Assembly (NCBI RefSeq): GCF_016863435.1
Contig: NZ_BOOW01000059.1
Location: 1 to 63,107 of the forward strand
DNA length: 63,107 nt
Direction of reading: 5' to 3'
DNA from: Sinosporangium siamense
GTDB taxonomy: Bacteria > Actinomycetota > Actinomycetes > Streptosporangiales > Streptosporangiaceae
The notes under the pieces were generated by a model that saw only the letters and a list, made by a program, of their open reading frames with translations, was not told where the DNA came from and ran no database searches. This document shows, in pieces, positions 1 through 63,107 of this stretch. Position 1 is the stretch's first letter, and every line of letters begins with the position of its first letter. Made by a program: the position numbers and the translations under genes.

Positions 1-69
1 GGTGGAATACCCGGTGCGGGGCGTGGGCAGGCGTTCCGCCCGGGGCCGGGGCCGGGGCGGCGCTGGGCC

Positions 70-180
70 TGGGGTCAGGTGTGGGCCGGGACTCGGGCGA
101 CTTTGGTCCTCGGCTCGGGCGTTCTACCGGGGGCCGGGCGGCTCCGGGCGTGGGGTCAGGCGGGGGCCGGGGCTCGGGCG
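70..180. repeat. Imperfect 30-bp direct repeat at the window edge
   Basis: Two 30-nt copies at 70-99 and 151-180 match at about 27 of 30 positions (both begin TGGGGTCAGG and end CTCGGGCG). The second copy overlaps the last codons of the gene ending at 156. The surrounding 150 nt are extremely G-rich on this strand, and no gene is supported between 1 and 155. Confidence 0.55.
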
Positions 181-695
181 GTGCCGGTGCGGCGCCAGGC
201 CACGGCCAGGAGTGCGATCAGGCACCAGAGCGGGATGGTGCCGATGGCCCAGCTCAGCGCCAGCGGAGGGCCGGGCTGCTCCAGGACGGCGATGTTCTTG
301 AGCACCCCCTCGCCCCGCCCCTGCGGGCCCTCGACGGCGAACGCGAAGCTCCACGTGCCCTGGGAGTCGAGGGACGTGGTGTCCATGCCCCACACCTCGC
401 GCTTGCGCGGGTGCCTGGCCATGGGACGGGGCTCGTCCTCCCCTTCGGGGCCGGTCATGGCGATCGTGGCACGTTTGCCGTGGATGCCGCCGTCGGGGAC
501 GAAGGTGAAGTCCAGCGACCGCATGGCCCGGAGCGGCCAGACGCTGAAGCCGACGGTTATCGTGTACGGCCCGGCCTTGACCTTCTCGGTGTGCACGATG
601 TCGACGGGCGGGTAGGCGTGGGCGGGCGCCGCGCTGAGCGCGGTGAGCAGCAGCGCGGCGATCAGCGCGGCGGCGGTTTGAAATGGTCGGCGCAT
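156..695 (-). CDS. Secreted/membrane-anchored YtkA/FixH-like beta-sandwich protein
   Basis: A 179-residue protein with a clear Sec signal peptide (residues 1-27, ending APAHA), an extracytoplasmic domain of about 110 residues and one C-terminal membrane helix (about 150-168) followed by a short basic tail. The domain has the beta-rich pattern of YtkA/FixH-type proteins (PYTITVGFSVWPL, later WSFAFAVEGP). The start lies 3 nt after the stop of the upstream membrane-protein gene, so the two are probably co-transcribed and coupled. It is the last gene of a four-gene minus-strand set. Function is unknown; a role in presenting or handling a metal outside the membrane is inference from the fold type and neighbours. 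Confidence 0.8.
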   Translation of the reverse strand: MRRPFQTAAALIAALLLTALSAAPAHAYPPVDIVHTEKVKAGPYTITVGFSVWPLRAMRSLDFTFVPDGGIHGKRATIAMTGPEGEDEPRPMARHPRKREVWGMDTTSLDSQGTWSFAFAVEGPQGRGEGVLKNIAVLEQPGPPLALSWAIGTIPLWCLIALLAVAWRRTGTARAPAPA

Positions 696-698
696 CGG

Positions 699-1865
699 TC
701 AGCGTCCTTCCGCGGAGGGGGCGGTCGTGGGCACCGCGTGGCGCAGGATCAGGCCGAAGCCCCTGCCGAGGTGCCCGGCGAGCGCACCGAGGACCACGCT
801 CGAGGCGATAAGTACGATGTACGCGGCGTTGAAGAACGGCGCGCCCCACACCAGCGAACTCTGCACGATCCAGCCGACCGCGAGCAGCAGTCCGGCGAGC
901 GCGCCCACGAGGGGCGCCGCCCGCTTGAGGGAGGCGGGGGCACGCGGCGCCCGGGAGAGGGCGGCGTGGACGACCAGGGCCACGGGGAGCAGGCTCATCG
1001 CCATCATCCCCGGCACCACCGGCCCCCCGTCACCTACGAAGTCGCGCAGCGGCAGACCGGTCACGTCGGCGTACCAGCGGGTGGCGGCGGGAGTGAACCA
1101 CCACAGCACGGCCTGAACGCCCGCGTAGGCGAGACCATAGGCGAGCGTCAACCGGGCGCTCCGTACGAAGACGACGACGGTGACGGTGACCATCGCCAGC
1201 AGGAAGATCTCGCCGATGGTCGACCCGCGGATGCGGAAGGGGCCGAAGCTCAGCAGGTTGAGCCCTTGCAGCGACACCATCGTAAAGGCCGTCATGACGG
1301 GGGCGGCCACGACGACCCCGGCCTTGCCCCAGGTGTGCTTCCACGCCGTGGCGAAGACGACCACGACGCCGACCATGGTGAACGAGATCGACAGGAGCAG
1401 GCCGATGTGCGGGGGCGACTCGATGACGGCGTCGAAGCCGTAGAGGCTGTGCCACCACATGTCGGCCAGGCCGTACAGCAGGAAGCCCGCGGCGCCCGCC
1501 CCCGAGATCAGGTAGCCCACGGGGGCCTGGAAGGTCTTGCCGAACACCGCGATCGGCTGTCCGCCGGTGCTGGGGTCGACGGGCCGTCCCGCGCGGTGCG
1601 CCGCGGTCGTGCTGAGCACCACGGCCAGGCTGGCGAGCCCCGCCAGGGCGCTCCCGGCGTACAAGAACAGGTGGGGCAGCGTGAAGAACGTGTCGGGGCC
1701 GACGTCGACGTGCCACTGCACGTCCCAGCTGAGCGCGGTGAGCGAGAACACGACGCCGAGCATGACGACTGAGGCTGGAATCCAGCCTTTGGACGCGATG
1801 GCGGCGCGTGACGACGCCGAGGCGCGCCCACGCCCCGAGGCTGCTCCGGGCGCGGCGATGGTCAT
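699..1865 (-). CDS. Polytopic membrane protein with duplicated WHx3GxD..PH motif
   Basis: A 388-residue integral membrane protein with about nine predicted hydrophobic helices. Two internal copies of one motif are visible: WHVDVGPDTFFTLPH at about 51-65 and WHSLYGFDAVIESPPH at about 138-153, that is W-H-x3-G-x-D-x5/6-P-H, each preceded by another Trp and followed by a helix. The conserved His and Asp residues suggest a paired metal or cofactor site inside an internally duplicated bundle; this is inference. The start ATG has a good ribosome site (AGGGGAA, 8 nt upstream). Upstream lies a YtkA/FixH-like protein and downstream a second beta-sandwich protein. I do not recognise a named family, so no function is assigned. 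Confidence 0.8.
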   Translation of the reverse strand: MTIAAPGAASGRGRASASSRAAIASKGWIPASVVMLGVVFSLTALSWDVQWHVDVGPDTFFTLPHLFLYAGSALAGLASLAVVLSTTAAHRAGRPVDPSTGGQPIAVFGKTFQAPVGYLISGAGAAGFLLYGLADMWWHSLYGFDAVIESPPHIGLLLSISFTMVGVVVVFATAWKHTWGKAGVVVAAPVMTAFTMVSLQGLNLLSFGPFRIRGSTIGEIFLLAMVTVTVVVFVRSARLTLAYGLAYAGVQAVLWWFTPAATRWYADVTGLPLRDFVGDGGPVVPGMMAMSLLPVALVVHAALSRAPRAPASLKRAAPLVGALAGLLLAVGWIVQSSLVWGAPFFNAAYIVLIASSVVLGALAGHLGRGFGLILRHAVPTTAPSAEGR

Positions 1866-1997
1866 GAGATGTTCCCCTTTGTGGTGAGGACTCGCTGTGG
1901 AGTCGTTGTCGAGTGATCGGTTGGTGTTGTGTGGCCGGGTTCTGCTGTGGGACCGGCTTTTGCTGCGGGTTCGGCAGGGTTCATGCGGGGCTGCCTG

Positions 1998-2567
1998 TCA
2001 TGTGACCAGCACCGGGAAGACGGCCTGGTCGGTGCCGGTGGGGCCGCGGAGCACCACGGTGATCTCCCAGGCGCCCGCCATGAAGAACCGCACGTTGTCC
2101 GCGCGGTAGAGCCCCGGCGCCCCCGCCACCGCGGTCGCGGGTGCGGCGGCGTGCCCCATGTGAGGCATGACCGGTTCGACACTGACGGTCGTCAGCGCCG
2201 CCGGCTTGCCCTGGCGGTCGGTCACGTGCACCGTGACCGGGCTGGTGCCCCTCTTCGGGCTGTGCAGGGTGAGTTTGATCTGGTAGGCGGCGGTGCCGTT
2301 GTGGAGTACGGCGGGGCCGCCGGCATCCCGGGGCCAGAAGATCCACAACGCCAGCCCGGCGAGGAGCGCGAGGGAGAGCACGGTCGAGAGGAACCTGCGC
2401 TTACCTGTGGACCGAGCCGAGGTGGTGCCGTCTGCCGGGACGCCGAGGGTTGTGGTGCTGCTGTCGGGTGCCGGGATGTTGTCTGCTGAGACGTCGTTTG
2501 CTGGGGTGCCGCTCGCCGGGGTGCGGCCGGGCGCCGAAGGGCCGTCCGCCGGGGTGGTGTCCGTCAT
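1998..2567 (-). CDS. Membrane-anchored FixH/YtkA-like protein
   Basis: A 189-residue protein with a Pro/Thr/Ser-rich cytoplasmic N-terminus (1-52), one membrane helix (about 57-78) and an extracytoplasmic beta-sandwich. The segment VEPVMPHMGHAA at about 131-142 is the Met/His-rich loop typical of YtkA/FixH-like domains, some of which are linked to copper delivery or cytochrome oxidase assembly. Its start overlaps the stop of the upstream 559-residue gene by 4 nt (ATGA), so translation is coupled. A 132-nt spacer separates it from the downstream membrane protein. Metal specificity cannot be read from the sequence. Confidence 0.8.
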   Translation of the reverse strand: MTDTTPADGPSAPGRTPASGTPANDVSADNIPAPDSSTTTLGVPADGTTSARSTGKRRFLSTVLSLALLAGLALWIFWPRDAGGPAVLHNGTAAYQIKLTLHSPKRGTSPVTVHVTDRQGKPAALTTVSVEPVMPHMGHAAAPATAVAGAPGLYRADNVRFFMAGAWEITVVLRGPTGTDQAVFPVLVT

Positions 2568-4243
2568 GCTGGGGGATCCCCTCCCTCCGGTCGCCCGACG
2601 TCGAGGATCGCGGGCACCGTCACAATCGAGTAGTTCCGCTCCGCCTGCACCCAGAGCCGGTAGCGCCCCGGCTGCGGGAAGGTGTAGGTGAACCTCACCG
2701 TCGGCCCGAAGGCCGCCACGGTCTCATCGGGCTGACCGCCCACACCGTCCTTCCGTACGGCCCCCATGGCGTGCACATGCGCCCAGATCGGCGCGCTCTC
2801 GGTGGCCTTGCCCACCGGCTTCCCCTCGGGCAGCGGACCAACCACGATCATGTGCCCCTCCATGCCGAGCCACGGCTGGAGGTCGGCTGTGTCGCCGATC
2901 TTTGCGTTGATCGTCGTCGCCTGTCCTGCGACGACCTCCGTCGCGGAGGGCTCGACCGCCGCCTCCTTGGCGGCGCCGGCCTCGGCGGACACACCCTTCG
3001 CAGCGGACCCGCCGGACACTCCCTCGGTGCCGGGGGTGCCGGGGGTGCCGGGGGTGCCGTTGGAGCCGGCGATGCCGGTGGCTTCGCCGTACGCCCCGCC
3101 CGTGACGGACAGATCCACCGCCGTCCCGTCCACCTCACGCAGGCCGAGGCCCTTGGGTTCGGGGGCCGGTACGGCGTGAGCCAGGCCGGGCCCGACCTCG
3201 AAACCGGTGGCCGAGCGCAGCAGTTGCACCCCGCCGCCGCGCCGCGCGACCTCCGCTGTCACCGCGTAATGCCCGGCCTCGCCCGCCACCAGGCTCACCT
3301 GGTAGTGACCGCGTCCGATCCGCACCGGATGCAGGTGCCAGAGCCGTCCCGACGGCGACACCACGATCAGATGGATCAGCGCGCTGTCGTGCACGAGCAG
3401 GTCGTCGACCGGCCGCCCGGTGGCCCCGTCGGTCAGCAGCAGGTCGAACTCCACCCGCCGCCCCGCGCTCGCCTCCTCCGGCGGTCGCAGGTGCATGTTC
3501 ACCGGTGGGCGCGAGAGGTCCTCCAAAGGGGGACGTTTGACGGAGTAGGGCGCCGTGACGTTGTCGATCGTCGGGTCCAGATCCGGGCCGGCCTGCGGCG
3601 GCAGCGGCGTGGTCGCCGACAGCAGCGCCCCGGTCACCCCCACCGCTGCGGCGGCGACCATCCCGCCCGCAGGGAACAGCGACAACCACCACCGACGTGC
3701 CCACACCACAAGCGCGAGCGCGACGAGAAGCAGTGCACCCGCGGCGGTGAAACCGACATAGGCCGCGAATTCCGGAGGCGTGACCACACGCGCCGGCACG
3801 ATGAACGGGATGCGCGCCACCCGTTCCCCGTCGTCGACGGCGAGCTCCCACGGCCCCGGCCGATCCACCCGCAGGGTGACGCCGTGGTAGCCGGGGACGG
3901 CACCGAGGTCCAGCGTCCCCTCGGCGACGACCGAGCCCGCCGCGGGCAGCTCGCCCGCCGCGGTGCTCGCGCCCGTCGGGATCACCCGCAGTGCGAGCCG
4001 CCCGGCGGGAGTGCCCGCGTGGGTGATCACGTCGACCCTGAGCGGCCCGGGTACGGCGTCGGCCCGGCGGACCACCACCGTCAGCTCCCTGGCCCCCAGT
4101 GTCTGGGATATGTGCAGGTCCTGGCCCGCCGGTGCCCCGTCGGCCCACGCGGGCCGCCCTCCCGTCACCGCACCCGCGGTGAGGACCACCAGGACGATCA
4201 GGAGCACCGTGGACACCCGCAGAAGGAATCCGTAGGTCTTCAT
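2564..4243 (-). CDS. Large exported/membrane protein with repeated His-rich beta domains
   Basis: A 559-residue protein: signal or anchor helix (about 8-28, then AWADG), an N-terminal beta domain (40-150), two membrane helices (about 160-180 and 190-210), then two extracytoplasmic domains. Each of these carries a related His-rich stretch: HLIVVSPSGRLWHLHPVRIG in the first and EGHMIVVGPLPEG ... IWAHVHAMG in the second. They resemble YtkA-like metal-site loops. The domains are joined by a low-complexity linker with GTPGTPGTPGTEG, encoded by 9-nt tandem repeats near 3025-3060. First gene of the minus-strand set, divergent from a two-component system across a 255-nt promoter region. A copper or redox sensing/handling function is plausible but unproven. 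Confidence 0.75.
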   Translation of the reverse strand: MKTYGFLLRVSTVLLIVLVVLTAGAVTGGRPAWADGAPAGQDLHISQTLGARELTVVVRRADAVPGPLRVDVITHAGTPAGRLALRVIPTGASTAAGELPAAGSVVAEGTLDLGAVPGYHGVTLRVDRPGPWELAVDDGERVARIPFIVPARVVTPPEFAAYVGFTAAGALLLVALALVVWARRWWLSLFPAGGMVAAAAVGVTGALLSATTPLPPQAGPDLDPTIDNVTAPYSVKRPPLEDLSRPPVNMHLRPPEEASAGRRVEFDLLLTDGATGRPVDDLLVHDSALIHLIVVSPSGRLWHLHPVRIGRGHYQVSLVAGEAGHYAVTAEVARRGGGVQLLRSATGFEVGPGLAHAVPAPEPKGLGLREVDGTAVDLSVTGGAYGEATGIAGSNGTPGTPGTPGTEGVSGGSAAKGVSAEAGAAKEAAVEPSATEVVAGQATTINAKIGDTADLQPWLGMEGHMIVVGPLPEGKPVGKATESAPIWAHVHAMGAVRKDGVGGQPDETVAAFGPTVRFTYTFPQPGRYRLWVQAERNYSIVTVPAILDVGRPEGGDPPA

Positions 4244-4283
4244 CGAGGGGCGACGCTATTCAAACGCCCCCAGGAAAGCGTCC

Positions 4284-4326
4284 TCAAATGGTGTGATTCC
4301 CCATCCCTCCCAGGAGGGACATTTGA
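4284..4326. promoter_or_regulatory. Nested inverted repeats in the divergent promoter region
   Basis: The 255-nt divergent gap holds TCAAATG (4284-4290) mirrored by CATTTGA (4320-4326), enclosing a perfect palindrome TCCCTCCCAGGAGGGA (4304-4319). Just right of it lies TTGACC (4323-4328), which could be a -35 box for the kinase gene. The symmetry and position suggest an operator, possibly for the adjacent NarL-type regulator; this is inference. Confidence 0.45.
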
Positions 4327-4498
4327 CCCTACGTTGGTGCAGGTAATCAGTTCTACTGATGTCTTTTGCCAGGTTGGCGGGATACCTTTCCGGGACACCC
4401 ACTCCTGTTCAGCGCCCCTCCGGCGGCCGACCGTGCGGCCGCGGCCGTACCCCTAGGGGTAGGCGGGTTCGCGTGACAGGCCGACGTAGTGGAGCAGC

Positions 4499-5695
4499 GT
4501 GAACCAGGTGCGAGACCCCAGCCGTTCGTTAACCCGTCAGGCGATTCTGGTCGCCGCCGCGTGCGTCGTGGCGGATGTCGGCTCGTTCATCGTCGCAGGC
4601 CCGTCCCCCTCCGGCGGGCCGAGGCTGTGGGCGGCGCTCGTGATCCTCGTGGTCGCCGACGCCGCGCTGGCCGGCCCCGCGCGGCTGTCCGGTGTCGTTG
4701 CCGTCCTGCAGGGCACGGTCCACCTCTTCGCCGGCCACCTCATCGTCGACGGCGCGGGCGACCCGCGCTCCGCTACCACGGCAGGGCTGCTCGTCGCCGG
4801 CTACCGCGCCGGGGCGTGGCTGCGCTCCACCCACTCGTTCGTCGCCCTGGCCGCTCTCGTCGCGGGCGTCGTGGGCGGCACCCTGCTGACCGGACAGCAC
4901 ATCGGGCTGGGCGCCGTGGGATTCCTGGTCATCGGCAACGCCCTGCTGCCGTGGATGGTCGGGCGTTACACCACCGCCAGACGCGCCTTCCTCTCCAAAC
5001 TGGAGCAGCAGGCCGAACAGCGGCGCATCGCCGAGGAGGCCGCGGTGCAGCGCGCCGTCGCCGAGGAACGCAGCGCCATCGCCCGCGACCTGCACGACGT
5101 GATCTCCCACCACGTGAGCGCCATCAGCGTGCACGCCGGCGCGGCCCGCCTTGGCCTCGGTACGGCGGAGCCCGGCACATCGCTCACCGGCGTGGCGCGT
5201 TCCCTCGCCGCCGTGGAGGAGGGCACCCGCGCCGCCATGGCCGACCTGCGCAAAATGCTCGACATCCTCAACGGCACCGGCACCGGCACCATGCGCCAGC
5301 CCGGCCTCCACAACATCGACGAACTCGTGGAAAAGGTCCGGACGGCGGGACTGGCGGTCGAACTGGCCATGCGCGGCATGCCGCGCCGCGTGCCCGGCTC
5401 ACTCGACATCGCGCTCTACCGCATCGTCCAGGAGGCCCTCACCAACGCCCTCCGCCACGGGGACGGCGACTCCGTCAGCGTCGAACTCACCTACCAACCC
5501 GGCGATGTCGTCGTCACCGTCACCAACCCCATCCCCAAGGGCCTGCGCGTCCGGACCCCCCGCGACTCCCCGGCCCGCGGCCTGGCCGGGATCAGACAGC
5601 GCGTCGCCCTCTTCGGCGGCCGCATCACCTACGGCACCCAGGCCGACGGCCGCCACTGGCGCCTCCAGGTCGGCTTCCCCCTCGAAGCGACATGA
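4499..5695 (+). CDS. NarL-type sensor histidine kinase
   Basis: A 398-residue kinase with about five hydrophobic N-terminal segments (15-155), a charged coiled linker, a HisKA_3 dimerisation domain with the phospho-acceptor H199 in ARDLHDVISHHVSAI, and a C-terminal HATPase with N-box (EALTNALRHG) and a G-box (GLAGIRQRVALFGG). It has no separate extracytoplasmic sensor, so the stimulus is probably sensed in or at the membrane. GTG start at 4499. The response regulator follows 224 nt downstream. The kinase is divergent from the membrane/beta-sandwich set, so that set is a reasonable regulatory target (inference). Confidence 0.92.
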   Translation: MNQVRDPSRSLTRQAILVAAACVVADVGSFIVAGPSPSGGPRLWAALVILVVADAALAGPARLSGVVAVLQGTVHLFAGHLIVDGAGDPRSATTAGLLVAGYRAGAWLRSTHSFVALAALVAGVVGGTLLTGQHIGLGAVGFLVIGNALLPWMVGRYTTARRAFLSKLEQQAEQRRIAEEAAVQRAVAEERSAIARDLHDVISHHVSAISVHAGAARLGLGTAEPGTSLTGVARSLAAVEEGTRAAMADLRKMLDILNGTGTGTMRQPGLHNIDELVEKVRTAGLAVELAMRGMPRRVPGSLDIALYRIVQEALTNALRHGDGDSVSVELTYQPGDVVVTVTNPIPKGLRVRTPRDSPARGLAGIRQRVALFGGRITYGTQADGRHWRLQVGFPLEAT

Positions 5696-5919
5696 TCGCG
5701 ACGGGTCCTTCGCCGGACCGCTTCATCGCGGTGGCCATGGTGGGCTTCAGCCCGGTGCCGTTCACGGTGTCCCGAGCCACGTATGGCCCTTACCACCCGG
5801 CCCGATCTTGAGCGCGTCGCCGAGGTCGCCGGCCGCCGTGCCTCCTAGAGCTTCGCGACACGGCATGATCGTTATGAGACCTTTCCTTTCCTCTGCCGCC
5901 TAGTCCCTGGGGAGACCGT

Positions 5920-6585
5920 GTGACACTGCGCGTGCTGCTAGCCGACGATCACGCGATGTTCCGTTCCGGCATGCGGGCCGTCCTCGACACTCAACCCGAC
6001 CTCGAGTGCGTGGCCGAGGCCGCCGACGGCCGCGAGGCCGTGGCCGAGACCCGCAGGCTCCGCCCCGACGTGGCCATCCTCGACGTGCGCATGCCGAGGC
6101 TCGACGGCCTGGCCGCCACCGAGGCGATCCTGTCCGCGCCCGGCAACACCACCAGAGTTCTTGTACTGACGACCTACGACAGCGACGAATACGTCTACCG
6201 CGCCCTGCGGGCCGGCGCCAGCGGATTCCTGCTGAAGAGCCTGCCCCCCGAGGAGATGACCTCGGCCATCCGCGTCGCGGCGCGCGGCGACGCCCTGATC
6301 GACCCCTCGGTCACCAAGCGCCTGGTCGCCCGCTTCGCCACCTCGATCGAACCCGCCGCGGAACCCCCCGGTGTCGGACGGCTCACCGTCCGTGAGCGCG
6401 AGGTGCTCATGCTGCTCGCCGAAGCCCGGAGCAACGCCGAGATCGCCGGCGCCCTCCACGTCGGCGAGGAGACCGTGAAGACACACGTGTCCCGCATCCT
6501 CGCCAAACTCGGCCTCCGCGACCGCGTCCACGCCGTGGTCTACGCCCACCTCAACGGCCTCACCCGCCGTCACCACCCCCGCTGA
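5920..6585 (+). CDS. LuxR/NarL-family response regulator
   Basis: A 221-residue regulator. The receiver domain shows the acidic pair ADD near residue 9, the phospho-acceptor D55 in VAILDVRMPRLDG, and the conserved Lys in FLLKSLPP. The C-terminal LuxR HTH (about 155-215) contains LTVREREVLMLLAEARSNAEIA and EETVKTHVSRILAKLGLRDR. The GTG start at 5920 sits 6 nt after GGGGAG. It pairs with the kinase at 4499. The 224-nt gap between the genes shows no ORF of its own. Confidence 0.93.
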   Translation: MTLRVLLADDHAMFRSGMRAVLDTQPDLECVAEAADGREAVAETRRLRPDVAILDVRMPRLDGLAATEAILSAPGNTTRVLVLTTYDSDEYVYRALRAGASGFLLKSLPPEEMTSAIRVAARGDALIDPSVTKRLVARFATSIEPAAEPPGVGRLTVREREVLMLLAEARSNAEIAGALHVGEETVKTHVSRILAKLGLRDRVHAVVYAHLNGLTRRHHPR

Positions 6586-6722
6586 CCATGCGGGCAGGAC
6601 ATCACGACGGCTGTCGTGGCGCGGCGGAGCCCCGGAGGCACGCCGACCTGCGGGGGCGCGGCCGACGTGGCTTTGCCGTACTCGCGTTGCGTGATCATCG
6701 GGTTGGGGCTAGCCTTGGCGCC

Positions 6723-6764
6723 ATGCGAACCCGTAGCAACTCAATGTGGTGGCGCCGCTTCTAG
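6723..6764 (+). CDS. trpL: trp leader peptide (13 residues, two tandem Trp)
   Basis: ATG at 6723 encodes MRTRSNSMWWRRF and stops at TAG 6762-6764. Tandem Trp codons (6747-6752) lie directly in the first arm of an RNA hairpin, the arrangement of ribosome-mediated transcription attenuation. Such leader peptides are known upstream of trpE in actinomycetes. Too short for routine gene callers. Confidence 0.88.
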   Translation: MRTRSNSMWWRRF

Positions 6765-6814
6765 GCGGCGCGGGTTCTCGCATGTGAATCAGACGGCCGC
6801 CCTGGGAGGCGGCC
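6752..6814 (+). promoter_or_regulatory. trp transcription attenuator with mutually exclusive hairpins
   Basis: Segment 1 GCGCCGC (6752-6758) pairs with segment 2 GCGGCGC (6765-6771). Segment 2 (GGCGGC, 6764-6769) can instead pair with segment 3 (GCCGCC, 6796-6801). Segment 3 pairs with segment 4 to make the terminator. A ribosome stalled at the two Trp codons covers segment 1 and frees segment 2 for the 2:3 antiterminator, so low charged tRNA-Trp allows read-through into the anthranilate synthase gene. Confidence 0.85.
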
Positions 6815-6820
6815 TTCTCC
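6795..6820 (+). terminator. trp attenuator terminator hairpin
   Basis: GGCCGCC (6795-6801) and GGCGGCC (6808-6814) form a perfect 7-bp stem with loop CTGGGA, followed by TTCTCC. An upstream AGA can extend the pairing to TCT. The U-tract is short, as is usual in high-GC actinomycetes. Confidence 0.8.
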
Positions 6821-6870
6821 ATGCCCGCCCCCGGGGCATCATTATTTGCGAAGTGGGGCGAGATTCAAAG

Positions 6871-9009
6871 GTGGAGATCAGCGGATATACCACCGCCAGT
6901 GGGGTAGCGGTTGAAGTGTCGGCCGGTGATGTGCCCGAGTCGGTGCTTGAAGAGATCGTGAGCTCGCTCGGCCGGCGCCGGGGTGGGGTGTTGTCCTCGG
7001 GCATGGAATACCCCGGCCGCTACAGCCGGTGGCACCTCGCCTATGTCGACCCTTGCCTGGAGATCGTGGCCAGAGGGCGGCGCATCTCGGCCAGGGCGCT
7101 CAACGCGCGCGGGCGCATCGTGCTTCCCGCCGTCACCTCGTGCCTGCTGGCGGCGGGCAAACCCACCGAGGAGCCGTCCGGCGACCGGGTCGAGGTGCAC
7201 GTCCCGGAGTCGGAGGACCTCCTTCCCGAGGAGATGCGCAGCCGCCGCCCCACGGTGTTCAGCGCCATCCGCGAGGTGATCGCGGCGTTCAAAGGCGACG
7301 ACGAGCACCTCGGGCTGTATGGCGCGTTCGGTTATGACCTGGCGTTCCAGTTCGAGCCGATCCGGCAGGTGCTCACCCGCCCCGCCGACCAGCGCGACCT
7401 GGTGCTCCACCTGCCCGACCGGGTTCTCGTCGTCGACCGCAAACGCGAGACCAGCCGGGAATACCTCTATGAGTTCACCGTGGACGGCGTCACCACCGCC
7501 GGCCTGCCCCGCGACGGCGAGACCCTGCCCCTCGCGCCGCCGCCCGCCGAGATCCCGAGTGACCCCGTGCGGGGGCACTATGCCGAGGTCGTGGCCGCGG
7601 CGAAGGAGAAGTTCGTCCGCGGCGACCTGTTCGAGGTCGTGCCCGGCCAGGTGTTCCACGCGCCCTGCGCCGACCCGCCCGCCTTCTACCGGCACCTGCG
7701 CGCGAGCAACCCCGCGCCCTATGAGTTTCTCTTCAACCTGGGCGACGGCGAGCACCTCGTGGGCGCCTCCCCCGAGATGTATGTCAGGGTCGGCGGCGAC
7801 CGCGTCGAGACGTGCCCCATCTCCGGCACCATCGCCCGCGGCGTCGACCCCGTCGAGGACGCCGAGAACATCCGCACCCTCCTGTCGAGCATCAAGGAGG
7901 AGTCGGAGCTCACGATGTGCACCGACGTCGACCGCAACGACAAGTCGCGCGTCTGCGTCCCCGGCAGCGTCAAGGTGATCGGCCGCCGCCAGATCGAGAT
8001 GTACTCCAGGGTCATCCACACCGTCGACCACATCGAGGGCCGCCTGCGGCCCGAGTTCGACGCGCTCGACGCCTTCCTCACCCACATGTGGGCTGTCACC
8101 GTCACCGGCGCGCCCAAGACCTGGGCGATGCAGTTCATCGAGGAGCACGAGGCCACTACCCGGCGGTGGTACGGCGGAGCAGTCGGTTACATCGGCTTCG
8201 ACGGCTCGATGAACACCGGCCTCACCCTGCGCACCGCCCAGATCAGGGGCGGCGTCGCCGCCGTGCGCGCCGGGGCCACGCTTCTGTTCGACTCCGACCC
8301 GCACGCCGAGGAGCGCGAGACCGAGCTCAAGGCCAGCGCCCTGCTCGGCGCCCTGGCCGCCGTCGGCCGCCCAGCCGCCGAGCCCGCCGAGCCCGCCGAG
8401 GCCGAGCAGCCCGGCGCGGGCATGTCGGTGCTCCTCGTCGACCACGAGGACTCCTTCGTCAACACCCTCGCCGACTACTTCCGGCGGCAAGGGGCGGAGG
8501 TCACGACCCTGCGCCACGGCTTCCCGCTGCGCATGCTCGACGAGCTCGCCCCCTCGCTGGTCGTGCTGTCACCCGGCCCGGGGTGGCCGTCCGACTTCGG
8601 CACCTCCGCGCTGCTGGACGCGGTCTATGAGCGGGGGCTGCCCGTCTTCGGGGTGTGCCTCGGCCTTCAGGCCATGGTCGAGCACGCGGGCGGCACTCTG
8701 AGCCTGCTGCCCTACCCCGAGCACGGCAAACGCGGCCAGGTCGGCCGTGAGGGGGAGAGTGCGCTGCTGTCCGGCCTGCCCGCCGAGTTCACCGCGGCCC
8801 GTTACCACTCGGTGCACGCCAAGCGGGAGGGTGTGATCGGGTTCGATTCCACCGCCTTCACGCCCGACGGGGCTGTGATGGCGATCGAGGACCCTGCCAA
8901 CCGGCGCTTCGCCGTACAGTTCCACCCGGAGTCCATCCTCACCACCGAGGGCGGGGCGGGGGAGAAGATCATCGCCAATGTGCTGAAATTGGCCGCCCGT
9001 AACACCTGA
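6871..9009 (+). CDS. trpE(G): Anthranilate synthase, fused TrpE-TrpG
   Basis: Makes anthranilate from chorismate and glutamine, the first committed step of tryptophan synthesis. The 712-residue protein has a chorismate-binding TrpE part (about 1-505; motifs EESELTMCTDVDRND and TVTGAPKTWAMQF) and, after a short acidic Ala/Glu/Pro linker, a class I glutamine amidotransferase from residue 518 (VLLVDHEDSFV), with nucleophile C596 in VFGVCLGLQ and His/Glu in VQFHPES. The frame is open further upstream through the leader, but GTG 6871 downstream of the attenuator gives the expected N-terminus; GTG 6853 is an alternative. The Trp-Trp leader argues for tryptophan rather than phenazine biosynthesis (PhzE is the close look-alike). 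Confidence 0.94.
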   Translation: MEISGYTTASGVAVEVSAGDVPESVLEEIVSSLGRRRGGVLSSGMEYPGRYSRWHLAYVDPCLEIVARGRRISARALNARGRIVLPAVTSCLLAAGKPTEEPSGDRVEVHVPESEDLLPEEMRSRRPTVFSAIREVIAAFKGDDEHLGLYGAFGYDLAFQFEPIRQVLTRPADQRDLVLHLPDRVLVVDRKRETSREYLYEFTVDGVTTAGLPRDGETLPLAPPPAEIPSDPVRGHYAEVVAAAKEKFVRGDLFEVVPGQVFHAPCADPPAFYRHLRASNPAPYEFLFNLGDGEHLVGASPEMYVRVGGDRVETCPISGTIARGVDPVEDAENIRTLLSSIKEESELTMCTDVDRNDKSRVCVPGSVKVIGRRQIEMYSRVIHTVDHIEGRLRPEFDALDAFLTHMWAVTVTGAPKTWAMQFIEEHEATTRRWYGGAVGYIGFDGSMNTGLTLRTAQIRGGVAAVRAGATLLFDSDPHAEERETELKASALLGALAAVGRPAAEPAEPAEAEQPGAGMSVLLVDHEDSFVNTLADYFRRQGAEVTTLRHGFPLRMLDELAPSLVVLSPGPGWPSDFGTSALLDAVYERGLPVFGVCLGLQAMVEHAGGTLSLLPYPEHGKRGQVGREGESALLSGLPAEFTAARYHSVHAKREGVIGFDSTAFTPDGAVMAIEDPANRRFAVQFHPESILTTEGGAGEKIIANVLKLAARNT

Positions 9010-9125
9010 GAGCGGACATTCGCCTTCTCGAAGGAAGGCTCAGGTAAAGGGCTTAAGTAAAGAGAGTAAAGACGCCGGACCGGTGGGGCTGAAGGGCCTA
9101 GAGTCTGCACGGCGTTGAGACACGG

Positions 9126-9153
9126 GGCCGGTGAGGTGATGTCCTCACCGGCC
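9126..9153 (+). terminator. Terminator hairpin after trpE(G)
   Basis: GGCCGGTGAGG (9126-9136) and CCTCACCGGCC (9143-9153) form a perfect 11-bp stem with loop TGATGT. No long U-tract follows. It lies 116 nt after the trpE(G) stop and 57 nt before the next start. Confidence 0.65.
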
Positions 9154-9210
9154 TCCGGTTGTCTTCGCGCGCCATTCACGCGGCACTCACGGCAACGGCG
9201 AGGGGGAGCG

Positions 9211-11664
9211 ATGCGGCCACACGACGCGGGGCGCTTCGACGCGGCATCCGCCAGCGGACTGGTCGACGGGCTGATCACCGGCACCCGGCGCCCCTCCCGG
9301 GCACGCCGCGCCGTGCCTCCGATGGAGCCTCCGGGCGAGGGCCGTCTCGCCGGGGGAGACGGTGGGCCCCCTCGGCGGGTCGGCAGGGGGAAGGCCGATG
9401 ACGTGCAGGTCCCGGAGGGGGCCGGCGGGGGGCCTGAGCCGGAGGGGGGCCCGCCTCGGCGGGCGGGCAAGGCGAAGAGCGGTGAGGTGCCGGAGCAGGC
9501 CGGCCCGCTTGCCCGGCGGCCGGGCAGGGCAAAGGCCGGTGAGGTGCCGGTTCAGGGCACGGGTGGCGGGTCTTTCGAGGAAGAGGATGCGTCCCCCCGG
9601 CAGGAGGCCAGGGCGAAGAGCGGTGATGAGCCGGCCCGGGGCTCAGGCGAGTGGTCCGGGGAAGACGATGCGTCGCCGCGGCGGGCGGCCGGGGGGAAGG
9701 CAGGTGGTCCTCGGCGTGGGTCCGGTCGCACGGTGGACGACGATTCCGTGTCCGACGGCGGGGTGACTTCCGATAAGGCCGTTCAGGGGAAACGTGGCGG
9801 GGTTCGTGGCTCCGGCGGCGACCGCACGGGCGAGGCGGGCCCCGGGTTGCTCCCGGGCGCGCGTCAAGACCCGGCGGGGGTGGCTCATGGAGGGGGGAGT
9901 GAGACCGGCCAAGGGGCTGAGCACGGCCCGGCTTTCGACGAGCTTCGTGGGGAGTCACGGCGGGGGAGCGACGCGGGGTGGGTGCGGAGAGGGCGGGCCG
10001 GCGCCGTTGGTTCGGGAGGGGCACAGGCGGCGGACTCGGGTTCGCCGGCACTCGTGCAGCCTGATCTGGGGCTTGAGACGGGGCACACCGTGACGGGCCA
10101 CACCGCGACGGGCCACACCGCCAAGAGGCCCTCTCGGGGTGGCGTGGGCCGGGCAGAGGGCGGGCTTGCCGGTGGGAGCGGTGTGGGAGCGCACGCGGCG
10201 GACTCGGATGATCCCGGTGAGCCTTCGCGCGCGGACGGCCGGGCGTTGAGCGGGCCTGCCGCCAGGGGCACGGCCGCCGGTGGGATGGGGACGGCGAACC
10301 GCGAGTCCGGCGGCGGCCGCCGCGGGAGTGATGCCGGGCGGACGGGTTGGAGCCGCGTCGACACGGGTGGCCTGACGGGGGCGGTGAGCGACCTCGGCGG
10401 GGACACGGAGAGCGGCGGTGAGGAAGGCGGGGCGGGTTTAAGAGCCCGGGAGGGGCGGAGCGAGACGGGGCCGGGAAGGCGATCGCGGCAAGCGCGTGGA
10501 GGGTGGGACGAGGAGGACGGCGCCGGGTGGCCCGACGGGCTGCCTGATCAGGTGCGGGAGGCCCTGCTTGCCCCGATGATCGATCAACACTGCCGGGGGG
10601 TGGAGCGTGACGACCTCTCCAGGGCGCGGTTCGAGATCCTGATCGCGGAGTCCGGAGCGCCCGCCCCGCCGGGCACCACACACTTCGACAGCTCCGCCGG
10701 TGTGGCGGTGCGCCGATGGTGTGCGCCGCTGCTTGACCTTCCGGTGCATGCGGCGCCCGCCGTCTACCTGTCGCGACGCGCCGAGCTCGGGGCCGACGAG
10801 GTCAACTGGAGGCTGCTTCGAGCCGCGGGGGTGGCCGCGTTCCTGGTCGACACGGCGGACGCGGGGCCGGAGGTCCTGTCGACGGCGGAGATGGGGCGTC
10901 TCGGCGGGGCGGCGGCCGACGAGGTCGTGGGGCTGGAGGGCATCGAGCAGCGGGTCGCCGAGAGGGCCCGCACCGCGGTCGACTACATGGAGTCGCTGGC
11001 GGTGGCGCTGCACGAGCGTGCGGCCCGCGCCGTCGGCCTCACCTCGGCCATCGCGCACCGGCACGGCTTGCACTTCGACCCCGCCCGCCCGAGCCGGGGG
11101 TCGGTCATCGCTGCGGCCAACCGCCGTCTCGCCGACCCCAAGGAGATCCTCGGCGACCCGGTGCTGCTCAGGCACCTGCTGTGGGCCGCCGTCGACGTGG
11201 CCCGCGAGCGGGGGCTCCCGCTCCAGCTTCCGACGGGCCACGGGCGAGCCGGGATCGATCCTTACCGCGCCGATCCCACATTGATGGCGGGGTTCGTCAG
11301 GGTTGTGCAGCACCTCGGGGTGCCGGTCATCCTGCTGCACTGCCACCCGTTCCACCGGCAGGCCGCCCACCTGGCCGCCGTCTTCCCGCACGTCTACCTC
11401 GACCTCGGCATGGGCCTCGCCTCCTCGGCCTCCGCCACCGCCATCGGCGAAGTGCTCGACCTTGTGCCCTTCCACAAGCTGATGTTCGGCTCCGGCGGCT
11501 CGGCCCTCGCCGAGACCCTGCTGCTCGGCGCCCTCCACCATCGCCGCGGCCTCGCCCATGCCTTTGCCGCCCGCATCGGCCGGGGCGACTGGTCGCCCGC
11601 CGACGCCGCCCGCTTCGCCCACATGATCGGCTCCGGCAACGCCCGCCGCGTCTACCGGCTGTGA
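9211..11664 (+). CDS. Amidohydrolase-like (FluG-type) protein with 445-residue disordered N-terminus
   Basis: ATG 9211 has a strong ribosome site (GAGGGGGAG, 2-5 nt upstream), supporting the long 817-residue form. Residues 1-445 are Gly/Arg/Ser/Pro-rich and low in complexity, with degenerate units such as PRR..GRAK.GEVP and TGHTVTGHTATGHTAK; they look disordered. Residues 446-817 match amidohydrolase-2 / FluG-like TIM barrels (LLHCHPFHRQAAHLA, VYLDLGMGL, HKLMFGSGGSALAE). Two usual metal ligands appear altered: the HxH motif reads IDQHCRGV, and the Asp expected in FGSD reads FGSGG. The domain may therefore bind rather than hydrolyse. An internal start near 10500 cannot be excluded. Confidence 0.72.
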   Translation: MRPHDAGRFDAASASGLVDGLITGTRRPSRARRAVPPMEPPGEGRLAGGDGGPPRRVGRGKADDVQVPEGAGGGPEPEGGPPRRAGKAKSGEVPEQAGPLARRPGRAKAGEVPVQGTGGGSFEEEDASPRQEARAKSGDEPARGSGEWSGEDDASPRRAAGGKAGGPRRGSGRTVDDDSVSDGGVTSDKAVQGKRGGVRGSGGDRTGEAGPGLLPGARQDPAGVAHGGGSETGQGAEHGPAFDELRGESRRGSDAGWVRRGRAGAVGSGGAQAADSGSPALVQPDLGLETGHTVTGHTATGHTAKRPSRGGVGRAEGGLAGGSGVGAHAADSDDPGEPSRADGRALSGPAARGTAAGGMGTANRESGGGRRGSDAGRTGWSRVDTGGLTGAVSDLGGDTESGGEEGGAGLRAREGRSETGPGRRSRQARGGWDEEDGAGWPDGLPDQVREALLAPMIDQHCRGVERDDLSRARFEILIAESGAPAPPGTTHFDSSAGVAVRRWCAPLLDLPVHAAPAVYLSRRAELGADEVNWRLLRAAGVAAFLVDTADAGPEVLSTAEMGRLGGAAADEVVGLEGIEQRVAERARTAVDYMESLAVALHERAARAVGLTSAIAHRHGLHFDPARPSRGSVIAAANRRLADPKEILGDPVLLRHLLWAAVDVARERGLPLQLPTGHGRAGIDPYRADPTLMAGFVRVVQHLGVPVILLHCHPFHRQAAHLAAVFPHVYLDLGMGLASSASATAIGEVLDLVPFHKLMFGSGGSALAETLLLGALHHRRGLAHAFAARIGRGDWSPADAARFAHMIGSGNARRVYRL

Positions 11665-11778
11665 TCGTCTGAGCGGAGACCCGGATCGCAGGTCATGGTG
11701 AGGACGCCTGAGCGGTGCGGTGACGAGGAGGTCTAGCATGTACGGCGGTCTGGGTAGCGATGACGACAGGGGGATCTC

Positions 11779-13410
11779 ATGAGCGGTGAACCGCGTTTCC
11801 TCTCCGACGTGACCGTCGAGCTGGTGCGGCACAGCGCGAAGGACACCGACGTTCTGTGGGCGGCGAGGGTGTCCACGGCGGGGGAGCAGTCGATCGAGGA
11901 GGTCAACAAGGACGCTGAGAAGTCCAAGGGGTTGATCAACTACCTCATGCGGGACCGGCACGGCAGCCCGTTCGAGCACAACTCGATGACCTTCTTCATC
12001 AATGCGCCGATCTTCGTGTTCCGCGAATTCCACCGTCATCGAGTCGGCTGGTGTCTCGCCGGCGACTCCGAGATCACGCTGGTGAGTGAGAAAGGGCATA
12101 TTCGCCGTCGAACCATCGCAGAGCTCTACCGGCTCTGGCATCACGGTGTCGAAGACGTCCTGCCCCGTGCGGGGGGAGGTGTCTCGTGGCACAAGGGTGC
12201 ACAGAAGTGGACAGCGCAGGTTAGGCACAGCAAGCGCATTCACTATCTTGGGCTACATGACACAAAGGAGGCGGCAGCTCAGGCAGTAGCCGCTTTCAGG
12301 GAGGCAAACCCTTCGAAGCGAGTGCGAAAGCTCGACTCGGTCCGCCGCAACCATGTGCGATGCTTCGACGAGGTGACTCTCATGGCCTCTCGCGCCAGGA
12401 TCGTGGACGTGATGGAGTCCGGGGTCAAGCAGTTGATCCGGCTTAGCACAGCGAGTGGTCGCACGCTGAGGTGTTCCGTTGATCATGCGGTCCTCACCCC
12501 GCATGGCTGGAGGAAGGCCGGAGAGCTCGTCGTCGGCGACGAACTCATGGTCGCAGGCACGGCACCACGTCCGTCCGAGGCGCTGGTTCCCCCCTCGCTT
12601 CGCCGGGGCATCGGTGTGTGGACCTCTATGCAGCGGCTCCGGCTCATCAAGCAGGTGGACACCTGCTATCTGTGCTCTGAGACATTCGATCGCGACGAGT
12701 TGACACTGGACCATGTGGTTCCTGTCGCATCGGACCTACTGAAGGCTCTCGATGAGCGCAATCTCAAGCCCGCATGTACGAAGTGTCACCGGACGAAGAG
12801 CAATTCGGAGCAGGCCCTGGCTAAGCGTGGTGGGAAGATCTCCATCGCGAAGCCCGACCCGATCGTCTCCGCCGAAGACGACGGTGAGGAGATGACCTAC
12901 GACTTGTCGGTCGAGGGGCCTTGGCATAATTTCCTCGCAAATGGAATTGTCGTGCACAATTCATACAACGAGGAGAGTGGGCGTTATCGCGAGCTAAGTC
13001 CGGTTTTCTATGTGCCGGGGCATGAACGCAAGCTTGTGCAAGAGGGCAAGCCCGGGCGTTATGTGTTCGTGCCGGGGTCCGACGAGCAGCACAAGGTGGT
13101 CACCGAGGCGATGGAGTCCTCCTATCGCCAGGCATATGCCGCCTACCAGGAGATGCTGGAGGCCGGTGTCGCCCGTGAGGTGGCCCGGGCCGTGCTCCCC
13201 GTCGGATTGTTCTCGACGATGTATGCCACGTGCAACGCCCGCTCGCTGATGCACTTCCTGTCCCTGCGCACCAAGGACGAGCGGGCGCGTGTGCCGTCGT
13301 TCCCGCAGCGCGAGATCGAGATGGTGGCCGAGCGCATGGAGGCGATCTGGGCTGAGTTGATGCCGCTGACCCACGCCGCGTTCGTCGCCAACGGGCGGGT
13401 CGCGCCCTAG
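11779..13410 (+). CDS. thyX: Flavin-dependent thymidylate synthase ThyX containing an intein
   Basis: ThyX makes dTMP from dUMP using methylene-tetrahydrofolate and FAD/NADPH. The 543-residue precursor consists of extein 1-91, intein 92-394 and extein 395-543, giving a 240-residue mature enzyme, normal for ThyX. The inserted point splits the signature motif RHRxxSxxxxSxR exactly: RHRVGW before the intein and SYNEESGRYRELSP after it. The start ATG follows GGGGGA at a good distance. It stands as a single gene after the amidohydrolase-like gene and converges on the MoaD-like gene. Without splicing, the nucleotide/folate site would be disrupted, so splicing is presumably obligatory. Confidence 0.95.
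   Translation: MSGEPRFLSDVTVELVRHSAKDTDVLWAARVSTAGEQSIEEVNKDAEKSKGLINYLMRDRHGSPFEHNSMTFFINAPIFVFREFHRHRVGWCLAGDSEITLVSEKGHIRRRTIAELYRLWHHGVEDVLPRAGGGVSWHKGAQKWTAQVRHSKRIHYLGLHDTKEAAAQAVAAFREANPSKRVRKLDSVRRNHVRCFDEVTLMASRARIVDVMESGVKQLIRLSTASGRTLRCSVDHAVLTPHGWRKAGELVVGDELMVAGTAPRPSEALVPPSLRRGIGVWTSMQRLRLIKQVDTCYLCSETFDRDELTLDHVVPVASDLLKALDERNLKPACTKCHRTKSNSEQALAKRGGKISIAKPDPIVSAEDDGEEMTYDLSVEGPWHNFLANGIVVHNSYNEESGRYRELSPVFYVPGHERKLVQEGKPGRYVFVPGSDEQHKVVTEAMESSYRQAYAAYQEMLEAGVAREVARAVLPVGLFSTMYATCNARSLMHFLSLRTKDERARVPSFPQREIEMVAERMEAIWAELMPLTHAAFVANGRVAP
12052..12960 (+). other. ThyX intein with AP2-like and HNH endonuclease domains
   Basis: In-frame 303-residue intein (residues 92-394). Block A begins CLAGDSEITL; block B is seen as LRCSVDHAVLTPHGWRKAGEL; block F/G ends WHNFLANGIVVHN with the +1 extein Ser. 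Nucleophile Cys1, penultimate His and terminal Asn are all present, so it should splice. An AP2-like DNA-binding segment (GVSWHKGAQKWTAQ ... HYLGLHDTKEAAAQA) sits early, before block B. An HNH nuclease (CYLCSETFDRDELTLDHVVP ... NLKPACTKCHRTKS) with paired CxxC motifs sits between blocks B and F. The lower GC and codon bias of this stretch compared with the exteins fits horizontal acquisition. Confidence 0.95.
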
Positions 13411-13419
13411 GAGACCGCG

Positions 13420-13453
13420 GGCTGAGCCGGTCCCGGGTGGGAGCGGCTCAGCC
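13420..13453. terminator. Bidirectional hairpin between thyX and the MoaD-like gene
   Basis: GGCTGAGCCG (13420-13429) pairs perfectly with CGGCTCAGCC (13444-13453). It lies between convergent genes and its right arm covers the MoaD-like stop codon. No U-tract is present. Confidence 0.55.
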
Positions 13454-13756
13454 GATGGCGGGCAGCACGTAGACCTCCGCGCCCGGGGGGAGCACGCAGT
13501 CCAGGCCGCCGATGCGGCGGGCGTTCTCGCCGCAGACGAACATGCTGATGTGTCTGCGGATGCGGCCGTAGTCGTCGCGGAGACGTCCTTCGAGTTTGGG
13601 GTGGGTCCGGCGCAGAGTGTCCAGTGCGCCGCCGAGTGTGGGCTGGGTGGTGCTGTGGTCGGCCACCGCGAAGACCTTCACCTCGCTGGCGTCGCCGACC
13701 CAGTGCCGTAGCGTGCTCGGTAAGACGAAAGTCACGAGCATGACCGGTCGAGCCAT
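13448..13756 (-). CDS. MoaD/ThiS-family ubiquitin-like protein
   Basis: A protein of 102 residues with the beta-grasp pattern of MoaD/ThiS sulfur carriers: MLVTFVLPSTLRHWV at the start, GALDTLRRTHPKLEGRL in the helix and PPGAEVYVLPAIG near the C-terminus. The usual C-terminal Gly-Gly is absent (it ends in a single Gly), so conventional adenylation and thiocarboxylation is uncertain. ATG 13756 follows AGGA. It lies 6 nt downstream of the BNR-repeat gene; such pairs recur in actinomycetes, but their joint role is not known to me. Confidence 0.75.
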   Translation of the reverse strand: MARPVMLVTFVLPSTLRHWVGDASEVKVFAVADHSTTQPTLGGALDTLRRTHPKLEGRLRDDYGRIRRHISMFVCGENARRIGGLDCVLPPGAEVYVLPAIG

Positions 13757-13762
13757 CACTTC

Positions 13763-14896
13763 CTAAGACCCCATCCGCTGGTTGGTGCCGGACATGAACC
13801 CGGGCTCCCGCACCGAGGGGAGTATGGCGGAGCGCACGGTGAGCACGTCGGGGAGATGCCGGGCGATTCGGGTCCATGTCTCACCGTCGTCGCGCGAGCC
13901 GTACACCTCGCCGTCGCGGGTGCCGAAGAACAGCCCGGCGGGTGAGGCGGACATCGCGTCGCGCAGCACCGAGGCGTGGACGGGCGGCTCGGGCAGGCCG
14001 CGGGTGTAGGCGTGCCAGGTGTCGCCGGCGTCGTCGGTGCGGAACACCCGGTAACGGTGGTCGACCGGCACACGGTCCATATCCGACTCCAGGGGGAGCA
14101 CGAAGACCGTGTCCGGCTTGGTGGGGTGCACGACGACGGGGAAGCCGAAGTCGGACGGCAGATCATCGCCGATCGAGGTCCAGGTGCCGCCGAAGTCGTC
14201 GCTCCGGTAGACCCCGAAGTGGTGCTGGAGGTAGAGCCGGTCCGGGTGGGCGGGGTGCTGGGCTACCTTGTGCACGCATTGCCCGAACTCCGGGAACTGC
14301 CCGCCTTCCGGGAGGAAGGGGGCGCGGATGCCGCGGTTGGCCGCCTCCCAGGTCTGTCCGCCGTCGTCGCTGCGATAGAAACCGGCAGCGGACACGGCGA
14401 TGCCCAGTTTGGCGCTGTCCTTCGGGTGGGGGACGACGGTGTGGAGGCATAGGCCGCCTCCGCCGGGTTGCCATTGGGGGCGGTGCGGGTGATTCCACAG
14501 CCCTTGCACCAGGCTGTAGGTCTTGCCCCCGTCCTCCGAGCGGAACAGCGCTCCCGGCTCGGCGCCCGCCCAGACGACCCCCGGCTCGGTGGGGGATGGG
14601 GTGATCTGCCAAATCCGGGTCAGGGTCGCGCCGGTGTGGTCCGGGAAGGCGACGGGCGGTCTCTGTGCTTCGTTCCAGGTCTCACCGAGATCGTCGGACC
14701 ACATAATGGATGGGCCGAAATGTCCGTATTCGATGGCGGCGAGGACCCGGGGGACGTGTCCCCGGGTGTCGATGGCGACCGCGTGCACGCCGACCGTGGA
14801 GAACCTGACAGGCTGCACGGCGAACGGACTCCCGTCGCTTGACCTCGCGAGGAACAGCCCCTTGCGTGTGCCGATCGCGAGGAGTGCTTCGCGCAT
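13763..14896 (-). CDS. BNR/sialidase-like beta-propeller protein
   Basis: A 377-residue protein with repeated BNR Asp-box motifs (SDDLGETWNEA, SEDGGKTYSLV, SDDGGQTWEAA, SDDFGGTWTSI, TDDAGDTWHAY, SRDDGETWTRI), about one per 50-60 residues, which predicts a six-bladed propeller of the VPS10/exo-sialidase-like class. No signal peptide is seen, so it is probably cytoplasmic. The Asp-boxes are structural and the sialidase Arg triad is not evident, so the enzyme name in databases may mislead. It is co-transcribed with the MoaD-like gene that follows after 6 nt. Confidence 0.82.
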   Translation of the reverse strand: MREALLAIGTRKGLFLARSSDGSPFAVQPVRFSTVGVHAVAIDTRGHVPRVLAAIEYGHFGPSIMWSDDLGETWNEAQRPPVAFPDHTGATLTRIWQITPSPTEPGVVWAGAEPGALFRSEDGGKTYSLVQGLWNHPHRPQWQPGGGGLCLHTVVPHPKDSAKLGIAVSAAGFYRSDDGGQTWEAANRGIRAPFLPEGGQFPEFGQCVHKVAQHPAHPDRLYLQHHFGVYRSDDFGGTWTSIGDDLPSDFGFPVVVHPTKPDTVFVLPLESDMDRVPVDHRYRVFRTDDAGDTWHAYTRGLPEPPVHASVLRDAMSASPAGLFFGTRDGEVYGSRDDGETWTRIARHLPDVLTVRSAILPSVREPGFMSGTNQRMGS

Positions 14897-15060
14897 GACA
14901 GCCTCCCTGGTGGTTGTTCGCTCCGCTGCGTGCGGATCAGGACCATCGTGTCACGCAGGGATGGGGAACAAGCTGGGTACATGCCATTTGCGCGGTGAAG
15001 GCGCCCCTTTTCTAGCTGCCTGACGGATAATCGTTCCTCCGACGGCGCTGCCATGGACCG

Positions 15061-15103
15061 AAAAAGGCGGGAGGGCGGGGAGTGGTCAGTCTGCCCCGCC
15101 CTC
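15061..15103 (-). terminator. Rho-independent terminator after the flavohemoglobin gene
   Basis: A perfect 10-bp stem: GAGGGCGGGG (15071-15080) with CCCCGCCCTC (15094-15103). On the minus strand it is followed by CCGCC and a TTTTT tract (15061-15065). It lies 27 nt past the stop codon. The rest of 14897-15129 holds nothing else clear. Confidence 0.8.
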
Positions 15104-15129
15104 TTTCCAGGCCCCCTGGTTTCCTGGCT

Positions 15130-16245
15130 TCAGAGTTCCGCTGCCGTGTCCCGGTGGATTCGGCTGAGTGGCACGCCGGCTTCTTGGAGCCGGCGCACGG
15201 TCTCGTTGACCATGTCGGTGGGCCCGCAGAGGTAGACCTCATGATCGGCCCACGACGGGAATCGTGACATCACTTCCGGCAGCATTCCCCGTAATCCTTC
15301 AAAAAACGGCTGGTCGGAGACCACAGGGATCACTCGCAGCCACGGGTGTGCCGCTTCCATCCGCACGAGATCGGATAAGTCGTAAAGCTCACCTGAAGTT
15401 CGTGCACCGTAGAGCAAGTGCACATTGATCCGGCGGCCCGAGGTGATGATGTCTTCGACGATCGCCTTGAGCGGTGCGAGACCGGTGCCGCCCGCCACAC
15501 ACAGCACGTCGCGGACGTTGTCCCCCGGGGGAACCATCCCGCCGACGGCGGGCCCCAGCATCAGCGTGTCGCCGACGCGGGTGTGCCGCACCAGCGAGGT
15601 CGACACCCAGCCTCCGGTGAGGGCGCGTACATGAAGGCGGATCACGCCGTCCTCGCGGGGGGCGTTGGCGACCGAGTAGCTGCGCCACACCCTGGGCCAC
15701 CGTGGTGTCTGCACGGTGATGTGCTGCCCTGCTGTATACGGTAAGTGCTGGTTGGGGCGCAATGTGAGGACGGCGATATCCTCGGCCCGGAGCTCGTGAT
15801 CCACCACTTCGGCCAGCCACCACGCGGGTGAGAACTCGGAGTCCGCCTCCGCGGCCTTCGACATCAGGTCCGCCGCGACGGTGTAGGCCGCGACCCAGGC
15901 GGCCTCGACCTCCGCCGTCCACACCTCCGCGGCGAAACGCCGCGCCGTCGCCAGCAACGCGTTGCCGACGGCCGTGTAGTGAGCGGCCACCACGCCGTAT
16001 TTCCGGTGGTCGCGTCCCAGTTGCCCGAGGTAGGACGCCAGCCCGTCCGGGCTGTCCAGGCTCCAGACAATGCGTGTCAGCGCGCCGAACAGCCTGTCGC
16101 GCTGTAGGTCCATGGCCGGCGGGAACATGCCCCTGAGGTGGGGATTCTCCGCGAATAACCGGCCGTAGAAGTAGGCTGCCGCTTTGTCCGCGACAGGCTC
16201 GATGACGGAGAAGCTCTCCTTGACGAGACGGGGATTCAACGACAT
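15130..16245 (-). CDS. hmp: Flavohemoglobin-type globin oxidoreductase (nitric oxide dioxygenase-like)
   Basis: Converts NO to nitrate using O2 and NAD(P)H, or a related globin-reductase reaction. The 371-residue protein has a globin domain (1-135; B10-type Tyr27 in YFYGRLFAENP, proximal H80 in GRDHRKYGVVAAHY), an FAD-binding barrel (about 145-245; RSYSVANAP) and an NAD-binding domain (250-371; CVAGGTGLAPLKAI, YLCGPTDMV). It is slightly shorter than the classical Hmp of about 400 residues. It stands alone, with its own terminator and a 180-nt leader that holds inverted repeats, consistent with nitrosative-stress control (inference). Confidence 0.9.
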   Translation of the reverse strand: MSLNPRLVKESFSVIEPVADKAAAYFYGRLFAENPHLRGMFPPAMDLQRDRLFGALTRIVWSLDSPDGLASYLGQLGRDHRKYGVVAAHYTAVGNALLATARRFAAEVWTAEVEAAWVAAYTVAADLMSKAAEADSEFSPAWWLAEVVDHELRAEDIAVLTLRPNQHLPYTAGQHITVQTPRWPRVWRSYSVANAPREDGVIRLHVRALTGGWVSTSLVRHTRVGDTLMLGPAVGGMVPPGDNVRDVLCVAGGTGLAPLKAIVEDIITSGRRINVHLLYGARTSGELYDLSDLVRMEAAHPWLRVIPVVSDQPFFEGLRGMLPEVMSRFPSWADHEVYLCGPTDMVNETVRRLQEAGVPLSRIHRDTAAEL

Positions 16246-16268
16246 TTAAACCAGAACCACCCTAAAGT

Positions 16269-16299
16269 GACCGGACCGATTAACCGGTCTAAAGATGCA
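16269..16299 (-). promoter_or_regulatory. Inverted repeat and NsrR-like half-site upstream of hmp
   Basis: GACCGG (16269-16274) is mirrored by CCGGTC (16284-16289). Adjacent is AAGATGCA (16292-16299), which resembles one half of the actinomycete NsrR operator (AAGATGYAT). The second half-site is not convincing. The position, 24-54 nt upstream of the flavohemoglobin start, suits an operator. Confidence 0.35.
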
Positions 16300-16600
16300 C
16301 CTCCCTGACACTCCGGGTTGTGAGCGCCCGGCGGCCCCGGCTCGACCGGTCGCTCGTTTTGAAGTGTTCCATCAGCGTGCGAAAGTCACAACCGTTTCAT
16401 CGCAATGTGGTGCGAATCCATACCATCTGTAACTGAATCGCTATTCTCTGTGAGGTGTCGGGTAAATGTCTAGTGGGGAGAAGTGAGGAAAAATCACGTT
16501 TCTTTCGTGGGTGTATTTGTCAACGCTGAAATGCGTATATCTTGGGTGGTTTTCGGGGTGGCCTCGCTGTCGTCGTTCGCCAGGTGCGGGGTGAAGGCGG

Positions 16601-16859
16601 GGCTTTGCCGAGGTGTCCGGTGGGCTGTGGTGGCGCGGGGGATTCGATCGGGGCGCGGGTGGTCGTGCCGGGGTTGGGGGAGGGCGGGGCTTCCGGTGCG
16701 GTGTGGCGGGTCCGATCGGGCTGGTGGCCGGTGGGGCTTCGCCGTACCGTGCGGTGGGCTGTGATGGTGCGGGGGATTCGGTGGACCGCTGCTCGCGGGG
16801 GTGTGCGCCAGGAGGCTTCGCCGTACCGGCCGACGAGCTGTCATGTCGTGGGGGATTCG
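16601..16859. repeat. Three 46-nt direct repeats in a gene-free region
   Basis: Three equal-length units lie at 16601-16646, 16735-16780 and 16814-16859. Each begins GGCTTYGCCG and ends GGGGGATTCG, with a GCTGTNRTG core between. A partial unit sits near 16689-16722. The 16246-17053 interval has no convincing CDS on either strand; its first 120 nt (16430-16560) are notably AT-richer than the surroundings. Confidence 0.75.
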
Positions 16860-17053
16860 TCCCGGGGCGGAGAGCGCCCCAGGCCCGGGGTAGGAGACGG
16901 GCGACGGTGGAAAAAGGTGTGATTCTGATACCGCGGAAGCCCGACATAACCGAAATGGTGTAGGCCATGATGGGGCATGCCGCTGGAGATGGGGTGCTTC
17001 ACTGCTCGGAACAGGGCGGTCGGGACCTCATGGATGCCCCCTGGAGATCACGT

Positions 17054-17743
17054 ATGACCCGACCCTTGATCGGTATCACCGCCTATCTCGAAGCAGCCCG
17101 GTGGGGTTCCTGGGTCAGGGAGGCGACCTTGTCGCCGCCCGCCTACGCCAAGGCGGTGCAGAAGGCCGGTGGAGCCCCCGTGCTGCTGCCCCCGGTCGGC
17201 CCCGGCAGCATCAACACCTACGTCTCCAGCCTTTCCGGCCTGATCTTCGCGGACGGGACGGCGCTGGACCCCGAGGTGTACGGCGAAGCCGCCGAGACGA
17301 GGGTCGCCCCACCGCAGCCCCACCGCGACCGCTTCGAACTGGCCTTGGCACGTGCCGCCGTCAACGCCGACATCCCGCTGCTCGCCGTCGCCCGGGGCAT
17401 GCATGTGCTCAACGTGGCGCAGGGCGGCACGCTGATCCCCTGGCTGCCCGACGTGGTGGACCACAACCGGCACGCCGAGGCCGGGCAGACCCATGTCATC
17501 CAGGTCAGCGTGTCGAGCACCCTCGGCAAGGCCATCGGTGACCACGTGGAGGTGGTCGCTCCGCATGAGCAGTCGGTACGGCGCCTCGGCAACGGGCTGC
17601 AGGCCGTGGCATGGGCGGACGACCAGATCGTCGAGGCGGTGGAGCTCCAGGGGCACCGGTTCGCCGTCGGCGTGCAGTGGCATCCGGAGCGGGGCGACGA
17701 CAACCGCCTCATCGAGGCCTTGGTGGGGGCCGCTCGCCGCTGA
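17054..17743 (+). CDS. Class I glutamine amidotransferase-like (peptidase C26) protein lacking Cys
   Basis: A 229-residue protein of the gamma-glutamyl-GABA hydrolase (PuuD) type: PLIGITAYLE at the start, AYAKAVQKAGGAPVLLPP, GMHVLNVAQGGTL, and the C-terminal VGVQWHPE that carries His and Glu. The nucleophile elbow, normally I-C-R-G-M-Q, reads LLAVARGMHVL, so the catalytic Cys is Ala (GCC). The oxyanion-loop region is also altered (IFADGTALDP in place of the usual SGGPDVDP). Hydrolysis by the normal mechanism is not expected. ATG 17054 follows GGAG by 7 nt; an upstream in-frame start at 16967 lacks such a site. Role unknown. Confidence 0.82.
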   Translation: MTRPLIGITAYLEAARWGSWVREATLSPPAYAKAVQKAGGAPVLLPPVGPGSINTYVSSLSGLIFADGTALDPEVYGEAAETRVAPPQPHRDRFELALARAAVNADIPLLAVARGMHVLNVAQGGTLIPWLPDVVDHNRHAEAGQTHVIQVSVSSTLGKAIGDHVEVVAPHEQSVRRLGNGLQAVAWADDQIVEAVELQGHRFAVGVQWHPERGDDNRLIEALVGAARR

Positions 17744-17749
17744 GGCCGT

Positions 17750-17813
17750 GTCACGGACGGCCGGCCGTGACGCCCACCGAGGCACCGCAGGCCGTCCTTC
17801 GGCTGGCCTGCGG
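17750..17813. terminator. Two hairpins between convergent genes
   Basis: Hairpin one: GTCACGG (17750-17756) with CCGTGAC (17765-17771). Hairpin two: CCGCAGGCC (17785-17793) with GGCCTGCGG (17805-17813). They fill the 131-nt gap between the amidotransferase-like and GNAT genes and could stop transcription from both sides. Confidence 0.6.
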
Positions 17814-17874
17814 CGCTCATGCGCTTCGCGCCCTGGATCTTGGAGTGTGGGCCGGGCCGTGCGGGGTTCCCCTG

Positions 17875-18306
17875 CTAGGGGCGCCAGTTGCAGACGCCGC
17901 GGAAGAGGATCTTTGCTCCCAGCCGCTCGTAGAAGCGTTGGGCGGCGATGTTGTCCTGTTGGACTTCCCAGCGGATCACCGTGTCCGGGTTGAGGTCGGC
18001 GAGCGTGCGCATCAGGCGTTCGCCGACGCCGCGGCCTCGCATGTCCTCGGTGACGTAGAGGTCGTCCAAATGGATGTATTCACTGCCGAGCCAGAAGCTC
18101 ACCGAGCGCACCCACGAAACGTATCCAATCGCGCGCCCGTCCTCCTCGGCCAGCAGGGAGCCGGCTTCGGGGCGGGCGAGGACGCCGGCCAGTTGCCCGG
18201 GGGTGACGGTCACATGGTCAAGCAGGTTCTGCTGGCCGGCGAGGCCGGTTATCAGTTTGTGCAGTGCCGGTGCGTCGTCCGGAGTGGCAAGACGAATGGT
18301 GACCAC
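17875..18306 (-). CDS. GNAT-family N-acetyltransferase
   Basis: A 143-residue acetyl-CoA-dependent acetyltransferase. It begins MVTIRLATPDDAPALHKL, has the acetyl-CoA loop in YVTEDMRGRGVGERLMRTL (motif A RGRGVG) and ends with WEVQQDNIAAQRFYERLGA (motif B). The GTG start at 18306 has AAGGAG 9 nt upstream; the open frame continues further but without family similarity. It follows the methyltransferase gene on the same strand with a 50-nt gap. The substrate cannot be read from the sequence. Confidence 0.88.
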   Translation of the reverse strand: MVTIRLATPDDAPALHKLITGLAGQQNLLDHVTVTPGQLAGVLARPEAGSLLAEEDGRAIGYVSWVRSVSFWLGSEYIHLDDLYVTEDMRGRGVGERLMRTLADLNPDTVIRWEVQQDNIAAQRFYERLGAKILFRGVCNWRP

Positions 18307-18356
18307 GGATTTGGGCTCCTTGTCGCATATGTCGGACGACAAGGAGCCTATTCGCG

Positions 18357-18956
18357 TCAGGCCGATCGGGTGCGAGCACGCCTCGCGTTGTAGACGAACG
18401 CCGGGGGCATGTTTCCCCACACCGTGCGTCCGGCCACGACCTCCTCGAAGGTGGTGGACAGCAGCCGCCGGAACCGTTTGGCGGGGGTGAGCTGCAGTGC
18501 GTGCACGTAGGCGAAGGTGGTGAACGCGCCGTCGGGGGCGAGGACAGTGGTCACGGCGGACATAAGCCGCAATTGCAGTGCCTGGGGGAACGCCGCCCAC
18601 GGGAGGCCGCTGACGATCACGTCGGCCTTGGTGAGGCCGCGGTCGGCCAGCATCTTGGGGAGTTCGCAAGCGTCGCCCACGACCACGTCGACGCTGGGGA
18701 AACGCTCGGACAGCAGTTTCGCCATGGGGGCGTTGATCTCGACGGCCAGGTGGTGGCCGCGCCCGTTGAGCCTGCGCTGGATCTCGGCCGTGAACGGCCC
18801 CGTGCCCGGTCCGAGCTCGACGATCACGGGATCGCCGTTCTCCGGGAGGGGGGCGGTGACGGCCTGGGCGAGCTTGCGCGAGCTTGGCGCGATGGCGCCG
18901 ACGATCGAGGGGGAGCGCAGAAACTGTCCCAGGAAGAGCGCCTTGTCGTTGGGCAT
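18357..18956 (-). CDS. Phospholipid N-methyltransferase-like SAM-dependent methyltransferase
   Basis: A 199-residue Rossmann-type methyltransferase. SAM motif I is IVELGPGTGPFT, the acidic residue of motif II is in LAVEINAPM, and VDVVVGDACELP follows. The fold pattern FLRSPSIVGAIAPSSRKLA ... SGLPWAAFP resembles PmtA-like phospholipid methyltransferases and KsgA-related enzymes. The start ATG lies 6 nt after a TAGAGT -10 box on the minus strand (18963-18968) with no ribosome site, so the mRNA is probably leaderless. The substrate is inferred only from the family. Confidence 0.85.
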   Translation of the reverse strand: MPNDKALFLGQFLRSPSIVGAIAPSSRKLAQAVTAPLPENGDPVIVELGPGTGPFTAEIQRRLNGRGHHLAVEINAPMAKLLSERFPSVDVVVGDACELPKMLADRGLTKADVIVSGLPWAAFPQALQLRLMSAVTTVLAPDGAFTTFAYVHALQLTPAKRFRRLLSTTFEEVVAGRTVWGNMPPAFVYNARRARTRSA

Positions 18957-18962
18957 GACCAG

Positions 18963-18968
18963 ACTCTA
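18963..18968 (-). promoter_or_regulatory. -10 box of a leaderless transcript
   Basis: On the minus strand TAGAGT is followed by CTGGTC and then the ATG of the methyltransferase gene, placing the predicted transcript start at the start codon. Confidence 0.55.
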
Positions 18969-19131
18969 AGGGGTTCTGGAGGGTTCCGAGGCGGTGTGCC
19001 CGCGCCCGCGGGGTCCGCTCACAGCGTGCTCACAGCATGGGGCCGATGTCCGGCGCGGGAAGGCGTACCCTGCCGTCCAGGTGGACGCCACCCTCCCGGC
19101 GCCGCGGCCCGCGAGGCGGGCACGCGGGCGC

Positions 19132-19251
19132 CGGGGGCACACTTCCGTCACCCGCGGACACGCCGTGCGGCCCGGCCGGGGGTGAAGTCCTTTCCCGGAT
19201 GGCCTGCCGGCCCTCGGCGGGGGGCACACTTCTGTCACCGGCGGACACGGC
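19132..19251. repeat. Direct repeat in the 360-nt gap before thiC
   Basis: Two copies (about 19132-19164 and 19219-19251) share GGGGGCACACTTC, then GTCACC, then GCGGACACG. No gene is supported between 18969 and 19317; small GC-rich ORFs there look like chance. Confidence 0.5.
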
Positions 19252-19317
19252 CGGTCGTCCGGGGGCGGACCCTGCCCCCGGACGACCCGCCGATCCGCCT
19301 CCGGATCTGCGGCTGGA

Positions 19318-21147
<1,830 letters not shown>

Positions 21148-21205
21148 CTAGCGCTTCGCTCCAGGATGCGCCAGAGGGGTAGATCTCCCGACATACGGTT
21201 CATTG

Positions 21206-21259
21206 GAGGGATAGTGAATCCAAAATCCCTCACATGGGGCAGGTGGTGACATGAGGGAT
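21206..21259. promoter_or_regulatory. Triple GAGGGAT half-sites between thiC and the CDP-alcohol transferase gene
   Basis: GAGGGAT at 21206-21212, its complement ATCCCTC at 21225-21231, and GAGGGAT again at 21253-21259. The outer pair extends to ATCCCTCA/TGAGGGAT. The sites lie in the divergent promoter region and could be an operator or alternative RNA hairpins. Confidence 0.45.
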
Positions 21260-21345
21260 CCCCGAGTCGCGACGCGTGGCGTCGGCATCAACACCGGCAA
21301 CAGCACATGTATAGGGTCGGGATTCAGAAACACAGAGGGGGAAGA

Positions 21346-22107
21346 GTGGAATCCGCCGAGGATCGGATCTGGACGGTTCCCAACGCGCTGAGCTTTCTGC
21401 GCCTGCTCGGGGTGCCGGTGTTCCTGTGGCTCGTGCTCGGGCCTCAGGCCGACGGGTGGGCGATCCTGCTCCTGATGCTCGCGGGCTTCTCGGACTGGCT
21501 CGACGGCAAGCTGGCCCGCGCCTGGAATCAGACGAGCAAACTCGGCCGGCTGATCGACCCGCTGGCGGACCGGCTTTACATCCTCGCCACCCTCCTCGGG
21601 CTGGTGCTGCGCGAGGCCATCCCCTGGTGGCTCGCCTTCCTGGTGGTCGCCAGGGACATCGTGATGCTCCCGTTCCTGGCGGTTCTCCGGGAGTACGGCT
21701 ACGGCCCCCCACCTGTCCATTTCCTCGGCAAGGCCGCCACGGCGAACCTGATGTACGCGTTCCCGCTGCTCTTCCTCGCCTCCCACCCGGGCTGGTATTC
21801 CGAGCCGGCTGCCGTCGCGGGCTGGGCTTTCGCGATCTGGGGCACGGGACTTTACTGGTGGGCCGGGCTGCTCTACATGTGGCAGGCCGTGTCACTGATC
21901 CGCGGCGTCAGAGCGGAGTCCCGCGGGAACCAAGGTCGGCAGCAGGTGCAGAGCCAGGACACCCAGCACCCAAGCATCCAGGGCCAAGACGTGCAGGGCC
22001 AGAGCCGCCAAGACCCCCAAGGCCACATCCCCCAGGACCCCCAAGGTCAGAACCCCCAGGACCAGCACACGCAAGATCGGCAAGGGCAGGGTTCCGAACG
22101 GAGGTGA
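21346..22107 (+). CDS. CDP-alcohol phosphatidyltransferase (PgsA-like)
   Basis: A membrane enzyme that exchanges CMP of a CDP-activated lipid for an alcohol. The signature D-G-x2-A-R-x8-G-x3-D-x3-D is intact as [20 protein letters not shown] then LADR. About five membrane helices occupy residues 12-185. The last 65 residues are unusual: a Gln/Asp/Pro-rich repeat tail ([26 protein letters not shown]). The GTG start at 21346 follows GAGGGGGAAGA; an upstream ATG at 21307 is less likely. It lies 4 nt before the sugar-nucleotide gene. Position resembles mycobacterial pgsA2 upstream of garA. Confidence 0.88.
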
Positions 22108-22111
22108 CGTC

Positions 22112-24610
22112 GTGAGGGCAGTCGTGATGGCCGGCGGCGAAGGCACCAGGCTGCGGCCGATGACGGCCAACCAGCCCAAGCCCCTCCTTCCCATCCTCAA
22201 CCGGCCGATCATGGAGCACGTGCTCCGGCTGCTCAAACGTCACGGACTCACCGAGACCGTGGTCACCGTACAGTTCCTCGCCGCACTGATCCGCAACTAT
22301 TTCGGCGACGGCGGCGAACTCGGCATGAGCCTGCACTACGCCACCGAGGAGGTGCCGCTCGGCACCGCGGGAAGCGTCAAGAACGCCGCTGCCATGCTGC
22401 GCGACGAGAGCTTCCTGGTGATCTCCGGCGACGCCCTCACCGACATCGACCTCACCGATATGGTGCGCTTCCACCGCGAGAACGACGCCCTGGTCACCAT
22501 CGGCCTGAAGCGGGTGCCGAACCCGCTGGAGTTCGGCATCATCATCGTCGACGACCACGGCAAGGTGCAGCGTTTCCTGGAGAAGCCCACCTGGGGCCAG
22601 GTGTTCTCCGACACCGTCAACACCGGGATCTACGTGATGGAGCCCGAGGTGCTGGACGAGGTGGCGGTCGGGGAGCGCGTCGACTGGTCCGCCGACGTGT
22701 TCCCCCGCCTGCTGCGAAAGGGGGCGGCGCTCTTCGGATATGTCGCCGAGGGCTACTGGGAGGACGTCGGCACGCACGAAAGCTACCTGAAGGCGCAGGC
22801 AGACGCCCTGTCCGGCAGGTTGCGGCTGGACCTGTCCGGGTTCGAACTCTCACCGGGGGTCTGGGTCGCCGAGGGGGCCTCCGTCGACGCCGAGGCGGTG
22901 CTCAAGGGCCCGCTCTACATCGGCGACTACGCGAAGGTGGAGGCGGGGGCCGAGCTGCGGGAGTTCACGGTGCTCGGCAGCAACGTGGTCGTCCGCGAGG
23001 GGGCCTTCCTGCACCGCGCGATCGTGCACGACAACGTCTACGTCGGCCCGAGTGCCAACCTGCGCGGCTGCGTCGTCGGCAAGAACACCGACATCATGAC
23101 GGGGGCACGCATCGAGGAGGGCGCGGTCGTCGGCGACGAGTGCGTCATCGAGTCCGAGGCGTACATCACCTCGGGCGTCAAGGTCTACCCGTTCAAGACC
23201 ATCGAGGCAGGCGCCCTGGTCAACACCAGCGTGATCTGGGAGTCGCGCGGCCAGCGCGGGCTGTTCGGCCCGCGCGGGGTGTCCGGCCTGGTCAACGTGG
23301 AGATCACCCCGGAGCTGTGCGTGCGGCTCGCCAGCGCCTATGCCACCACTATGAAGAAGGGCAGCTCGGTGGTGACCTCCCGCGACTCCTCGCGGGCGGC
23401 CCGGGCGCTCAAACGCGCGGTGATCAGCGCACTCAACGCCAGCGCGATCAACGTGATCGACCTGGAGGCCGGCCCGCTGCCCGTCGCGCGTTTCCACACC
23501 TCCCGCGAGACCGCCGAGGGCGGCATCGCGCTGCGCACCACGCCGGGCGACCCGCAGAGCGTGGACATCGTCTTCATGGACGGCAGCGGCGCGGACCTCT
23601 CACCCGCCGCCCAGCGCAGACTGGAACGCGTCTACTCCCGCCAGGAGTTCCGCCGCGCCTTCCCCGGGGAGATCGCCGAGCTGCGCTTTCCCGCCAGGGC
23701 CGTGGAGGACTACGCCAGGGAGCTGCTGCGCTGCGTCGACATGACGGGGTTGCCGGAGGCCGAGCTGAAGGTCGTCGTCGACTGCGCGGGCGGCACGTCC
23801 TCGCTGGTCCTGCCGACCCTGCTCGGCCGGGTCGGGGTGGACGTGCTCACCGTCAACGCGCGCCTGTCCGACGCCCACCCGACGGAGACGCTCGCCGAGC
23901 GCCGCCGCGACCTGCAGCGACTGGCCGATCTTGTGGGATCGTCCAGGGCGGCCTTCGGCGTACGGTTCGACCCGGTGGGCGAGCGTGTGGCACTTGTCGA
24001 CGAGACCGGCCGGCTGATCAGCGACGAGCGGGCCCTGCTCGTCGTGCTCGACCTGGTGGCGGCCGAGCGGGGCTCGGGCCGGGTGGCGCTGCCGGTGACG
24101 ACGACGCGGGTGGCGGGCCAGGTGTGCGGCTTCCACGGGGTGCGCGTGCAGTGGACCTCCACCGCGATCGACGCGCTGACCTCGGCCGCGGCCTCGCCCG
24201 GCATGATCTTCGCCGCCGACGGGAGGGGCGGCTTCATCGTGCCGGAGTTCGGCCCGACGATGGACGGCATGGCGGTCTTCCTGCGGCTGCTCGGGCTGGT
24301 GGCGCGCACGCGCCTGTCGCTGAGCCAGATCGACGCGCGCATCCCCGAGGCAAGGCTGCTCAAGCGTACGGTTCCCACCCCGTGGGCCGCGAAGGGGGCC
24401 GTGATGCGCTCGGTGCTCGAGGCCGCGGAGGGGCTGGCGGTCGACACCACCGACGGGGTGAGAGTGGTCACCGAGGAGGGGTGGACGCTGGTGCTGCCCG
24501 ATCCCGCCGAGGCCGTCACCCACCTGTGGGCCGAGGCGCAGGACGTCGACGGAGCCCAGGCGTTGCTGGAACACTGGGCCAGGGTCGTGGAGGGGGCCTC
24601 GGAGGGGTGA
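22112..24610 (+). CDS. NDP-sugar pyrophosphorylase / phosphohexomutase fusion
   Basis: An 832-residue fusion. Residues 1-235 are a nucleotidyltransferase ([29 protein letters not shown]), probably mannose-1-phosphate guanylyltransferase type. Residues about 250-370 are a left-handed beta-helix of hexapeptide repeats ([18 protein letters not shown]). Residues about 380-832 are a phosphomannomutase/phosphoglucomutase-like part with [19 protein letters not shown] as the candidate phosphoserine loop. The GTG start overlaps the ribosome site GGAGG located in the end of the previous gene. Its probable product, a GDP- or related sugar, would feed glycolipids or glycans. The sugar specificity is inferred. 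Confidence 0.88.
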
Positions 24611-24904
24611 GCCGGGTCACCAAATGATCATCGGCGGCGCGGCGGCGTGGACCTCGATCCCGGCGGCGCGGTACCTTTGTCTACCGTCCGACCCCGTTCC
24701 ACTCCGACCCCAGTCAGCACCGTGCCACCCCCCGGACCGCCCGCCTTGACCTTTGCGTCTCATCAGCGTAAGTTTCGGCATTCGCAGTCTTGAAGCGTCA
24801 CCATGAGACAGTCTTGTACCACCATAAGTTGAGAAGCGAAGAGCGAGGCGCCCAGCCCCGGAGCACCAACACCGCCTCTTCGCGGTAGGAGGCCGAGCCG
24901 ATCG

Positions 24905-25414
24905 ATGCCGAGCGTCTACTGCACGCAGTGCGGTCATGCCAACCCCGAAGGCGCCCGTTTCTGTTCACGATGTGGATCTCCGTTGAATCGCGTGGAGTCG
25001 CTGGGTGACACCACCTCAACGATCTCCATCGCAGGCATCGAGGCATATGAGGCCGAGGCCGGGGGCGCGCTTGTCGCCGAGCGCCCCGTCGCCGATCAGG
25101 TGCCCCCCGGAGGGGGCATCCTGGTGGTGATGCGGGGCCCCAACGAAGGCAGCCGCTTCCAGCTGGTCCGCGACCTCACCACGGTGGGGCGCCATCCGGA
25201 GAGCGACATCTTCCTGGACGACATCACCGTCTCCCGGCGGCACGCCGAGTTCACCCGGGGGCCGGCGGGGCAGTTCACGGTGCGTGACGTCGGGAGCCTC
25301 AACGGCACCTATGTCAACCGGGAGCGCATTGAGGAGTCCGCCCTCTTCGGCGGAGACGAGGTTCAGGTCGGCAAGTTCCGGCTGGTGTTCCTCAGCGGTT
25401 CCGGCGGGCCATGA
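24905..25414 (+). CDS. garA: GarA/OdhI-like FHA protein with N-terminal zinc ribbon
   Basis: A 169-residue protein. Residues 1-27 form a double zinc knuckle (CTQCG, CSRCG). A Thr-Thr pair at T36-T37 in GDTTSTI corresponds to the PknB/PknG phosphorylation motif ETTSVF of GarA. The FHA domain covers about 90-160 (VGRHPESDIFLDDITVSRRH, SLNGTYVN). GarA/OdhI regulates 2-oxoglutarate dehydrogenase and glutamate enzymes in other Actinobacteria. Synteny with FtsR, the bifunctional nuclease, MerR and gcvP matches the Mycobacterium tuberculosis Rv1827-Rv1832 order. It overlaps the next gene by 4 nt. The zinc ribbon is an addition relative to mycobacterial GarA. Confidence 0.9.
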   Translation: MPSVYCTQCGHANPEGARFCSRCGSPLNRVESLGDTTSTISIAGIEAYEAEAGGALVAERPVADQVPPGGGILVVMRGPNEGSRFQLVRDLTTVGRHPESDIFLDDITVSRRHAEFTRGPAGQFTVRDVGSLNGTYVNRERIEESALFGGDEVQVGKFRLVFLSGSGGP

Positions 25415-26103
25415 GCTCGCAGGCCGCGCGCTCGCACATGAGCATCGGGGAGGTTCTCGCCCTGCTCCAGGGCGAGTTCCCCGATGTCACGGTTTCCAAG
25501 ATCCGCTTCCTTGAGGGGGAGGGGCTCATAGAGCCGGAGCGGAGCCCATCGGGTTTCCGTAGATTCACCCACGCCGACGTCGATCGGCTGCGTTACATCC
25601 TGACCGCTCAGCGTGACCAATATCTTCCCCTGCGCGTGATCAAGGACCATCTCGAAGCCCTCGGCGCCGACGGCAGGACCCGGCCGCACGGCCTGCGTGA
25701 GGCCGGCGCGTCCGGTGTGGCCCGGCCCGAGCCCGAGCGCCGCCTCAGCCGTGAGGAGTTCCTCGCCGCCGCCGATCTCCCCGAGGAGATGCTGGACGAG
25801 CTTGAGGAATACGGCTTGCTGCAGGCGGTGGCCAGGCGCTACGACGAGGAGGCGCTGGCGGTCGCGCGCAGTGTCGGGGCGCTGGCCCGGTTCGGTTTCC
25901 ACCCGCGCCATCTACGCGCCGTCAGGGCGGCGGCCGAGCGTGAGGCGGGGCTCGTGGAGCAGGCCGTGGCGCCTCTCCTGCGGCGCAGGGGCCCCGGCGC
26001 GAAGGGGGAGGCCGAGGAGTCGGCACGCGAGATCGCCGGTCTTCTCCTCGATCTGCACGGCGCTCTGGTGCGCGCTGGTGTCCGCAGTGTGCTCGGACAG
26101 TGA
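25411..26103 (+). CDS. ftsR: MerR-family regulator FtsR
   Basis: A 230-residue DNA-binding protein with an N-terminal MerR winged helix (MSIGEVLALLQGEFPDVTVSKIRFLEGEGLI, PSGFRRFTHADVDRLRYIL) and a C-terminal helical effector or dimer domain. It is the orthologue by position and sequence type of Rv1828/FtsR, which activates ftsZ in corynebacteria. The start overlaps the FHA gene stop (ATGA), so translation is coupled. Confidence 0.9.
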   Translation: MSSQAARSHMSIGEVLALLQGEFPDVTVSKIRFLEGEGLIEPERSPSGFRRFTHADVDRLRYILTAQRDQYLPLRVIKDHLEALGADGRTRPHGLREAGASGVARPEPERRLSREEFLAAADLPEEMLDELEEYGLLQAVARRYDEEALAVARSVGALARFGFHPRHLRAVRAAAEREAGLVEQAVAPLLRRRGPGAKGEAEESAREIAGLLLDLHGALVRAGVRSVLGQ

Positions 26104-26235
26104 CCCGCTGGGGCATTCGAGGCGCTTCTGGTGTTACGTTGAAATGGGATGAGGGATGAGCGCACCCCCCCATTCCTACGCCACCTGTGCGCCAGCGAGT
26201 TGAGCGACCAGTGACAGAGTGAGACGGAGCAGCCC

Positions 26236-26706
26236 GTGTTGCAGATGGAGGTCGTGGGCGTTCGAGTGGAGATGCCCTCCAATCAGCCGATTGTCTTGCT
26301 CAAGGAGGCTAATGGGGATCGCTATCTCCCTATTTGGATAGGCATGACCGAGGCGACAGCCATCGCCATGGCCCAGTCCGAGGAGCCCCCTCCCCGGCCG
26401 CTGACCCATGATCTCTTCCGGGACGTGCTCAACGCCCTCGGTGTACGGCTGCGCAACGTCAACATCGTCGCGCTCCGGGACGGCATTTTCTTCGCAGACC
26501 TCGTCTTCTCCAACGGCGTGGAGGTAAGTGCCCGGCCTTCTGACTCCATAGCTCTCGCGCTGCGCACGGGGGCCCACATCTTCGCCAGCGAGGAGGTGGT
26601 GAGTGAGGCCGGAGTCACCGTCCCAGACGATCAGGAAGACGAGGTGGAGAAGTTCCGCGAGTTCCTCGACACGATCAGCCCCGACGACTTCGGGCGGGCG
26701 GGGTAG
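26236..26706 (+). CDS. Bifunctional nuclease (DUF151) family protein
   Basis: A 156-residue protein of the DUF151 family (Rv1829-type): VVGVRVEMPSNQPIVLLKE, YLPIWIGMTEATAIAMA, PRPLTHDLF, RPSDSIALALR. The length is typical. Family members are described as nucleases, but the physiological role is not settled. The GTG start at 26236 has GGAG just upstream. It lies 132 nt after ftsR in a conserved actinobacterial cluster. Confidence 0.92.
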   Translation: MLQMEVVGVRVEMPSNQPIVLLKEANGDRYLPIWIGMTEATAIAMAQSEEPPPRPLTHDLFRDVLNALGVRLRNVNIVALRDGIFFADLVFSNGVEVSARPSDSIALALRTGAHIFASEEVVSEAGVTVPDDQEDEVEKFREFLDTISPDDFGRAG

Positions 26707-26853
26707 GTATTTCAGTGCATTTACGCTTCACGACGCGCCGAGCGGGATCGTTGACTGAGAATGGCCCCGGTCCTACGGTGCAAGTGAACCCTGTGGTTGT
26801 CATTCACGAACCCCCAGATCAGACCACAGGATGAGAGAAAGCCGGAGGTCCGC

Positions 26854-27474
26854 GTGGCGGTCAGCAGCGGCGAGGGTAAGACGGCCGGCCAGGACGATCA
26901 GGTGCGGCGTGAGACAGCGCTTCAGCGCGCCGGTGAACAGGGCCTGCTCTTCGACGGGCAGCCGTCGGCCCTGCCCACGGGCATCGGTTATCGCGGTCCA
27001 ACGGCATGCGCCGCGGCCGGCATCACCTACCGTCAGCTCGACTACTGGGCGCGCACCGGTCTGGTGGAGCCCGGCATCCGGGCCGCGCACGGTTCGGGGT
27101 CGCAGCGGCTTTACAGTTTCCGTGACATCTTGGTGCTCAAGGTCGTCAAGCGGCTCCTGGACACAGGGGTCTCGCTTCAGCAGATTCGCACCGCGGTTCA
27201 GCACCTGCGTGACCGCGGCATAAGCGATCTGGCGCAGATCACGCTGATGAGCGACGGTGTGAGCGTCTACGAGTGCACCTCGGCCGACGAGGTGATCGAC
27301 CTGCTCCAGGGCGGGCAGGGCGTGTTCGGCATAGCCCTCGGCAGAGTGTGGCGCGAGGTGGAGGGCTCCCTGGCGGAGTTGCCCGGAGAGCGGGCGGAGG
27401 CGGAGCCCGGCGACGCCGCAGAGCATCCGGGCGACGAGCTGGCCCAGCGTCGCCGCGCGCGCCGCTCGGGCTGA
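26854..27474 (+). CDS. MerR-family transcriptional regulator (Rv1830-like)
   Basis: A 206-residue protein. A short N-terminal region (GLLFDGQPSALPTGIGYRGPTACAAAG) precedes the MerR HTH (ITYRQLDYWARTGLVEPGIR, SQRLYSFRDILVLKVVKRL) and a C-terminal helical region ending in an Arg-rich tail. GTG 26854 follows GGAGG by 5 nt; the upstream in-frame start at 26797 is not needed. Its place between the bifunctional nuclease and gcvP matches Rv1830. Confidence 0.9.
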   Translation: MAVSSGEGKTAGQDDQVRRETALQRAGEQGLLFDGQPSALPTGIGYRGPTACAAAGITYRQLDYWARTGLVEPGIRAAHGSGSQRLYSFRDILVLKVVKRLLDTGVSLQQIRTAVQHLRDRGISDLAQITLMSDGVSVYECTSADEVIDLLQGGQGVFGIALGRVWREVEGSLAELPGERAEAEPGDAAEHPGDELAQRRRARRSG

Positions 27475-27610
27475 TTCCGTGATCCGGCCGGGGGCACGGC
27501 CGAGAACGGGGTCGGAGGGATTTCTCCCTTCTGTGGAGTAATACCAACGGGGTGTCATATTCGTCAGGGATATGGCTGCTTGTAGAGTGGTGGGCGAAGC
27601 TGACGACCTT

Positions 27611-27862
27611 GTGCGGGAGAGTCTTCGGGGGCTGTGACAGGCCACCCGGGGCGCCGAAGGAGCAACCCTCCCCGGAATCTCTCAGGCAGCGGGTACCGCA
27701 CAGGCGAGGCAACTCTGGAAAGTAGACGCGCCCGCCAGGTGTGTCTCACCGACGGTGCAAATCCTGAGGTCTGCTCATATATTGAGTCCCGTATATGAGC
27801 CGATTTGGGGATGAAGCTCTCAGGTCGCGATGCACTCGTTGCGGAGGACAGAGGGGGAGACC
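27611..27862 (+). promoter_or_regulatory. Tandem glycine riboswitch upstream of gcvP
   Basis: Aptamer 1 runs from GTGCGGGAGAGTC through GCGCCGAAGGAGCAA, CCCGGAATCTCTCAGGCA and CTCTGGAAAG. Aptamer 2 follows from TCTCACCGACGGTGCAAATC through GATGAAGCTCTCAGGTCGC to GGACAGAGGGGGAGA. Both aptamers keep their conserved core. A peripheral hairpin of aptamer 2, GCTCATATA (27773-27781) with TATATGAGC (27792-27800), is unusually AT-rich for this genome. Glycine binding is expected to switch gcvP on. Confidence 0.93.
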
Positions 27863-27924
27863 CGGACGCGCGACGCCCGCCGTACCTCTCCGCACCTGTC
27901 ATGACGCCTCGGGAGGCATCGCCC

Positions 27925-30768
27925 ATGACTGACCGATTCCCGCTCAACGATCTTTCCTCCCCGCCGTTCTCCGCCCGCCACATCGGTCCCGCTCCGAAGG
28001 AGCAGGCCCGCATGCTGGAGACGGTGGGGTTTGAGACAGTCGCCGACCTGGTCGCCGCCGCCGTGCCCGAGGCCATCAGAAGCAAGGACGGGCTGAGACT
28101 CGCCGACGCCGTCAGCGAGACGGAGGTCACCGCCGCCCTGCGCGCCCTGGCCGCCAAGAACCGCGTGCTGACCTCCATGATCGGGCTTGGCTACCACGAC
28201 ACGGTGACCCCGGCGGTGATCCGCCGCAACGTGCTGGAGAACCCCGGGTGGTATACCGCCTACACGCCCTACCAGCCCGAGATCTCCCAGGGCCGCCTCG
28301 AGGCTTTGATCAACTTCCAGACCGTGGTCGCCGACCTGGCCGGCCTCGACGTCGCGGGCGCCTCCCTGCTCGACGAGGGTACGGCTGCCGCCGAGGCCAT
28401 GACCCTTGCCCGCCGGACCAGCCGGGTCAAGAACAACGTCTTCGTGGTGGACGCCGACACGCTGCCGCAGACCAAGGCCGTCCTGGCGACTCGCGCCGAA
28501 CCCCTCGGCATTGAGCTGGTCGAACACGACCTGGCCGCCCCGCTCCCCGAGTGCTTCGGCGTGCTCGTGCAATATCCCGGCGCCTCCGGCCGCGTCGCCG
28601 GCTTCCGCGAGCTCGCCGAGGCCGCCAAGGCGGGCGGCGCCCTCGTGATCGCGGCGGCCGACCTGCTCGCCCTCACCCTGCTCACCTCGCCGGGCGAGCA
28701 GGGAGCAGACATCGTCGTCGGCTCCTCCCAGCGCTTCGGCGTCCCACTCGGCTTCGGCGGCCCGCACGCGGCGTTCATGGCCGTGCGCGAGGGCCTCCAG
28801 CGGCAGATGCCCGGCCGGCTCGTCGGGGTGTCGCAGGACGCCGACGGCAGGCTCGCCTACCGCCTGGCCCTCCAGACCCGTGAACAGCACATTCGCCGCG
28901 AGAAGGCCACCAGCAACATCTGCACCGCCCAGGTGCTGCTCGCCGTCGTCGCCGGGATGTACGCCGTCTACCACGGCCCTGAGGGCCTCGTCCGCATCGC
29001 CCGCCGCGTCCACCACAGGGCCGCGACGCTCGCCGCCGGGCTGCGCGCCCTCGGCGTGGAGATCGTGCACGACCGGTTCTTCGACACCGTCATGGCCCGG
29101 GTGCCCGGACGCGCCGCCGAGGTCGTCGAGGCCGCGCGCGTGCGCGGGGTCAACCTGCGTCCCGTCGACGGGGACCACGTGGGCGTCTCCTGCGACGAGA
29201 CCACCACGCCCGAGACGCTGAGGCTCGTGTGGGAGGCGTTCGGCGGCACACCCGACGAGCCCGCCGAGGTCGCCGCCGCTTTGCCCGCCGAGCTCGCCCG
29301 CACCTCGGAGTTCCTCACCCACCCCGTCTTCCACAGCCACCGGTCCGAGACCGCCATGCTGCGCTACCTGCGCTCCCTGCAGGACAAGGACATCGCGCTC
29401 GACCGGTCCATGATCCCGCTCGGCTCCTGCACGATGAAGCTCAACGCCACCGTCGAGATGGAGCCGATCAGCTGGCCGGAGTTCGCCGGGCTGCACCCCT
29501 TCGCCCCCTCCGATCAGGCCGAGGGCTATCTGGAGCTGATCGGCGACCTTGAGCGCTGGCTGGCCGAGGTCACGGGCTACCAGGCCGTGTCGCTCCAGCC
29601 CAACGCCGGCTCGCAGGGCGAGTTCGCCGGGCTGCTGGCCATCCGCGCCTACCACCGGGCGCGGGGCGACCTTGAGCGCGACGTGTGCCTCATCCCGTCG
29701 TCCGCCCACGGCACCAACGCCGCGAGCGCCGCCATGGTGGGCATGCGCGTCGTCGTGGTCGCCTGCGACGACAGCGGCAACGTCGACCTCGCCGACCTCG
29801 ACGCGAAGATCGACAAGCATCGCGACCGCCTCTCGGCGATCATGGTGACCTATCCGTCGACCCACGGCGTCTACGAGGAGACGATCACCGAGATCTGCGA
29901 GCGCGTCCACGAGGCGGGCGGCCAAGTCTACGTCGACGGCGCCAACCTCAACGCCCTCGTCGGCCTCGCCAAGCCCGGCGAGTTCGGGGCCGACGTCTCC
30001 CACCTGAACCTCCACAAGACCTTCTGCATCCCGCACGGCGGAGGCGGGCCCGGCGTCGGCCCCGTCGCCGTCCGCGGCCACCTGGCCCCCTATCTCCCCG
30101 GCCACCCCCTCATCGACGGCGGAGCCGTCGGCCCCGTCTCGGCCGCGCCGTACGGCTCAGCCGGCGTCCTGCCCATCTCCTGGGCATATGTCCGCCTGAT
30201 GGGCGGGGACGGCCTCCGCGCCGCCACCGAACAGGCCATCCTGTCGGCCAACTACGTGGCCAAGCGGCTCGCCCCGCACTACCCGGTGCTCTACACCGGG
30301 CGCGGCGGGCTGATCGCCCACGAGTGCATCATCGACCTGCGCCGCATCACCAAGGAGACCGGGATCACCGTGGACGACGTGGCCAAGCGCCTCATCGACT
30401 ACGGCTTCCACGCCCCGACCATGTCCTTCCCGGTCGCGGGCACCCTGATGATCGAGCCCACCGAGAGCGAGGACCTCGACGAACTGGACAGGTTCATCGA
30501 GGCCATGATCGCCATCCGGGGCGAGATCGACCGGGTCGCCTCCGGCGAGTCCGACCGCGAGGACAACCCCCTGCGGGGCGCCCCCCACACGGCCGCCTGC
30601 CTCATCGACGGCGACTGGTCCCACCCCTACACGCGGGCCGAGGCCGCCTACCCGGTGCCCTCGCTCCGCGACGGCAAGTACTGGCCGCCGGTGCGCCGCA
30701 TCGACGGGGCTTACGGCGACCGCAACCTGGTCTGCTCCTGCCCGCCGCTGACGGACTACGAGGACTGA
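27925..30768 (+). CDS. gcvP: Glycine dehydrogenase (decarboxylating), P-protein
   Basis: The PLP-dependent P-protein of the glycine cleavage system decarboxylates glycine and transfers the aminomethyl group to GcvH lipoamide. The single-chain form is 947 residues, typical. The PLP Lys is K698 in [18 protein letters not shown]. Other motifs: FSARHIGP near the N-terminus and the mid-chain [17 protein letters not shown] 27925 follows GGGAGG by 8 nt; the frame is open further upstream, but that stretch belongs to the riboswitch. No gcvT or gcvH lies in this window. Confidence 0.97.
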
Positions 30769-30791
30769 CCTCCCCCTGTCCGGGCACAACC

Positions 30792-30824
30792 GGCCCGGAC
30801 CCGGCTTGACCGGGTCCGGGCCTT
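30792..30824 (+). terminator. gcvP terminator
   Basis: A perfect 13-bp stem: GGCCCGGACCCGG (30792-30804) and CCGGGTCCGGGCC (30810-30822), loop CTTGA, followed by TTGCTCGTT. It sits 24 nt past the gcvP stop. Confidence 0.85.
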
Positions 30825-31095
30825 GCTCGTTGTGCGCGGGCCTCGGCTCATGAATTCTTTGGATATGGCTTGTTTGTTTGCATCGGTGGAAACCGATGTT
30901 GTTTGGTCTCCCGGGTACCCCTATTCCGCCCCATCGCCGGTGGTAGCAGCGTGTCTCGCCCAGGTGGGAACGGAATCCCCGGTCCTGCGCCCGCGTCCGG
31001 CTCCGCCGTACCTTGATCGAGATGTGTTTGCGCATGTTGAGCGACGCGGGCCGGTCCAGTCGTTAAGCTCTGGGTGATCGTCTATGGAGGAGCCC
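30825..31095. other. Gene-free leader with a small hairpin
   Basis: Holds a short hairpin CATCGGT (30881-30887) / ACCGATG (30892-30898) followed by TTGTTTGG, which could be a weak second terminator. No CDS is supported. The TPR gene that follows has its ribosome site at 31086-31092. Confidence 0.4.
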
Positions 31096-31974
31096 ATGAC
31101 GCCCCCAGAGCTTGGCACCCTGCCCCACGGAGCCCTGGCCGAAGCGCCCGCACCGCCTGAGGACGGCGAGGCGGGCCCGCGCGAGGACGGGCCGCTCGCC
31201 ACCGCGAGGGCCCTGGCCGAGAGCGGAGACCTCGCGGGGGCGGCGCACATCCTCAGCCGGTTGGTGGACGACGACACGGGTCCCGACCGCGCCCAGGCCG
31301 CCGTCGGCCTCGCCGTGGTCCTGGAGGAGAGCGGCGACCTTGGGGCCGCGCGGGCCGCCGCCCGCATCGCCCTCGCCACCGGCCACCCCGAGTTCGCCCC
31401 CCAGGCCGCCTGCCACCTCGCCCGCGGCTTCGAGCGCGACGAGCTGTTCGACCAGGCCAGGGCCGCCTGGCAGGCCGCCCTCGGCTCGGGCCACGCCTCC
31501 TACGTGCCCCTCGCCCACCTCGCCCTCGCCCGCCTCTCCGAGGACGAAGGCGACGGCGAGGCCGCCGAGCGCTCCCTGCGCGCCGCCATCTCCACCGGCG
31601 ACCCCGAGATCGGCTCCCTGGCCGCCCAGCGCCTCGCCGAGCTCCTCCTTTCCGCGGGCGAGGCCGCCGAGGCCGCCGGCGTGCTGGTCCACGCCCTCTC
31701 CTCCCCGGAGACGGCCGAGTCCCCCCGGCTGCGCGTCCTCCTCGGCATAGCCCACCTCGAGCTCGCCTGCGCCGAGTTCACCACCGCCGTCGAGGAGGCC
31801 GACGAGACCGACACGGCGGCCACCGCCCTCGCCATCGAACTCCTCGCCCGCACCCTCCCCCTGCGCGGCCGCGACGAGGACGCCGAACACGTCTGGAACT
31901 ACGGCCTAGGCCACGAACAGGTCGAACTCGCCCACGAGGTCGCCCTCCGCCGCGACCGGGGCGTAACGGTCTGA
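31096..31974 (+). CDS. Tetratricopeptide-type alpha-solenoid protein
   Basis: A 292-residue protein made almost wholly of Ala/Leu-rich helix pairs with repeats about 34-36 residues apart (ALAESGDLAGAAHILSRLV, VLEESGDLGAARAAARIAL, LSEDEGDGEAAERSLRAAI, LLLSAGEAAEAAGVLVHAL). These are TPR-like and suit protein-protein binding. No signal peptide or catalytic motif. ATG 31096 is preferred over ATG 31084 because GGAGGAG ends 3 nt before it. It is a single gene with no obvious partner. Confidence 0.8.
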   Translation: MTPPELGTLPHGALAEAPAPPEDGEAGPREDGPLATARALAESGDLAGAAHILSRLVDDDTGPDRAQAAVGLAVVLEESGDLGAARAAARIALATGHPEFAPQAACHLARGFERDELFDQARAAWQAALGSGHASYVPLAHLALARLSEDEGDGEAAERSLRAAISTGDPEIGSLAAQRLAELLLSAGEAAEAAGVLVHALSSPETAESPRLRVLLGIAHLELACAEFTTAVEEADETDTAATALAIELLARTLPLRGRDEDAEHVWNYGLGHEQVELAHEVALRRDRGVTV

Positions 31975-32537
31975 TCCACGGCTCCTGTTGCCTGGGCCGT
32001 GGGCTGACCCTTGAGCCTTCTGCGGCGATTGCTGCGCACAGGATCTCGCTACATGGTGTGCGCGGGCGATGAGCCCACCGTGATCGGGGCTTTCGGCCTC
32101 TTGTGGTGCCGCGCGGACTTGACTCGGGTTTCGGGGCGACTGTCCGCTGTGCCGGGGCCGAGGGCCGATCTGATCGGGATTTGCCGCCCCGGGAAGGCGC
32201 GGCCGGGATCGGCGTCGTGCGGCATCCGCCCAGGTCGGGCCCGGCCGTCTCTCGTGCCATCCGCTCCGGCCCATGCCCCTTGCCGCGCCCCTGGTCGCCG
32301 AGCGGTTCCCGGAGATCACCTGGCAGGCTGAACGGCCCGCCGGTTTGGGAGTTCCACCAGGTACGGCGCCCCGCCGGGTTCGCAGGCCGGTACGGCGGCG
32401 CCTCAGGCGTGACACCTGAGGGTGACTCGGTGTGCCGGAAGGGCGGGGCGCGTGTGTCGTGTGGCTATGGTCGGGGGCCTCGTGGCGATCGGCCCGCCGG
32501 GTCGATCCGTACGGCACAGCCAGCTGAGGGGGCGTGA
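31975..32537. other. 563-nt region without a supported gene
   Basis: Open frames exist on both strands but show no family-like sequence, ribosome site or sensible codon bias. Two GTACGGCG motifs occur near 32361 and 32390, related to the dispersed motif reported among the findings. Confidence 0.5.
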
Positions 32538-32933
32538 ATGAGGAAGACTGCGGTGGTCCTCGCGACGGTGGCGGGGGTGGGGTTGTTCGGTGTCACCCCT
32601 GTGACGGCGACGGCCGGAGGGCTCGCGGAAGCCGGGACGGCGAGGGCGGCGGGGGTGTCCGGCACCGGCCCTATGACGGCGGCAGGAGCACAGAGCGCCC
32701 AGGCGGGGATAGTCGCCATGGGCCCCGCGCCGGGCTGTGTGCGTGGCTGGGTTAACCGGGGGTTGGTGACCCAGACGGGCCATGCCAGGAACGGGTGCCA
32801 CCGCGACCTCCGGGTGAAGATCCTCTGGGCGTTCGGCGCGGACAGCCACTGCATGAGCATCAGGCACGACGAAACCGCCAAACACAAGATCCCGATCGAG
32901 CCGCGCCGCTTCGACGGTGTCGGCACCTGCTAG
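32538..32933 (+). CDS. Small secreted four-cysteine protein
   Basis: A 131-residue protein with a Sec signal peptide (1-26), a variable Ala/Gly-rich stretch, and a mature domain of about 70 residues with exactly four Cys (in APGCVRGW, RNGCHRDL, DSHCMSI, VGTC at the C-terminus). The spacing and flanking pattern resemble two-disulfide beta-sandwich proteins such as the streptomycete alpha-amylase inhibitor tendamistat, but the inhibitor WRY triplet is absent. A structural, inhibitory or signalling role is open. ATG 32538 follows GGGGG. Confidence 0.75.
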   Translation: MRKTAVVLATVAGVGLFGVTPVTATAGGLAEAGTARAAGVSGTGPMTAAGAQSAQAGIVAMGPAPGCVRGWVNRGLVTQTGHARNGCHRDLRVKILWAFGADSHCMSIRHDETAKHKIPIEPRRFDGVGTC

Positions 32934-32948
32934 TACCGGACCCTCCGC

Positions 32949-32983
32949 GTGATCGAGGGCCGCCCCGGACGGCCCTCGATCAC
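32949..32983. terminator. Strong hairpin after the secreted protein gene
   Basis: A perfect 14-bp stem: GTGATCGAGGGCCG (32949-32962) with CGGCCCTCGATCAC (32970-32983), 16 nt past the stop. No U-tract. The rest of 32984-33180 shows nothing clear. Confidence 0.7.
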
Positions 32984-33180
32984 ATGGAACACAGGTCACG
33001 CGGAACTCGGCGGACGGCCGCGGCGGAGGTGACCGGGGTAGGGGGCCGGCGTTCCGGCTATACGCCCAGCACGTCGCCTTGACGTTTCCCAGATGGCCGA
33101 CGCCCGCCCGCTGTCTTGCCGGCGGGTTGCCCCGAGCGCGGGAGAGGCGGGACCACCCTAGATCGCCGGGCTGTGATCCG

Positions 33181-33218
33181 TTGACGGGCAAGTGGCTGCT
33201 TGCATAAGGTTTGGCCAC
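33181..33218 (+). promoter_or_regulatory. Promoter of the ArsR gene (leaderless)
   Basis: TTGACG (33181-33186), an 18-nt spacer and TAAGGT (33205-33210), followed 8 nt later by the GTG start. This is the best -35/-10 pair in the window and predicts a leaderless mRNA. Confidence 0.65.
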
Positions 33219-33547
33219 GTGGGAGACGTTTTCAAGGCCCTGGCCGATCCTACGCGCCGCACGATCCTCGACGAGCTGACCGAGCGGAACGGGCAGACGC
33301 TCTTCGAGATCTGCGCTCGCCTGACGACCAATCGCGGGCTGTGCCTGTCGCGGCAGGCGATCTCGCAGCACCTTGAGGTCCTGGAGTCCGCGGGGCTCGT
33401 CGAGACCAGCCGCGAGGGCCGGTACAAGTTCCACTACATCAACACCGCGCCGCTCGAACCGATCGTCGAACGGTGGCTCAACAAGGCCGGGAAGGATTCC
33501 GGGGGCCCCGTCGGCGCCGGGGCCGATACCCGGCGAGAGGGACCGAC

Positions 33548-33551
<4 letters not shown>
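33219..33551 (+). CDS. ArsR-family winged-helix regulator
   Basis: A 110-residue regulator: MGDVFKALADPTRRTILDEL at the start, recognition helix region CLSRQAISQHLEVLESAGLV and wing SREGRYKFHYIN. No obvious metal-binding Cys pair: the single Cys residues in ICARL and GLCLS are not in the ArsR/SmtB alpha-3 pattern. This points to the YgaV/SdpR-type non-metal group often paired with SRPBCC or glyoxalase genes. It overlaps the glyoxalase gene by 4 nt. Confidence 0.9.
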
Positions 33552-33928
<377 letters not shown>

Positions 33929-34021
33929 GCCGGGCAGAACCTACCCCCCGAAACCCATCGAAACCACCGCACCCACCAGACACGCAGGGGGTCGGCCGGA
34001 GGTGGGGGAGGGGGGATCCGC

Positions 34022-34027
34022 TAACGT
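34022..34027 (+). promoter_or_regulatory. -10 box for the hydrolase gene
   Basis: TAACGT followed by 7 nt and then GTG 34035; no ribosome site. A leaderless transcript is predicted. Confidence 0.5.
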
Positions 34028-34034
34028 TTCCGTC

Positions 34035-34745
34035 GTGACTCCAGCCCGTGGTTCAGACGGCGGCTCGCCGCGTGAGGCTGTGCCATACGCCGATGGGGCT
34101 GTCGAGAGCGTGCGATACGAGGTTGAGACACCTCATGGGCCCGCACGGGTGGAGCTGGACGTGGTGCCCGACCCCGGGCTGCTGCTGGTGCTGACGCACG
34201 GGTCCGCCGGCAGTGTCGAGGCGGTGGATCTGCTGGCGGTGCGTTCCGCGGTGTGCCGCCGGGGGGTGGCGGTGGCGCGGGTGACCCAGCCGTTCCGGCT
34301 GGCCGGCAGGCGCGCGCCGGGGTCGGCGGTCAAACAGGACGAGGCGTGGCTCGTGGTGCTCGAGACGCTGGTCAAGCGTTTCCCGGGGGTTCCCCTGGTT
34401 CAGGGCGGGAGGAGCAATGGGGCCAGAGTCGCCTGCCGCACCGCTCGTGCGGCAGGGGCGGAAGCCGTGGTCGCTCTGGCCTTTCCCCTTCACCCGCCGG
34501 GGCGACCTGAGCGTTCTCGGGCGGGTGAGTTGCGCGATGCCGGGGCCGATGTGCTGGTCGTGAACGGCGACCGGGATCCCTTCGGCGTGCCTGACGAGGC
34601 CGATGTGAGCAGGCTGGTCGTGTTGCCGCAGGAGGGGCACGATCTTAAGCGGGCACCCGCGCTAGTGGGCGAGGTCGTGGCCGGGTGGCTGGGGGAGAGG
34701 TTTAAACTGCTCCGACCAGTGGAAGGGGCCTGTGGGGAGCGATGA
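34035..34745 (+). CDS. Alpha/beta hydrolase of the KANL3/Tex30 (dienelactone-like) type
   Basis: A 236-residue alpha/beta hydrolase: oxyanion region VLTHGSAGS, nucleophile elbow GGRSNGARVAC (Ser), acid near VVNGDRDPFG and catalytic His in PQEGHDLKR. This matches the KANL3/Tex30-like domain with DUF-type bacterial members. The GTG start at 34035 sits 7 nt behind a -10 box; the upstream open frame (from 34002) lacks support. The 3' end overlaps the convergent DUF5999 gene by 44 nt. Confidence 0.85.
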   Translation: MTPARGSDGGSPREAVPYADGAVESVRYEVETPHGPARVELDVVPDPGLLLVLTHGSAGSVEAVDLLAVRSAVCRRGVAVARVTQPFRLAGRRAPGSAVKQDEAWLVVLETLVKRFPGVPLVQGGRSNGARVACRTARAAGAEAVVALAFPLHPPGRPERSRAGELRDAGADVLVVNGDRDPFGVPDEADVSRLVVLPQEGHDLKRAPALVGEVVAGWLGERFKLLRPVEGACGER

Positions 34746-34899
34746 CCGCGCCGTCGGGCAGGATCTCACCGGTGTCCTCGAAGAGGACGACACCGTTGCA
34801 AAGCAGGCTCCAGCCCTGCTCAGGGTGAGCAGAGAGGGTGCGAGCGGCCTCACGGTCCGGCGCTGCGGCGGGAGGACAGGTCGGCTGGTGCGGGCACAT
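34702..34899 (-). CDS. DUF5999 family small protein
   Basis: A 65-residue protein with the typical DUF5999 sequence: MCPHQPTCPPA, REAARTLSAHPEQGWSLLCN, VLFEDTGEILPDG. N-terminal Cys/His residues might bind metal. GGAGG lies 7 nt before ATG 34899. It overlaps tail-to-tail with the hydrolase gene. Such proteins are common in Streptomycetales and Streptosporangiales; function unknown. Confidence 0.85.
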   Translation of the reverse strand: MCPHQPTCPPAAAPDREAARTLSAHPEQGWSLLCNGVVLFEDTGEILPDGAVIAPHRPLPLVGAV

Positions 34900-35169
34900 C
34901 GGCGTGCCTCCGAAATCTCTAGCGGTCTGGCTCACGCATCCCGGGTGGATCCGTGAGCTTGGGTGGCATGTAGTGGGATACCGCAATTGTGACGTGTGTC
35001 GCACCGGGCGGGACATAGCCCTTTAGGACGGTTAGAGGAGGAGGTTGGGGGGGATCCCTTGGGCTGGTCCCTCTTTGGTGTGATCTATGACACAACTTGT
35101 ATAACTTCATGATAAGCGCGGGTAGTCCGTTGACCGCAAGCGACTCATCACATCCTTTACCAGGCACTT

Positions 35170-35757
35170 TTATGGCGAGCGACGGCGCTGCAACCCATCG
35201 AGCAAGGCATCCAAACCCTCCTCAAACGCCGCATCCGCGCGTGCGTCGGACCTGGGCCACGGACCGGGCTCCACGTCCGAGTCGGGATCGGCCCACCCCG
35301 ACTGCTGCACCTCCACCGCCACACTCCCGAACACATAGGCCCTGAGCGCATGGACGGCGCCGCCGGCGTCGGCGAGGCCCGCCCGGTCAAGCTGGTCGAT
35401 CTGCTCCCTTATGGCCGCCGCCGTACGCCCCTTGGGCGGGGTCGTGAGCGCCAGTGCGAGCACCCCGGGATGCGCCCGGAGCGCGGCGCGGCAGGCCCGG
35501 CTCCAGTGCCGGGCGACCCCGCGCCAGTCGTCGTCCGACGGCTCCACCACCACGGCGGTCACATGCTCCGCCAAGGCGTCCATCAGCGCGTTTTTGCCTC
35601 TAGGCAGATGATGGTAGATCGCCATGGCCTCCACCTGGAGGGCGTCCCCAAGCCTGCGCATGGTGAGCCGGCGCAGACCCTGACCGTCGGCGATGTGCAG
35701 CGCGGCGTCGATGATGCGCTCCCGTGAGAGTGGCACGGGCGGGCGTTTGGCGGGCAT
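35170..35757 (-). CDS. TetR-family regulator (TetR_C_1 type)
   Basis: A 195-residue repressor. The N-terminal HTH is SRERIIDAALHIADGQGLRRLTMRRL ... VEAMAIYHHLPRGKNALMDA; the C-terminal domain (about 75-190) resembles the tetracycline-repressor ligand domain. Its own promoter contains a palindromic operator 22 nt upstream of the start, so autoregulation is likely. No transporter gene is adjacent; the divergent 36154 gene is about 400 nt away. Confidence 0.9.
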   Translation of the reverse strand: MPAKRPPVPLSRERIIDAALHIADGQGLRRLTMRRLGDALQVEAMAIYHHLPRGKNALMDALAEHVTAVVVEPSDDDWRGVARHWSRACRAALRAHPGVLALALTTPPKGRTAAAIREQIDQLDRAGLADAGGAVHALRAYVFGSVAVEVQQSGWADPDSDVEPGPWPRSDARADAAFEEGLDALLDGLQRRRSP

Positions 35758-35779
35758 ACGAGCATCCTGCCAGCCTTGA

Positions 35780-35794
35780 CCTTACTGCGTAAGG
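35780..35794. promoter_or_regulatory. TetR-type operator palindrome
   Basis: CCTTAC-TGC-GTAAGG, a perfect 6-3-6 inverted repeat, 22 nt upstream of the tetR start. The core TTACNNNGTAA is the common operator form for this regulator class. Confidence 0.75.
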
Positions 35795-36153
35795 GATTCC
35801 CGTCCCGCGTGTCGCATCCACGTGCTGTGGTACGGCGGAAGCCGGTGGAACCTGACCTTTGTCACGCTGGCGTGACATGTCTCCCGCTAATGTCCCCGTG
35901 CACGGGTGGAACGGTGCAGTGGCCATGGCCTGGGGATTTCACCGGCATTTGTGGCACGTGAGGCGACATGTGAACTCGTGATCCGTCCGCCTTGCTCCCT
36001 GAAACCACGGGTCGGTACGGCGCGGCCCCGCGAGTTGGCCGACCTCTTGTCATACCCGGCTCTCCGACGGCGTACGCTGGCCCCGGAGTGAGGAGCGCCC
36101 GTCGGCCCGGTGGTTGACCCGGTCGAGGAGGCCAAGATGAGGAAGGGCAGAGG
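35795..36153. other. 359-nt region without a supported gene
   Basis: No convincing CDS. Contains one GTACGGCGGAAGCC copy (35830-35843) of the dispersed motif. The last 40 nt carry the ribosome site region of the gene at 36154. Confidence 0.5.
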
Positions 36154-36558
36154 ATGGCGTTTTTCCGTCCGCGTGTGACCAGGGAGGCGGAGGTTCGCTA
36201 CCACGCCGACCAGGAGGTCGCGAAGGGCTTCCCCCAGGTGCTGGAGTCGGCGCGCGAGGCCGAGCTCGCCCTGCGCGAGGCGCAGGCCGCGGAGGCCACG
36301 CCCGAGGAGCTGCGCGCCGCCGGGCTCGCCTTCGACCGGGCCATCACCGACGCGCTGCGTGCCGCCGAGGCGGGCCAGCGGGCCACTTTCGGGGTGAAGG
36401 CCTATGACGACCGCATCCGCCGCCGCAAGGCCAAGGCGACCCCGCGTGGCGCCATGTGGACCTCCGAGGTCGACCGCCTCCGCACCCTGCGCGAGATCAA
36501 CCGCATCACCGGCATCGCCCGCGTGCCCCGCCCGGTCCCCCTGGCGGCCCGTCCCTGA
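36154..36558 (+). CDS. Conserved hypothetical protein (134 aa, helical, basic C-terminus)
   Basis: Starts MAFFRPRVTREAEVRYHADQ; an Ala/Glu-rich helical middle (ESAREAELALREAQAAEA) is followed by a basic segment (DDRIRRRKAKATPRG) and a Pro/Arg tail. No domain recognised. AAGGGCAGAGG precedes ATG 36154. It is followed by a strong terminator, so it is monocistronic. Its coding-like codon bias supports a real gene. Confidence 0.75.
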   Translation: MAFFRPRVTREAEVRYHADQEVAKGFPQVLESAREAELALREAQAAEATPEELRAAGLAFDRAITDALRAAEAGQRATFGVKAYDDRIRRRKAKATPRGAMWTSEVDRLRTLREINRITGIARVPRPVPLAARP

Positions 36559-36603
36559 CGCGGGAATCGTTCAGGGCCGCGAGGGCGGCCGCTGAGACAC
36601 CTG

Positions 36604-36636
36604 AAGCCCGGTTTCCCCAAGGGAGACCGGGCTTTC
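36604..36636 (+). terminator. Terminator after the 134-aa gene
   Basis: AAGCCCGGTTTCCC (36604-36617), loop CAA, and GGGAGACCGGGCTT (36621-36634) form a 14-bp stem with one G-T pair, followed by TC. It lies 46 nt past the stop codon. Confidence 0.75.
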
Positions 36637-36765
36637 GCCTGTCTGGACCGGATCCCTCCGCGGGGCCGACAGGTGTGGAGGCCAGGAAGGAAGGCTCTGC
36701 CGTACAACGCGTACAACGGCCCCAAAGCCTCCACGAAAGACCCTGAAGACCCTGAAGACATGAAA

Positions 36766-36797
36766 GGCCCGGTCCTCCTTGGGGGAGAAGCCGGGCC
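36766..36797 (-). terminator. Terminator after the sigma factor gene
   Basis: GGCCCGG (36766-36772) pairs with CCGGGCC (36791-36797). On the minus strand the hairpin is followed by TTTCATG. It is 16 nt past the sigma factor stop. Confidence 0.7.
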
Positions 36798-36812
36798 GAT
36801 GCCTGTAAGGGG

Positions 36813-38198
36813 TCAGCTCGCCCAGTCGAGCAGGGGGCGGGCGTTGCTCGGGTGGCGGAGCTTGGAGAGGGACTCCTTCTCCAGCTGGCGGATGCGCTCC
36901 CGGGTCAGGCCGAGGTGCTTGCCGATCTCGTCGAGGGTGTGCGGCTTGCCGTCCACCAGGCCGAAGCGCAGAGCCATGATCTTGGCCTCGCGGGGGGACA
37001 GGTTGCCCAGCACGCCGCGGAGCTGCTCGCCGAGCAGCTGCCGGTCGACGACCTCCGACGCCTCGGGGGAGTCGACGTCCTCGATCAGGTCGCCGATCGT
37101 GGTCTCGCCGTCCTCGCCGATGGTGGCGTTGAGGCTGATCGGCTGGCGGCTGGTGCGCAGCAGCTCCTCGATCTGGTCCGGCGTCTTGTCCAGCTCGACG
37201 GCCAGTTCCTCGGGGGTGGGCTCCCTGCCAAGGCGCTGGTGCATGTCACGCTCGGTGCGCGACAGCTTGGAGAGCATCTCCAGCACGTGGACGGGCAGCC
37301 GGATCGTGCGGGCCGAGTCGGCGAAGCCACGCTGGATGGCCTGCCTGATCCACCACATGGCGTAGGTCGAGAACTTGTAGCCCTTGGTGTAGTCGAACTT
37401 CTCCACGGCCCGGATCAGGCCGAGGTTGCCCTCCTGCACCACGTCGAGCAGCGCCATGCCGCGATCGGTGTATTTCTTGGCCACCGACACGACCAGCCGC
37501 AGGTTGGCCTCCAGCATGTGGTCCTTGGCCCGCCTGCCGTCGGCGGCGACCCACTCCAGCTCCGAGCGCAGGTCGGCGGCGAGCGCGCCGTCGGCCTCCA
37601 GCCGGTGCTCGGCATAGAGGCCGGCTTCGATGCGCTTGGCCAGCTCGACCTCCTGGGCGGCGGTGAGCAGGGTGCGACGGCCGATCGACTTGAGGTAGGT
37701 GTGCACGGAGTCGCCCATGACCGACGACTGGTCGTCGAGGTCGAAGGGCTCGTTCTCCTCGGTCTCCGCGGTCTCCTCGCCGGTCGAGGCGAGCTGGGCC
37801 GCGTCGGGCTCCTCGTCGTCGCCGATGGGGCCCGGCTTCCCGGCCGCGGCCGGGGTCACGGCTGCGCTCGCCTTCTCCGCGACGGCGACGGCCTTCTCCT
37901 TACGCGCGGTCACACGCGCAGAAGGCTTTGCCGAAGTTTTGCCGGTCTTCGTGGCCGCAGACGTGCGGCGGGAGCCGCCCGTGGCCTTCTCCTCGCCCTC
38001 GGCCAGGCTGACGCCGGAGTCGGTCAGCTCACGCAGGATCGAACGTCCCTCCGCGGGGCTGATGCCCGCCTCGCCGAAGGCGTCGCGCAGTTCGGAGAGG
38101 GAAAGGTGACCCTGGACTCGCCCTCGGTCAAGGAGCTCGGCGAGAGTCGTCGGGGTCGTCTCACGTTCGCGTGAGGTCGCCACGGCGGTTCGGGGCAT
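36813..38198 (-). CDS. RpoD/HrdB-family principal-type sigma factor
   Basis: A 461-residue sigma-70 factor that directs RNA polymerase to promoters. N-terminal region 1.1-like segment (TTLAELLDRGRVQGHLSLSEL, about 15-65), an Ala/Lys-rich variable linker, region 1.2 (SVHTYLKSIGRRTLLTAAQE), region 2 (VVQEGNLGLIRAVEKFDYTKG, YKFSTYAMWWIRQAI), region 3 and region 4 (DEIGKHLGLTRERIRQLEKE). The ending RHPSNARPLLDWAS is typical of group 1/2. SRTERDMHQRLGREP and ARTIRLPVHVLEML differ slightly from classical HrdB, so a group 2 paralogue is possible. Its own terminator follows. Confidence 0.9.
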   Translation of the reverse strand: MPRTAVATSRERETTPTTLAELLDRGRVQGHLSLSELRDAFGEAGISPAEGRSILRELTDSGVSLAEGEEKATGGSRRTSAATKTGKTSAKPSARVTARKEKAVAVAEKASAAVTPAAAGKPGPIGDDEEPDAAQLASTGEETAETEENEPFDLDDQSSVMGDSVHTYLKSIGRRTLLTAAQEVELAKRIEAGLYAEHRLEADGALAADLRSELEWVAADGRRAKDHMLEANLRLVVSVAKKYTDRGMALLDVVQEGNLGLIRAVEKFDYTKGYKFSTYAMWWIRQAIQRGFADSARTIRLPVHVLEMLSKLSRTERDMHQRLGREPTPEELAVELDKTPDQIEELLRTSRQPISLNATIGEDGETTIGDLIEDVDSPEASEVVDRQLLGEQLRGVLGNLSPREAKIMALRFGLVDGKPHTLDEIGKHLGLTRERIRQLEKESLSKLRHPSNARPLLDWAS

Positions 38199-38551
38199 GA
38201 GGACACCTCCTCCATCACGGAGTCGTCGATCGGCTGTCGGTTGGTGGGGCGGTCACGTCCGCTCGGCGCACCAGTAGCAATAACGTCATTTGGCCGAGTT
38301 TGTTCCCGAAGGGCGGCTAGGGCGGGTATGAACGGGCGTTGATCCGCGGCCGGAAGGACCGGTCGTTCACCGGGAATCAGCTGATCGCACGGCACGGGCG
38401 GGCCGATCGGGCGACGGTCAACACGCCGGCGAGCAAGGGGCGGCACGCCGATCACTCACCGGGAAAGCCATGATCCCACCCCGCGAACGCGCGTGACACC
38501 GCGGGCCGCCCGAAGGCGGCCCCAAGGCCTCTGCCCCGCAACAGAGGCGAA
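38199..38551 (-). terminator. Gap between the secreted protein and sigma factor genes, with two hairpins
   Basis: The hairpins GGGCCGCC (38513-38520)/GGCGGCCC (38525-38532) and CCTCTG (38537-38542)/CAGAGG (38549-38554) follow the stop of the secreted acidic protein gene and could terminate it. The remaining 38199-38510 should hold the sigma factor promoter; no clear -35/-10 pair is obvious to me. Confidence 0.5.
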
Positions 38552-38962
38552 CTAGTCCGTCTTCAGATCCTCGGCCTCACCGGGAATCGAGTTGCTCGGC
38601 TCGCCGGTCTCCTCCTCAGGCGACTCCTGCGGCTGGCCGGCCTCCTCGGAGACGTCCGGCGCCACCGGCATCGGCATCGGCTCGACGCCGCTCATGCGCT
38701 CCTCCGTCCAGTAATCCGCAGTGTCCTCAGGGTCTTCCTGAAGATCGTGGGAGACGACGTAATCGTCGGGCTTGGAGGACTCACCGGCAGGGGTGCCGCC
38801 TTCGGCGGGAGTGCCGTGGGGGGCCGTCTCGCCGCCCGCGGGTCTGCCGTCGCTCTTGCCGCCGGGCAGGCCGGCCGCCGCGGCGGTGGAGACGGATATG
38901 CCGCCGACGAGGACCGCGCCCACCACGGCGGCGGAGATCCACATCTTGCGGGTTCGGTTCAT
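38552..38962 (-). CDS. Exported acidic hypothetical protein
   Basis: A 136-residue protein with a signal peptide (MNRTRKMWISAAVVGAVLVG ... TAAAAG) and a mature part very rich in Glu, Asp, Pro and Ser (DLQEDPEDTADYWTEE, EEAGQPQESPEEETGEPSN). No domain. ATG 38962 has an excellent ribosome site (AAGGAG, 6 nt away); the longer upstream frame is not needed. Probably disordered and extracellular or anchored by an uncleaved signal. Confidence 0.8.
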   Translation of the reverse strand: MNRTRKMWISAAVVGAVLVGGISVSTAAAAGLPGGKSDGRPAGGETAPHGTPAEGGTPAGESSKPDDYVVSHDLQEDPEDTADYWTEERMSGVEPMPMPVAPDVSEEAGQPQESPEEETGEPSNSIPGEAEDLKTD

Positions 38963-39098
38963 CGATATCTCCTTGAACAGGAAAACCCCGCCGCCTCGCG
39001 GCGGAGAGGGCGCGGCTGCGGCTTGCGCCCTTCCTTGTCTCCTTCGTGACACGCGTGCCTCTCCCTCTTGAGACGCGTGCGAGGGGCCGCAGGTTCCG

Positions 39099-40415
39099 TC
39101 ACGGTCGGGTCTCGGAAGATCGTCTAGGGTCGAGAGGCAGGTCGGGCCGCCCTTCGCGGAGCGCGGCGAGATCGGGTTTGCCGTTGGCGAGCAGCGGCAG
39201 GGCCGCGGTCACCTCCAGCTCGCGGGGCAGGGCGTGCGAGGGCAGCGCCGCCCGGCCGTGCTCCCGCAGATCCGCGAGCGTGGGCGGCGTGCCCCGGGGC
39301 ACCACCACGGCGACCACCCGCTCGCCCCACTCGGGGTCGGGCCGCCCCACCACCGCCACCTCGGCGACGGAGGGGTGCTCGGCGAGCACGGCGGCCACCC
39401 GTGCGGCCACCACCTTCTCGCCCCCGGTGTTGATCAGGTCGTCGGCCCGCCCCAGCACCCGCAGCCGCCCCCCGGCCAGCTCGCCGAGATCGCCGGTGCG
39501 GAACCAGCCGCCGGTGAGGGCCTCGGCCGTCGGACCGGGAGCCAGGCGATATCCCGAGAACAACGTCGGCCCCGACAGCAGGATCCGCCCCCCGTCGCCG
39601 ATCGCCACCCTCATCCCGTCGAGCGGCAGCCCGTCGTAGACACAGCCGCCCGACGTCTCGCTCATGCCGTACGTCGTGACGACGCGCGCTCCGCGCTCCC
39701 GCGCCGCGGCGAGCAGCCCGGGCGGCGCGGCGGCCCCGCCGAGCAGGATCGTGCGGAACCCCGACAGGTCGGCGCCGGCCTCGATCATGCGCCGCAACTG
39801 GGTCGGCACCAGCGAGACGTGGTCGGCGCCGGAAGCGGCGACCTCCTCCACGCGGAAACGCCCGTGCACGATCGGCTCGGTGCCGGAGCGTGCCGCCCGC
39901 ACCAGCACCTGCAGGCCCGACACGTGCGACGGGGGCAGGCAGCACAACCAGCGTTCGCCCGGGCCCGCCCCGAGCCGCCGCAGCGAGGCGTCGGCGGACG
40001 CCAGCAACGCCGAGGCGGGCAGCTCGACCCCCTTGGGCACGCCGGTGGTGCCGCTCGTGGCGATCACGACCGCGACGTCGCCGCGCACTCCGCCGCCGCC
40101 CGGGCGGCGCCGCACCCCGTCCTCGGTGACGACGTGCGTCGGCCGCAGCACGTCGAGCGCCTCCCGCAGCGCCGGCCCGGGCAGCGCGGGCGACAGGGGG
40201 AGTACGGCGGGAGCCTCGCCGTCCAGTGCCGCCGTGAGCGCCTCGGTGAGTGCCGGCCCCGGCGGCAGCACCACCGCGTGCAAGGCGCGCTCAAGCGGCG
40301 CCGGAACGGCGGCGGACAGGGGAAAAGGCATGGAGGCGAAGGACGGAAGATCGAGCGGGACGGTGGGTGCTCCGCCCCCCGAAGGCCGCTCCGCGTGTTC
40401 GAATCCGGTCGCCAC
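39099..40415 (-). CDS. menE: o-Succinylbenzoate-CoA ligase MenE (AMP-binding enzyme)
   Basis: Activates o-succinylbenzoate with CoA in menaquinone synthesis. The adenylation signature is IATSGTTGVPKGVELP; later motifs are YGMSETSGGCVYDG, GWFRTGDLGEL and LGRADDLINTGGEKV, with the C-terminal Lys in PLLANGKPDLAAL. Up to 438 residues from the GTG at 40415, which sits 7 nt behind a TAACCT -10 box (40423-40428, leaderless); ATG 40331 would give 410 residues. Divergent from menD. AMP-binding enzymes can be hard to name, but the menD/menF context makes MenE likely. Confidence 0.85.
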   Translation of the reverse strand: MATGFEHAERPSGGGAPTVPLDLPSFASMPFPLSAAVPAPLERALHAVVLPPGPALTEALTAALDGEAPAVLPLSPALPGPALREALDVLRPTHVVTEDGVRRRPGGGGVRGDVAVVIATSGTTGVPKGVELPASALLASADASLRRLGAGPGERWLCCLPPSHVSGLQVLVRAARSGTEPIVHGRFRVEEVAASGADHVSLVPTQLRRMIEAGADLSGFRTILLGGAAAPPGLLAAARERGARVVTTYGMSETSGGCVYDGLPLDGMRVAIGDGGRILLSGPTLFSGYRLAPGPTAEALTGGWFRTGDLGELAGGRLRVLGRADDLINTGGEKVVAARVAAVLAEHPSVAEVAVVGRPDPEWGERVVAVVVPRGTPPTLADLREHGRAALPSHALPRELEVTAALPLLANGKPDLAALREGRPDLPLDPRRSSETRP

Positions 40416-40422
40416 GGTCGTA

Positions 40423-40428
40423 AGGTTA
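40423..40428 (-). promoter_or_regulatory. -10 box for menE
   Basis: Minus-strand TAACCT, 7 nt before GTG 40415, with no ribosome site: leaderless start predicted. Confidence 0.5.
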
Positions 40429-40672
40429 GTGGGGCAGGAGGCCCGCCGCGGTGCGGGGTGGACCGGAGGTCCGGTGCGCGGCGGGTGGGATGAGATGCGA
40501 CGATGGGGTGAGCGTGGACAAGGCGAGTGACGGTGCGTTCCATGTGTGCACCGCCGGCGCCGCACCGCTCCCCCCTAGAGGCGAGGAGGCACGGGAGGGC
40601 AGGGACGCCTTCCAGGGGAGGCTCTTGTCCGGCTTCTCCTGTTTCCCCCGCCGTCCCTGATCTGGAGGCTTC

Positions 40673-42331
40673 GTGAACCCCGCCACGGCGCTGGCGACCG
40701 TGCTAGTCGACGAACTCGTGCGCTGCGGCCTCACAGAGGTGGTGCTCGCCCCGGGGTCGCGCTCGGCGCCCCTGGCCCTCGCTTTCCACGCCGACTCCCG
40801 GGTGCGGCTGCACGTGCGCATCGACGAGCGGTCGGCCTCCTTTCTCGCGCTCGGCATAGCCCGCCGCTCCGAGCGCCCGGTCGCGCTGGTGTGCACGTCG
40901 GGCACGGCGGCGGCCAACTTCCACCCGGCCGTGGTCGAGGCCGACGAGTCGGGCGTGCCGCTGCTCGTCCTGACCGCCGACCGTCCGCCCGAGCTGCGCG
41001 GCACCGGCGCCAACCAGACGATCGACCAGATCAAGTTGTACGGCTCGGCCGTACGCTGGTTCACCGAGGTCGGGGCGCCGGAGAACCGCACCGGCCAGGT
41101 CGCCTACTGGCGGTCGCTGGCGTGCCGCGCCTACCAGCGGTCGCTCGGCCCGTCCGACCCCGGGCCCGTGCACCTCAACCTGGCCTTCCGCGAGCCGCTG
41201 ATCCCCGACGGCGACACCGCTTGGTGCGAGTCGCTCGCCGGCGACGCGGGCGGCCCCTGGATCAGGGCCAGGGTCGCGCCGCCCGCCGCGGCGCTGCACA
41301 TCCCGCCGACGCGGCGCGGCGTGCTCGTCGTCGGCGACGGCGCATCCAACGTGCGGCGCTACGTCGCCGCCGCGGGCATGGCCGGATGGCCGGTGTTGTC
41401 GGAGCCGATCGGCGGCGGCCGTTACGGCGACCACGCCGTGTCCACCTATCACTATCTGCTGGGGCTGCCGGAGTTCGCCGAGAAGCACCGGCCCGAGGTG
41501 GTCGTGACGCTGGGCCGGCCCGGATTGTCCAAGACGCTGCTCAACTGGCTCACCTACGCCGACGAGCACATCGTCGTCAGCCCGGGGCTCAACCGCTGGC
41601 CCGACCCGACCCGCTCGGCCACCCAGGTGGCCCAGGTCGTCGACATCCCGGTCGCCGCCGGCGACGACTCGTGGCTGCACACCTGGCGCCGGGCCGACGC
41701 GGTCGCCCGCGCGGCGATCGACGAGGTGCTTGACGCAGGCGGCCTGTCCGAGCCGCGCCTCGCCCGCGACCTCGCCGACGTCCTGCCCAACGGCTCGCTG
41801 CTGTTCTGCGGCTCCTCGATGCCGGTGCGCGACCTCGACCAGGCCATGCGGCCCCGGCGCGGCCTGCGCCTGCTCGCCAACCGCGGCGCGTCCGGCATCG
41901 ACGGGCTCGTGTCCAGCGCGATGGGCGCCGCCCTCGCCCACAACGGCCCGTCCTATGCCCTCCTCGGCGACCTCGGGTTCCTCCACGACCAGAACGGCCT
42001 GGTGCTGGGGCCGCGCGAGCCGCGGCCCGACCTGTGCCTGGTCGTGGTCAACAACGACGGCGGGGGCATCTTCTCGCTCCTGCCGCAGGCGTCGCTGCGC
42101 GACTCGTTTGAGCGCATCTTCGGCACGTCGCACGGGGTCGACCTCGCCTATACGGCGGCCTCGACGGGCACGCCGTACACGCTGGTGACCGAGGTGGAGC
42201 AGCTGCCGCGGGCGATCAGGGGGGAGGGGCTGCGCGTCGTCGAGGTGCGCACCGACCGCGACGCCAACGCGGCGCTCCACCACGACCTGCGCGAAGCCGC
42301 CTTCGAGGCGCTGCGGGCGGAGCTCTTCTAG
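40673..42331 (+). CDS. menD: SEPHCHC synthase MenD
   Basis: A thiamine-diphosphate enzyme joining isochorismate and 2-oxoglutarate to form 2-succinyl-5-enolpyruvyl-6-hydroxy-3-cyclohexene-1-carboxylate in menaquinone synthesis. 552 residues, typical. N-terminal VLAPGSRSAPLALAF and CTSGTAAANFHPAVVEA; the ThDP-binding region GDLGFLHDQNGL ... VVVNNDGGGIFSLLPQA. The GTG start follows GGAGG by 5 nt. Divergent from menE with 257 nt between. Confidence 0.97.
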   Translation: MNPATALATVLVDELVRCGLTEVVLAPGSRSAPLALAFHADSRVRLHVRIDERSASFLALGIARRSERPVALVCTSGTAAANFHPAVVEADESGVPLLVLTADRPPELRGTGANQTIDQIKLYGSAVRWFTEVGAPENRTGQVAYWRSLACRAYQRSLGPSDPGPVHLNLAFREPLIPDGDTAWCESLAGDAGGPWIRARVAPPAAALHIPPTRRGVLVVGDGASNVRRYVAAAGMAGWPVLSEPIGGGRYGDHAVSTYHYLLGLPEFAEKHRPEVVVTLGRPGLSKTLLNWLTYADEHIVVSPGLNRWPDPTRSATQVAQVVDIPVAAGDDSWLHTWRRADAVARAAIDEVLDAGGLSEPRLARDLADVLPNGSLLFCGSSMPVRDLDQAMRPRRGLRLLANRGASGIDGLVSSAMGAALAHNGPSYALLGDLGFLHDQNGLVLGPREPRPDLCLVVVNNDGGGIFSLLPQASLRDSFERIFGTSHGVDLAYTAASTGTPYTLVTEVEQLPRAIRGEGLRVVEVRTDRDANAALHHDLREAAFEALRAELF

Positions 42332-42508
42332 CGAGGGCCCTTCCGAACGGGATCTGCCGAGGGCCGCCCCCCGGGTCTCCGCCGCCGGCATGACTAGGGG
42401 GCCGGCTATTGCACGCCCAGGGGGCGCCCTTCGCGCAGTGGTGCTTTTGATCTACTTTGTAAAGGCGCTCGGCCGTGACCCGTCCCGCCTCCTGGGAGAA
42501 TGCGATGC

Positions 42509-43165
42509 ATGGCGACGCCGTACTCCACCCTCACCGCCCCCGTCGACTACGAGAGCGAGATCCGCAGGTCGCGCTTCCTGTGCGCGCTGGCCCCCGCTCC
42601 CACCGAGGCCGAGGCGAGGGCGTTCGTGGCGGAGGTGTCGGCGCGGCACAAGGACGCCACGCACAACTGCTCGGCCTACGTCATCGGGGGTGACCGTTCG
42701 GTGCGCCGGGCCGACGACGACGGTGAGCCGTCGGGCACGGCCGGGCCGCCCATGCTGGACGCGCTCGTCAAACAGGGGCTGAGCGACGTCGTCACTGTCG
42801 TGACACGCTATTTCGGCGGTGTGCTGCTCGGCGCGGGCGGCCTCGTGCGGGCATACGGCGGAGCCGTGTCGAGGGCCGTGGCCGAGGCGGGGGAGCGGGG
42901 GCTGCTGATCCGCATGGTGCCGGCCCGGGTGGTGGCGGTGCGCATCGGACACGCCCACGCCGGGAGGCTGGAGAACGACCTGCGGGCTTCGCCGTATCCC
43001 GTGCGGGGGGTCGCCTACGGCGCGGACGTCACGGTGGAGGCGGCGGTGCGTGAGGACGACCTGGAGTCTTTCCTGAAGTTCGTCGCCTCGCTGACGGCGG
43101 GTCGTGCGGTCGCGGAGCCGGGGCGGACGGTGTACGTTCCTGGGGGTGAGGACAACCACAACTGA
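42509..43165 (+). CDS. YigZ/IMPACT family protein
   Basis: A 218-residue protein: SRFLCALAPAPTEAEARAFV, HKDATHNCSAYVIGG, DDDGEPSGTAGPPML and VTRYFGGVLLGAGGLVRAYGG are UPF0029/IMPACT signatures; a C-terminal DUF1949-like domain follows. ATG 42509 is favoured (GGGAG 10 nt upstream); ATG 42500 is the alternative. Function in bacteria is not established. It stands between menD and the DedA gene. Confidence 0.9.
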   Translation: MATPYSTLTAPVDYESEIRRSRFLCALAPAPTEAEARAFVAEVSARHKDATHNCSAYVIGGDRSVRRADDDGEPSGTAGPPMLDALVKQGLSDVVTVVTRYFGGVLLGAGGLVRAYGGAVSRAVAEAGERGLLIRMVPARVVAVRIGHAHAGRLENDLRASPYPVRGVAYGADVTVEAAVREDDLESFLKFVASLTAGRAVAEPGRTVYVPGGEDNHN

Positions 43166-43230
43166 AAGAATGTGGTGTACCTCACATCACTCAATGGTCA
43201 TCCTCATGCCTCAGTGAAAGCGTAGATTCA

Positions 43231-43236
43231 TACCCT
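43231..43236 (+). promoter_or_regulatory. -10 box for the DedA gene
   Basis: TACCCT followed by 7 nt and ATG 43244 without a ribosome site; leaderless start predicted. Confidence 0.5.
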
Positions 43237-43243
43237 GTCTCTC

Positions 43244-43882
43244 ATGACTGAAACCGAGATCGGCGGCATCGCGGGCTGGGCCGTGGGCCTGATGGAAACG
43301 ATGGGTGAACCGGGCGCGGCGCTCGCCATCGCGCTCGAAAACCTGTTTCCGCCGCTGCCCAGCGAAGTTATCCTTCCGCTCGCCGGCTTCACCGCCAGCC
43401 AGGGCAAGATGAGCCTGATCGGCGCGGTGTTGTGGACCACTCTCGGATCGGTCGTCGGTGCCCTGGCGCTCTACGGCGTCGGCGCGCTGCTCGGCAGGGA
43501 GCGCACGCTCGCGATCGCGGGGAGGATTCCCTTCGTCAAGATCTCCGACATCGAGAAGACCGAGGCGTGGTTTCAGCGCCACGGCAAGAAGACGGTCTTC
43601 TTCGGGCGCATGATCCCGATCTTCCGCAGTCTCATCTCGGTGCCCGCCGGTGTGGAGCGTATGCCCATCCCGACATTCATGCTGCTCACCGCGCTCGGCA
43701 GCCTGATCTGGAACACGATCTTCGTGGTCGCGGGCTACACCCTCGGTGAGCACTGGGGGCTGGTCGAGGAATACGCCGGGTTCCTGTCCAAGGGCGTGCT
43801 GGTCGTGGTGGTGCTGGCGGTCGTGCTCTTTGTCGTGGTCCGCATGCGGGAGCGGCGGACGGCGGGCAAACACCGCATGTAG
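43244..43882 (+). CDS. DedA-family membrane protein
   Basis: A 212-residue member of the DedA superfamily, now known to include flippases for polyprenyl-phosphate or phospholipid carriers. The family motif ENLFPPLPSEVILPLAGF lies near the N-terminus, GALALYGVGALLGRE in the middle, and FFGRMIPIFRSLISVPAGV carries the conserved Arg. At least four hydrophobic segments. Ends with a basic tail. Followed by a strong terminator. Confidence 0.92.
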   Translation: MTETEIGGIAGWAVGLMETMGEPGAALAIALENLFPPLPSEVILPLAGFTASQGKMSLIGAVLWTTLGSVVGALALYGVGALLGRERTLAIAGRIPFVKISDIEKTEAWFQRHGKKTVFFGRMIPIFRSLISVPAGVERMPIPTFMLLTALGSLIWNTIFVVAGYTLGEHWGLVEEYAGFLSKGVLVVVVLAVVLFVVVRMRERRTAGKHRM

Positions 43883-43900
43883 TCACGGCACCGGGTTTGC

Positions 43901-43937
43901 ACGTGCGGCGGGTCGTCCCGCCGCACGTTTTCTATTT
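43901..43937 (+). terminator. Terminator between dedA and menF
   Basis: A perfect 12-bp stem: ACGTGCGGCGGG (43901-43912) and CCCGCCGCACGT (43917-43928), followed by TTTCTATTT. It serves the DedA gene and may also act on the convergent menF. Confidence 0.85.
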
Positions 43938-43956
43938 CCCTGTTCGGTGCTTCGCT

Positions 43957-45228
43957 TCAGCCCTCCAGGGCGTAGCGCATCACCCGGAGCTTGGCCTGGG
44001 CCTCGGCGAGCTCGGCGGCCGGGTCGGAGTCGCCCATGATGCCGCAGCCGGCGAACAGGCGGGCCTTGTTGCCCTCGATGATGCCGCAGCGCAGGGCGAT
44101 GCCCCACTCGCCGTCGCCGCGCGAGTCGATCCACCCCACCGGGCCCGCGTAGCCCGCGCGGTCCATGCCCTCAAGCTCGCGGATGACGTCGAGCGCGGTC
44201 GCCGTGGGTGTGCCGCCGACCGCCGCGGTCGGGTGCATGGCCGCGACCACGTCGAGCACCGACGCGCCGTCGGCCAGCTTCCCTGTGACGAAGGTCGCGA
44301 GATGCTGGACGTTGGCGAGGGCGAGCAGCTCCGGCTCGTCGGGCACATTCAGGTCGGCGCAGAGCGGTGCGAGCGCCTCGCGTACGGAGGAGACCGCGCA
44401 GTCGTGCTCGTGGCGGTCCTTGGCCGAGGCGATCAGCGCCGCGCCCCGCGCCACGTCGTCGGCGGCGCCGTCGCCCCGCGCGGTGGTGCCCGCGAGCACC
44501 AGCGACTCGATCTCGCTGCCGACGCGGCGCACAAGGAGCTCGGGGGTGGCACCCAGCAGCCCGGCCACGGAGAAGGTGTAGCAGTCGGGGTAGCGGTCGG
44601 CGAGGCGGCTGAGCAGCGGGCGGGCGTCGATGGGGTTCTCGGCCACCGCCATCAGGTCCCGTGCGAGCACCGTCTTCTCCAGACGGCCCGACCTGATGGC
44701 GTGTACGGCGCGGGCCACCGCGTGCTCCCACTCCGGAGCGGTGAGGCTGCCGTCGCCGTAGCTGATGCCGCCGGGCTCGACCGGCGGCGACTCCTCAAGC
44801 TCGGGCGGGTCACCGATCGTGGTGAGCCAGGCGCGGCCGCCGCGCCTGGCGAGCACGACCTTCGGCACGACCAGCACCGATCCCGGACGGTCGGGGTCGA
44901 AGGTGAACGACCCAAACGCCACGGGACCGACTCCCGGCGGCCAGGCATCGTCCGCCTTCCCGCCGGGCGGTCCCATGCCGGCCCGTCCTGTGTCGGCCAG
45001 GTCCGTGTCGGCCAGCACGGAGGACAGCCACTCCCGGGCCCAGGCGAAGCGGCCTGGCCCCGGGGGCACCTCGGTGCGGGCCGCCTCGCCCCATCCCACG
45101 AGGCCCTCTCCGCGCCTGATCCAGGCGGAGGGAGCGGCGGTGGGGAGGGCGGCGACAAGGTCGCCGGGATCCCCGACGGGAAGGGTGCGAACTGCCAGCG
45201 GACGGGTCAATCCAATCGCGACACTCAC
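43957..45228 (-). CDS. menF: Isochorismate synthase MenF
   Basis: Converts chorismate to isochorismate, the entry to menaquinone. The C-terminal chorismate-binding domain shows KTVLARDLMA, LLGATPELLVRR, LAGTTARG, AMHPTAAVGGTPT and ERE-like LFAGCGIMGDSDPAAELAE. With GTG 45228 the protein is 423 residues. That start sits 7 nt behind TAGAGT (45236-45241) and has no ribosome site, so it is probably leaderless; the longer frame to 45291 is less likely. EntC-like enzymes are the alternative, but menD and menE nearby favour MenF. Confidence 0.9.
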   Translation of the reverse strand: MSVAIGLTRPLAVRTLPVGDPGDLVAALPTAAPSAWIRRGEGLVGWGEAARTEVPPGPGRFAWAREWLSSVLADTDLADTGRAGMGPPGGKADDAWPPGVGPVAFGSFTFDPDRPGSVLVVPKVVLARRGGRAWLTTIGDPPELEESPPVEPGGISYGDGSLTAPEWEHAVARAVHAIRSGRLEKTVLARDLMAVAENPIDARPLLSRLADRYPDCYTFSVAGLLGATPELLVRRVGSEIESLVLAGTTARGDGAADDVARGAALIASAKDRHEHDCAVSSVREALAPLCADLNVPDEPELLALANVQHLATFVTGKLADGASVLDVVAAMHPTAAVGGTPTATALDVIRELEGMDRAGYAGPVGWIDSRGDGEWGIALRCGIIEGNKARLFAGCGIMGDSDPAAELAEAQAKLRVMRYALEG

Positions 45229-45235
45229 CCAAGAC

Positions 45236-45241
45236 ACTCTA
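45236..45241 (-). promoter_or_regulatory. -10 box for menF
   Basis: Minus-strand TAGAGT, then GTCTTGG, then GTG 45228; no ribosome site. Confidence 0.55.
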
Positions 45242-45489
45242 TTTGCCTCCGTGGCAACTTCGGCTGCACCCCCTGAGAAGGCCGATCCCACACCATGAAA
45301 TCTTGTCCTTTTAGCAGATCACCGGTGTTTTGCACCGCCAGTCACTGCAGTTCTAGCCTGCCCCAATCGCCGCATGTCAAGCAGTGATAATCGTTCGGTT
45401 CGCGGAAGGCAGGACTTGCCAAAGAGCCATAGGCGGCCCGCCTGAGGATCTCTACCTTGGGATCGCTTCCCGAGGACCCGGAGGTCTCG

Positions 45490-46464
45490 ATGCGCCGTCC
45501 CCTGCTATCGGTCGCGTCGGCTGCCAGGGCGGTCACCCCCAGACTGCTCGCCGCCGCGCTCGCCGCCGCCGCGCTTGTCTCCGCAGCGTCTGTCTCCACA
45601 GCGTCTATCTCCACAGCGTCTGTCTCCACAGCGTCTGTCTCCACAGCGTCCGCCGCCACCGTGCTTGCCGCCACATCGGCCGCGCCGGCGGGGGCGGCCA
45701 GAGCCGCGGAGCCGGTTCCCGCGGTCATGGCGGCGCTCGGCGACTCGATCAGCGCGGGGTTCAACGCGTGCGGGTGGTATGTCTCGTGTGAGGAGCGCTC
45801 CTGGTCGGTGGGGCGCGAGACCGAGGTGCGCAGCCACTACCGCCGCCTGCTCGCCCTCGACACCCGCCTCAAGGGCAACAACGTCAACCTCGCGGTGCCC
45901 GGTGCCACCAGCCGCGACATCACCGGCCAGGTCGCCAGGGCGGTCGACGCCAAAGCCGACTACGTGACGATTCTCATCGGGGCCAACGACGCCTGCACCC
46001 GCACCGAGGCCCAGATGACGCCCGTTGCGACTTATCGGTCGCGCATCGGCACCGCCCTCGGCGCGCTCAAGGCCGGGTTGCCCGGCGCCCGGGTGCTGCT
46101 CGTGGGCGTGCCCGACCTCAAGCGGCTGTGGCGCGTCGGCAAGGACAACGCGGTCGCCCGCACCCTCTGGCGGCTCGCCCGGGTCTGCCAGTCGATGCTG
46201 GCCGACCCGCAGTCCGAGGCCGCCGCCGACAAGGAGCGCCGCGACCGGGTGCGGGCCAGGGTGCAGGCCTACAACACCGAGCTCACCCGGCTGTGCGCTG
46301 CCTACGGCCCGGCCTGCCGCACCGACAGGGGCGCGGTCTTCGAGCACCCCTTCGCGCTGCGGCACCTCAGCAAGTGGGACTACTTCCACCCCAACGCCGA
46401 CGGGCAGAAACTCCTCGCCGACCTGACCTTCAGGGCCGGGTTCGAGTGGGGGCCGCTGCCCTGA
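45490..46464 (+). CDS. Secreted SGNH/GDSL hydrolase
   Basis: A 324-residue secreted esterase/lipase-type protein. Block I is ALGDSISAGF, block III (Gly/Asn) is LIGANDACTR, and block V is WDYFHPNADGQ with Asp and His. A long N-terminal export region (1-80) is unusual: it contains SVSTAS-type repeats encoded by a 15-nt tandem repeat. ATG 45490 lies 5 nt after GGAGG. Cys residues in the mature part suggest disulfides. The substrate is unknown. Confidence 0.9.
   Translation: MRRPLLSVASAARAVTPRLLAAALAAAALVSAASVSTASISTASVSTASVSTASAATVLAATSAAPAGAARAAEPVPAVMAALGDSISAGFNACGWYVSCEERSWSVGRETEVRSHYRRLLALDTRLKGNNVNLAVPGATSRDITGQVARAVDAKADYVTILIGANDACTRTEAQMTPVATYRSRIGTALGALKAGLPGARVLLVGVPDLKRLWRVGKDNAVARTLWRLARVCQSMLADPQSEAAADKERRDRVRARVQAYNTELTRLCAAYGPACRTDRGAVFEHPFALRHLSKWDYFHPNADGQKLLADLTFRAGFEWGPLP
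45571..45645 (+). repeat. 15-bp minisatellite in the signal region of the SGNH hydrolase gene
   Basis: Five 15-nt units: a degenerate first unit (45571-45585) and four near-identical copies of GCGTCTGTCTCCACA (45586-45645, one with ATC in place of GTC). Each adds five residues of the ASVST/ASIST type. Length variation between strains is likely. Confidence 0.9.
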
Positions 46465-46498
46465 CCGGCTGAGCCGCTGCCCTGACCGGCTGAGCCGC
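46453..46498 (+). repeat. Perfect 21-bp tandem duplication at the SGNH hydrolase stop codon
   Basis: Units 46455-46475 and 46476-46496 are identical and start GCTGCCCTGACCGGCTGAG; the stop TGA (46462-46464) lies in the first unit. Confidence 0.85.
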
Positions 46499-46628
46499 GC
46501 TTTCCGGCCGTGGGAGACGCCGCGCCCGCGTTTCTCAGGAACCGCTCGCGGGATGTGCCCGGGGCCTGAGGCCGGTGCCAGGGTGTGAGCCCACCTGGGG
46601 GGCGGGCTCACACGGGCATTCTCGGTTG

Positions 46629-46708
46629 TTCTTACGCGGCGGCCCGCGTTCTTACATGGTGGCCTGTGTTCCTACGTCGCGGTCTGTGGTCTTACGTAGC
46701 GGCCTGGT
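46629..46708. repeat. Four 20-bp degenerate tandem repeats across the GT4 stop codon
   Basis: Units at 46629-46648, 46649-46668, 46669-46688 and 46689-46708 follow the pattern TTCTTACGNNGCGGYCTGTG. The fourth unit contains the TAA stop and last codons of the minus-strand glycosyltransferase gene. Confidence 0.8.
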
Positions 46709-47981
46709 CGGCCGGGCGTGCGGGACGGGGTCGCCGAGGTTGGAGCAGCTCCTCGAACAGCGCGTCCCACTGTGCGCCGATCGCGTTGTTGTCATACTTC
46801 GCAGCGGTCTTCAGGCCGTTGCCGGCCAGGTGCCGGCGATACGGCTCGTCCTCGATGACGCGGATGATCGCGGCGGCCAGGTTGTCGACCGTGCGGGGTT
46901 TGACGAGCACGCCGTCGTGGTCGTGCGTGATGATCTCCTTGGGGCCGTGGGGGCTGTTGAAGCTGACCACCGCAAGGCCCTTCTTCATCGCCTCCAAGAG
47001 CGTCATGGAGAATCCCTCCTCGCGAGAGCTCATGACGAAGATCGAGGCTTTCTCCAGCTCGGCGCCCACATCCGCGGTCGGCCCCGGCAGGCTCGCGGTG
47101 TCGCCGATGCCGAGGGTCTCGATCTGCTCGCGGAGGTTCTCCTCCTGGGGGCCCGCGCCGAAGATGCGGAGCTTCCACTCGGGATGCACCTCGGTGACCT
47201 GCTTCCAGGCGTCGAGGAGGCGGTGAAACCCCTTGATCCTGGTCAGCCGGCCCACCGTGATCACGGTCTTCGTCGAGAGATCCGCGATTCCGCCGGTCAT
47301 GGGCGGCACCGCGTTGGGGATGCGTGCGAGCTTGCGGGGCTTTCTGCGCAGCAGCGCGCGATAGTCGCGCAGGTCGGCCTTGGTGAGGGTGATCAGGGCG
47401 TCGAGCTGGGGATAGCGCCGCTTGATCATCGTCTGGACCGGCTCGGCGTGCCCCTGGAGGGTCACGTGTTCCTGCCCGATGGTGATGACGCCGGGCGGTG
47501 CGAGGGACGCCGCGACGAGGTTCAAACCGGGCCGGGTGCCGATCAGCACCCCCGTGTTCAATGAACGGATATATCGGGCGAGTTGTAGATCGGTGTACAT
47601 ATTGAACCGGTGGTAGGCGGCCTCCTCCGCGGGAATCAACCGGCTCGGGCGGCCCGCGAGGAGTCTGCGGACTCCTGCCGGGGGCTCGAGCCTGTCTTCC
47701 AAATACGATATGCGTACGCCCGGCGGGACCGGGAAGAACGGCTGTTCGGCCTCGCGCAGGACGCTGACGATCTCAACGTCACGATCTTTAGCCAGATATC
47801 CGGCCAGATTGAATACAGTCCGAATCGTCCCGCCCATGCCGTACGCATGGAGCAGCAGGAATCTGACCTGGTCGGCCGAGGGCGGAGGTGTCGTCCGCTC
47901 TCGGCGCCTATTGGCCGCCTCCAGCGTGTTCACCGCGAGCGAGGCGACGGCGTGGCGCCCCTTTCCTACCCATCTCCGCAA
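46692..47981 (-). CDS. Family 4 glycosyltransferase
   Basis: A 429-residue GT-B glycosyltransferase. The N-terminal acceptor domain has AYGMGGTIRTVFNLAGYLA; the C-terminal donor domain has TVGRLTRIKGFHRLLDAWK, LRIFGAGPQEENL and the E-x7-E motif EEGFSMTLLEAM. The start is TTG 47981 with GGGGAG 8 nt upstream. It resembles teichoic-acid/polysaccharide GT4 enzymes, but the sugar and acceptor are unknown. A short Arg/Pro/Ala tail overlaps the tandem repeat array. Confidence 0.88.
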   Translation of the reverse strand: MRRWVGKGRHAVASLAVNTLEAANRRRERTTPPPSADQVRFLLLHAYGMGGTIRTVFNLAGYLAKDRDVEIVSVLREAEQPFFPVPPGVRISYLEDRLEPPAGVRRLLAGRPSRLIPAEEAAYHRFNMYTDLQLARYIRSLNTGVLIGTRPGLNLVAASLAPPGVITIGQEHVTLQGHAEPVQTMIKRRYPQLDALITLTKADLRDYRALLRRKPRKLARIPNAVPPMTGGIADLSTKTVITVGRLTRIKGFHRLLDAWKQVTEVHPEWKLRIFGAGPQEENLREQIETLGIGDTASLPGPTADVGAELEKASIFVMSSREEGFSMTLLEAMKKGLAVVSFNSPHGPKEIITHDHDGVLVKPRTVDNLAAAIIRVIEDEPYRRHLAGNGLKTAAKYDNNAIGAQWDALFEELLQPRRPRPARPADQAAT

Positions 47982-48009
47982 GTGAGATGCTCCCCTTCAC
48001 ATTGGCGTC

Positions 48010-48090
48010 GGCACACCTCCCCTCGATGGAAGGTGTGCCCGGACACGCGCCATACCGCCGCTGAGGCATGCCTCAGCGGCGGTATGGCGC
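48010..48090. repeat. Hairpin plus perfect 44-bp palindrome
   Basis: A hairpin GGCACACCT (48010-48018)/AGGTGTGCC (48031-48039) is followed by a perfect loop-free palindrome 48047-48090 (22 + 22 nt) centred at 48068/48069, left arm starting GCGCCATACCGCC. It lies between the GT4 start and the hydrolase 3' end (47982-48241), where no gene is supported. Confidence 0.9.
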
Positions 48091-48241
48091 ATGCGGGAGC
48101 CGCCTATATTGCACCCCGTGCAAACTGGATATATACGGCTTGAGCTGCGGTTTCTCGTTCTTCGCTTATAGCCGGTTATACATCCACTGCGGTATTGAAG
48201 AGCGCTCAGTCCCCGTTGGCGTGTTTTTGTCCCGCGCCCCT

Positions 48242-48979
48242 TTAGACGCCGGCAAGTACCCGTGCGGTTGCCTCCGGGACGGAAAACATCGGCCAGTGAC
48301 CGGTGGGCAACTCTCGGAAATCCCACTCGGGGCTTGAGAGCACGGCGAAGAACGGGTGCCCCGAGGCGATCACGGCACGCACCTGCTCAAGCGGAATCGA
48401 GCACGCGACCAGCGTCTTCGGAAGCTTCTCCCCGCCGCCGGTCAGCGTGAGCGGCTGGGTCATGGTGCCGTACGGCTGGGCCGTGGCCCGTGACCGCATC
48501 AGCGCCCTCTCCTCGTCCCCGAGCCCCACCAGACTGATGTCGCCCTGCTCCAGCACCTCGAAGCTCGGCAAGGGGAACAGTGAACCTCCGGCCGCGGCGA
48601 CGCTCCTCTCGATCTCCGCCTTGAACTCAGGCCCATAGTTGTCCATCTGTGTCGTGCCCGCAGCCATCGGGCCGCTCTCGATGTACACCACACGGGCGAT
48701 CCGCTCGGGCACCCGGTCGGCCGCGCCCGTCACCAGGCCGCCGGCGCCGCTGTGCCCGACGAGGATCACGTCGTGCAGGTCCTCACCGGTGATGACGTGG
48801 ACGATGTCGTGGATGTGGGTGTCCAGGTCGGTCTCGGGGGTGGCGAGATGCGCCTTGTCGCCCAGCCCGGTGAGCGTCACCGCGTGGACCGTGTGCCCGT
48901 CCGCGCGGAGCACCTCGGCCACTTTGTCCCATGCCCAGCCGCCCAGCCAGAACCCGGGAACCAGAACGAAGGTGCTCAT
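48242..48979 (-). CDS. Alpha/beta hydrolase (EstC/salicylate-esterase-like)
   Basis: A 245-residue alpha/beta hydrolase: LVPGFWLGGWAWDKVAEVL (oxyanion), VGHSGAGGLVTGAA (Ser nucleophile), and a catalytic His in LPTGHWPMFSVPE. This pattern matches plant-MES-like and bacterial EstC-type small-molecule esterases. It is divergent from a WYL-domain regulator that probably controls it. The substrate is unknown. Confidence 0.9.
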   Translation of the reverse strand: MSTFVLVPGFWLGGWAWDKVAEVLRADGHTVHAVTLTGLGDKAHLATPETDLDTHIHDIVHVITGEDLHDVILVGHSGAGGLVTGAADRVPERIARVVYIESGPMAAGTTQMDNYGPEFKAEIERSVAAAGGSLFPLPSFEVLEQGDISLVGLGDEERALMRSRATAQPYGTMTQPLTLTGGGEKLPKTLVACSIPLEQVRAVIASGHPFFAVLSSPEWDFRELPTGHWPMFSVPEATARVLAGV

Positions 48980-49088
48980 AGTCGCGTCACACTCTTTTCA
49001 TGCCGAATCGTGAATCCGCAGGTCAGCGGCCTTCTTCGGATACCTGTGCGTCAGATATCCGCTCGCGGGACGAATGCTAGGGTCAAAT

Positions 49089-49107
49089 CCGGACAGAACT
49101 GGTCCGG
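49089..49107. promoter_or_regulatory. Inverted repeat between the hydrolase and WYL regulator genes
   Basis: CCGGAC (49089-49094) with GTCCGG (49102-49107), 7-nt spacer, 16 nt before the regulator start and in the divergent promoter region. Candidate operator. Also on the minus strand TTGACC (49081-49086) could serve as a -35 for the hydrolase. Confidence 0.5.
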
Positions 49108-49123
49108 TTAACGAGAGTGGTCC

Positions 49124-50101
49124 ATGTCACATCCCGTCACGCGGGTGCTCACCCTGCTGGAACTGCTGCAAGCCCGCCCCGGCCTCACCGGTGCCGAACT
49201 CGCCGCCCGGCTCGGTGTCGACGAACGCACAGTGCGGCGCTATGCCGTACGCCTCAACGACCTCGGCGTGCCCGTCGAAGCGGGCCGGGGGAGACACGGC
49301 GGCTACCGGCTCCTGCCCGGCTACAAGCTGCCGCCGCTGATGCTCACCGACGACGAGGCCACCGCTCTTGTCCTCGGCCTGCTGTCCGGCCGCCGCACCG
49401 GCCTCACCGCCGGCGAGGCGGCCACCGAGAGCGCCCTCGCCAAACTGCAACGTGTCATGCCGCCCGCGCTCCGCGCCCGCGTGCAGGCCGTCAGCGAAAC
49501 CGTCGGCTTCACCGGCGCCCCCGGGCGGCGGGACGCCGCCCCCGAGACCGGCCACCTGCTCTCGCTCGCCGACGCCGTCCGCGGCCATCGGAGGGTGCGG
49601 CTCGACTACCGGTCCTACGCCGGGGACCCGAGCACCCGCGAGGTCGACCCCTTCGGCCTGGTTTTTCACGGCGGACGCTGGTATCTCACCGGCCACGACC
49701 ACAGCCGCGGTGAAATGCGCACTTTCCGGGTGGACCGGGTGGTCGCGCTGGCCTGCACGGGCGAGGAGTTCACCGGCCCCGGCGACTTCGACGCGGTCGC
49801 GCACGTGGTGCGGTCGCTGTCCTCCGTGCCGTGCCGATACCGGGTGGAAGTGGTGCTCCACACGACCTACGCCGAGGCCCGCCGGCGTATCCCCGCGACG
49901 ATCGCCACCCTCACCGAGACCGGCGACGGCGTCACGATGAGACTCGGCGCGGAATCGCTCCCGGGCACCGCCCAGATGCTCGCCGGCCTCGGCTGGCCCT
50001 TCACCGTCATCACCCCCGACGACCTCCGCCGTGAACTCCGCGCCCTCGCCACCCGCCTGCAGACCTACGCGGAGTACGGCAAAGCACCCCAGCCGGCCTG
50101 A
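49124..50101 (+). CDS. YafY/PafC-type HTH-WYL transcriptional regulator
   Basis: A 325-residue regulator with an N-terminal HTH_11 (VTRVLTLLELLQ, LTGAELAARLGVDERTVRRYAVRLND), the GGYRLLPGYKLPPLMLTDDEA stretch typical of the family, and a WYL domain (about 145-215; RRVRLDYRSY, WYLTGHDHSRGEMRTFRVDRV). A C-terminal WCX domain follows. WYL domains sense small ligands or nucleic acids. Divergent from the hydrolase at 48242. Confidence 0.92.
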   Translation: MSHPVTRVLTLLELLQARPGLTGAELAARLGVDERTVRRYAVRLNDLGVPVEAGRGRHGGYRLLPGYKLPPLMLTDDEATALVLGLLSGRRTGLTAGEAATESALAKLQRVMPPALRARVQAVSETVGFTGAPGRRDAAPETGHLLSLADAVRGHRRVRLDYRSYAGDPSTREVDPFGLVFHGGRWYLTGHDHSRGEMRTFRVDRVVALACTGEEFTGPGDFDAVAHVVRSLSSVPCRYRVEVVLHTTYAEARRRIPATIATLTETGDGVTMRLGAESLPGTAQMLAGLGWPFTVITPDDLRRELRALATRLQTYAEYGKAPQPA

Positions 50102-50140
50102 TCAGTGCCTTCCAGGACCTGTGATCGTCAGGCGGCCTGG

Positions 50141-50447
50141 TCAGGCCTGTTCCTGCGCCCGGTCGAGATCGCGGAACACATCGCCGAATCGGTGGGCGAG
50201 CGCGTCGGCGAGGCGGCCACGCAGGTGGGTCGGCCGCTCGATGCGGTTGTCGAAATCGGCCGGCCTCCGGAGGGCGACCTCGGCGGGCGGGCAGCGGCCC
50301 GGCTCGTCGTCCGCGACGATCCCGGAACCCTCACCACCCGGCGCAGGCTTCGAATCGAGAACGTCGACGAAGGACTGGACGTCGCCGAGAAAGCCGGTGT
50401 CGATCTCCAGCGGGGCTCGGGCGCGCCCGGTGGGGCTCAGTGTTCAT
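50141..50447 (-). pseudogene. Frameshifted or truncated gene remnant
   Basis: On the minus strand a start ATG (50447; MNTEPHRA) opens a frame whose downstream part is low quality, while a different frame gives a protein-like sequence (LEIDTGFLGDVQSFVDVL, ALAHRFGDVFRDLDRAQEQA) to TGA at 50141-50143. That frame has good codon bias but no start. A one-base shift near 50405-50435 would join them. No family recognised. It lies downstream of the TusA-like gene on the same strand. Confidence 0.45.
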
Positions 50448-50461
50448 GTGCCCGTCCGGGC

Positions 50462-50782
50462 TTAGTTTTCCCTGGCGTGCCAGGGCTTGTCCGGGTGGGT
50501 GGTGCGGGGGCCGGGGGCGGTTCTGATCGCGTATGTCGGGCGCTCGCCGGGGACGGGGCCGAGGTAGTGGTGGCCGGTGAGGTGGCACCAGGCGGGCAGG
50601 TCGACGGGGGCCGCGGGGTCGGCGGCGATCAGATGGACGACCTGGCCGGCGGGCAGGTCGTCGACGAGACGACGCAGCTCGATCAGGAGCTGGACACAGC
50701 GGCGGTCGCCGCCGTCCAGGATCACAGGGTCGTCTGGAGCGTCGGCGTTCATCCGGACACCGGCGGGCCGGCCGATCGTCAT
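50462..50782 (-). CDS. TusA-family sulfurtransferase-like protein
   Basis: A 106-residue protein: VILDGGDRRCVQLLIELRRLVDD contains the single family Cys, though not in the classical CPxP form, followed by LPAGQVVHLIAADPAAPVDLPAWCHLTGH. This variant is found as 'TusA family' in actinomycetes. ATG 50782 has GGAG 5 nt upstream. Divergent from a TetR gene across a repeat-containing region. Confidence 0.8.
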   Translation of the reverse strand: MTIGRPAGVRMNADAPDDPVILDGGDRRCVQLLIELRRLVDDLPAGQVVHLIAADPAAPVDLPAWCHLTGHHYLGPVPGERPTYAIRTAPGPRTTHPDKPWHAREN

Positions 50783-50952
50783 GGGCACTCCAGAGGGATC
50801 TCGGCTGTGCGTCGGCGTGACGTGCTCATGGGACGACGTGGCGAGGCTTACCTGCCGTCCGTGGCAGCGGCACACCGGGCAAGTGTCGCAGGGAGCGGCA
50901 GGCCGGCGGTACGGCAGGGGCCTGCGTGGCGATGCCGTACACGTCGGCGTCG

Positions 50953-51004
50953 CGCACAGTGGATCGAGCACAGTGGATCGAGCACAGTGGATCAAGCACG
51001 GTGG
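50953..51004. repeat. 14-bp tandem direct repeats upstream of the TetR gene
   Basis: CACAGTGGATCGAG occurs at 50953-50966 and 50967-50980, CACAGTGGATCAAG at 50981-50994, and a partial CACGGTGGGG from 50995. The array lies between the divergent TusA-like and tetR genes, 39 nt from the latter. Candidate operator array. Confidence 0.75.
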
Positions 51005-51042
51005 GGGCCGTGGGCGGTGCCGGAGTGCGGAAAGATGGTGCT

Positions 51043-51813
51043 GTGGCCAACGAACGTGGTGGAACCGGCGATCCGGCGCGCACTCTTGCTCTCCTGTGGC
51101 GGGATCCCTCGGTTGTGCCCAAGCGTGGTCCCCGGCAGGGGCTGACGGTGGACGCGGTGGTGGAGACCGCGACGCGGGTGGCCGACGCGGAGGGGTTCGA
51201 CGCGGTGACCATGCGGCGGCTGGCGCAGGATCTCGGGGTCGCGCCGATGACGCTCTATACCTATGTGCCGGGCAAGGCGGAGTTGCTGGACCTCATGGTG
51301 GATGCCGCCTATTTGGCGATGCCCAGGACGGACACGGCAGGGCGGCCCTGGCGCGAGCGGGTGACCGCGGTCGCGGAGGAGAACCGGGCGTTGGCCGAGC
51401 GTCACCCGTGGGTTGTGGCGGCCTCCACGAGCCGTCCCCCACTCGGGCCAGGCCTTATGGCGAAATATGAGCATGAACTCTCTGCGTTGGACGGGCTCGG
51501 CCTCGAAGACGCGCAGATGGACGCCGCGCTCAGCTACGTCCTCACGTTCGTGCAGGCCAACGCGCGCCACGCGGTCGACGCGCGGGCGGCGCGCGGGGAG
51601 AGCGCCATGGACGACGAGGAGTGGTGGCGGCGGACCGGGCCGCTGCTGGCCAGGGTGATCGACGAGGAGACATATCCGCTGGCGGTCCGCGTGGGAGCCG
51701 CGGCCGGCGCCGCCCAGAGCAGCGCCCACGACCCCGGCTATGCCTACACCTTCGGCCTTGAGCGGGTGCTGGACGGCCTGGCCGCTCTCATCGAGAGCAC
51801 CCACGGCGGCTGA
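51043..51813 (+). CDS. TetR-family regulator (TetR_C_1/C_22-like)
   Basis: A 256-residue repressor with HTH LTVDAVVETATRVADAEGFDAVTMRRLAQDLGVAPMTLYTYVPGKAELLDLM and a long C-terminal ligand domain. The N-terminal part (ANERGGTGDPARTLALLWRDP) matches the class often located next to ABC or efflux genes. GTG 51043 has GGAAAG 8 nt upstream; the longer frame from 50926 runs through the repeat array and is unlikely. Confidence 0.88.
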   Translation: MANERGGTGDPARTLALLWRDPSVVPKRGPRQGLTVDAVVETATRVADAEGFDAVTMRRLAQDLGVAPMTLYTYVPGKAELLDLMVDAAYLAMPRTDTAGRPWRERVTAVAEENRALAERHPWVVAASTSRPPLGPGLMAKYEHELSALDGLGLEDAQMDAALSYVLTFVQANARHAVDARAARGESAMDDEEWWRRTGPLLARVIDEETYPLAVRVGAAAGAAQSSAHDPGYAYTFGLERVLDGLAALIESTHGG

Positions 51814-52172
51814 GCCCGCGCCGGCGCATGGGGGTAGCCTCATCGGCACCGCCGATCATCAGGCGAGATCGAGACTGTGCCGGATCAGGGCCGCGTGGGG
51901 GCAGGTCCCGCTAGCGCCTTTGCCGCCGGTCTCGCCGTCACGCCCCGGCCCCGAGGGATCGGAGGGCTGACGAGGTGGAGGTGAGGTACGGCGGAGGCCA
52001 GGATTTTGTGGCTTCTGCCGTACATAACAGGATTTCTCGGGAGTGGTCGCGGGGCGCTGATCTGGGGTTTGAGCTGGCAATTGTCGGGTACCCAACCGAT
52101 CGCTGGCAGAGGTTTGACGAATCCTGGAGGCCCAGTGGAATAAGGACCTCCGGGAGTCCGTTAGAGTCAAGT
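51814..52172. other. Gene-free stretch with imperfect hairpin
   Basis: Contains an imperfect hairpin at 51986-52023, with GTACGGC (51986-51992) mirrored by GCCGTAC (52017-52023), built from two copies of the dispersed motif. It may terminate the tetR transcript. No CDS supported. Confidence 0.5.
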
Positions 52173-52320
52173 GGCCGATGTGGTCTGTGTCCCCCGGGCC
52201 GCAAATTACCGCCTTCACGGAATACCGTTCGGCTGGAGCCGTGTTGTGCCTCTCGCCGAGGAGGCGACCGCCACATCGGCCTTAGCGTTAGACCCTGTCC
52301 GGCTTCGGCCGGGCAGGGTC
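52173..52320 (+). ncRNA. Candidate structured small RNA with its own terminator
   Basis: GGCCGATGTGG (52173-52183) is exactly complementary to CCACATCGGCC (52271-52281), closing a 109-nt region. Nine nt later GACCCTG (52291-52297) and CAGGGTC (52314-52320) make a terminator hairpin followed by TTTCG. A TAGAGT -10 box (52162-52167) lies 6 nt before the closing helix, so transcription would start at its first base. No ORF is plausible. The closed-stem layout is reminiscent of 6S-like RNAs but no family signature was recognised. Confidence 0.5.
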
Positions 52321-52437
52321 TTTCGCGTTCCACAGCACGGTGGCTAATGCCATAGAGATCAACAAATCATGAAAATCAGGACAGGTGGACCGCTAGGCTG
52401 TCCAGCCGTCAGGCCGACGAGTTACCGGGGGGTACCC

Positions 52438-54066
52438 GTGCCAAGCAGGCGCACGATCGCGATCATCTCCGTTTCGGCGGTCGTGGTGGCCGCCGGCGCG
52501 GCGGGCGGCGCATATTACGTCCTGCACACCCGGGGCACCCCACAGGAGACGGCGGCGAGGTTCGTGAAGGCGTGGGAGCGGGGAGATCTCACCGCGATGC
52601 GCGCGGAGCTCGCCAAGGCGCCCGCCGGGTTCGACAAGACCTACACCGCGATGGATCGCGACCTCGGCGTCGAGTCCAAGTCCATCCGCCTCGACCCCGT
52701 CCGCGAGCCCGAGGGCGACACGGCGCGCGCGAGTTTCACCGCGACGCTCCGGTTGAAGAACCTCGGCGAGTGGACCTACCGCGGCGATGTGCAACTCCTG
52801 GTGCACGAGAGGCACTGGAAGGTCGACTGGAGCCCGGCCGCCGCGCACCCCAAGCTCACCCAGGGCGCATCGTTCGCCCTCAAATCGACCTGGCCTGAGC
52901 GGGCCGAGATCACCGACGCGAGCGGGAGGCGGATCGACGGCGGCGACGTGGGCGGCTCCGTGCAGCAGCTCACCGGCTTCCTCGACAAGGCCACCGACAA
53001 GGACGTGAAGCGGCTGGGGTCGGCGTTCAAGGTCGGTGACGCGGTGGGGCGGGGCGGGCTCCAGGAGACCTTCCAGGAGCAGCTGGCGGGCACACCGGCG
53101 ACCGAGATCCGGCTCAAGACCGGCGACGACGCCGCGACGCTGCACAAGGTGGAGGGCAAGAAGGGCGAGCCTCTCAAGACCACCCTGGACCTGCGGGTGC
53201 AGGAGGCCGCCGCCGGCGCCGTGCGCGACCTCAAGAAGACCGCCTCCCTGGTGGCGGTGCGGCCGTCCACCGGCGAGATCCTGGCCGTGGTCAACAACCA
53301 GGGCGGCTTCAACCGCGCCCTCGACGGCACCTACGCCCCCGGTTCGACCTTCAAGGCGGTCACCGCGGCTGGGCTGCTCGCCGGCGGTGTGTCGCCCGGC
53401 GAGCAGGTCACCTGCCCCAAGTTCGCCACCGTGGGCGGCCGGGAGTTCCGCAACTCCGAATACGGCGAATACGGCTCGTTGAGCTTCTCCGACTCCTTCG
53501 CCCACTCGTGCAACACCACGATCGCCCCTTTGACCGTCAAACGGCTCAGCCCGGAGAAGATGGTCGAGACCGCCGAGTGGTTCGGCTTCAACCAGGCGCT
53601 CAACATCGGCGTGCCGGCGGCCAAGGCCAGTTTCCCCAAGCCGGCCGACGACGCCGAGCGGGCGGCGGCCTCCTTCGGGCAGGGCCGGATCACCGCGAGC
53701 CCGCTGACCATGGCCTCGGCCGCCGCCGCCATGGCCGACGGCACCTGGCGGCCTCCGACGCTGGTCGCCTCGATCGAGCAGAAGCTTGAGCCGAGGGAGC
53801 TGCCGGCCAACGTGGCCGAGGACCTGCGCGGCATGATGAAGGCGGTCGTGACCAAGGGCACCGCCAAGACCGCCGGTCTGCCTTCCGGCACTCGCGGCAA
53901 GACGGGCACCACGCAATTCACCACGCCGGAGGGCAAGACGGCCACTCACGCGTGGTTCATCGGGTTCCGGGATGACGTCGCCTTCGCCGTCATCGTGGAG
54001 AACGGCGAGGGCGGGGGCAAGGTCGCCGCCCCGGTCGGCGCCGACTTCCTACGTGCGCTCGACTGA
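52438..54066 (+). CDS. Penicillin-binding transpeptidase with NTF2-like domain
   Basis: A class B-like DD-transpeptidase that cross-links peptidoglycan outside the membrane. 542 residues from GTG 52438 (GGGGGG upstream): a membrane anchor (about 5-28), an NTF2-like N-terminal domain (about 33-150), a linker/dimerisation region and a transpeptidase domain. Active-site motifs: SxxK in YAPGSTFKAVTA, SxN in FAHSCNTT, KTG in RGKTGTTQF. The MecA_N-type NTF2 domain is shared with actinobacterial PBPs of the PbpA/PBP2a-related group. The upstream open frame to 52369 lacks a ribosome site. Confidence 0.92.
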   Translation: MPSRRTIAIISVSAVVVAAGAAGGAYYVLHTRGTPQETAARFVKAWERGDLTAMRAELAKAPAGFDKTYTAMDRDLGVESKSIRLDPVREPEGDTARASFTATLRLKNLGEWTYRGDVQLLVHERHWKVDWSPAAAHPKLTQGASFALKSTWPERAEITDASGRRIDGGDVGGSVQQLTGFLDKATDKDVKRLGSAFKVGDAVGRGGLQETFQEQLAGTPATEIRLKTGDDAATLHKVEGKKGEPLKTTLDLRVQEAAAGAVRDLKKTASLVAVRPSTGEILAVVNNQGGFNRALDGTYAPGSTFKAVTAAGLLAGGVSPGEQVTCPKFATVGGREFRNSEYGEYGSLSFSDSFAHSCNTTIAPLTVKRLSPEKMVETAEWFGFNQALNIGVPAAKASFPKPADDAERAAASFGQGRITASPLTMASAAAAMADGTWRPPTLVASIEQKLEPRELPANVAEDLRGMMKAVVTKGTAKTAGLPSGTRGKTGTTQFTTPEGKTATHAWFIGFRDDVAFAVIVENGEGGGKVAAPVGADFLRALD

Positions 54067-54246
54067 TCCGCACGGCGCGGGGGGTTCACGGTCTGAAGGC
54101 CGCCGCGGTGATGCCTGCGGCACGGCGCATGAGGCCGGTCGTGCCCGGGTGGCGGTTCGCCGCCGGTGGGCCGCGTCTCATCGCGGCCGGGGGAGCGCCG
54201 CTCACCTGCCGGGGGATCCGGCGGCGGCCCGTGTGGCGGTGGGGTC

Positions 54247-54531
54247 TCACAGCGGCAGCGCGGCCTCGTTGCGCAAAACCATGACTAGCAGGGTGGCGAC
54301 CAGGATCGCGATCAGCAGCCAGCTCACCGCGATGATCATGGTCGATCTGCGGGGCGCCCGGCGTCCGGTTCTCCTGCGCTCCTCTCTTGCCTCCCTGCGG
54401 CGTCTGCCGTTCTCCTGACGCTGGACACGCTCGTTGAAGGATTCAAGTCGAGCCGCGAGTCGCGGGTCTTCGTCGCCCAGGTGTCGCTCGATCTGGGTTA
54501 GCATCCGCTCCTCGTCTTGTGACCAGGCCAT
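54247..54531 (-). CDS. DUF3040 small membrane protein
   Basis: A 94-residue protein: MAWSQDEERMLTQIERHLG at the start is the DUF3040 signature, then a very Arg-rich stretch (NGRRRREAREERRRTGRRAPRR) and one C-terminal membrane helix (MIIAVSWLLIAILVATLLVMV). GGGAGG lies 6 nt before ATG 54531. Common in Actinobacteria, function unknown. Confidence 0.85.
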   Translation of the reverse strand: MAWSQDEERMLTQIERHLGDEDPRLAARLESFNERVQRQENGRRRREAREERRRTGRRAPRRSTMIIAVSWLLIAILVATLLVMVLRNEAALPL

Positions 54532-54762
54532 GCCGCACCTCCCAGAACGCAAGGTAGTTGCCGAGGTTCTGCCCAACCGTGAAGATCATTAGCCGTTATT
54601 AGGTCAGTGAATTACCCTCACTTTTGATTTCGCCGGAGTCGAGCACGCTTAGTCAAGACAAGCCGTTGCTGATCATTACTCTAGGTCGCCGGATAGCCAC
54701 ATTCCGGGATCAATGGATACGCTCCCCTGACACTACGTTGAGGCGCATAACCCTCCGTAATG

Positions 54763-54773
54763 GGTATTACCCG
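54763..54773 (+). promoter_or_regulatory. Short inverted repeat upstream of the small basic protein gene
   Basis: GGGTA-T-TACCC, an 11-bp palindrome, 45 nt before the start. TTGAGG (54739-54744) upstream could be a -35 element. Candidate operator. Confidence 0.4.
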
Positions 54774-54818
54774 CCGTGGTGCACATACGGGTGCATCGAG
54801 CTCACATCAGGGGGAACC

Positions 54819-54971
54819 ATGAGCGCCGAGAACCAGAAGAAACCCGCGAAGGCCACCGGCAAGAGCAAGAAGGCGGCGATGAAGGCGGCCCGCGAGAACA
54901 AGCAGGCCAAGCGCGAGGCGGAACGCGACGACATGCCCATGGGCCAGATGGGGCCGATGGAACAGCAGTGA
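54819..54971 (+). CDS. Small Lys/Ala-rich protein (50 aa)
   Basis: MSAENQKKPAKATGKSKKAA and KAARENKQAKREAERDD form a highly basic helix; the tail is Met/Gln/Pro-rich (DMPMGQMGPMEQQ). The ATG follows GGGGGAA by 2-5 nt. The basic part could bind nucleic acid. No family recognised. The open frame continues upstream to 54624 but without a ribosome site. Confidence 0.7.
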   Translation: MSAENQKKPAKATGKSKKAAMKAARENKQAKREAERDDMPMGQMGPMEQQ

Positions 54972-55152
54972 GCATCCCTCGGTGCCGCTGAGCTCGGTGC
55001 CGCCGGGTGAGCACCCCGCCGACGGCCGACGGCGGGCTCCCCGAATGCGGTGATCCCGAGCCGACCCGCTCGCGGACCGGGCGTCCACGCCGCCGGCGCG
55101 GACGCCCGGTCAGTTCTCCCAGCCCAGAAGGCCCCCCGGTCTGTGAGGATCG

Positions 55153-58100
55153 ATGTCCGCCTACCTGCGCTTCCCGACGATATTCAAGGATGTGGTGGTC
55201 TTCGCCGCCGAGGACGACCTCTGGATGGTGCCCGCCGACGGGGGCCGCGCGTTCCGGCTCACCGCCGGGGTGGCCGAGGCCGCATATCCGAGGTTCTCCC
55301 CGCGAGGCGAGAAACTGGCGTTCGTGGGGCGCGAGGAGGGCCCCGAGGAGGTCTACGTGATGCCCGCCGACGGCGGGACGGGACGGCGCGTCACCTTCCA
55401 CGGCGCCCGCTGCACGGTCACCGGCTGGGATCCCGAGGGCCACATCGTCTACGCGGGCGACGCCGGACAGCCCTTCGAGGGGCGCCGCGTGCTCTGCCGG
55501 GTGAAACCGCGCGGGTTTCCCGAGGCTCTGCCGTACGGCCCGGCCAACTCGATCTCCTACGGACCGGGCGGCCTGATCGTGATCGGCCGCAACACCGCGG
55601 ACCCCGCGCGCTGGAAACGCTACCGCGGCGGCACCGTCGGCGACCTGTGGGTGGGCGGCCCGCGAGGGGCGTTCCGGCGGCTGCTGGCCCTGCCCGGCAA
55701 CCTCGCCTCCCCGTGCTTCGCCGGTCGGCGCATCTACTTCCTGTCCGACCACGAGGGCATCGGCAACGTCTATTCGTGCACATCCGGTGGCAACGACCTG
55801 CGCCGCCACACCGACCACGACGACTACTACGCCCGCAACCTGAGCGGCGACGGCCGCAGGCTCGTCTACCACGCCGGGGGAGACCTCTATGTCCTGGATC
55901 CGCCGTCCGGCGTCCCGCGCCGGATCGACGTGCGGCTGCGCAGCTCACGCACCCAGCGCAACCGGCGGTTCGTCGACGCCGAGGAGTTCCTCGACAGCGC
56001 CACCCTCAACCCCGACGGCAGCGGCCTCGCCGTCACCACCCGCGGCAAGGCGTTCTCCTTCGCCTGCTGGGAGGGCCCGGTGCGGGCGCACGGCGCGCCC
56101 GACGGCGTGCGCTACCGGCTGCTCACCTGGCTCGCCGGCCGCCGGCACCTCGTCGCCGCCGCCAGCGACGACGGCGACCGCGAGGTGCTCGTGCTGCTCC
56201 CCGGCGACCCCGACGTGCCGCCCGTCCCCATCCGCCGCAGGGGCCGCCGGCGCGGCATACGGCAGGCGCCTCCCGACCCCGTCACCGGAGAGGTACGGCT
56301 CAGCCACCTCGACACCGGCCGCGCCGTCACCCTGACCGCCTGCCCGCGGCACGACCGCGTCGCCGTCACCAACCACCGCAACGAGCTCATCCTGGTCGAC
56401 CTCACCGCCTCACCCGCCACCGCGCGCCTCGTCGAGTCGAGCCGCTTCGGCCGCATCGAGGACCCCGCCTGGTCGGCCGACGGCCGCTGGCTCGCCTACT
56501 CGTGCCCGATCAGCGCGCACTCGGCCGCCATCCACCTCTTCCAGGTGGAGACGGGCATCCTCGTCACCGCCACCAGGCCGCTGCTGCGGGACTACAGCCC
56601 CTCGTTCGACCCGCGCGGACGTTACCTCTACTTTCTCGGGCAGCGGGTCTTCAACCCGGTCTACGACTCCCTGCAGTTCGACCTGGGCTTCCCGCTCGGC
56701 GCCAAGCCCTACGCCCTCGCGCTGCGCGCCGACGTCGGCTCGCCGTTCGTGCCGGAGCCGCGCCCGCTCGGCACCAAGGACGACGACGGCGGCGACGGCG
56801 AGGAGGGCTCCGAGGACGACGGCGACGAGAGCGGCGACGACGAGCCACCCGCGGTCGAGATCGACGCCGACGATCTGGAGTCGCGCGTCCTGGAGTTCCC
56901 CGTTCCTGAAGGCCGTTATGCGCGCATCGCCGGGATCAAGAACCGTGCGGTGTTCTCGTCCCTCCCCGTCGTCGGAGCCCGCGGCGAGGACGACGACGGC
57001 GACCAGTCCGCCGGCACCCTGCACCTTTACGACTTCCGCGAACTCAAACAGGAGGTCTTCGCCACCGGCGTGACCGAGTTCGCGGTGGGGCCCGACGGCA
57101 CGACCCTCCTCTACCGCGCCGAACGCGGCCTGCGCGTCGTGCGCGCCACCGAGCCGCCCGGCGACGACGACTCCACGACCCGCGCGGGCGGGTGGATCGA
57201 CCTCTCCCGGGTGCGGGTGTCGGTCTCACCCGCCGCCGAATGGCAGCAGATGTTCCGCGAGGCGTGGCGGCTCCAGCGGGAACACTTCTGGGCGGAGGAC
57301 ATGGCGGGCATCGACTGGGACGGCGTCTACGAGCGCTACCTCCCCCTCGTCACCCGGGTCACGACCCGCGGGGAGCTGTCCGACCTGCTGTGGGAACTGC
57401 TCGGCGAACTCGGCACCTCCCACGCCTATGAAAGCGGCGGGGAATACCGCCCCCGCCCCCACTACCATCAGGGCAAACTCGGCGTCGACTGGCGCTATGA
57501 GGACGGACTGCACATCGTCGACCGCATCGTGGAAGGCGACCGCTGGGACCCCGAGGCGACCTCCCCCCTCAACCGCCCCGGGGTGGACGTGCGACCTGGC
57601 GACGCCGTACTCTCCGTCGACGGCCGCCCCGTCGGCGCCGACGTGTCCCCCGACGAGCTCCTCGTCAACCTCGCGGGCCAGGAGGTCCTCCTCACCGTCG
57701 CGCGCGGCGGCGAGACCCGCACCGTCACCGTGCGCGCCATCGGCGACGAACAACCCGGCCGCTACCGCGACTGGGTGGACGCCAACCGGGCCCGCTGCCG
57801 CGACCGCAGCGGCGGCCGGGTCGGCTACATCCACGTGCCCGACATGGGGCCCGACGGCTACGCGGAGTTCCAGCGGGGCTTCCTCACCGAATACGACCGG
57901 GAGGCGCTCATCGTGGACGTGCGCTACAACCGCGGGGGGCATGTGTCGGCGCTGCTGCTGCAGAAACTGTCACGCCGGCGCCTGGGCTACGACCACCCCC
58001 GCTGGGGGGTGCCCGAGCCCTACCCGCCCGAGTCGCCGCGCGGGCCGATGGTGGCCGTCACGAACGAGTGGGCCGGCTCCGACGGGGACATCTTCAGCCA

Positions 58101-58422
58101 CACCTTCAAACTCCTCCGCCTCGGCCCCCTGGTCGGCAAACGCACCTGGGGCGGCGTCATCGGCATCTGGCCCCGCCACCAGCTCGCCGACGGCACCGTG
58201 ACGACCCAGCCGGAGTTCTCCTTCGCGTTCGACGACGTGGGGTGGCGGCTGGAAAACTACGGCACCGACCCCGACGTGGAGGTCGACATCACCCCCCAGG
58301 ACTACGCCCGCGGCGTGGACACCCAACTGGAGACCGCCATCGACCTCGCCCTCGACCTCCTGTCCCGCCACCCTGCCCACACCCCGGACCCCTCGGCCCG
58401 TCCGCACCCACCGGTGGTCTGA
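55153..58422 (+). CDS. Tricorn protease homologue
   Basis: A large self-assembling peptidase that trims oligopeptides. 1089 residues: N-terminal beta-propellers (about 1-560), an acidic linker (DDDGGDGEEGSEDDGDESGDDE at about 538-560), then a C1 region, PDZ domain and S41-type C2 domain. Catalytic residues by spacing: H757 (GTSHAYES), S976 and D977 (WAGSDGDIF), E1034 (WRLENYG). The distances 219 and 58 are identical to Thermoplasma Tricorn H746-S965-E1023. No signal peptide, so cytoplasmic. The charged insertion in the propeller region is a local peculiarity. Confidence 0.95.
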   Translation: MSAYLRFPTIFKDVVVFAAEDDLWMVPADGGRAFRLTAGVAEAAYPRFSPRGEKLAFVGREEGPEEVYVMPADGGTGRRVTFHGARCTVTGWDPEGHIVYAGDAGQPFEGRRVLCRVKPRGFPEALPYGPANSISYGPGGLIVIGRNTADPARWKRYRGGTVGDLWVGGPRGAFRRLLALPGNLASPCFAGRRIYFLSDHEGIGNVYSCTSGGNDLRRHTDHDDYYARNLSGDGRRLVYHAGGDLYVLDPPSGVPRRIDVRLRSSRTQRNRRFVDAEEFLDSATLNPDGSGLAVTTRGKAFSFACWEGPVRAHGAPDGVRYRLLTWLAGRRHLVAAASDDGDREVLVLLPGDPDVPPVPIRRRGRRRGIRQAPPDPVTGEVRLSHLDTGRAVTLTACPRHDRVAVTNHRNELILVDLTASPATARLVESSRFGRIEDPAWSADGRWLAYSCPISAHSAAIHLFQVETGILVTATRPLLRDYSPSFDPRGRYLYFLGQRVFNPVYDSLQFDLGFPLGAKPYALALRADVGSPFVPEPRPLGTKDDDGGDGEEGSEDDGDESGDDEPPAVEIDADDLESRVLEFPVPEGRYARIAGIKNRAVFSSLPVVGARGEDDDGDQSAGTLHLYDFRELKQEVFATGVTEFAVGPDGTTLLYRAERGLRVVRATEPPGDDDSTTRAGGWIDLSRVRVSVSPAAEWQQMFREAWRLQREHFWAEDMAGIDWDGVYERYLPLVTRVTTRGELSDLLWELLGELGTSHAYESGGEYRPRPHYHQGKLGVDWRYEDGLHIVDRIVEGDRWDPEATSPLNRPGVDVRPGDAVLSVDGRPVGADVSPDELLVNLAGQEVLLTVARGGETRTVTVRAIGDEQPGRYRDWVDANRARCRDRSGGRVGYIHVPDMGPDGYAEFQRGFLTEYDREALIVDVRYNRGGHVSALLLQKLSRRRLGYDHPRWGVPEPYPPESPRGPMVAVTNEWAGSDGDIFSHTFKLLRLGPLVGKRTWGGVIGIWPRHQLADGTVTTQPEFSFAFDDVGWRLENYGTDPDVEVDITPQDYARGVDTQLETAIDLALDLLSRHPAHTPDPSARPHPPVV

Positions 58423-58514
58423 CAGTCTTGTACGGCGAAGCGCCGCCCTCCGCCGTGTAGGGCACGGCGTCGATCCTCGGTTCCGTATGACGTCGCCGAG
58501 CGGTTGTTGGCCGG

Positions 58515-58877
58515 TCAGTTGAGAAGGTGGAGTTCGCTCAGGGTTTGCTTCAGCCGGTTCAGTGGCTCGTGCAACGCCGGGGTTTTCCGGAGGTGGTCTT
58601 CCAGGCGGGTCAGGAGGCGGGTGAGCGTGTGGGGGGCGGGGGTGGGGGCGCTGAGTTCCTCATGGAGGGCCGTGCCGTCGGCGAAGGCATCGGCGGGCAC
58701 TTCGGGGGCGTGCTTGGTCATGCATGCGAGCAGTGTGCGGGCATCCTGCAGTGCTCGCGAGGGGGGCTCGGGGGACGAGTGGGCGATGTCGCCGCGGATG
58801 GTGTTGCCGATGTTGATGCCGCCCTGGGTGATGTTGTGGAAGCCGTGGGGCCCGGAAAGGTTCCTGCCTGCGGTCAC
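58515..58877 (-). CDS. Small protein with amyloid-motif-like N-terminus, partner of the NB-ARC/TPR protein
   Basis: A 120-residue protein. N-terminal region MTAGRNLSGPHGF is followed by the Asn/Gly/Ile motif HNITQGGINIGNTIRGDIAH (residues 14-33), then a predicted helical bundle (SRALQDARTLLACM, LTRLLTRLEDHLRK, LNRLKQTLSELHLLN). The motif resembles short amyloid-signalling motifs found next to bacterial NLR genes; this is inference by pattern. The GTG start overlaps the stop of the NB-ARC gene (GTGA), so translation is coupled. No enzymatic domain. Confidence 0.75.
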   Translation of the reverse strand: MTAGRNLSGPHGFHNITQGGINIGNTIRGDIAHSSPEPPSRALQDARTLLACMTKHAPEVPADAFADGTALHEELSAPTPAPHTLTRLLTRLEDHLRKTPALHEPLNRLKQTLSELHLLN

Positions 58878-61471
58878 GAGTCTTCTCCTGACGGGTGTTG
58901 GAACGTCTCGGAAAGCTGCTCGGCCACCGTCAGGGTAACCGGGTGGTCGTCGCCCAGCACGCGGCTCAGCGCGGCGTGGGCGTTCCGGGCCAGGGCGGCG
59001 GCCTCTTCGTGGCGTCCAAGGTCGGTGAGGACGAGTGCGAGGTTGAACGCCGAGGTCAGCGTGTCGGGGTGGTCTTCGCCGAGGACGCGGCGGCGCCGGG
59101 CCAGGGTGTCCTCGTCCAGTTGTCCGGCCCGCTCCCACTCGCCGAGGGCGGCCAGGTCGCGGGCCAGGTTGTTGGCCGCGATGAGGACCTGCGGGTGGTC
59201 GTCGCCGAGGAGGCGGCGCCCGCGGGTCAGGGCGTCCTCGTGCAGGGCGCGTGCCTGGTCGTAGCGGCCGAGCGCGTAGAGGTTGAGCGCGAGGTTGTCG
59301 GTCGAGGCCAGGGTGTCGGGGTGGTCTTCGCCGAGGACTCGCCGGCGTCGGGCCAGGGTGTCCTCGTTCAGCTGTCTGGCCTGCTCGAGGTCGCCGAGGG
59401 CGGCCAGGTCGCCGGCCAGGTTGCCGGCGGAGGTGAGTGTGGACTGGTGGTCCTCGCCGAGGATGTCGCGCAGGCGGGAGAACGTGTCCCGGTCGAGTTC
59501 CATGGCGCCGGCCACGTCGCCGAGGGTGAACAACATGCGGGCGAGGTTGTTGGCCGAGGTGAGGGTGTCGGGGTGGTCTTCGCCCAGGATGCGGCGGAGG
59601 CGGTTGAACGTGTCGCGCATCAGGGTGCCCGCCTCCTCTCTCCCGCCGAGCTCGCTCAGGATGAGCGCGAGGTTGTTGGCGGAGGAGAGGGTGTCCGGGT
59701 GGTCGTCGCCGAGGAGGCGGCGCCGCCGGGTCAGCACGTCCTCGTGCAGGTCGCGCGCCTCGTCGTAGCGGCCCAGTGCGTGCAGGTCGCGGGCCAGGTT
59801 GTTGGCCGAAACGAGCACCTGCGGGTGGTCCTGTCCGAGCGCGCGCCGCAGGAGCCGGTGGGTGCTCCTGTCGATGTGCTCGGCCTCGTCGTAGCGGCCC
59901 AGCGCGTAAAGGTCCGCGGCCAGGCCGTCGGCCGACGCCAGAGTGTCGAGGTGCTCCTCGCCCAGCAGCCGCCGGCGCGCCTCCCAGGTCGAGCGGTCGG
60001 ACTCCAGCGCCTCGGCGTAGCGGCCGTTGCGGCGGTGCGCCTCGGCCAGCAACTGCCCGGCGCTCAAGGTCTGCTTGTGCTCGGCGCCCAGTTGTGCGCG
60101 CCACCGGTGGAAGACCCGCTCGGCCAGCCGTTCCGCGCCTCTGAACTCGCCCCTGCGCAGCAGATATCTGACCGTCTTGAGCATGGTGTCGCCCAGTGCG
60201 GGATCGTAGGCGCCGCCAAGTTCGGAGGCGAGCAGGTGCGGCAGCAGGAGCGCCCAGAACGACCACTCCGCCGGGTCCTCCGGGTCGTCGGGCACCGCTG
60301 CGGCGAGCACGGTCGCCACGGTGACGCGGGTCCGCGCGGTCTGCTCCTCACTGAGCTGACCGCGCAGCACGAGTTGCGTGAGCCGGTGCATGACGAAGCC
60401 GTTCGGCAGCACCTGTCCGAGCCCATACGAGCTGATCGCTCCAAGCAGCCGGTGAAGCTCGAACGGCGAGGTGGCGGCCGACGACAGCGGTGCGGGGAGC
60501 ACCTGGGCGGCGGCGGCGAACAGCTCCACCGGCACGGGGTCGGACGCCAGGAAGGCCATCAGTTCCAGCATCTGGAGTCCTGCCGCGTCCTGCTCGCCCA
60601 GCCGCTGCTTGGCGAGAGTGACGGTGGCGGTGAGCGAACCACCGATCCGGCCGGGCACGGACTCGCCGAGCACCTGGCCGGCGTTCCTGTCGAGTTCCTC
60701 CTGGTAGGAGGTGACCGGCATGCCCGTGGTGGACAGGAAGCCGGCCGCCTGCGCCACCGCCAGCGGCAGGTCGCCCAGAGTGCCGGCCAGGCGGTCCGCC
60801 TCAGGCTCGGTGAGCGCCGGGACCCTGTCCAGCAGCAGGGCCGTCGACTCGGCCCGCCCGAAGGCGCCCACCGGGACGACCTGGGCCAGCGAGTCCCAGC
60901 CCCGATGGCGGGAGGTGACGACGACGTGACCGGGACCACCCGGCAGGACCTCCCGCAGGGACTCGGGGCTCCCGGCGTCGTCGAAGATCAACAACCAGCG
61001 TGTGGAGGCGCTCAGCCGCTGAGACGCGGCGGCGAGCGCGGTCGAGATGTCGTCCTCGTGCGCGGCCCACCCCGCCGCGACGGCCAGTTCAGCGAGCTGC
61101 TCGCGCACCCGCTCGGCCTGCTCGGCGCCCACCCACCACACCAGGTCGTAGAAGCTGCGGAAGCGGTAGGCGTATTCGATGGCGAGCGTGGTCTTGCCCA
61201 CACCGCCGATGCCGATCAGCGCCTGGAGGACGGGGGAGTTCTCCTCCTCAAGCCGGGCCGACAGGTGCAGCAGGATGTCCTCGCGCCCTACGAAGTGGGG
61301 GGCGCGCGGGGGGACGTTCCACAGGTGTGAGGGCGTGCGAGGGCGGGGGTCGCCCGCGCCGGTCGCTGCCGTGGGCGGGCTGGAGCGGAAGCCCCGCAGA
61401 GCGACGAACACGCCGATCACCATGAGGGTTCCCGCGATGAGGGCGGCGATCCGGTCGATGTCGTTAAGCAT
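58874..61471 (-). CDS. Membrane-anchored NB-ARC/TPR (NLR-like STAND) protein
   Basis: An 865-residue protein: one N-terminal membrane helix (about 7-26), an NB-ARC ATPase (PHFVGREDILLHL, Walker A GIGGVGKTT at 87-95, Walker B RWLLIFDDA at 158-166, DLPLAVAQAAGFL GxP region), a helical/winged middle, and nine full plus one partial TPR units of about 42 residues with consensus RRxLGEDHPDTLxSANNLA. STAND proteins act as ligand-triggered switches in defence or signalling. Start ATG 61471 overlaps the upstream gene by 8 nt; the longer frame to 61522 is possible. The NB-ARC segment resembles the FxSxx-COOH system TPR protein, but no FxsA or radical SAM gene is here. Confidence 0.9.
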   Translation of the reverse strand: MLNDIDRIAALIAGTLMVIGVFVALRGFRSSPPTAATGAGDPRPRTPSHLWNVPPRAPHFVGREDILLHLSARLEEENSPVLQALIGIGGVGKTTLAIEYAYRFRSFYDLVWWVGAEQAERVREQLAELAVAAGWAAHEDDISTALAAASQRLSASTRWLLIFDDAGSPESLREVLPGGPGHVVVTSRHRGWDSLAQVVPVGAFGRAESTALLLDRVPALTEPEADRLAGTLGDLPLAVAQAAGFLSTTGMPVTSYQEELDRNAGQVLGESVPGRIGGSLTATVTLAKQRLGEQDAAGLQMLELMAFLASDPVPVELFAAAAQVLPAPLSSAATSPFELHRLLGAISSYGLGQVLPNGFVMHRLTQLVLRGQLSEEQTARTRVTVATVLAAAVPDDPEDPAEWSFWALLLPHLLASELGGAYDPALGDTMLKTVRYLLRRGEFRGAERLAERVFHRWRAQLGAEHKQTLSAGQLLAEAHRRNGRYAEALESDRSTWEARRRLLGEEHLDTLASADGLAADLYALGRYDEAEHIDRSTHRLLRRALGQDHPQVLVSANNLARDLHALGRYDEARDLHEDVLTRRRRLLGDDHPDTLSSANNLALILSELGGREEAGTLMRDTFNRLRRILGEDHPDTLTSANNLARMLFTLGDVAGAMELDRDTFSRLRDILGEDHQSTLTSAGNLAGDLAALGDLEQARQLNEDTLARRRRVLGEDHPDTLASTDNLALNLYALGRYDQARALHEDALTRGRRLLGDDHPQVLIAANNLARDLAALGEWERAGQLDEDTLARRRRVLGEDHPDTLTSAFNLALVLTDLGRHEEAAALARNAHAALSRVLGDDHPVTLTVAEQLSETFQHPSGEDS

Positions 61472-61928
61472 GGGGCTGCCGGCCGGGGTGCGATACGGAG
61501 ACCAGGATGAGGCCCCAGACAAAGGAGACCCCGCACGTGATCAATGAGTAGAAGGCCACGACCTCACCGGAGGATTTGCCGGCCTTGACGAAGGCGTAGG
61601 CCATCGCGAAGACGAGCGCGACGATCAGCGTCAGGACACAGACGGTGATCTGCCAGGGGGCCGCCGTCTCCACCCGCGTTCTGTCATAAAGCAGTTCACC
61701 TGCCGCGCTGAAGAGCATGCCGATGTTGACCAGATAAAGTTCTCCCTTGCCGAGAATGCCGGCTGCCGTCATTTCCCCCTCGGCCAATGCCACGGCGGCG
61801 AGGTCCGCGAGGATGCCCAGGAGCGCCAGCAAGAGGCTGAAAAGGATCCATTTGTGTAACTTGACCCGCAGGGGATTGGCCGGATCCTTGACCGGCCCGG
61901 CGTGCTGGGGGGCTTGCGGTGGGGGCAT
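61464..61928 (-). CDS. Four-helix membrane protein, first gene of the NLR-like operon
   Basis: A 154-residue protein with a Pro/Gln-rich N-terminus and four hydrophobic helices (about 28-50, 62-82, 92-118, 123-146; e.g. WILFSLLLALLGILADLAAV, YSLITCGVSFVWGLILVSV). No catalytic motif. ATG 61928 has AAGGA 7 nt upstream (61931 and TTG 61946 are alternatives). Its stop overlaps the NB-ARC start, so the two are coupled. It could be the membrane effector or the sensor of the system (inference). Confidence 0.8.
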   Translation of the reverse strand: MPPPQAPQHAGPVKDPANPLRVKLHKWILFSLLLALLGILADLAAVALAEGEMTAAGILGKGELYLVNIGMLFSAAGELLYDRTRVETAAPWQITVCVLTLIVALVFAMAYAFVKAGKSSGEVVAFYSLITCGVSFVWGLILVSVSHPGRQPHA

Positions 61929-61961
61929 CATCGCATCCTTGGGCAAGAGGGCAGGCGATGC

Positions 61962-61988
61962 CCTTAAGCATAGAAGGCCGGCTTAAGG
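61962..61988. promoter_or_regulatory. Perfect inverted repeat in the promoter of the NLR-like operon
   Basis: CCTTAAGC (61962-61969) and GCTTAAGG (61981-61988), 11-nt spacer, 33 nt upstream of the first start. On the minus strand TATGCT (61967-61972) could be the -10 box, so the repeat overlaps the promoter. Confidence 0.55.
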
Positions 61989-62153
61989 ATGAATGGATGG
62001 GAAGCATCCCCGGCTGGTGGAGGGATACATTACTTGAGAATCAAGCGGTGGGAGTTTGGCTCACGGTTCTGGATATTCGCCGGGTTAGTTAATTACCTCG
62101 CAACCATAAACTAGGATAAAATGGCATTTATGGTGATTTGTCGGTCTGTGGCG

Positions 62154-62674
62154 TCATGTCGACGAGGCCCCGACCGGCTGCGTGGCGGGTTCGCTCTGAA
62201 CAGGGGCCGGGCGGCGGCGTAGCTCGGGCAGGAGGAACAACACCCCGAGGGCGGCCAGAATCGCGCCGAGCCACAGTGGTGCTCGCAGGCCGTAGGTGTC
62301 GATCCGCAGCCCCCGAACGACGAGCCGACGATGACGCCAAGGGTGATGAAAGACGTGTGCACCGTGTTGACCAGCGCCCCGGTGTTGCCGTTGCGCTGGA
62401 CGCGGACGACCATGGCGGGGTTCATGGTCACCCCGACCAGGCCCACGCCCAGCATGAAGACGATCGCCACCGCCCCGACGTGGGCCAGCAGGGCGAAGCC
62501 GGTGAGGAAGGCCAGGTTGAGCAGCAGGCCGACGATCAGCACGGGGGTGGTGTGGCGGTCGGCCAGCCGGCCGACCACGGTGTTGCCCACGACGGTGGCT
62601 GCGCCGTACGCGATCAAAAGCAGCGGCACGACCGACGGGCTGAAGCCGGAGACCTCGGTGAGGATCGGGTTGAG
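62154..62674 (-). pseudogene. MFS transporter remnant, truncated and frameshifted
   Basis: The C-terminal half of a major facilitator transporter is readable: LTEVSGFSPSVVPLLLIAYGAATVVGN and ALLAHVGAVAIVFMLGVGLVGVTMNP in one frame, then LRIDTYGLRAPLWLGAILAALGVLFLLPEL in another. The frame switch falls at a run of five C (62310-62314), consistent with loss of one base. The N-terminal half is missing at the junction with the IS element near 62675. Confidence 0.85.
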
Positions 62675-63107
62675 TTGACGCGCTCCCCAGCCTGACGGCC
62701 GGAGATTCAGCCCGTGCCGCATGGTGCGGCACTACTGCGGCTTCCTGTTTCATCGGGTCCTGCCCTCCGCTAGGCGGCGGGTCTTGCGGTCCCTCCGCAG
62801 GCGTTTAGCCTCTCCGCCCGTCCGGCGGCGAGGATGTTCTTCGCGGCGTTGACATCGCGATCGTGGGATACGCCGCACGGGCAGGTCCACATCCGGACGT
62901 CGAGCGGCATCGACTCGGCCACGGCACCGCAGGCCCCACACCGCTTCGACGACGGAAACCAGCGGTCGATCCTCACGAGGATGCGGCCGTGCCGGGCGGC
63001 CTTGTACTCCAGCATGTCCACGAACGCCGACCATCCGGCGTCGTGCACCGACTTGGCGAGCTTCGTGCGGGCGATCCCCTTCACGCACAGGTCCTCGACG
63101 TACACCG
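62675..63107 (-). mobile_element. IS200/IS605-type element, right end (partial)
   Basis: The right end carries an imperfect hairpin at 62682-62705 (CTCCCCAGCC / GGCCGGAGA), the usual form of the IS605-family right end, ending near GTCAA. A second perfect hairpin GTGCCGCA (62714-62721)/TGCGGCAC (62725-62732) lies between it and the tnpB stop and may belong to the omega-RNA. The element continues beyond the window and interrupts the MFS gene. Confidence 0.75.
62770..63107 (-). CDS. tnpB: RNA-guided endonuclease TnpB, C-terminal part (runs off the window)
   Basis: About 112 C-terminal residues. The zinc ribbon is KRCGACGAVAE ... WTCPCGVSHDRD, followed by the RuvC-III motif DRDVNAAKNILAAG; SAFVDMLEYKAARHGR and IDRWFPSSKRC are also typical. 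TnpB is the ancestor-like relative of Cas12, guided by RNA from the element's right end. The N-terminus and any tnpA lie outside the window. Confidence 0.92.
   Translation of the reverse strand, partial: VYVEDLCVKGIARTKLAKSVHDAGWSAFVDMLEYKAARHGRILVRIDRWFPSSKRCGACGAVAESMPLDVRMWTCPCGVSHDRDVNAAKNILAAGRAERLNACGGTARPAA

Follow-up and report, generated by a model that had tools for sequence, protein, structure and literature searches.

Bacterial STAND/NLR proteins have a general role in phage defence. The closest described relatives of the arrangement reported here include the BASS NLR/Bell amyloid signalosomes (PMC7889193, PMC12261475 and PMC8086366), the first of these sources being one that places the amyloid motif of Bell proteins at the C-terminus. 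A second point of comparison is the two-gene conflict system 'System 4' of Kaur et al. 2020, in which EACC1 is accompanied by a caspase-type gene, with no 4-TM partner described in the available part of PMC7159879. The same part lists EACC1 and the FxSxx-associated AP-ATPases among the components of predicted conflict systems. DUF5955, the family to which the smallest protein of our locus is compared below, was not named in the literature searched.

The window, by which we mean the whole 63,107-nt stretch of Sinosporangium siamense DNA analyzed, contains a 4-TM gene, an NLR gene and a small gene, all on the minus strand. Their overlaps of 8 and 4 nt, claimed in the initial annotation, were reproduced at the coordinates below.

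61464..61931, minus strand: 4-TM gene, 155 aa, ATG start, with an alternative TTG start possible at 61946
58874..61471, minus strand: NLR gene, encoding a TM-anchored, FxsT-like NB-ARC/TPR protein of 865 aa, ATG start
61391..61453, minus strand: N-terminal TM-like helix of the NLR, mean hydropathy 2.28, with Arg residues after it
60902..61270, minus strand: NB-ARC of the NLR, P-loop GIGGVGKTT, 25.8 bits against a cut-off of 23.5
58949..60151 (approximate limits), minus strand: TPR array of the NLR, about ten 42-residue TPRs, seen as ten TPR_10 stretches
58515..58877, minus strand: small DUF5955-like gene, 120 aa, GTG start
58779..58838, minus strand: N-terminal motif HNITQGGINIGNTIRGDIAH of the small protein, residues 14-33, amyloid-style by analogy and of low confidence in the AlphaFold2 model
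58533..58763, minus strand: four-helix DUF5955-like domain of the small protein, residues 39-115, from AlphaFold2 and profile comparison

Because all three ORFs display a high-GC codon-position bias (GC at positions 1/2/3 of 0.68/0.50/0.85 for the small gene, 0.76/0.48/0.91 for the NLR and 0.64/0.44/0.81 for the 4-TM gene), it is very probable that the small ORF represents a true gene. The shared promoter region that had been proposed for the three genes was not borne out by a sigma-70-type scan, although such a negative result says little for an actinobacterium.

The composition previously assigned to the central protein, a membrane helix, an NB-ARC and about ten TPRs, holds up, and its topology would be N-out with the NB-ARC inside. 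Against NCBIfam NF040586 (FxSxx-COOH system TPR protein, FxsT) the NLR scores 804.3 bits with a cut-off of 300, a match that favours reading it as a divergent FxSxx-COOH (FxsT) NLR serving peptide or developmental signalling and not defence, with the 4-TM and small genes as incidental neighbours. Pointing the same way are an FxsB-like radical SAM motif, sought with a pattern of our own (C[DN][LMI][AN]C..CY[IVM]Y) and present in 17 of 40 NLR homologue loci, and a further NLR locus in the same genome (L086), which holds a radical-SAM-like gene as well as a small ORF that ends in FVSSI. That motif is absent anywhere in the window, however, and the N-terminal TM helix also speaks against this reading. 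No over-threshold hydrophobic stretch occurs in up to 120 aa before the NB-ARC in 41 of 42 NLR-homologous ORFs, and in the one flagged homologue the stretch shares residues with the end of a helix-turn-helix domain. The tight gene overlaps, together with the habit of other 4-TM genes of preceding a gene for a 1-TM protein, likewise argue against incidental neighbours, and we regard the FxsT reading as unlikely. We tentatively favour a membrane-tethered signalling unit in which the NLR works together with a 4-TM module and with an adaptor that is DUF5955-like, a reading to which we give a little less than an even chance.

The family of the 4-TM protein is rare and has no name in Pfam; the protein bears a [GS]-x-[GA]-[EDQ]-type motif where TM2 begins. 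Its AlphaFold2 model, built from nine sequences (pLDDT 72.5, pTM 0.49), has long helices at residues 20-50, 56-85, 91-117 and 122-147, and a structure search returned no match at E <= 0.001. In all eight relatives found, five of them from one genus, the next gene after the 4-TM gene lies at a spacing of -19 to +9 nt, and its product starts with a single TM helix. Under limits that were fixed after the pairs had been seen, the same arrangement occurs for 11 of 585 genes in a control set and for 3 of 18 small multi-TM genes used as controls. The 585-gene set is a closer control than an earlier base rate, in which the downstream gene of a tight pair encoded an N-terminal TM helix in 8 of 89 cases. 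Two of the eight 1-TM partners exceed the Pfam EACC1 cut-off (L010, 42.9 bits; L109, 30.8 bits), one falls below it (L102) and five have no match. Viewed from the other side, a 4-TM gene adjoins one of 32 EACC1 places examined, and that one is the paralogue in its own genome. The EACC1 section of PMC7159879 does not describe the 4-TM/1-TM pair, whose members, partly EACC1 proteins, presumably form a membrane complex in other bacteria. In the window, the gene for the TM-anchored NB-ARC/TPR protein stands where these other loci have the 1-TM partner. Three further 4-TM candidates were set aside: of G006 and G105, one matched inside a permease-like gene and the other antisense to a called gene, and G257 reached just 12.8 bits with the nine-member profile.

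The small protein has the motif HNITQGGINIGNTIRGDIAH ahead of a helical domain, as the initial annotation had it, and single-sequence AlphaFold2 prediction gives a confident four-helix domain after a low-confidence N-terminus. On profile evidence this protein is a distant DUF5955 relative. An hhalign comparison with 11 DUF5955-locus proteins gave a probability of 93% (P 3.5e-7), and a run reaching 98.5% used a profile that includes locus L004 and hence is not independent. In HMM scoring the small protein reached 22.2 bits, against 15.2 for the next best of 356 other proteins, and its helical part alone 18.9 bits, against 11.1 for the best of 2000 shuffles. Pfam PF19380 (DUF5955) itself gave no match over its curated cut-off for the small protein or in its own genome, the best hit of the DUF5955 profile among PDB sequences had an E-value of 0.13, and structure searches with the small protein returned no match at E <= 0.001. 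Among 150 genomes of the family, three weak matches were found besides its own; those in G023 and G033 are located inside longer ORFs and were rejected, and that in G013 (locus L004) is a real relative. In 297 genomes of the order (E 0.001) its own copy was the only match among the candidates scored, an absence that is not proof.

The motif acquires a context from the DUF5955 loci. At these loci, 18 of which were scored, the motif has its match in the C-terminal tail of the multi-TM protein encoded alongside; the cognate tail ranked first in 9 of the 18, and none of 20,000 permutations reached the observed sum. The first 14 pairs had been picked by hand and included L004, the source of the idea, and the test was subsequently applied to every locus with an upstream ORF, L004 excepted. 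Such matching is as would be expected for homotypic, amyloid-like signalling. For the small protein of the window, the motif scores at best 28 against the whole NLR and 26 against the 4-TM protein, compared with 30-122 for cognate DUF5955 pairs against a 55-residue tail. No counterpart was found in either protein, where a diverged copy could be missed, or elsewhere in the genome, where one other hit (E 1.55) was judged spurious; the weakest cognate pairs of other loci (30-41) would barely stand out in a search of this kind.

These results bear directly on a canonical BASS-type amyloid NLR signalosome, in which the NLR and its effector carry one amyloid motif that passes activation on. The combination of an NLR, a membrane protein and a small motif-bearing protein recalls such a system, as does the motif core GINIG, which resembles the GVQVG of a published BASS3 peptide and whose pattern, G[IV][NQ][IV]G, does not recur in the 177,591 residues of 471 other locus proteins. 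The likeness to that single peptide, the outcome of the comparison with published amyloid motifs called for in the initial annotation, is nevertheless within chance, since 514 of the 1239 protein pieces compared, and 417 of the 2000 shuffles, align to it at least as well; with a second, archaeal peptide taken from that paper the score was 14, a value reached by 1208 of the 1239 pieces. Membership of the motif in BASS3/RHIM is unproven. In addition, the NLR starts with a TM helix, the motif has its counterpart in neither the NLR nor the 4-TM protein, and it precedes the helical domain, in contrast to the C-terminal position in Bell given in PMC7889193. We consider a canonical signalosome very unlikely.

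Conservation of the three genes as a unit, whose failure in relatives had been named as refuting the original reading, was not found as far as searched. In loci of about 5-19 kb, some of which end at contig ends, the 4-TM profile matched in 0 of 40 NLR loci, and NB-ARC was missing from all 8 other 4-TM loci and from all 20 DUF5955 loci; no small-protein relative was found next to an NLR in the loci searched. The trio is a singleton in the genomes searched, and its parts have relatives; with one instance only, conservation offers no argument against a chance neighbourhood. What stands of that reading is the tight operon of an NLR-like protein, a membrane protein and a small protein from a DUF5955-like family, whose motif is elsewhere common to a neighbouring membrane protein; the conserved trio and a motif shared with the NLR or 4-TM protein are not supported as far as searched.

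The phage-defence role of STAND/NLR proteins in general invites the reading that the trio mediates antiphage abortive infection, in which the 4-TM protein would act as a pore-forming effector and the small protein would be a co-activator or an antidote. The available part of PMC7159879, with its predicted conflict systems, lends this some weight. The surroundings speak against it: PADLOC found no match for the trio at E 0.1, and matches among the seven neighbours scanned were limited to a TnpB-like end and a WYL-type regulator, so that the placement in a defence island raised earlier gains no support from them. The TnpB-like end, which is what had been reported as an IS element, is the C-terminal end of a TnpB/Cas12f-like protein (PF07282) at the window edge, adjoined by a partial MFS gene. 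No relative of the small protein was found in genome contigs, plasmids or viral contigs, a search that scored limited candidates per genome and whose absence is not proof, and no 4-TM relative was found in genome contigs (query A2) or plasmids (two members as queries). We judge an antiphage role rather unlikely.

Under the membrane-tethered signalling unit that we favour, the NLR would join the 4-TM protein in a membrane complex through its N-terminal helix, with the cytoplasmic TPR array sensing a ligand. Nucleotide exchange at the NB-ARC would cause complexes to cluster, which could open or disturb the 4-TM assembly and harm or signal to the cell. The DUF5955-like adaptor may dock with its four-helix domain on the clustered receptor, or else on the 4-TM protein. 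This would bring its flexible motif to a high local concentration, at which the motif might assemble with itself or act as template for an identical motif in a partner whose gene lies elsewhere. A bolder form of this proposal is rather unlikely: that the NLR signals in the membrane plane by replacing the 1-TM subunit of an undescribed 4-TM/1-TM module, that the prion-like tip of the DUF5955-type adaptor relays to a partner elsewhere, and that DUF5955 proteins are a new family of amyloid-signalling adaptors, each paired with a particular membrane protein whose tail it matches. If DUF5955 motifs do assemble homotypically, bacterial amyloid signalling would not be confined to NLR/Bell pairs but would also take in membrane proteins that carry FHA domains or have a HerA-like ATPase as neighbour. 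The locus joins three testable and poorly understood things, namely the 4-TM/1-TM gene pair, a membrane-anchored NLR in the 1-TM place and the shared motif of DUF5955.

Set against the described systems, the locus resembles each in part. With BASS NLR/Bell systems it has in common overlapping genes that provide an NLR, a membrane protein and a short motif; it departs from them in that no motif common to the operon genes was found and in the position of the motif ahead of a helical domain. The NLR has the NB-ARC and TPR_10 array of FxSxx-COOH/FxsT (NF040586) proteins, and differs in its N-terminal TM helix, its other partners and a window without the FxsB-like motif. The likeness to EACC1 System 4 lies in the 1-TM proteins that follow the 4-TM family, two of eight being over the EACC1 cut-off, whereas here an NLR fills the 1-TM slot; EACC1 has no match in the trio, and a caspase-type gene is absent among the four neighbours scanned with Pfam, the other window genes having been viewed by eye. 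Finally, the small protein has no Pfam DUF5955 match and lies beside an NLR instead of a multi-TM protein whose tail matches, but it shares with DUF5955 proteins an N-terminal G/N/I/V-rich motif followed by a helical domain, along with the profile relationship.

The three minus-strand genes that the initial annotation had placed in a compact operon are indeed there, overlapping by 8 and 4 nt, and codon-position GC supports all three as real. They lie close to a mobile element as follows:

58515-58877, minus strand: small protein, 120 aa
58874-61471, minus strand: NLR, an NB-ARC/TPR protein, 865 aa
61464-61931, minus strand: 4-TM protein, 155 aa
62111-63105: TnpB/Cas12f-like protein (PF07282), C-terminal end at the window edge, adjoining a partial MFS transporter gene

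What had been called an adjoining IS element is a mobile element, in the form of the C-terminal part of a TnpB/Cas12f-like gene beside the MFS fragment. The common promoter also proposed for the trio was not recovered by a sigma-70-type scan of the region, a negative result that carries little weight in an actinobacterium.

As originally described, the central protein combines a hydrophobic N-terminal helix, an NB-ARC domain narrowly above the Pfam cut-off (25.8 versus 23.5 bits) and ten TPR_10 stretches. NCBIfam assigns it to the FxSxx-COOH system TPR proteins (804 bits, cut-off 300), and a serious rival to the membrane-tethered unit favoured below is that the NLR takes part in signalling in the manner of FxsT, the TPR protein of that system, with no defence involved. 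NB-ARC homologues occur at E 1e-30 in 44 of 61 family genomes, own genome counted, and from among the places listed we compared 40 loci, 38 from the family search and two from the own genome. Scanning with a pattern of our own found an FxsB-like radical SAM motif in 17 of these 40 loci and no instance of it anywhere in the window. A hydrophobic stretch within at most 120 aa before NB-ARC was flagged in one of 42 homologous ORFs, and in this single case the stretch runs into the end of a helix-turn-helix domain. Elsewhere in the own genome (G000, contig C13), locus L086 carries a radical-SAM-like gene, a 67-aa ORF ending in FVSSI and an NB-ARC protein, and looks like a genuine FxSxx system.

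The trio did not recur in the loci compared. None of the 40 NLR loci contains a 4-TM gene, none of the eight other 4-TM loci or the 20 loci of the DUF5955 family contains an NB-ARC gene, and no DUF5955-like protein besides the window's own was found in NLR or 4-TM loci. Non-conservation was the outcome that the initial annotation had named as refuting its proposal, and for the trio as such it is what the synteny comparison returned. The trio is a real, unusual operon of known and undescribed parts, without a second instance in the genomes searched; the modules to which two of its three parts belong are accompanied elsewhere by membrane proteins.

The 4-TM protein has no Pfam or NCBIfam family above cut-off and no PADLOC match; its model (AlphaFold2, nine sequences) shows four long helices (pLDDT 72.5, pTM 0.49) and gave no match at E 0.001 in a structure search. 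In the genome sets screened, relatives were scarce among the candidates scored per genome. The single-protein query (P0003) matched in three of 150 family genomes, the own genome and two with hits judged spurious; a two-row profile in three of 296 phylum genomes (own, G214 and G257, the last rejected as a source of a relative); a three-row profile in three of 394 class genomes (own, G635 and G849); and a five-row profile in five of 295 genomes of the genus of G849 (G849 and four more). Eight relatives besides the window's protein were obtained, namely an own-genome paralogue (locus L010) and those of loci L093, L103, L102 and L109-L112, the last five from a single genus. Each of the eight 4-TM genes is followed, at -19 to +9 nt from its end, by a gene whose product begins with one TM-like helix. 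The same limits let through 11 of 585 control genes, and 3 of 18 among small multi-TM control genes; they were set after the pairs had been seen, making this control a guide and not a strict test. In the window this 1-TM position is taken by the NLR, which starts with a helix and overlaps the 4-TM gene by 8 nt.

Pfam scans of all eight 1-TM partners (EACC1 cut-off 23.6 bits) placed EACC1 above cut-off in two, L010 (42.9 bits) and L109 (30.8 bits), and below it in L102 (19.8 bits), with no match in the partners from L093, L103, L110, L111 and L112. A survey of EACC1 gave 34 places in 61 genomes, and among the 32 examined (30 loci with flanks of about 1.5 kb and two longer) a 4-TM neighbour stands beside one, the own-genome paralogue; it is not a feature of ordinary EACC1 genes. 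In L010 (7240-7995, contig C38 of G000) this second 4-TM gene is followed by a short EACC1 protein without the N-terminal part of the Pfam model. L110 (5427-9670) harbors a transposase-like gene between the 4-TM/1-TM pair and an opposite-strand gene for a protein with a caspase-like N-terminus (recognized by eye, with no Pfam caspase match) and a PQQ beta-propeller; the N-terminal tail of its 4-TM protein is rich in TITxT.

Direct searches for the small protein found no relatives among the candidates scored in genome contigs, plasmids, viral contigs or, at E 0.001, 297 genomes of the order. A weak family match in genome G013 (E 0.009) proved to be a real relative, and through its locus, L004, the DUF5955 family was reached. 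In L004 the small gene (product 19.1 bits to Pfam DUF5955, under the cut-off of 27.1) overlaps by 4 nt a gene whose 450-aa product has two predicted TM segments. The small protein carries near its N-terminus NYGIQQSGGVSQVGVQAVG, similar to NQGIIQSGGISMVGSQAVG near the C-terminus of that membrane protein. DUF5955 matched in 60 of 250 family genomes at E 0.01, above cut-off in 23, with no match in the own genome; it also matched two of 14 control genomes below cut-off, so weak matches include noise. The literature searched does not mention DUF5955. Compared with a profile built from 11 DUF5955-locus proteins, the small protein of the window reaches an hhalign probability of 93% (P 3.5e-7) and 22.2 bits by HMM, the next best among 356 other proteins scoring 15.2, and its helical part alone scores 18.9 bits against 11.1 for the best of 2000 shuffles. 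Judged from sequence, it has the make-up of the DUF5955 family. Its single-sequence AlphaFold2 model contains a confident four-helix domain, with the motif (residues 14-33) in a low-confidence N-terminus.

Motif sharing was assessed in 20 DUF5955 loci (L176-L195, each about 11 kb or less) by comparing the first 45 residues of the small protein (55 for L004) with the last 55 of each partner. A first run took 14 pairs, L004 and the 13 loci with a called adjoining multi-TM partner, leaving aside L177, L183, L185 and L187 (no partner called), L188 (small gene uncalled), and L182 and L189 (different partner). In nine pairs the cognate tail took first rank, in two second, in two third and in one sixth; no permutation out of 20,000 attained the observed sum, and 2 of 277 other partner windows scored at least as high as the tail. 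Because L004 had given the idea and some scores were known beforehand, the test was rerun without it on all loci in which an ORF of at least 200 aa lies upstream on the same strand (18 of 20; L183 has no such ORF and in L188 the small gene is uncalled). Here the cognate tail was first in 9 of 18, again with 0 of 20,000 permutations, and 18 of 442 other windows equalled or exceeded it. This set contains three bad cases, L178, for which the rule chose the wrong ORF, and L182 and L189, where the motif sits within the partner and the tails therefore come only 17th and 16th; minus the latter two, the figures are 9 of 16, 0 of 20,000 and 6 of 430. The pairs are not independent, since the loci come from one bacterial family and several are closely alike. 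An example of a shared motif is L192, with RGSNFGNAPGSNFGHAPGS in the small protein and RGSNFGNAPGSNFGNAPGS in the partner tail. Joined by a match between N-terminal motif and C-terminal tail, the DUF5955 small proteins and adjoining multi-TM proteins of L004 and L176-L195, except L183 and L188, are a candidate new family of amyloid-signalling pairs. Five of eight partners scanned with Pfam have no family (L180, L184, L193, L195 and L004) and three carry FHA (L192, L189 and L182). In L182 (5134-6320) and L189 (4596-5773) the DUF5955-like protein sits beside an FHA-domain membrane protein with a similar motif that is internal, and in L180 a HerA-like ATPase lies upstream.

In the window, neither the NLR nor the 4-TM protein yielded a counterpart of the motif (best scores 28 and 26, respectively). 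Cognate DUF5955 pairs elsewhere score 30-122, and the comparison could therefore overlook a counterpart no closer than the weakest of these. The motif was not found elsewhere in the own genome, where one weak match was rejected. With gene arrangement, domain content and family relationships as observed, we favour the trio as a membrane-tethered NLR unit. The 4-TM protein and the NLR helix would form its membrane part, the TPRs would be the sensor of a ligand, and the DUF5955-like protein would be an adaptor with a self-assembling tip; the products may interact physically, form amyloid and act in defence.

The most interesting result lies partly beyond the trio, in the motif sharing between DUF5955 and membrane proteins and in the 4-TM/1-TM gene pair. 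A comparison with published bacterial amyloid-signalling motifs had been suggested; likeness of the window's motif to the published BASS3 peptide extends no further than G-[IV]-[NQ]-[IV]-G and is not significant. EACC1 is paired with a caspase-type gene in Kaur et al. 2020 (PMC7159879), whose EACC1 section does not mention a 4-TM partner. Motif likeness between neighbouring genes is also the trait by which amyloid signalling motifs of bacteria were identified (PMC7889193).
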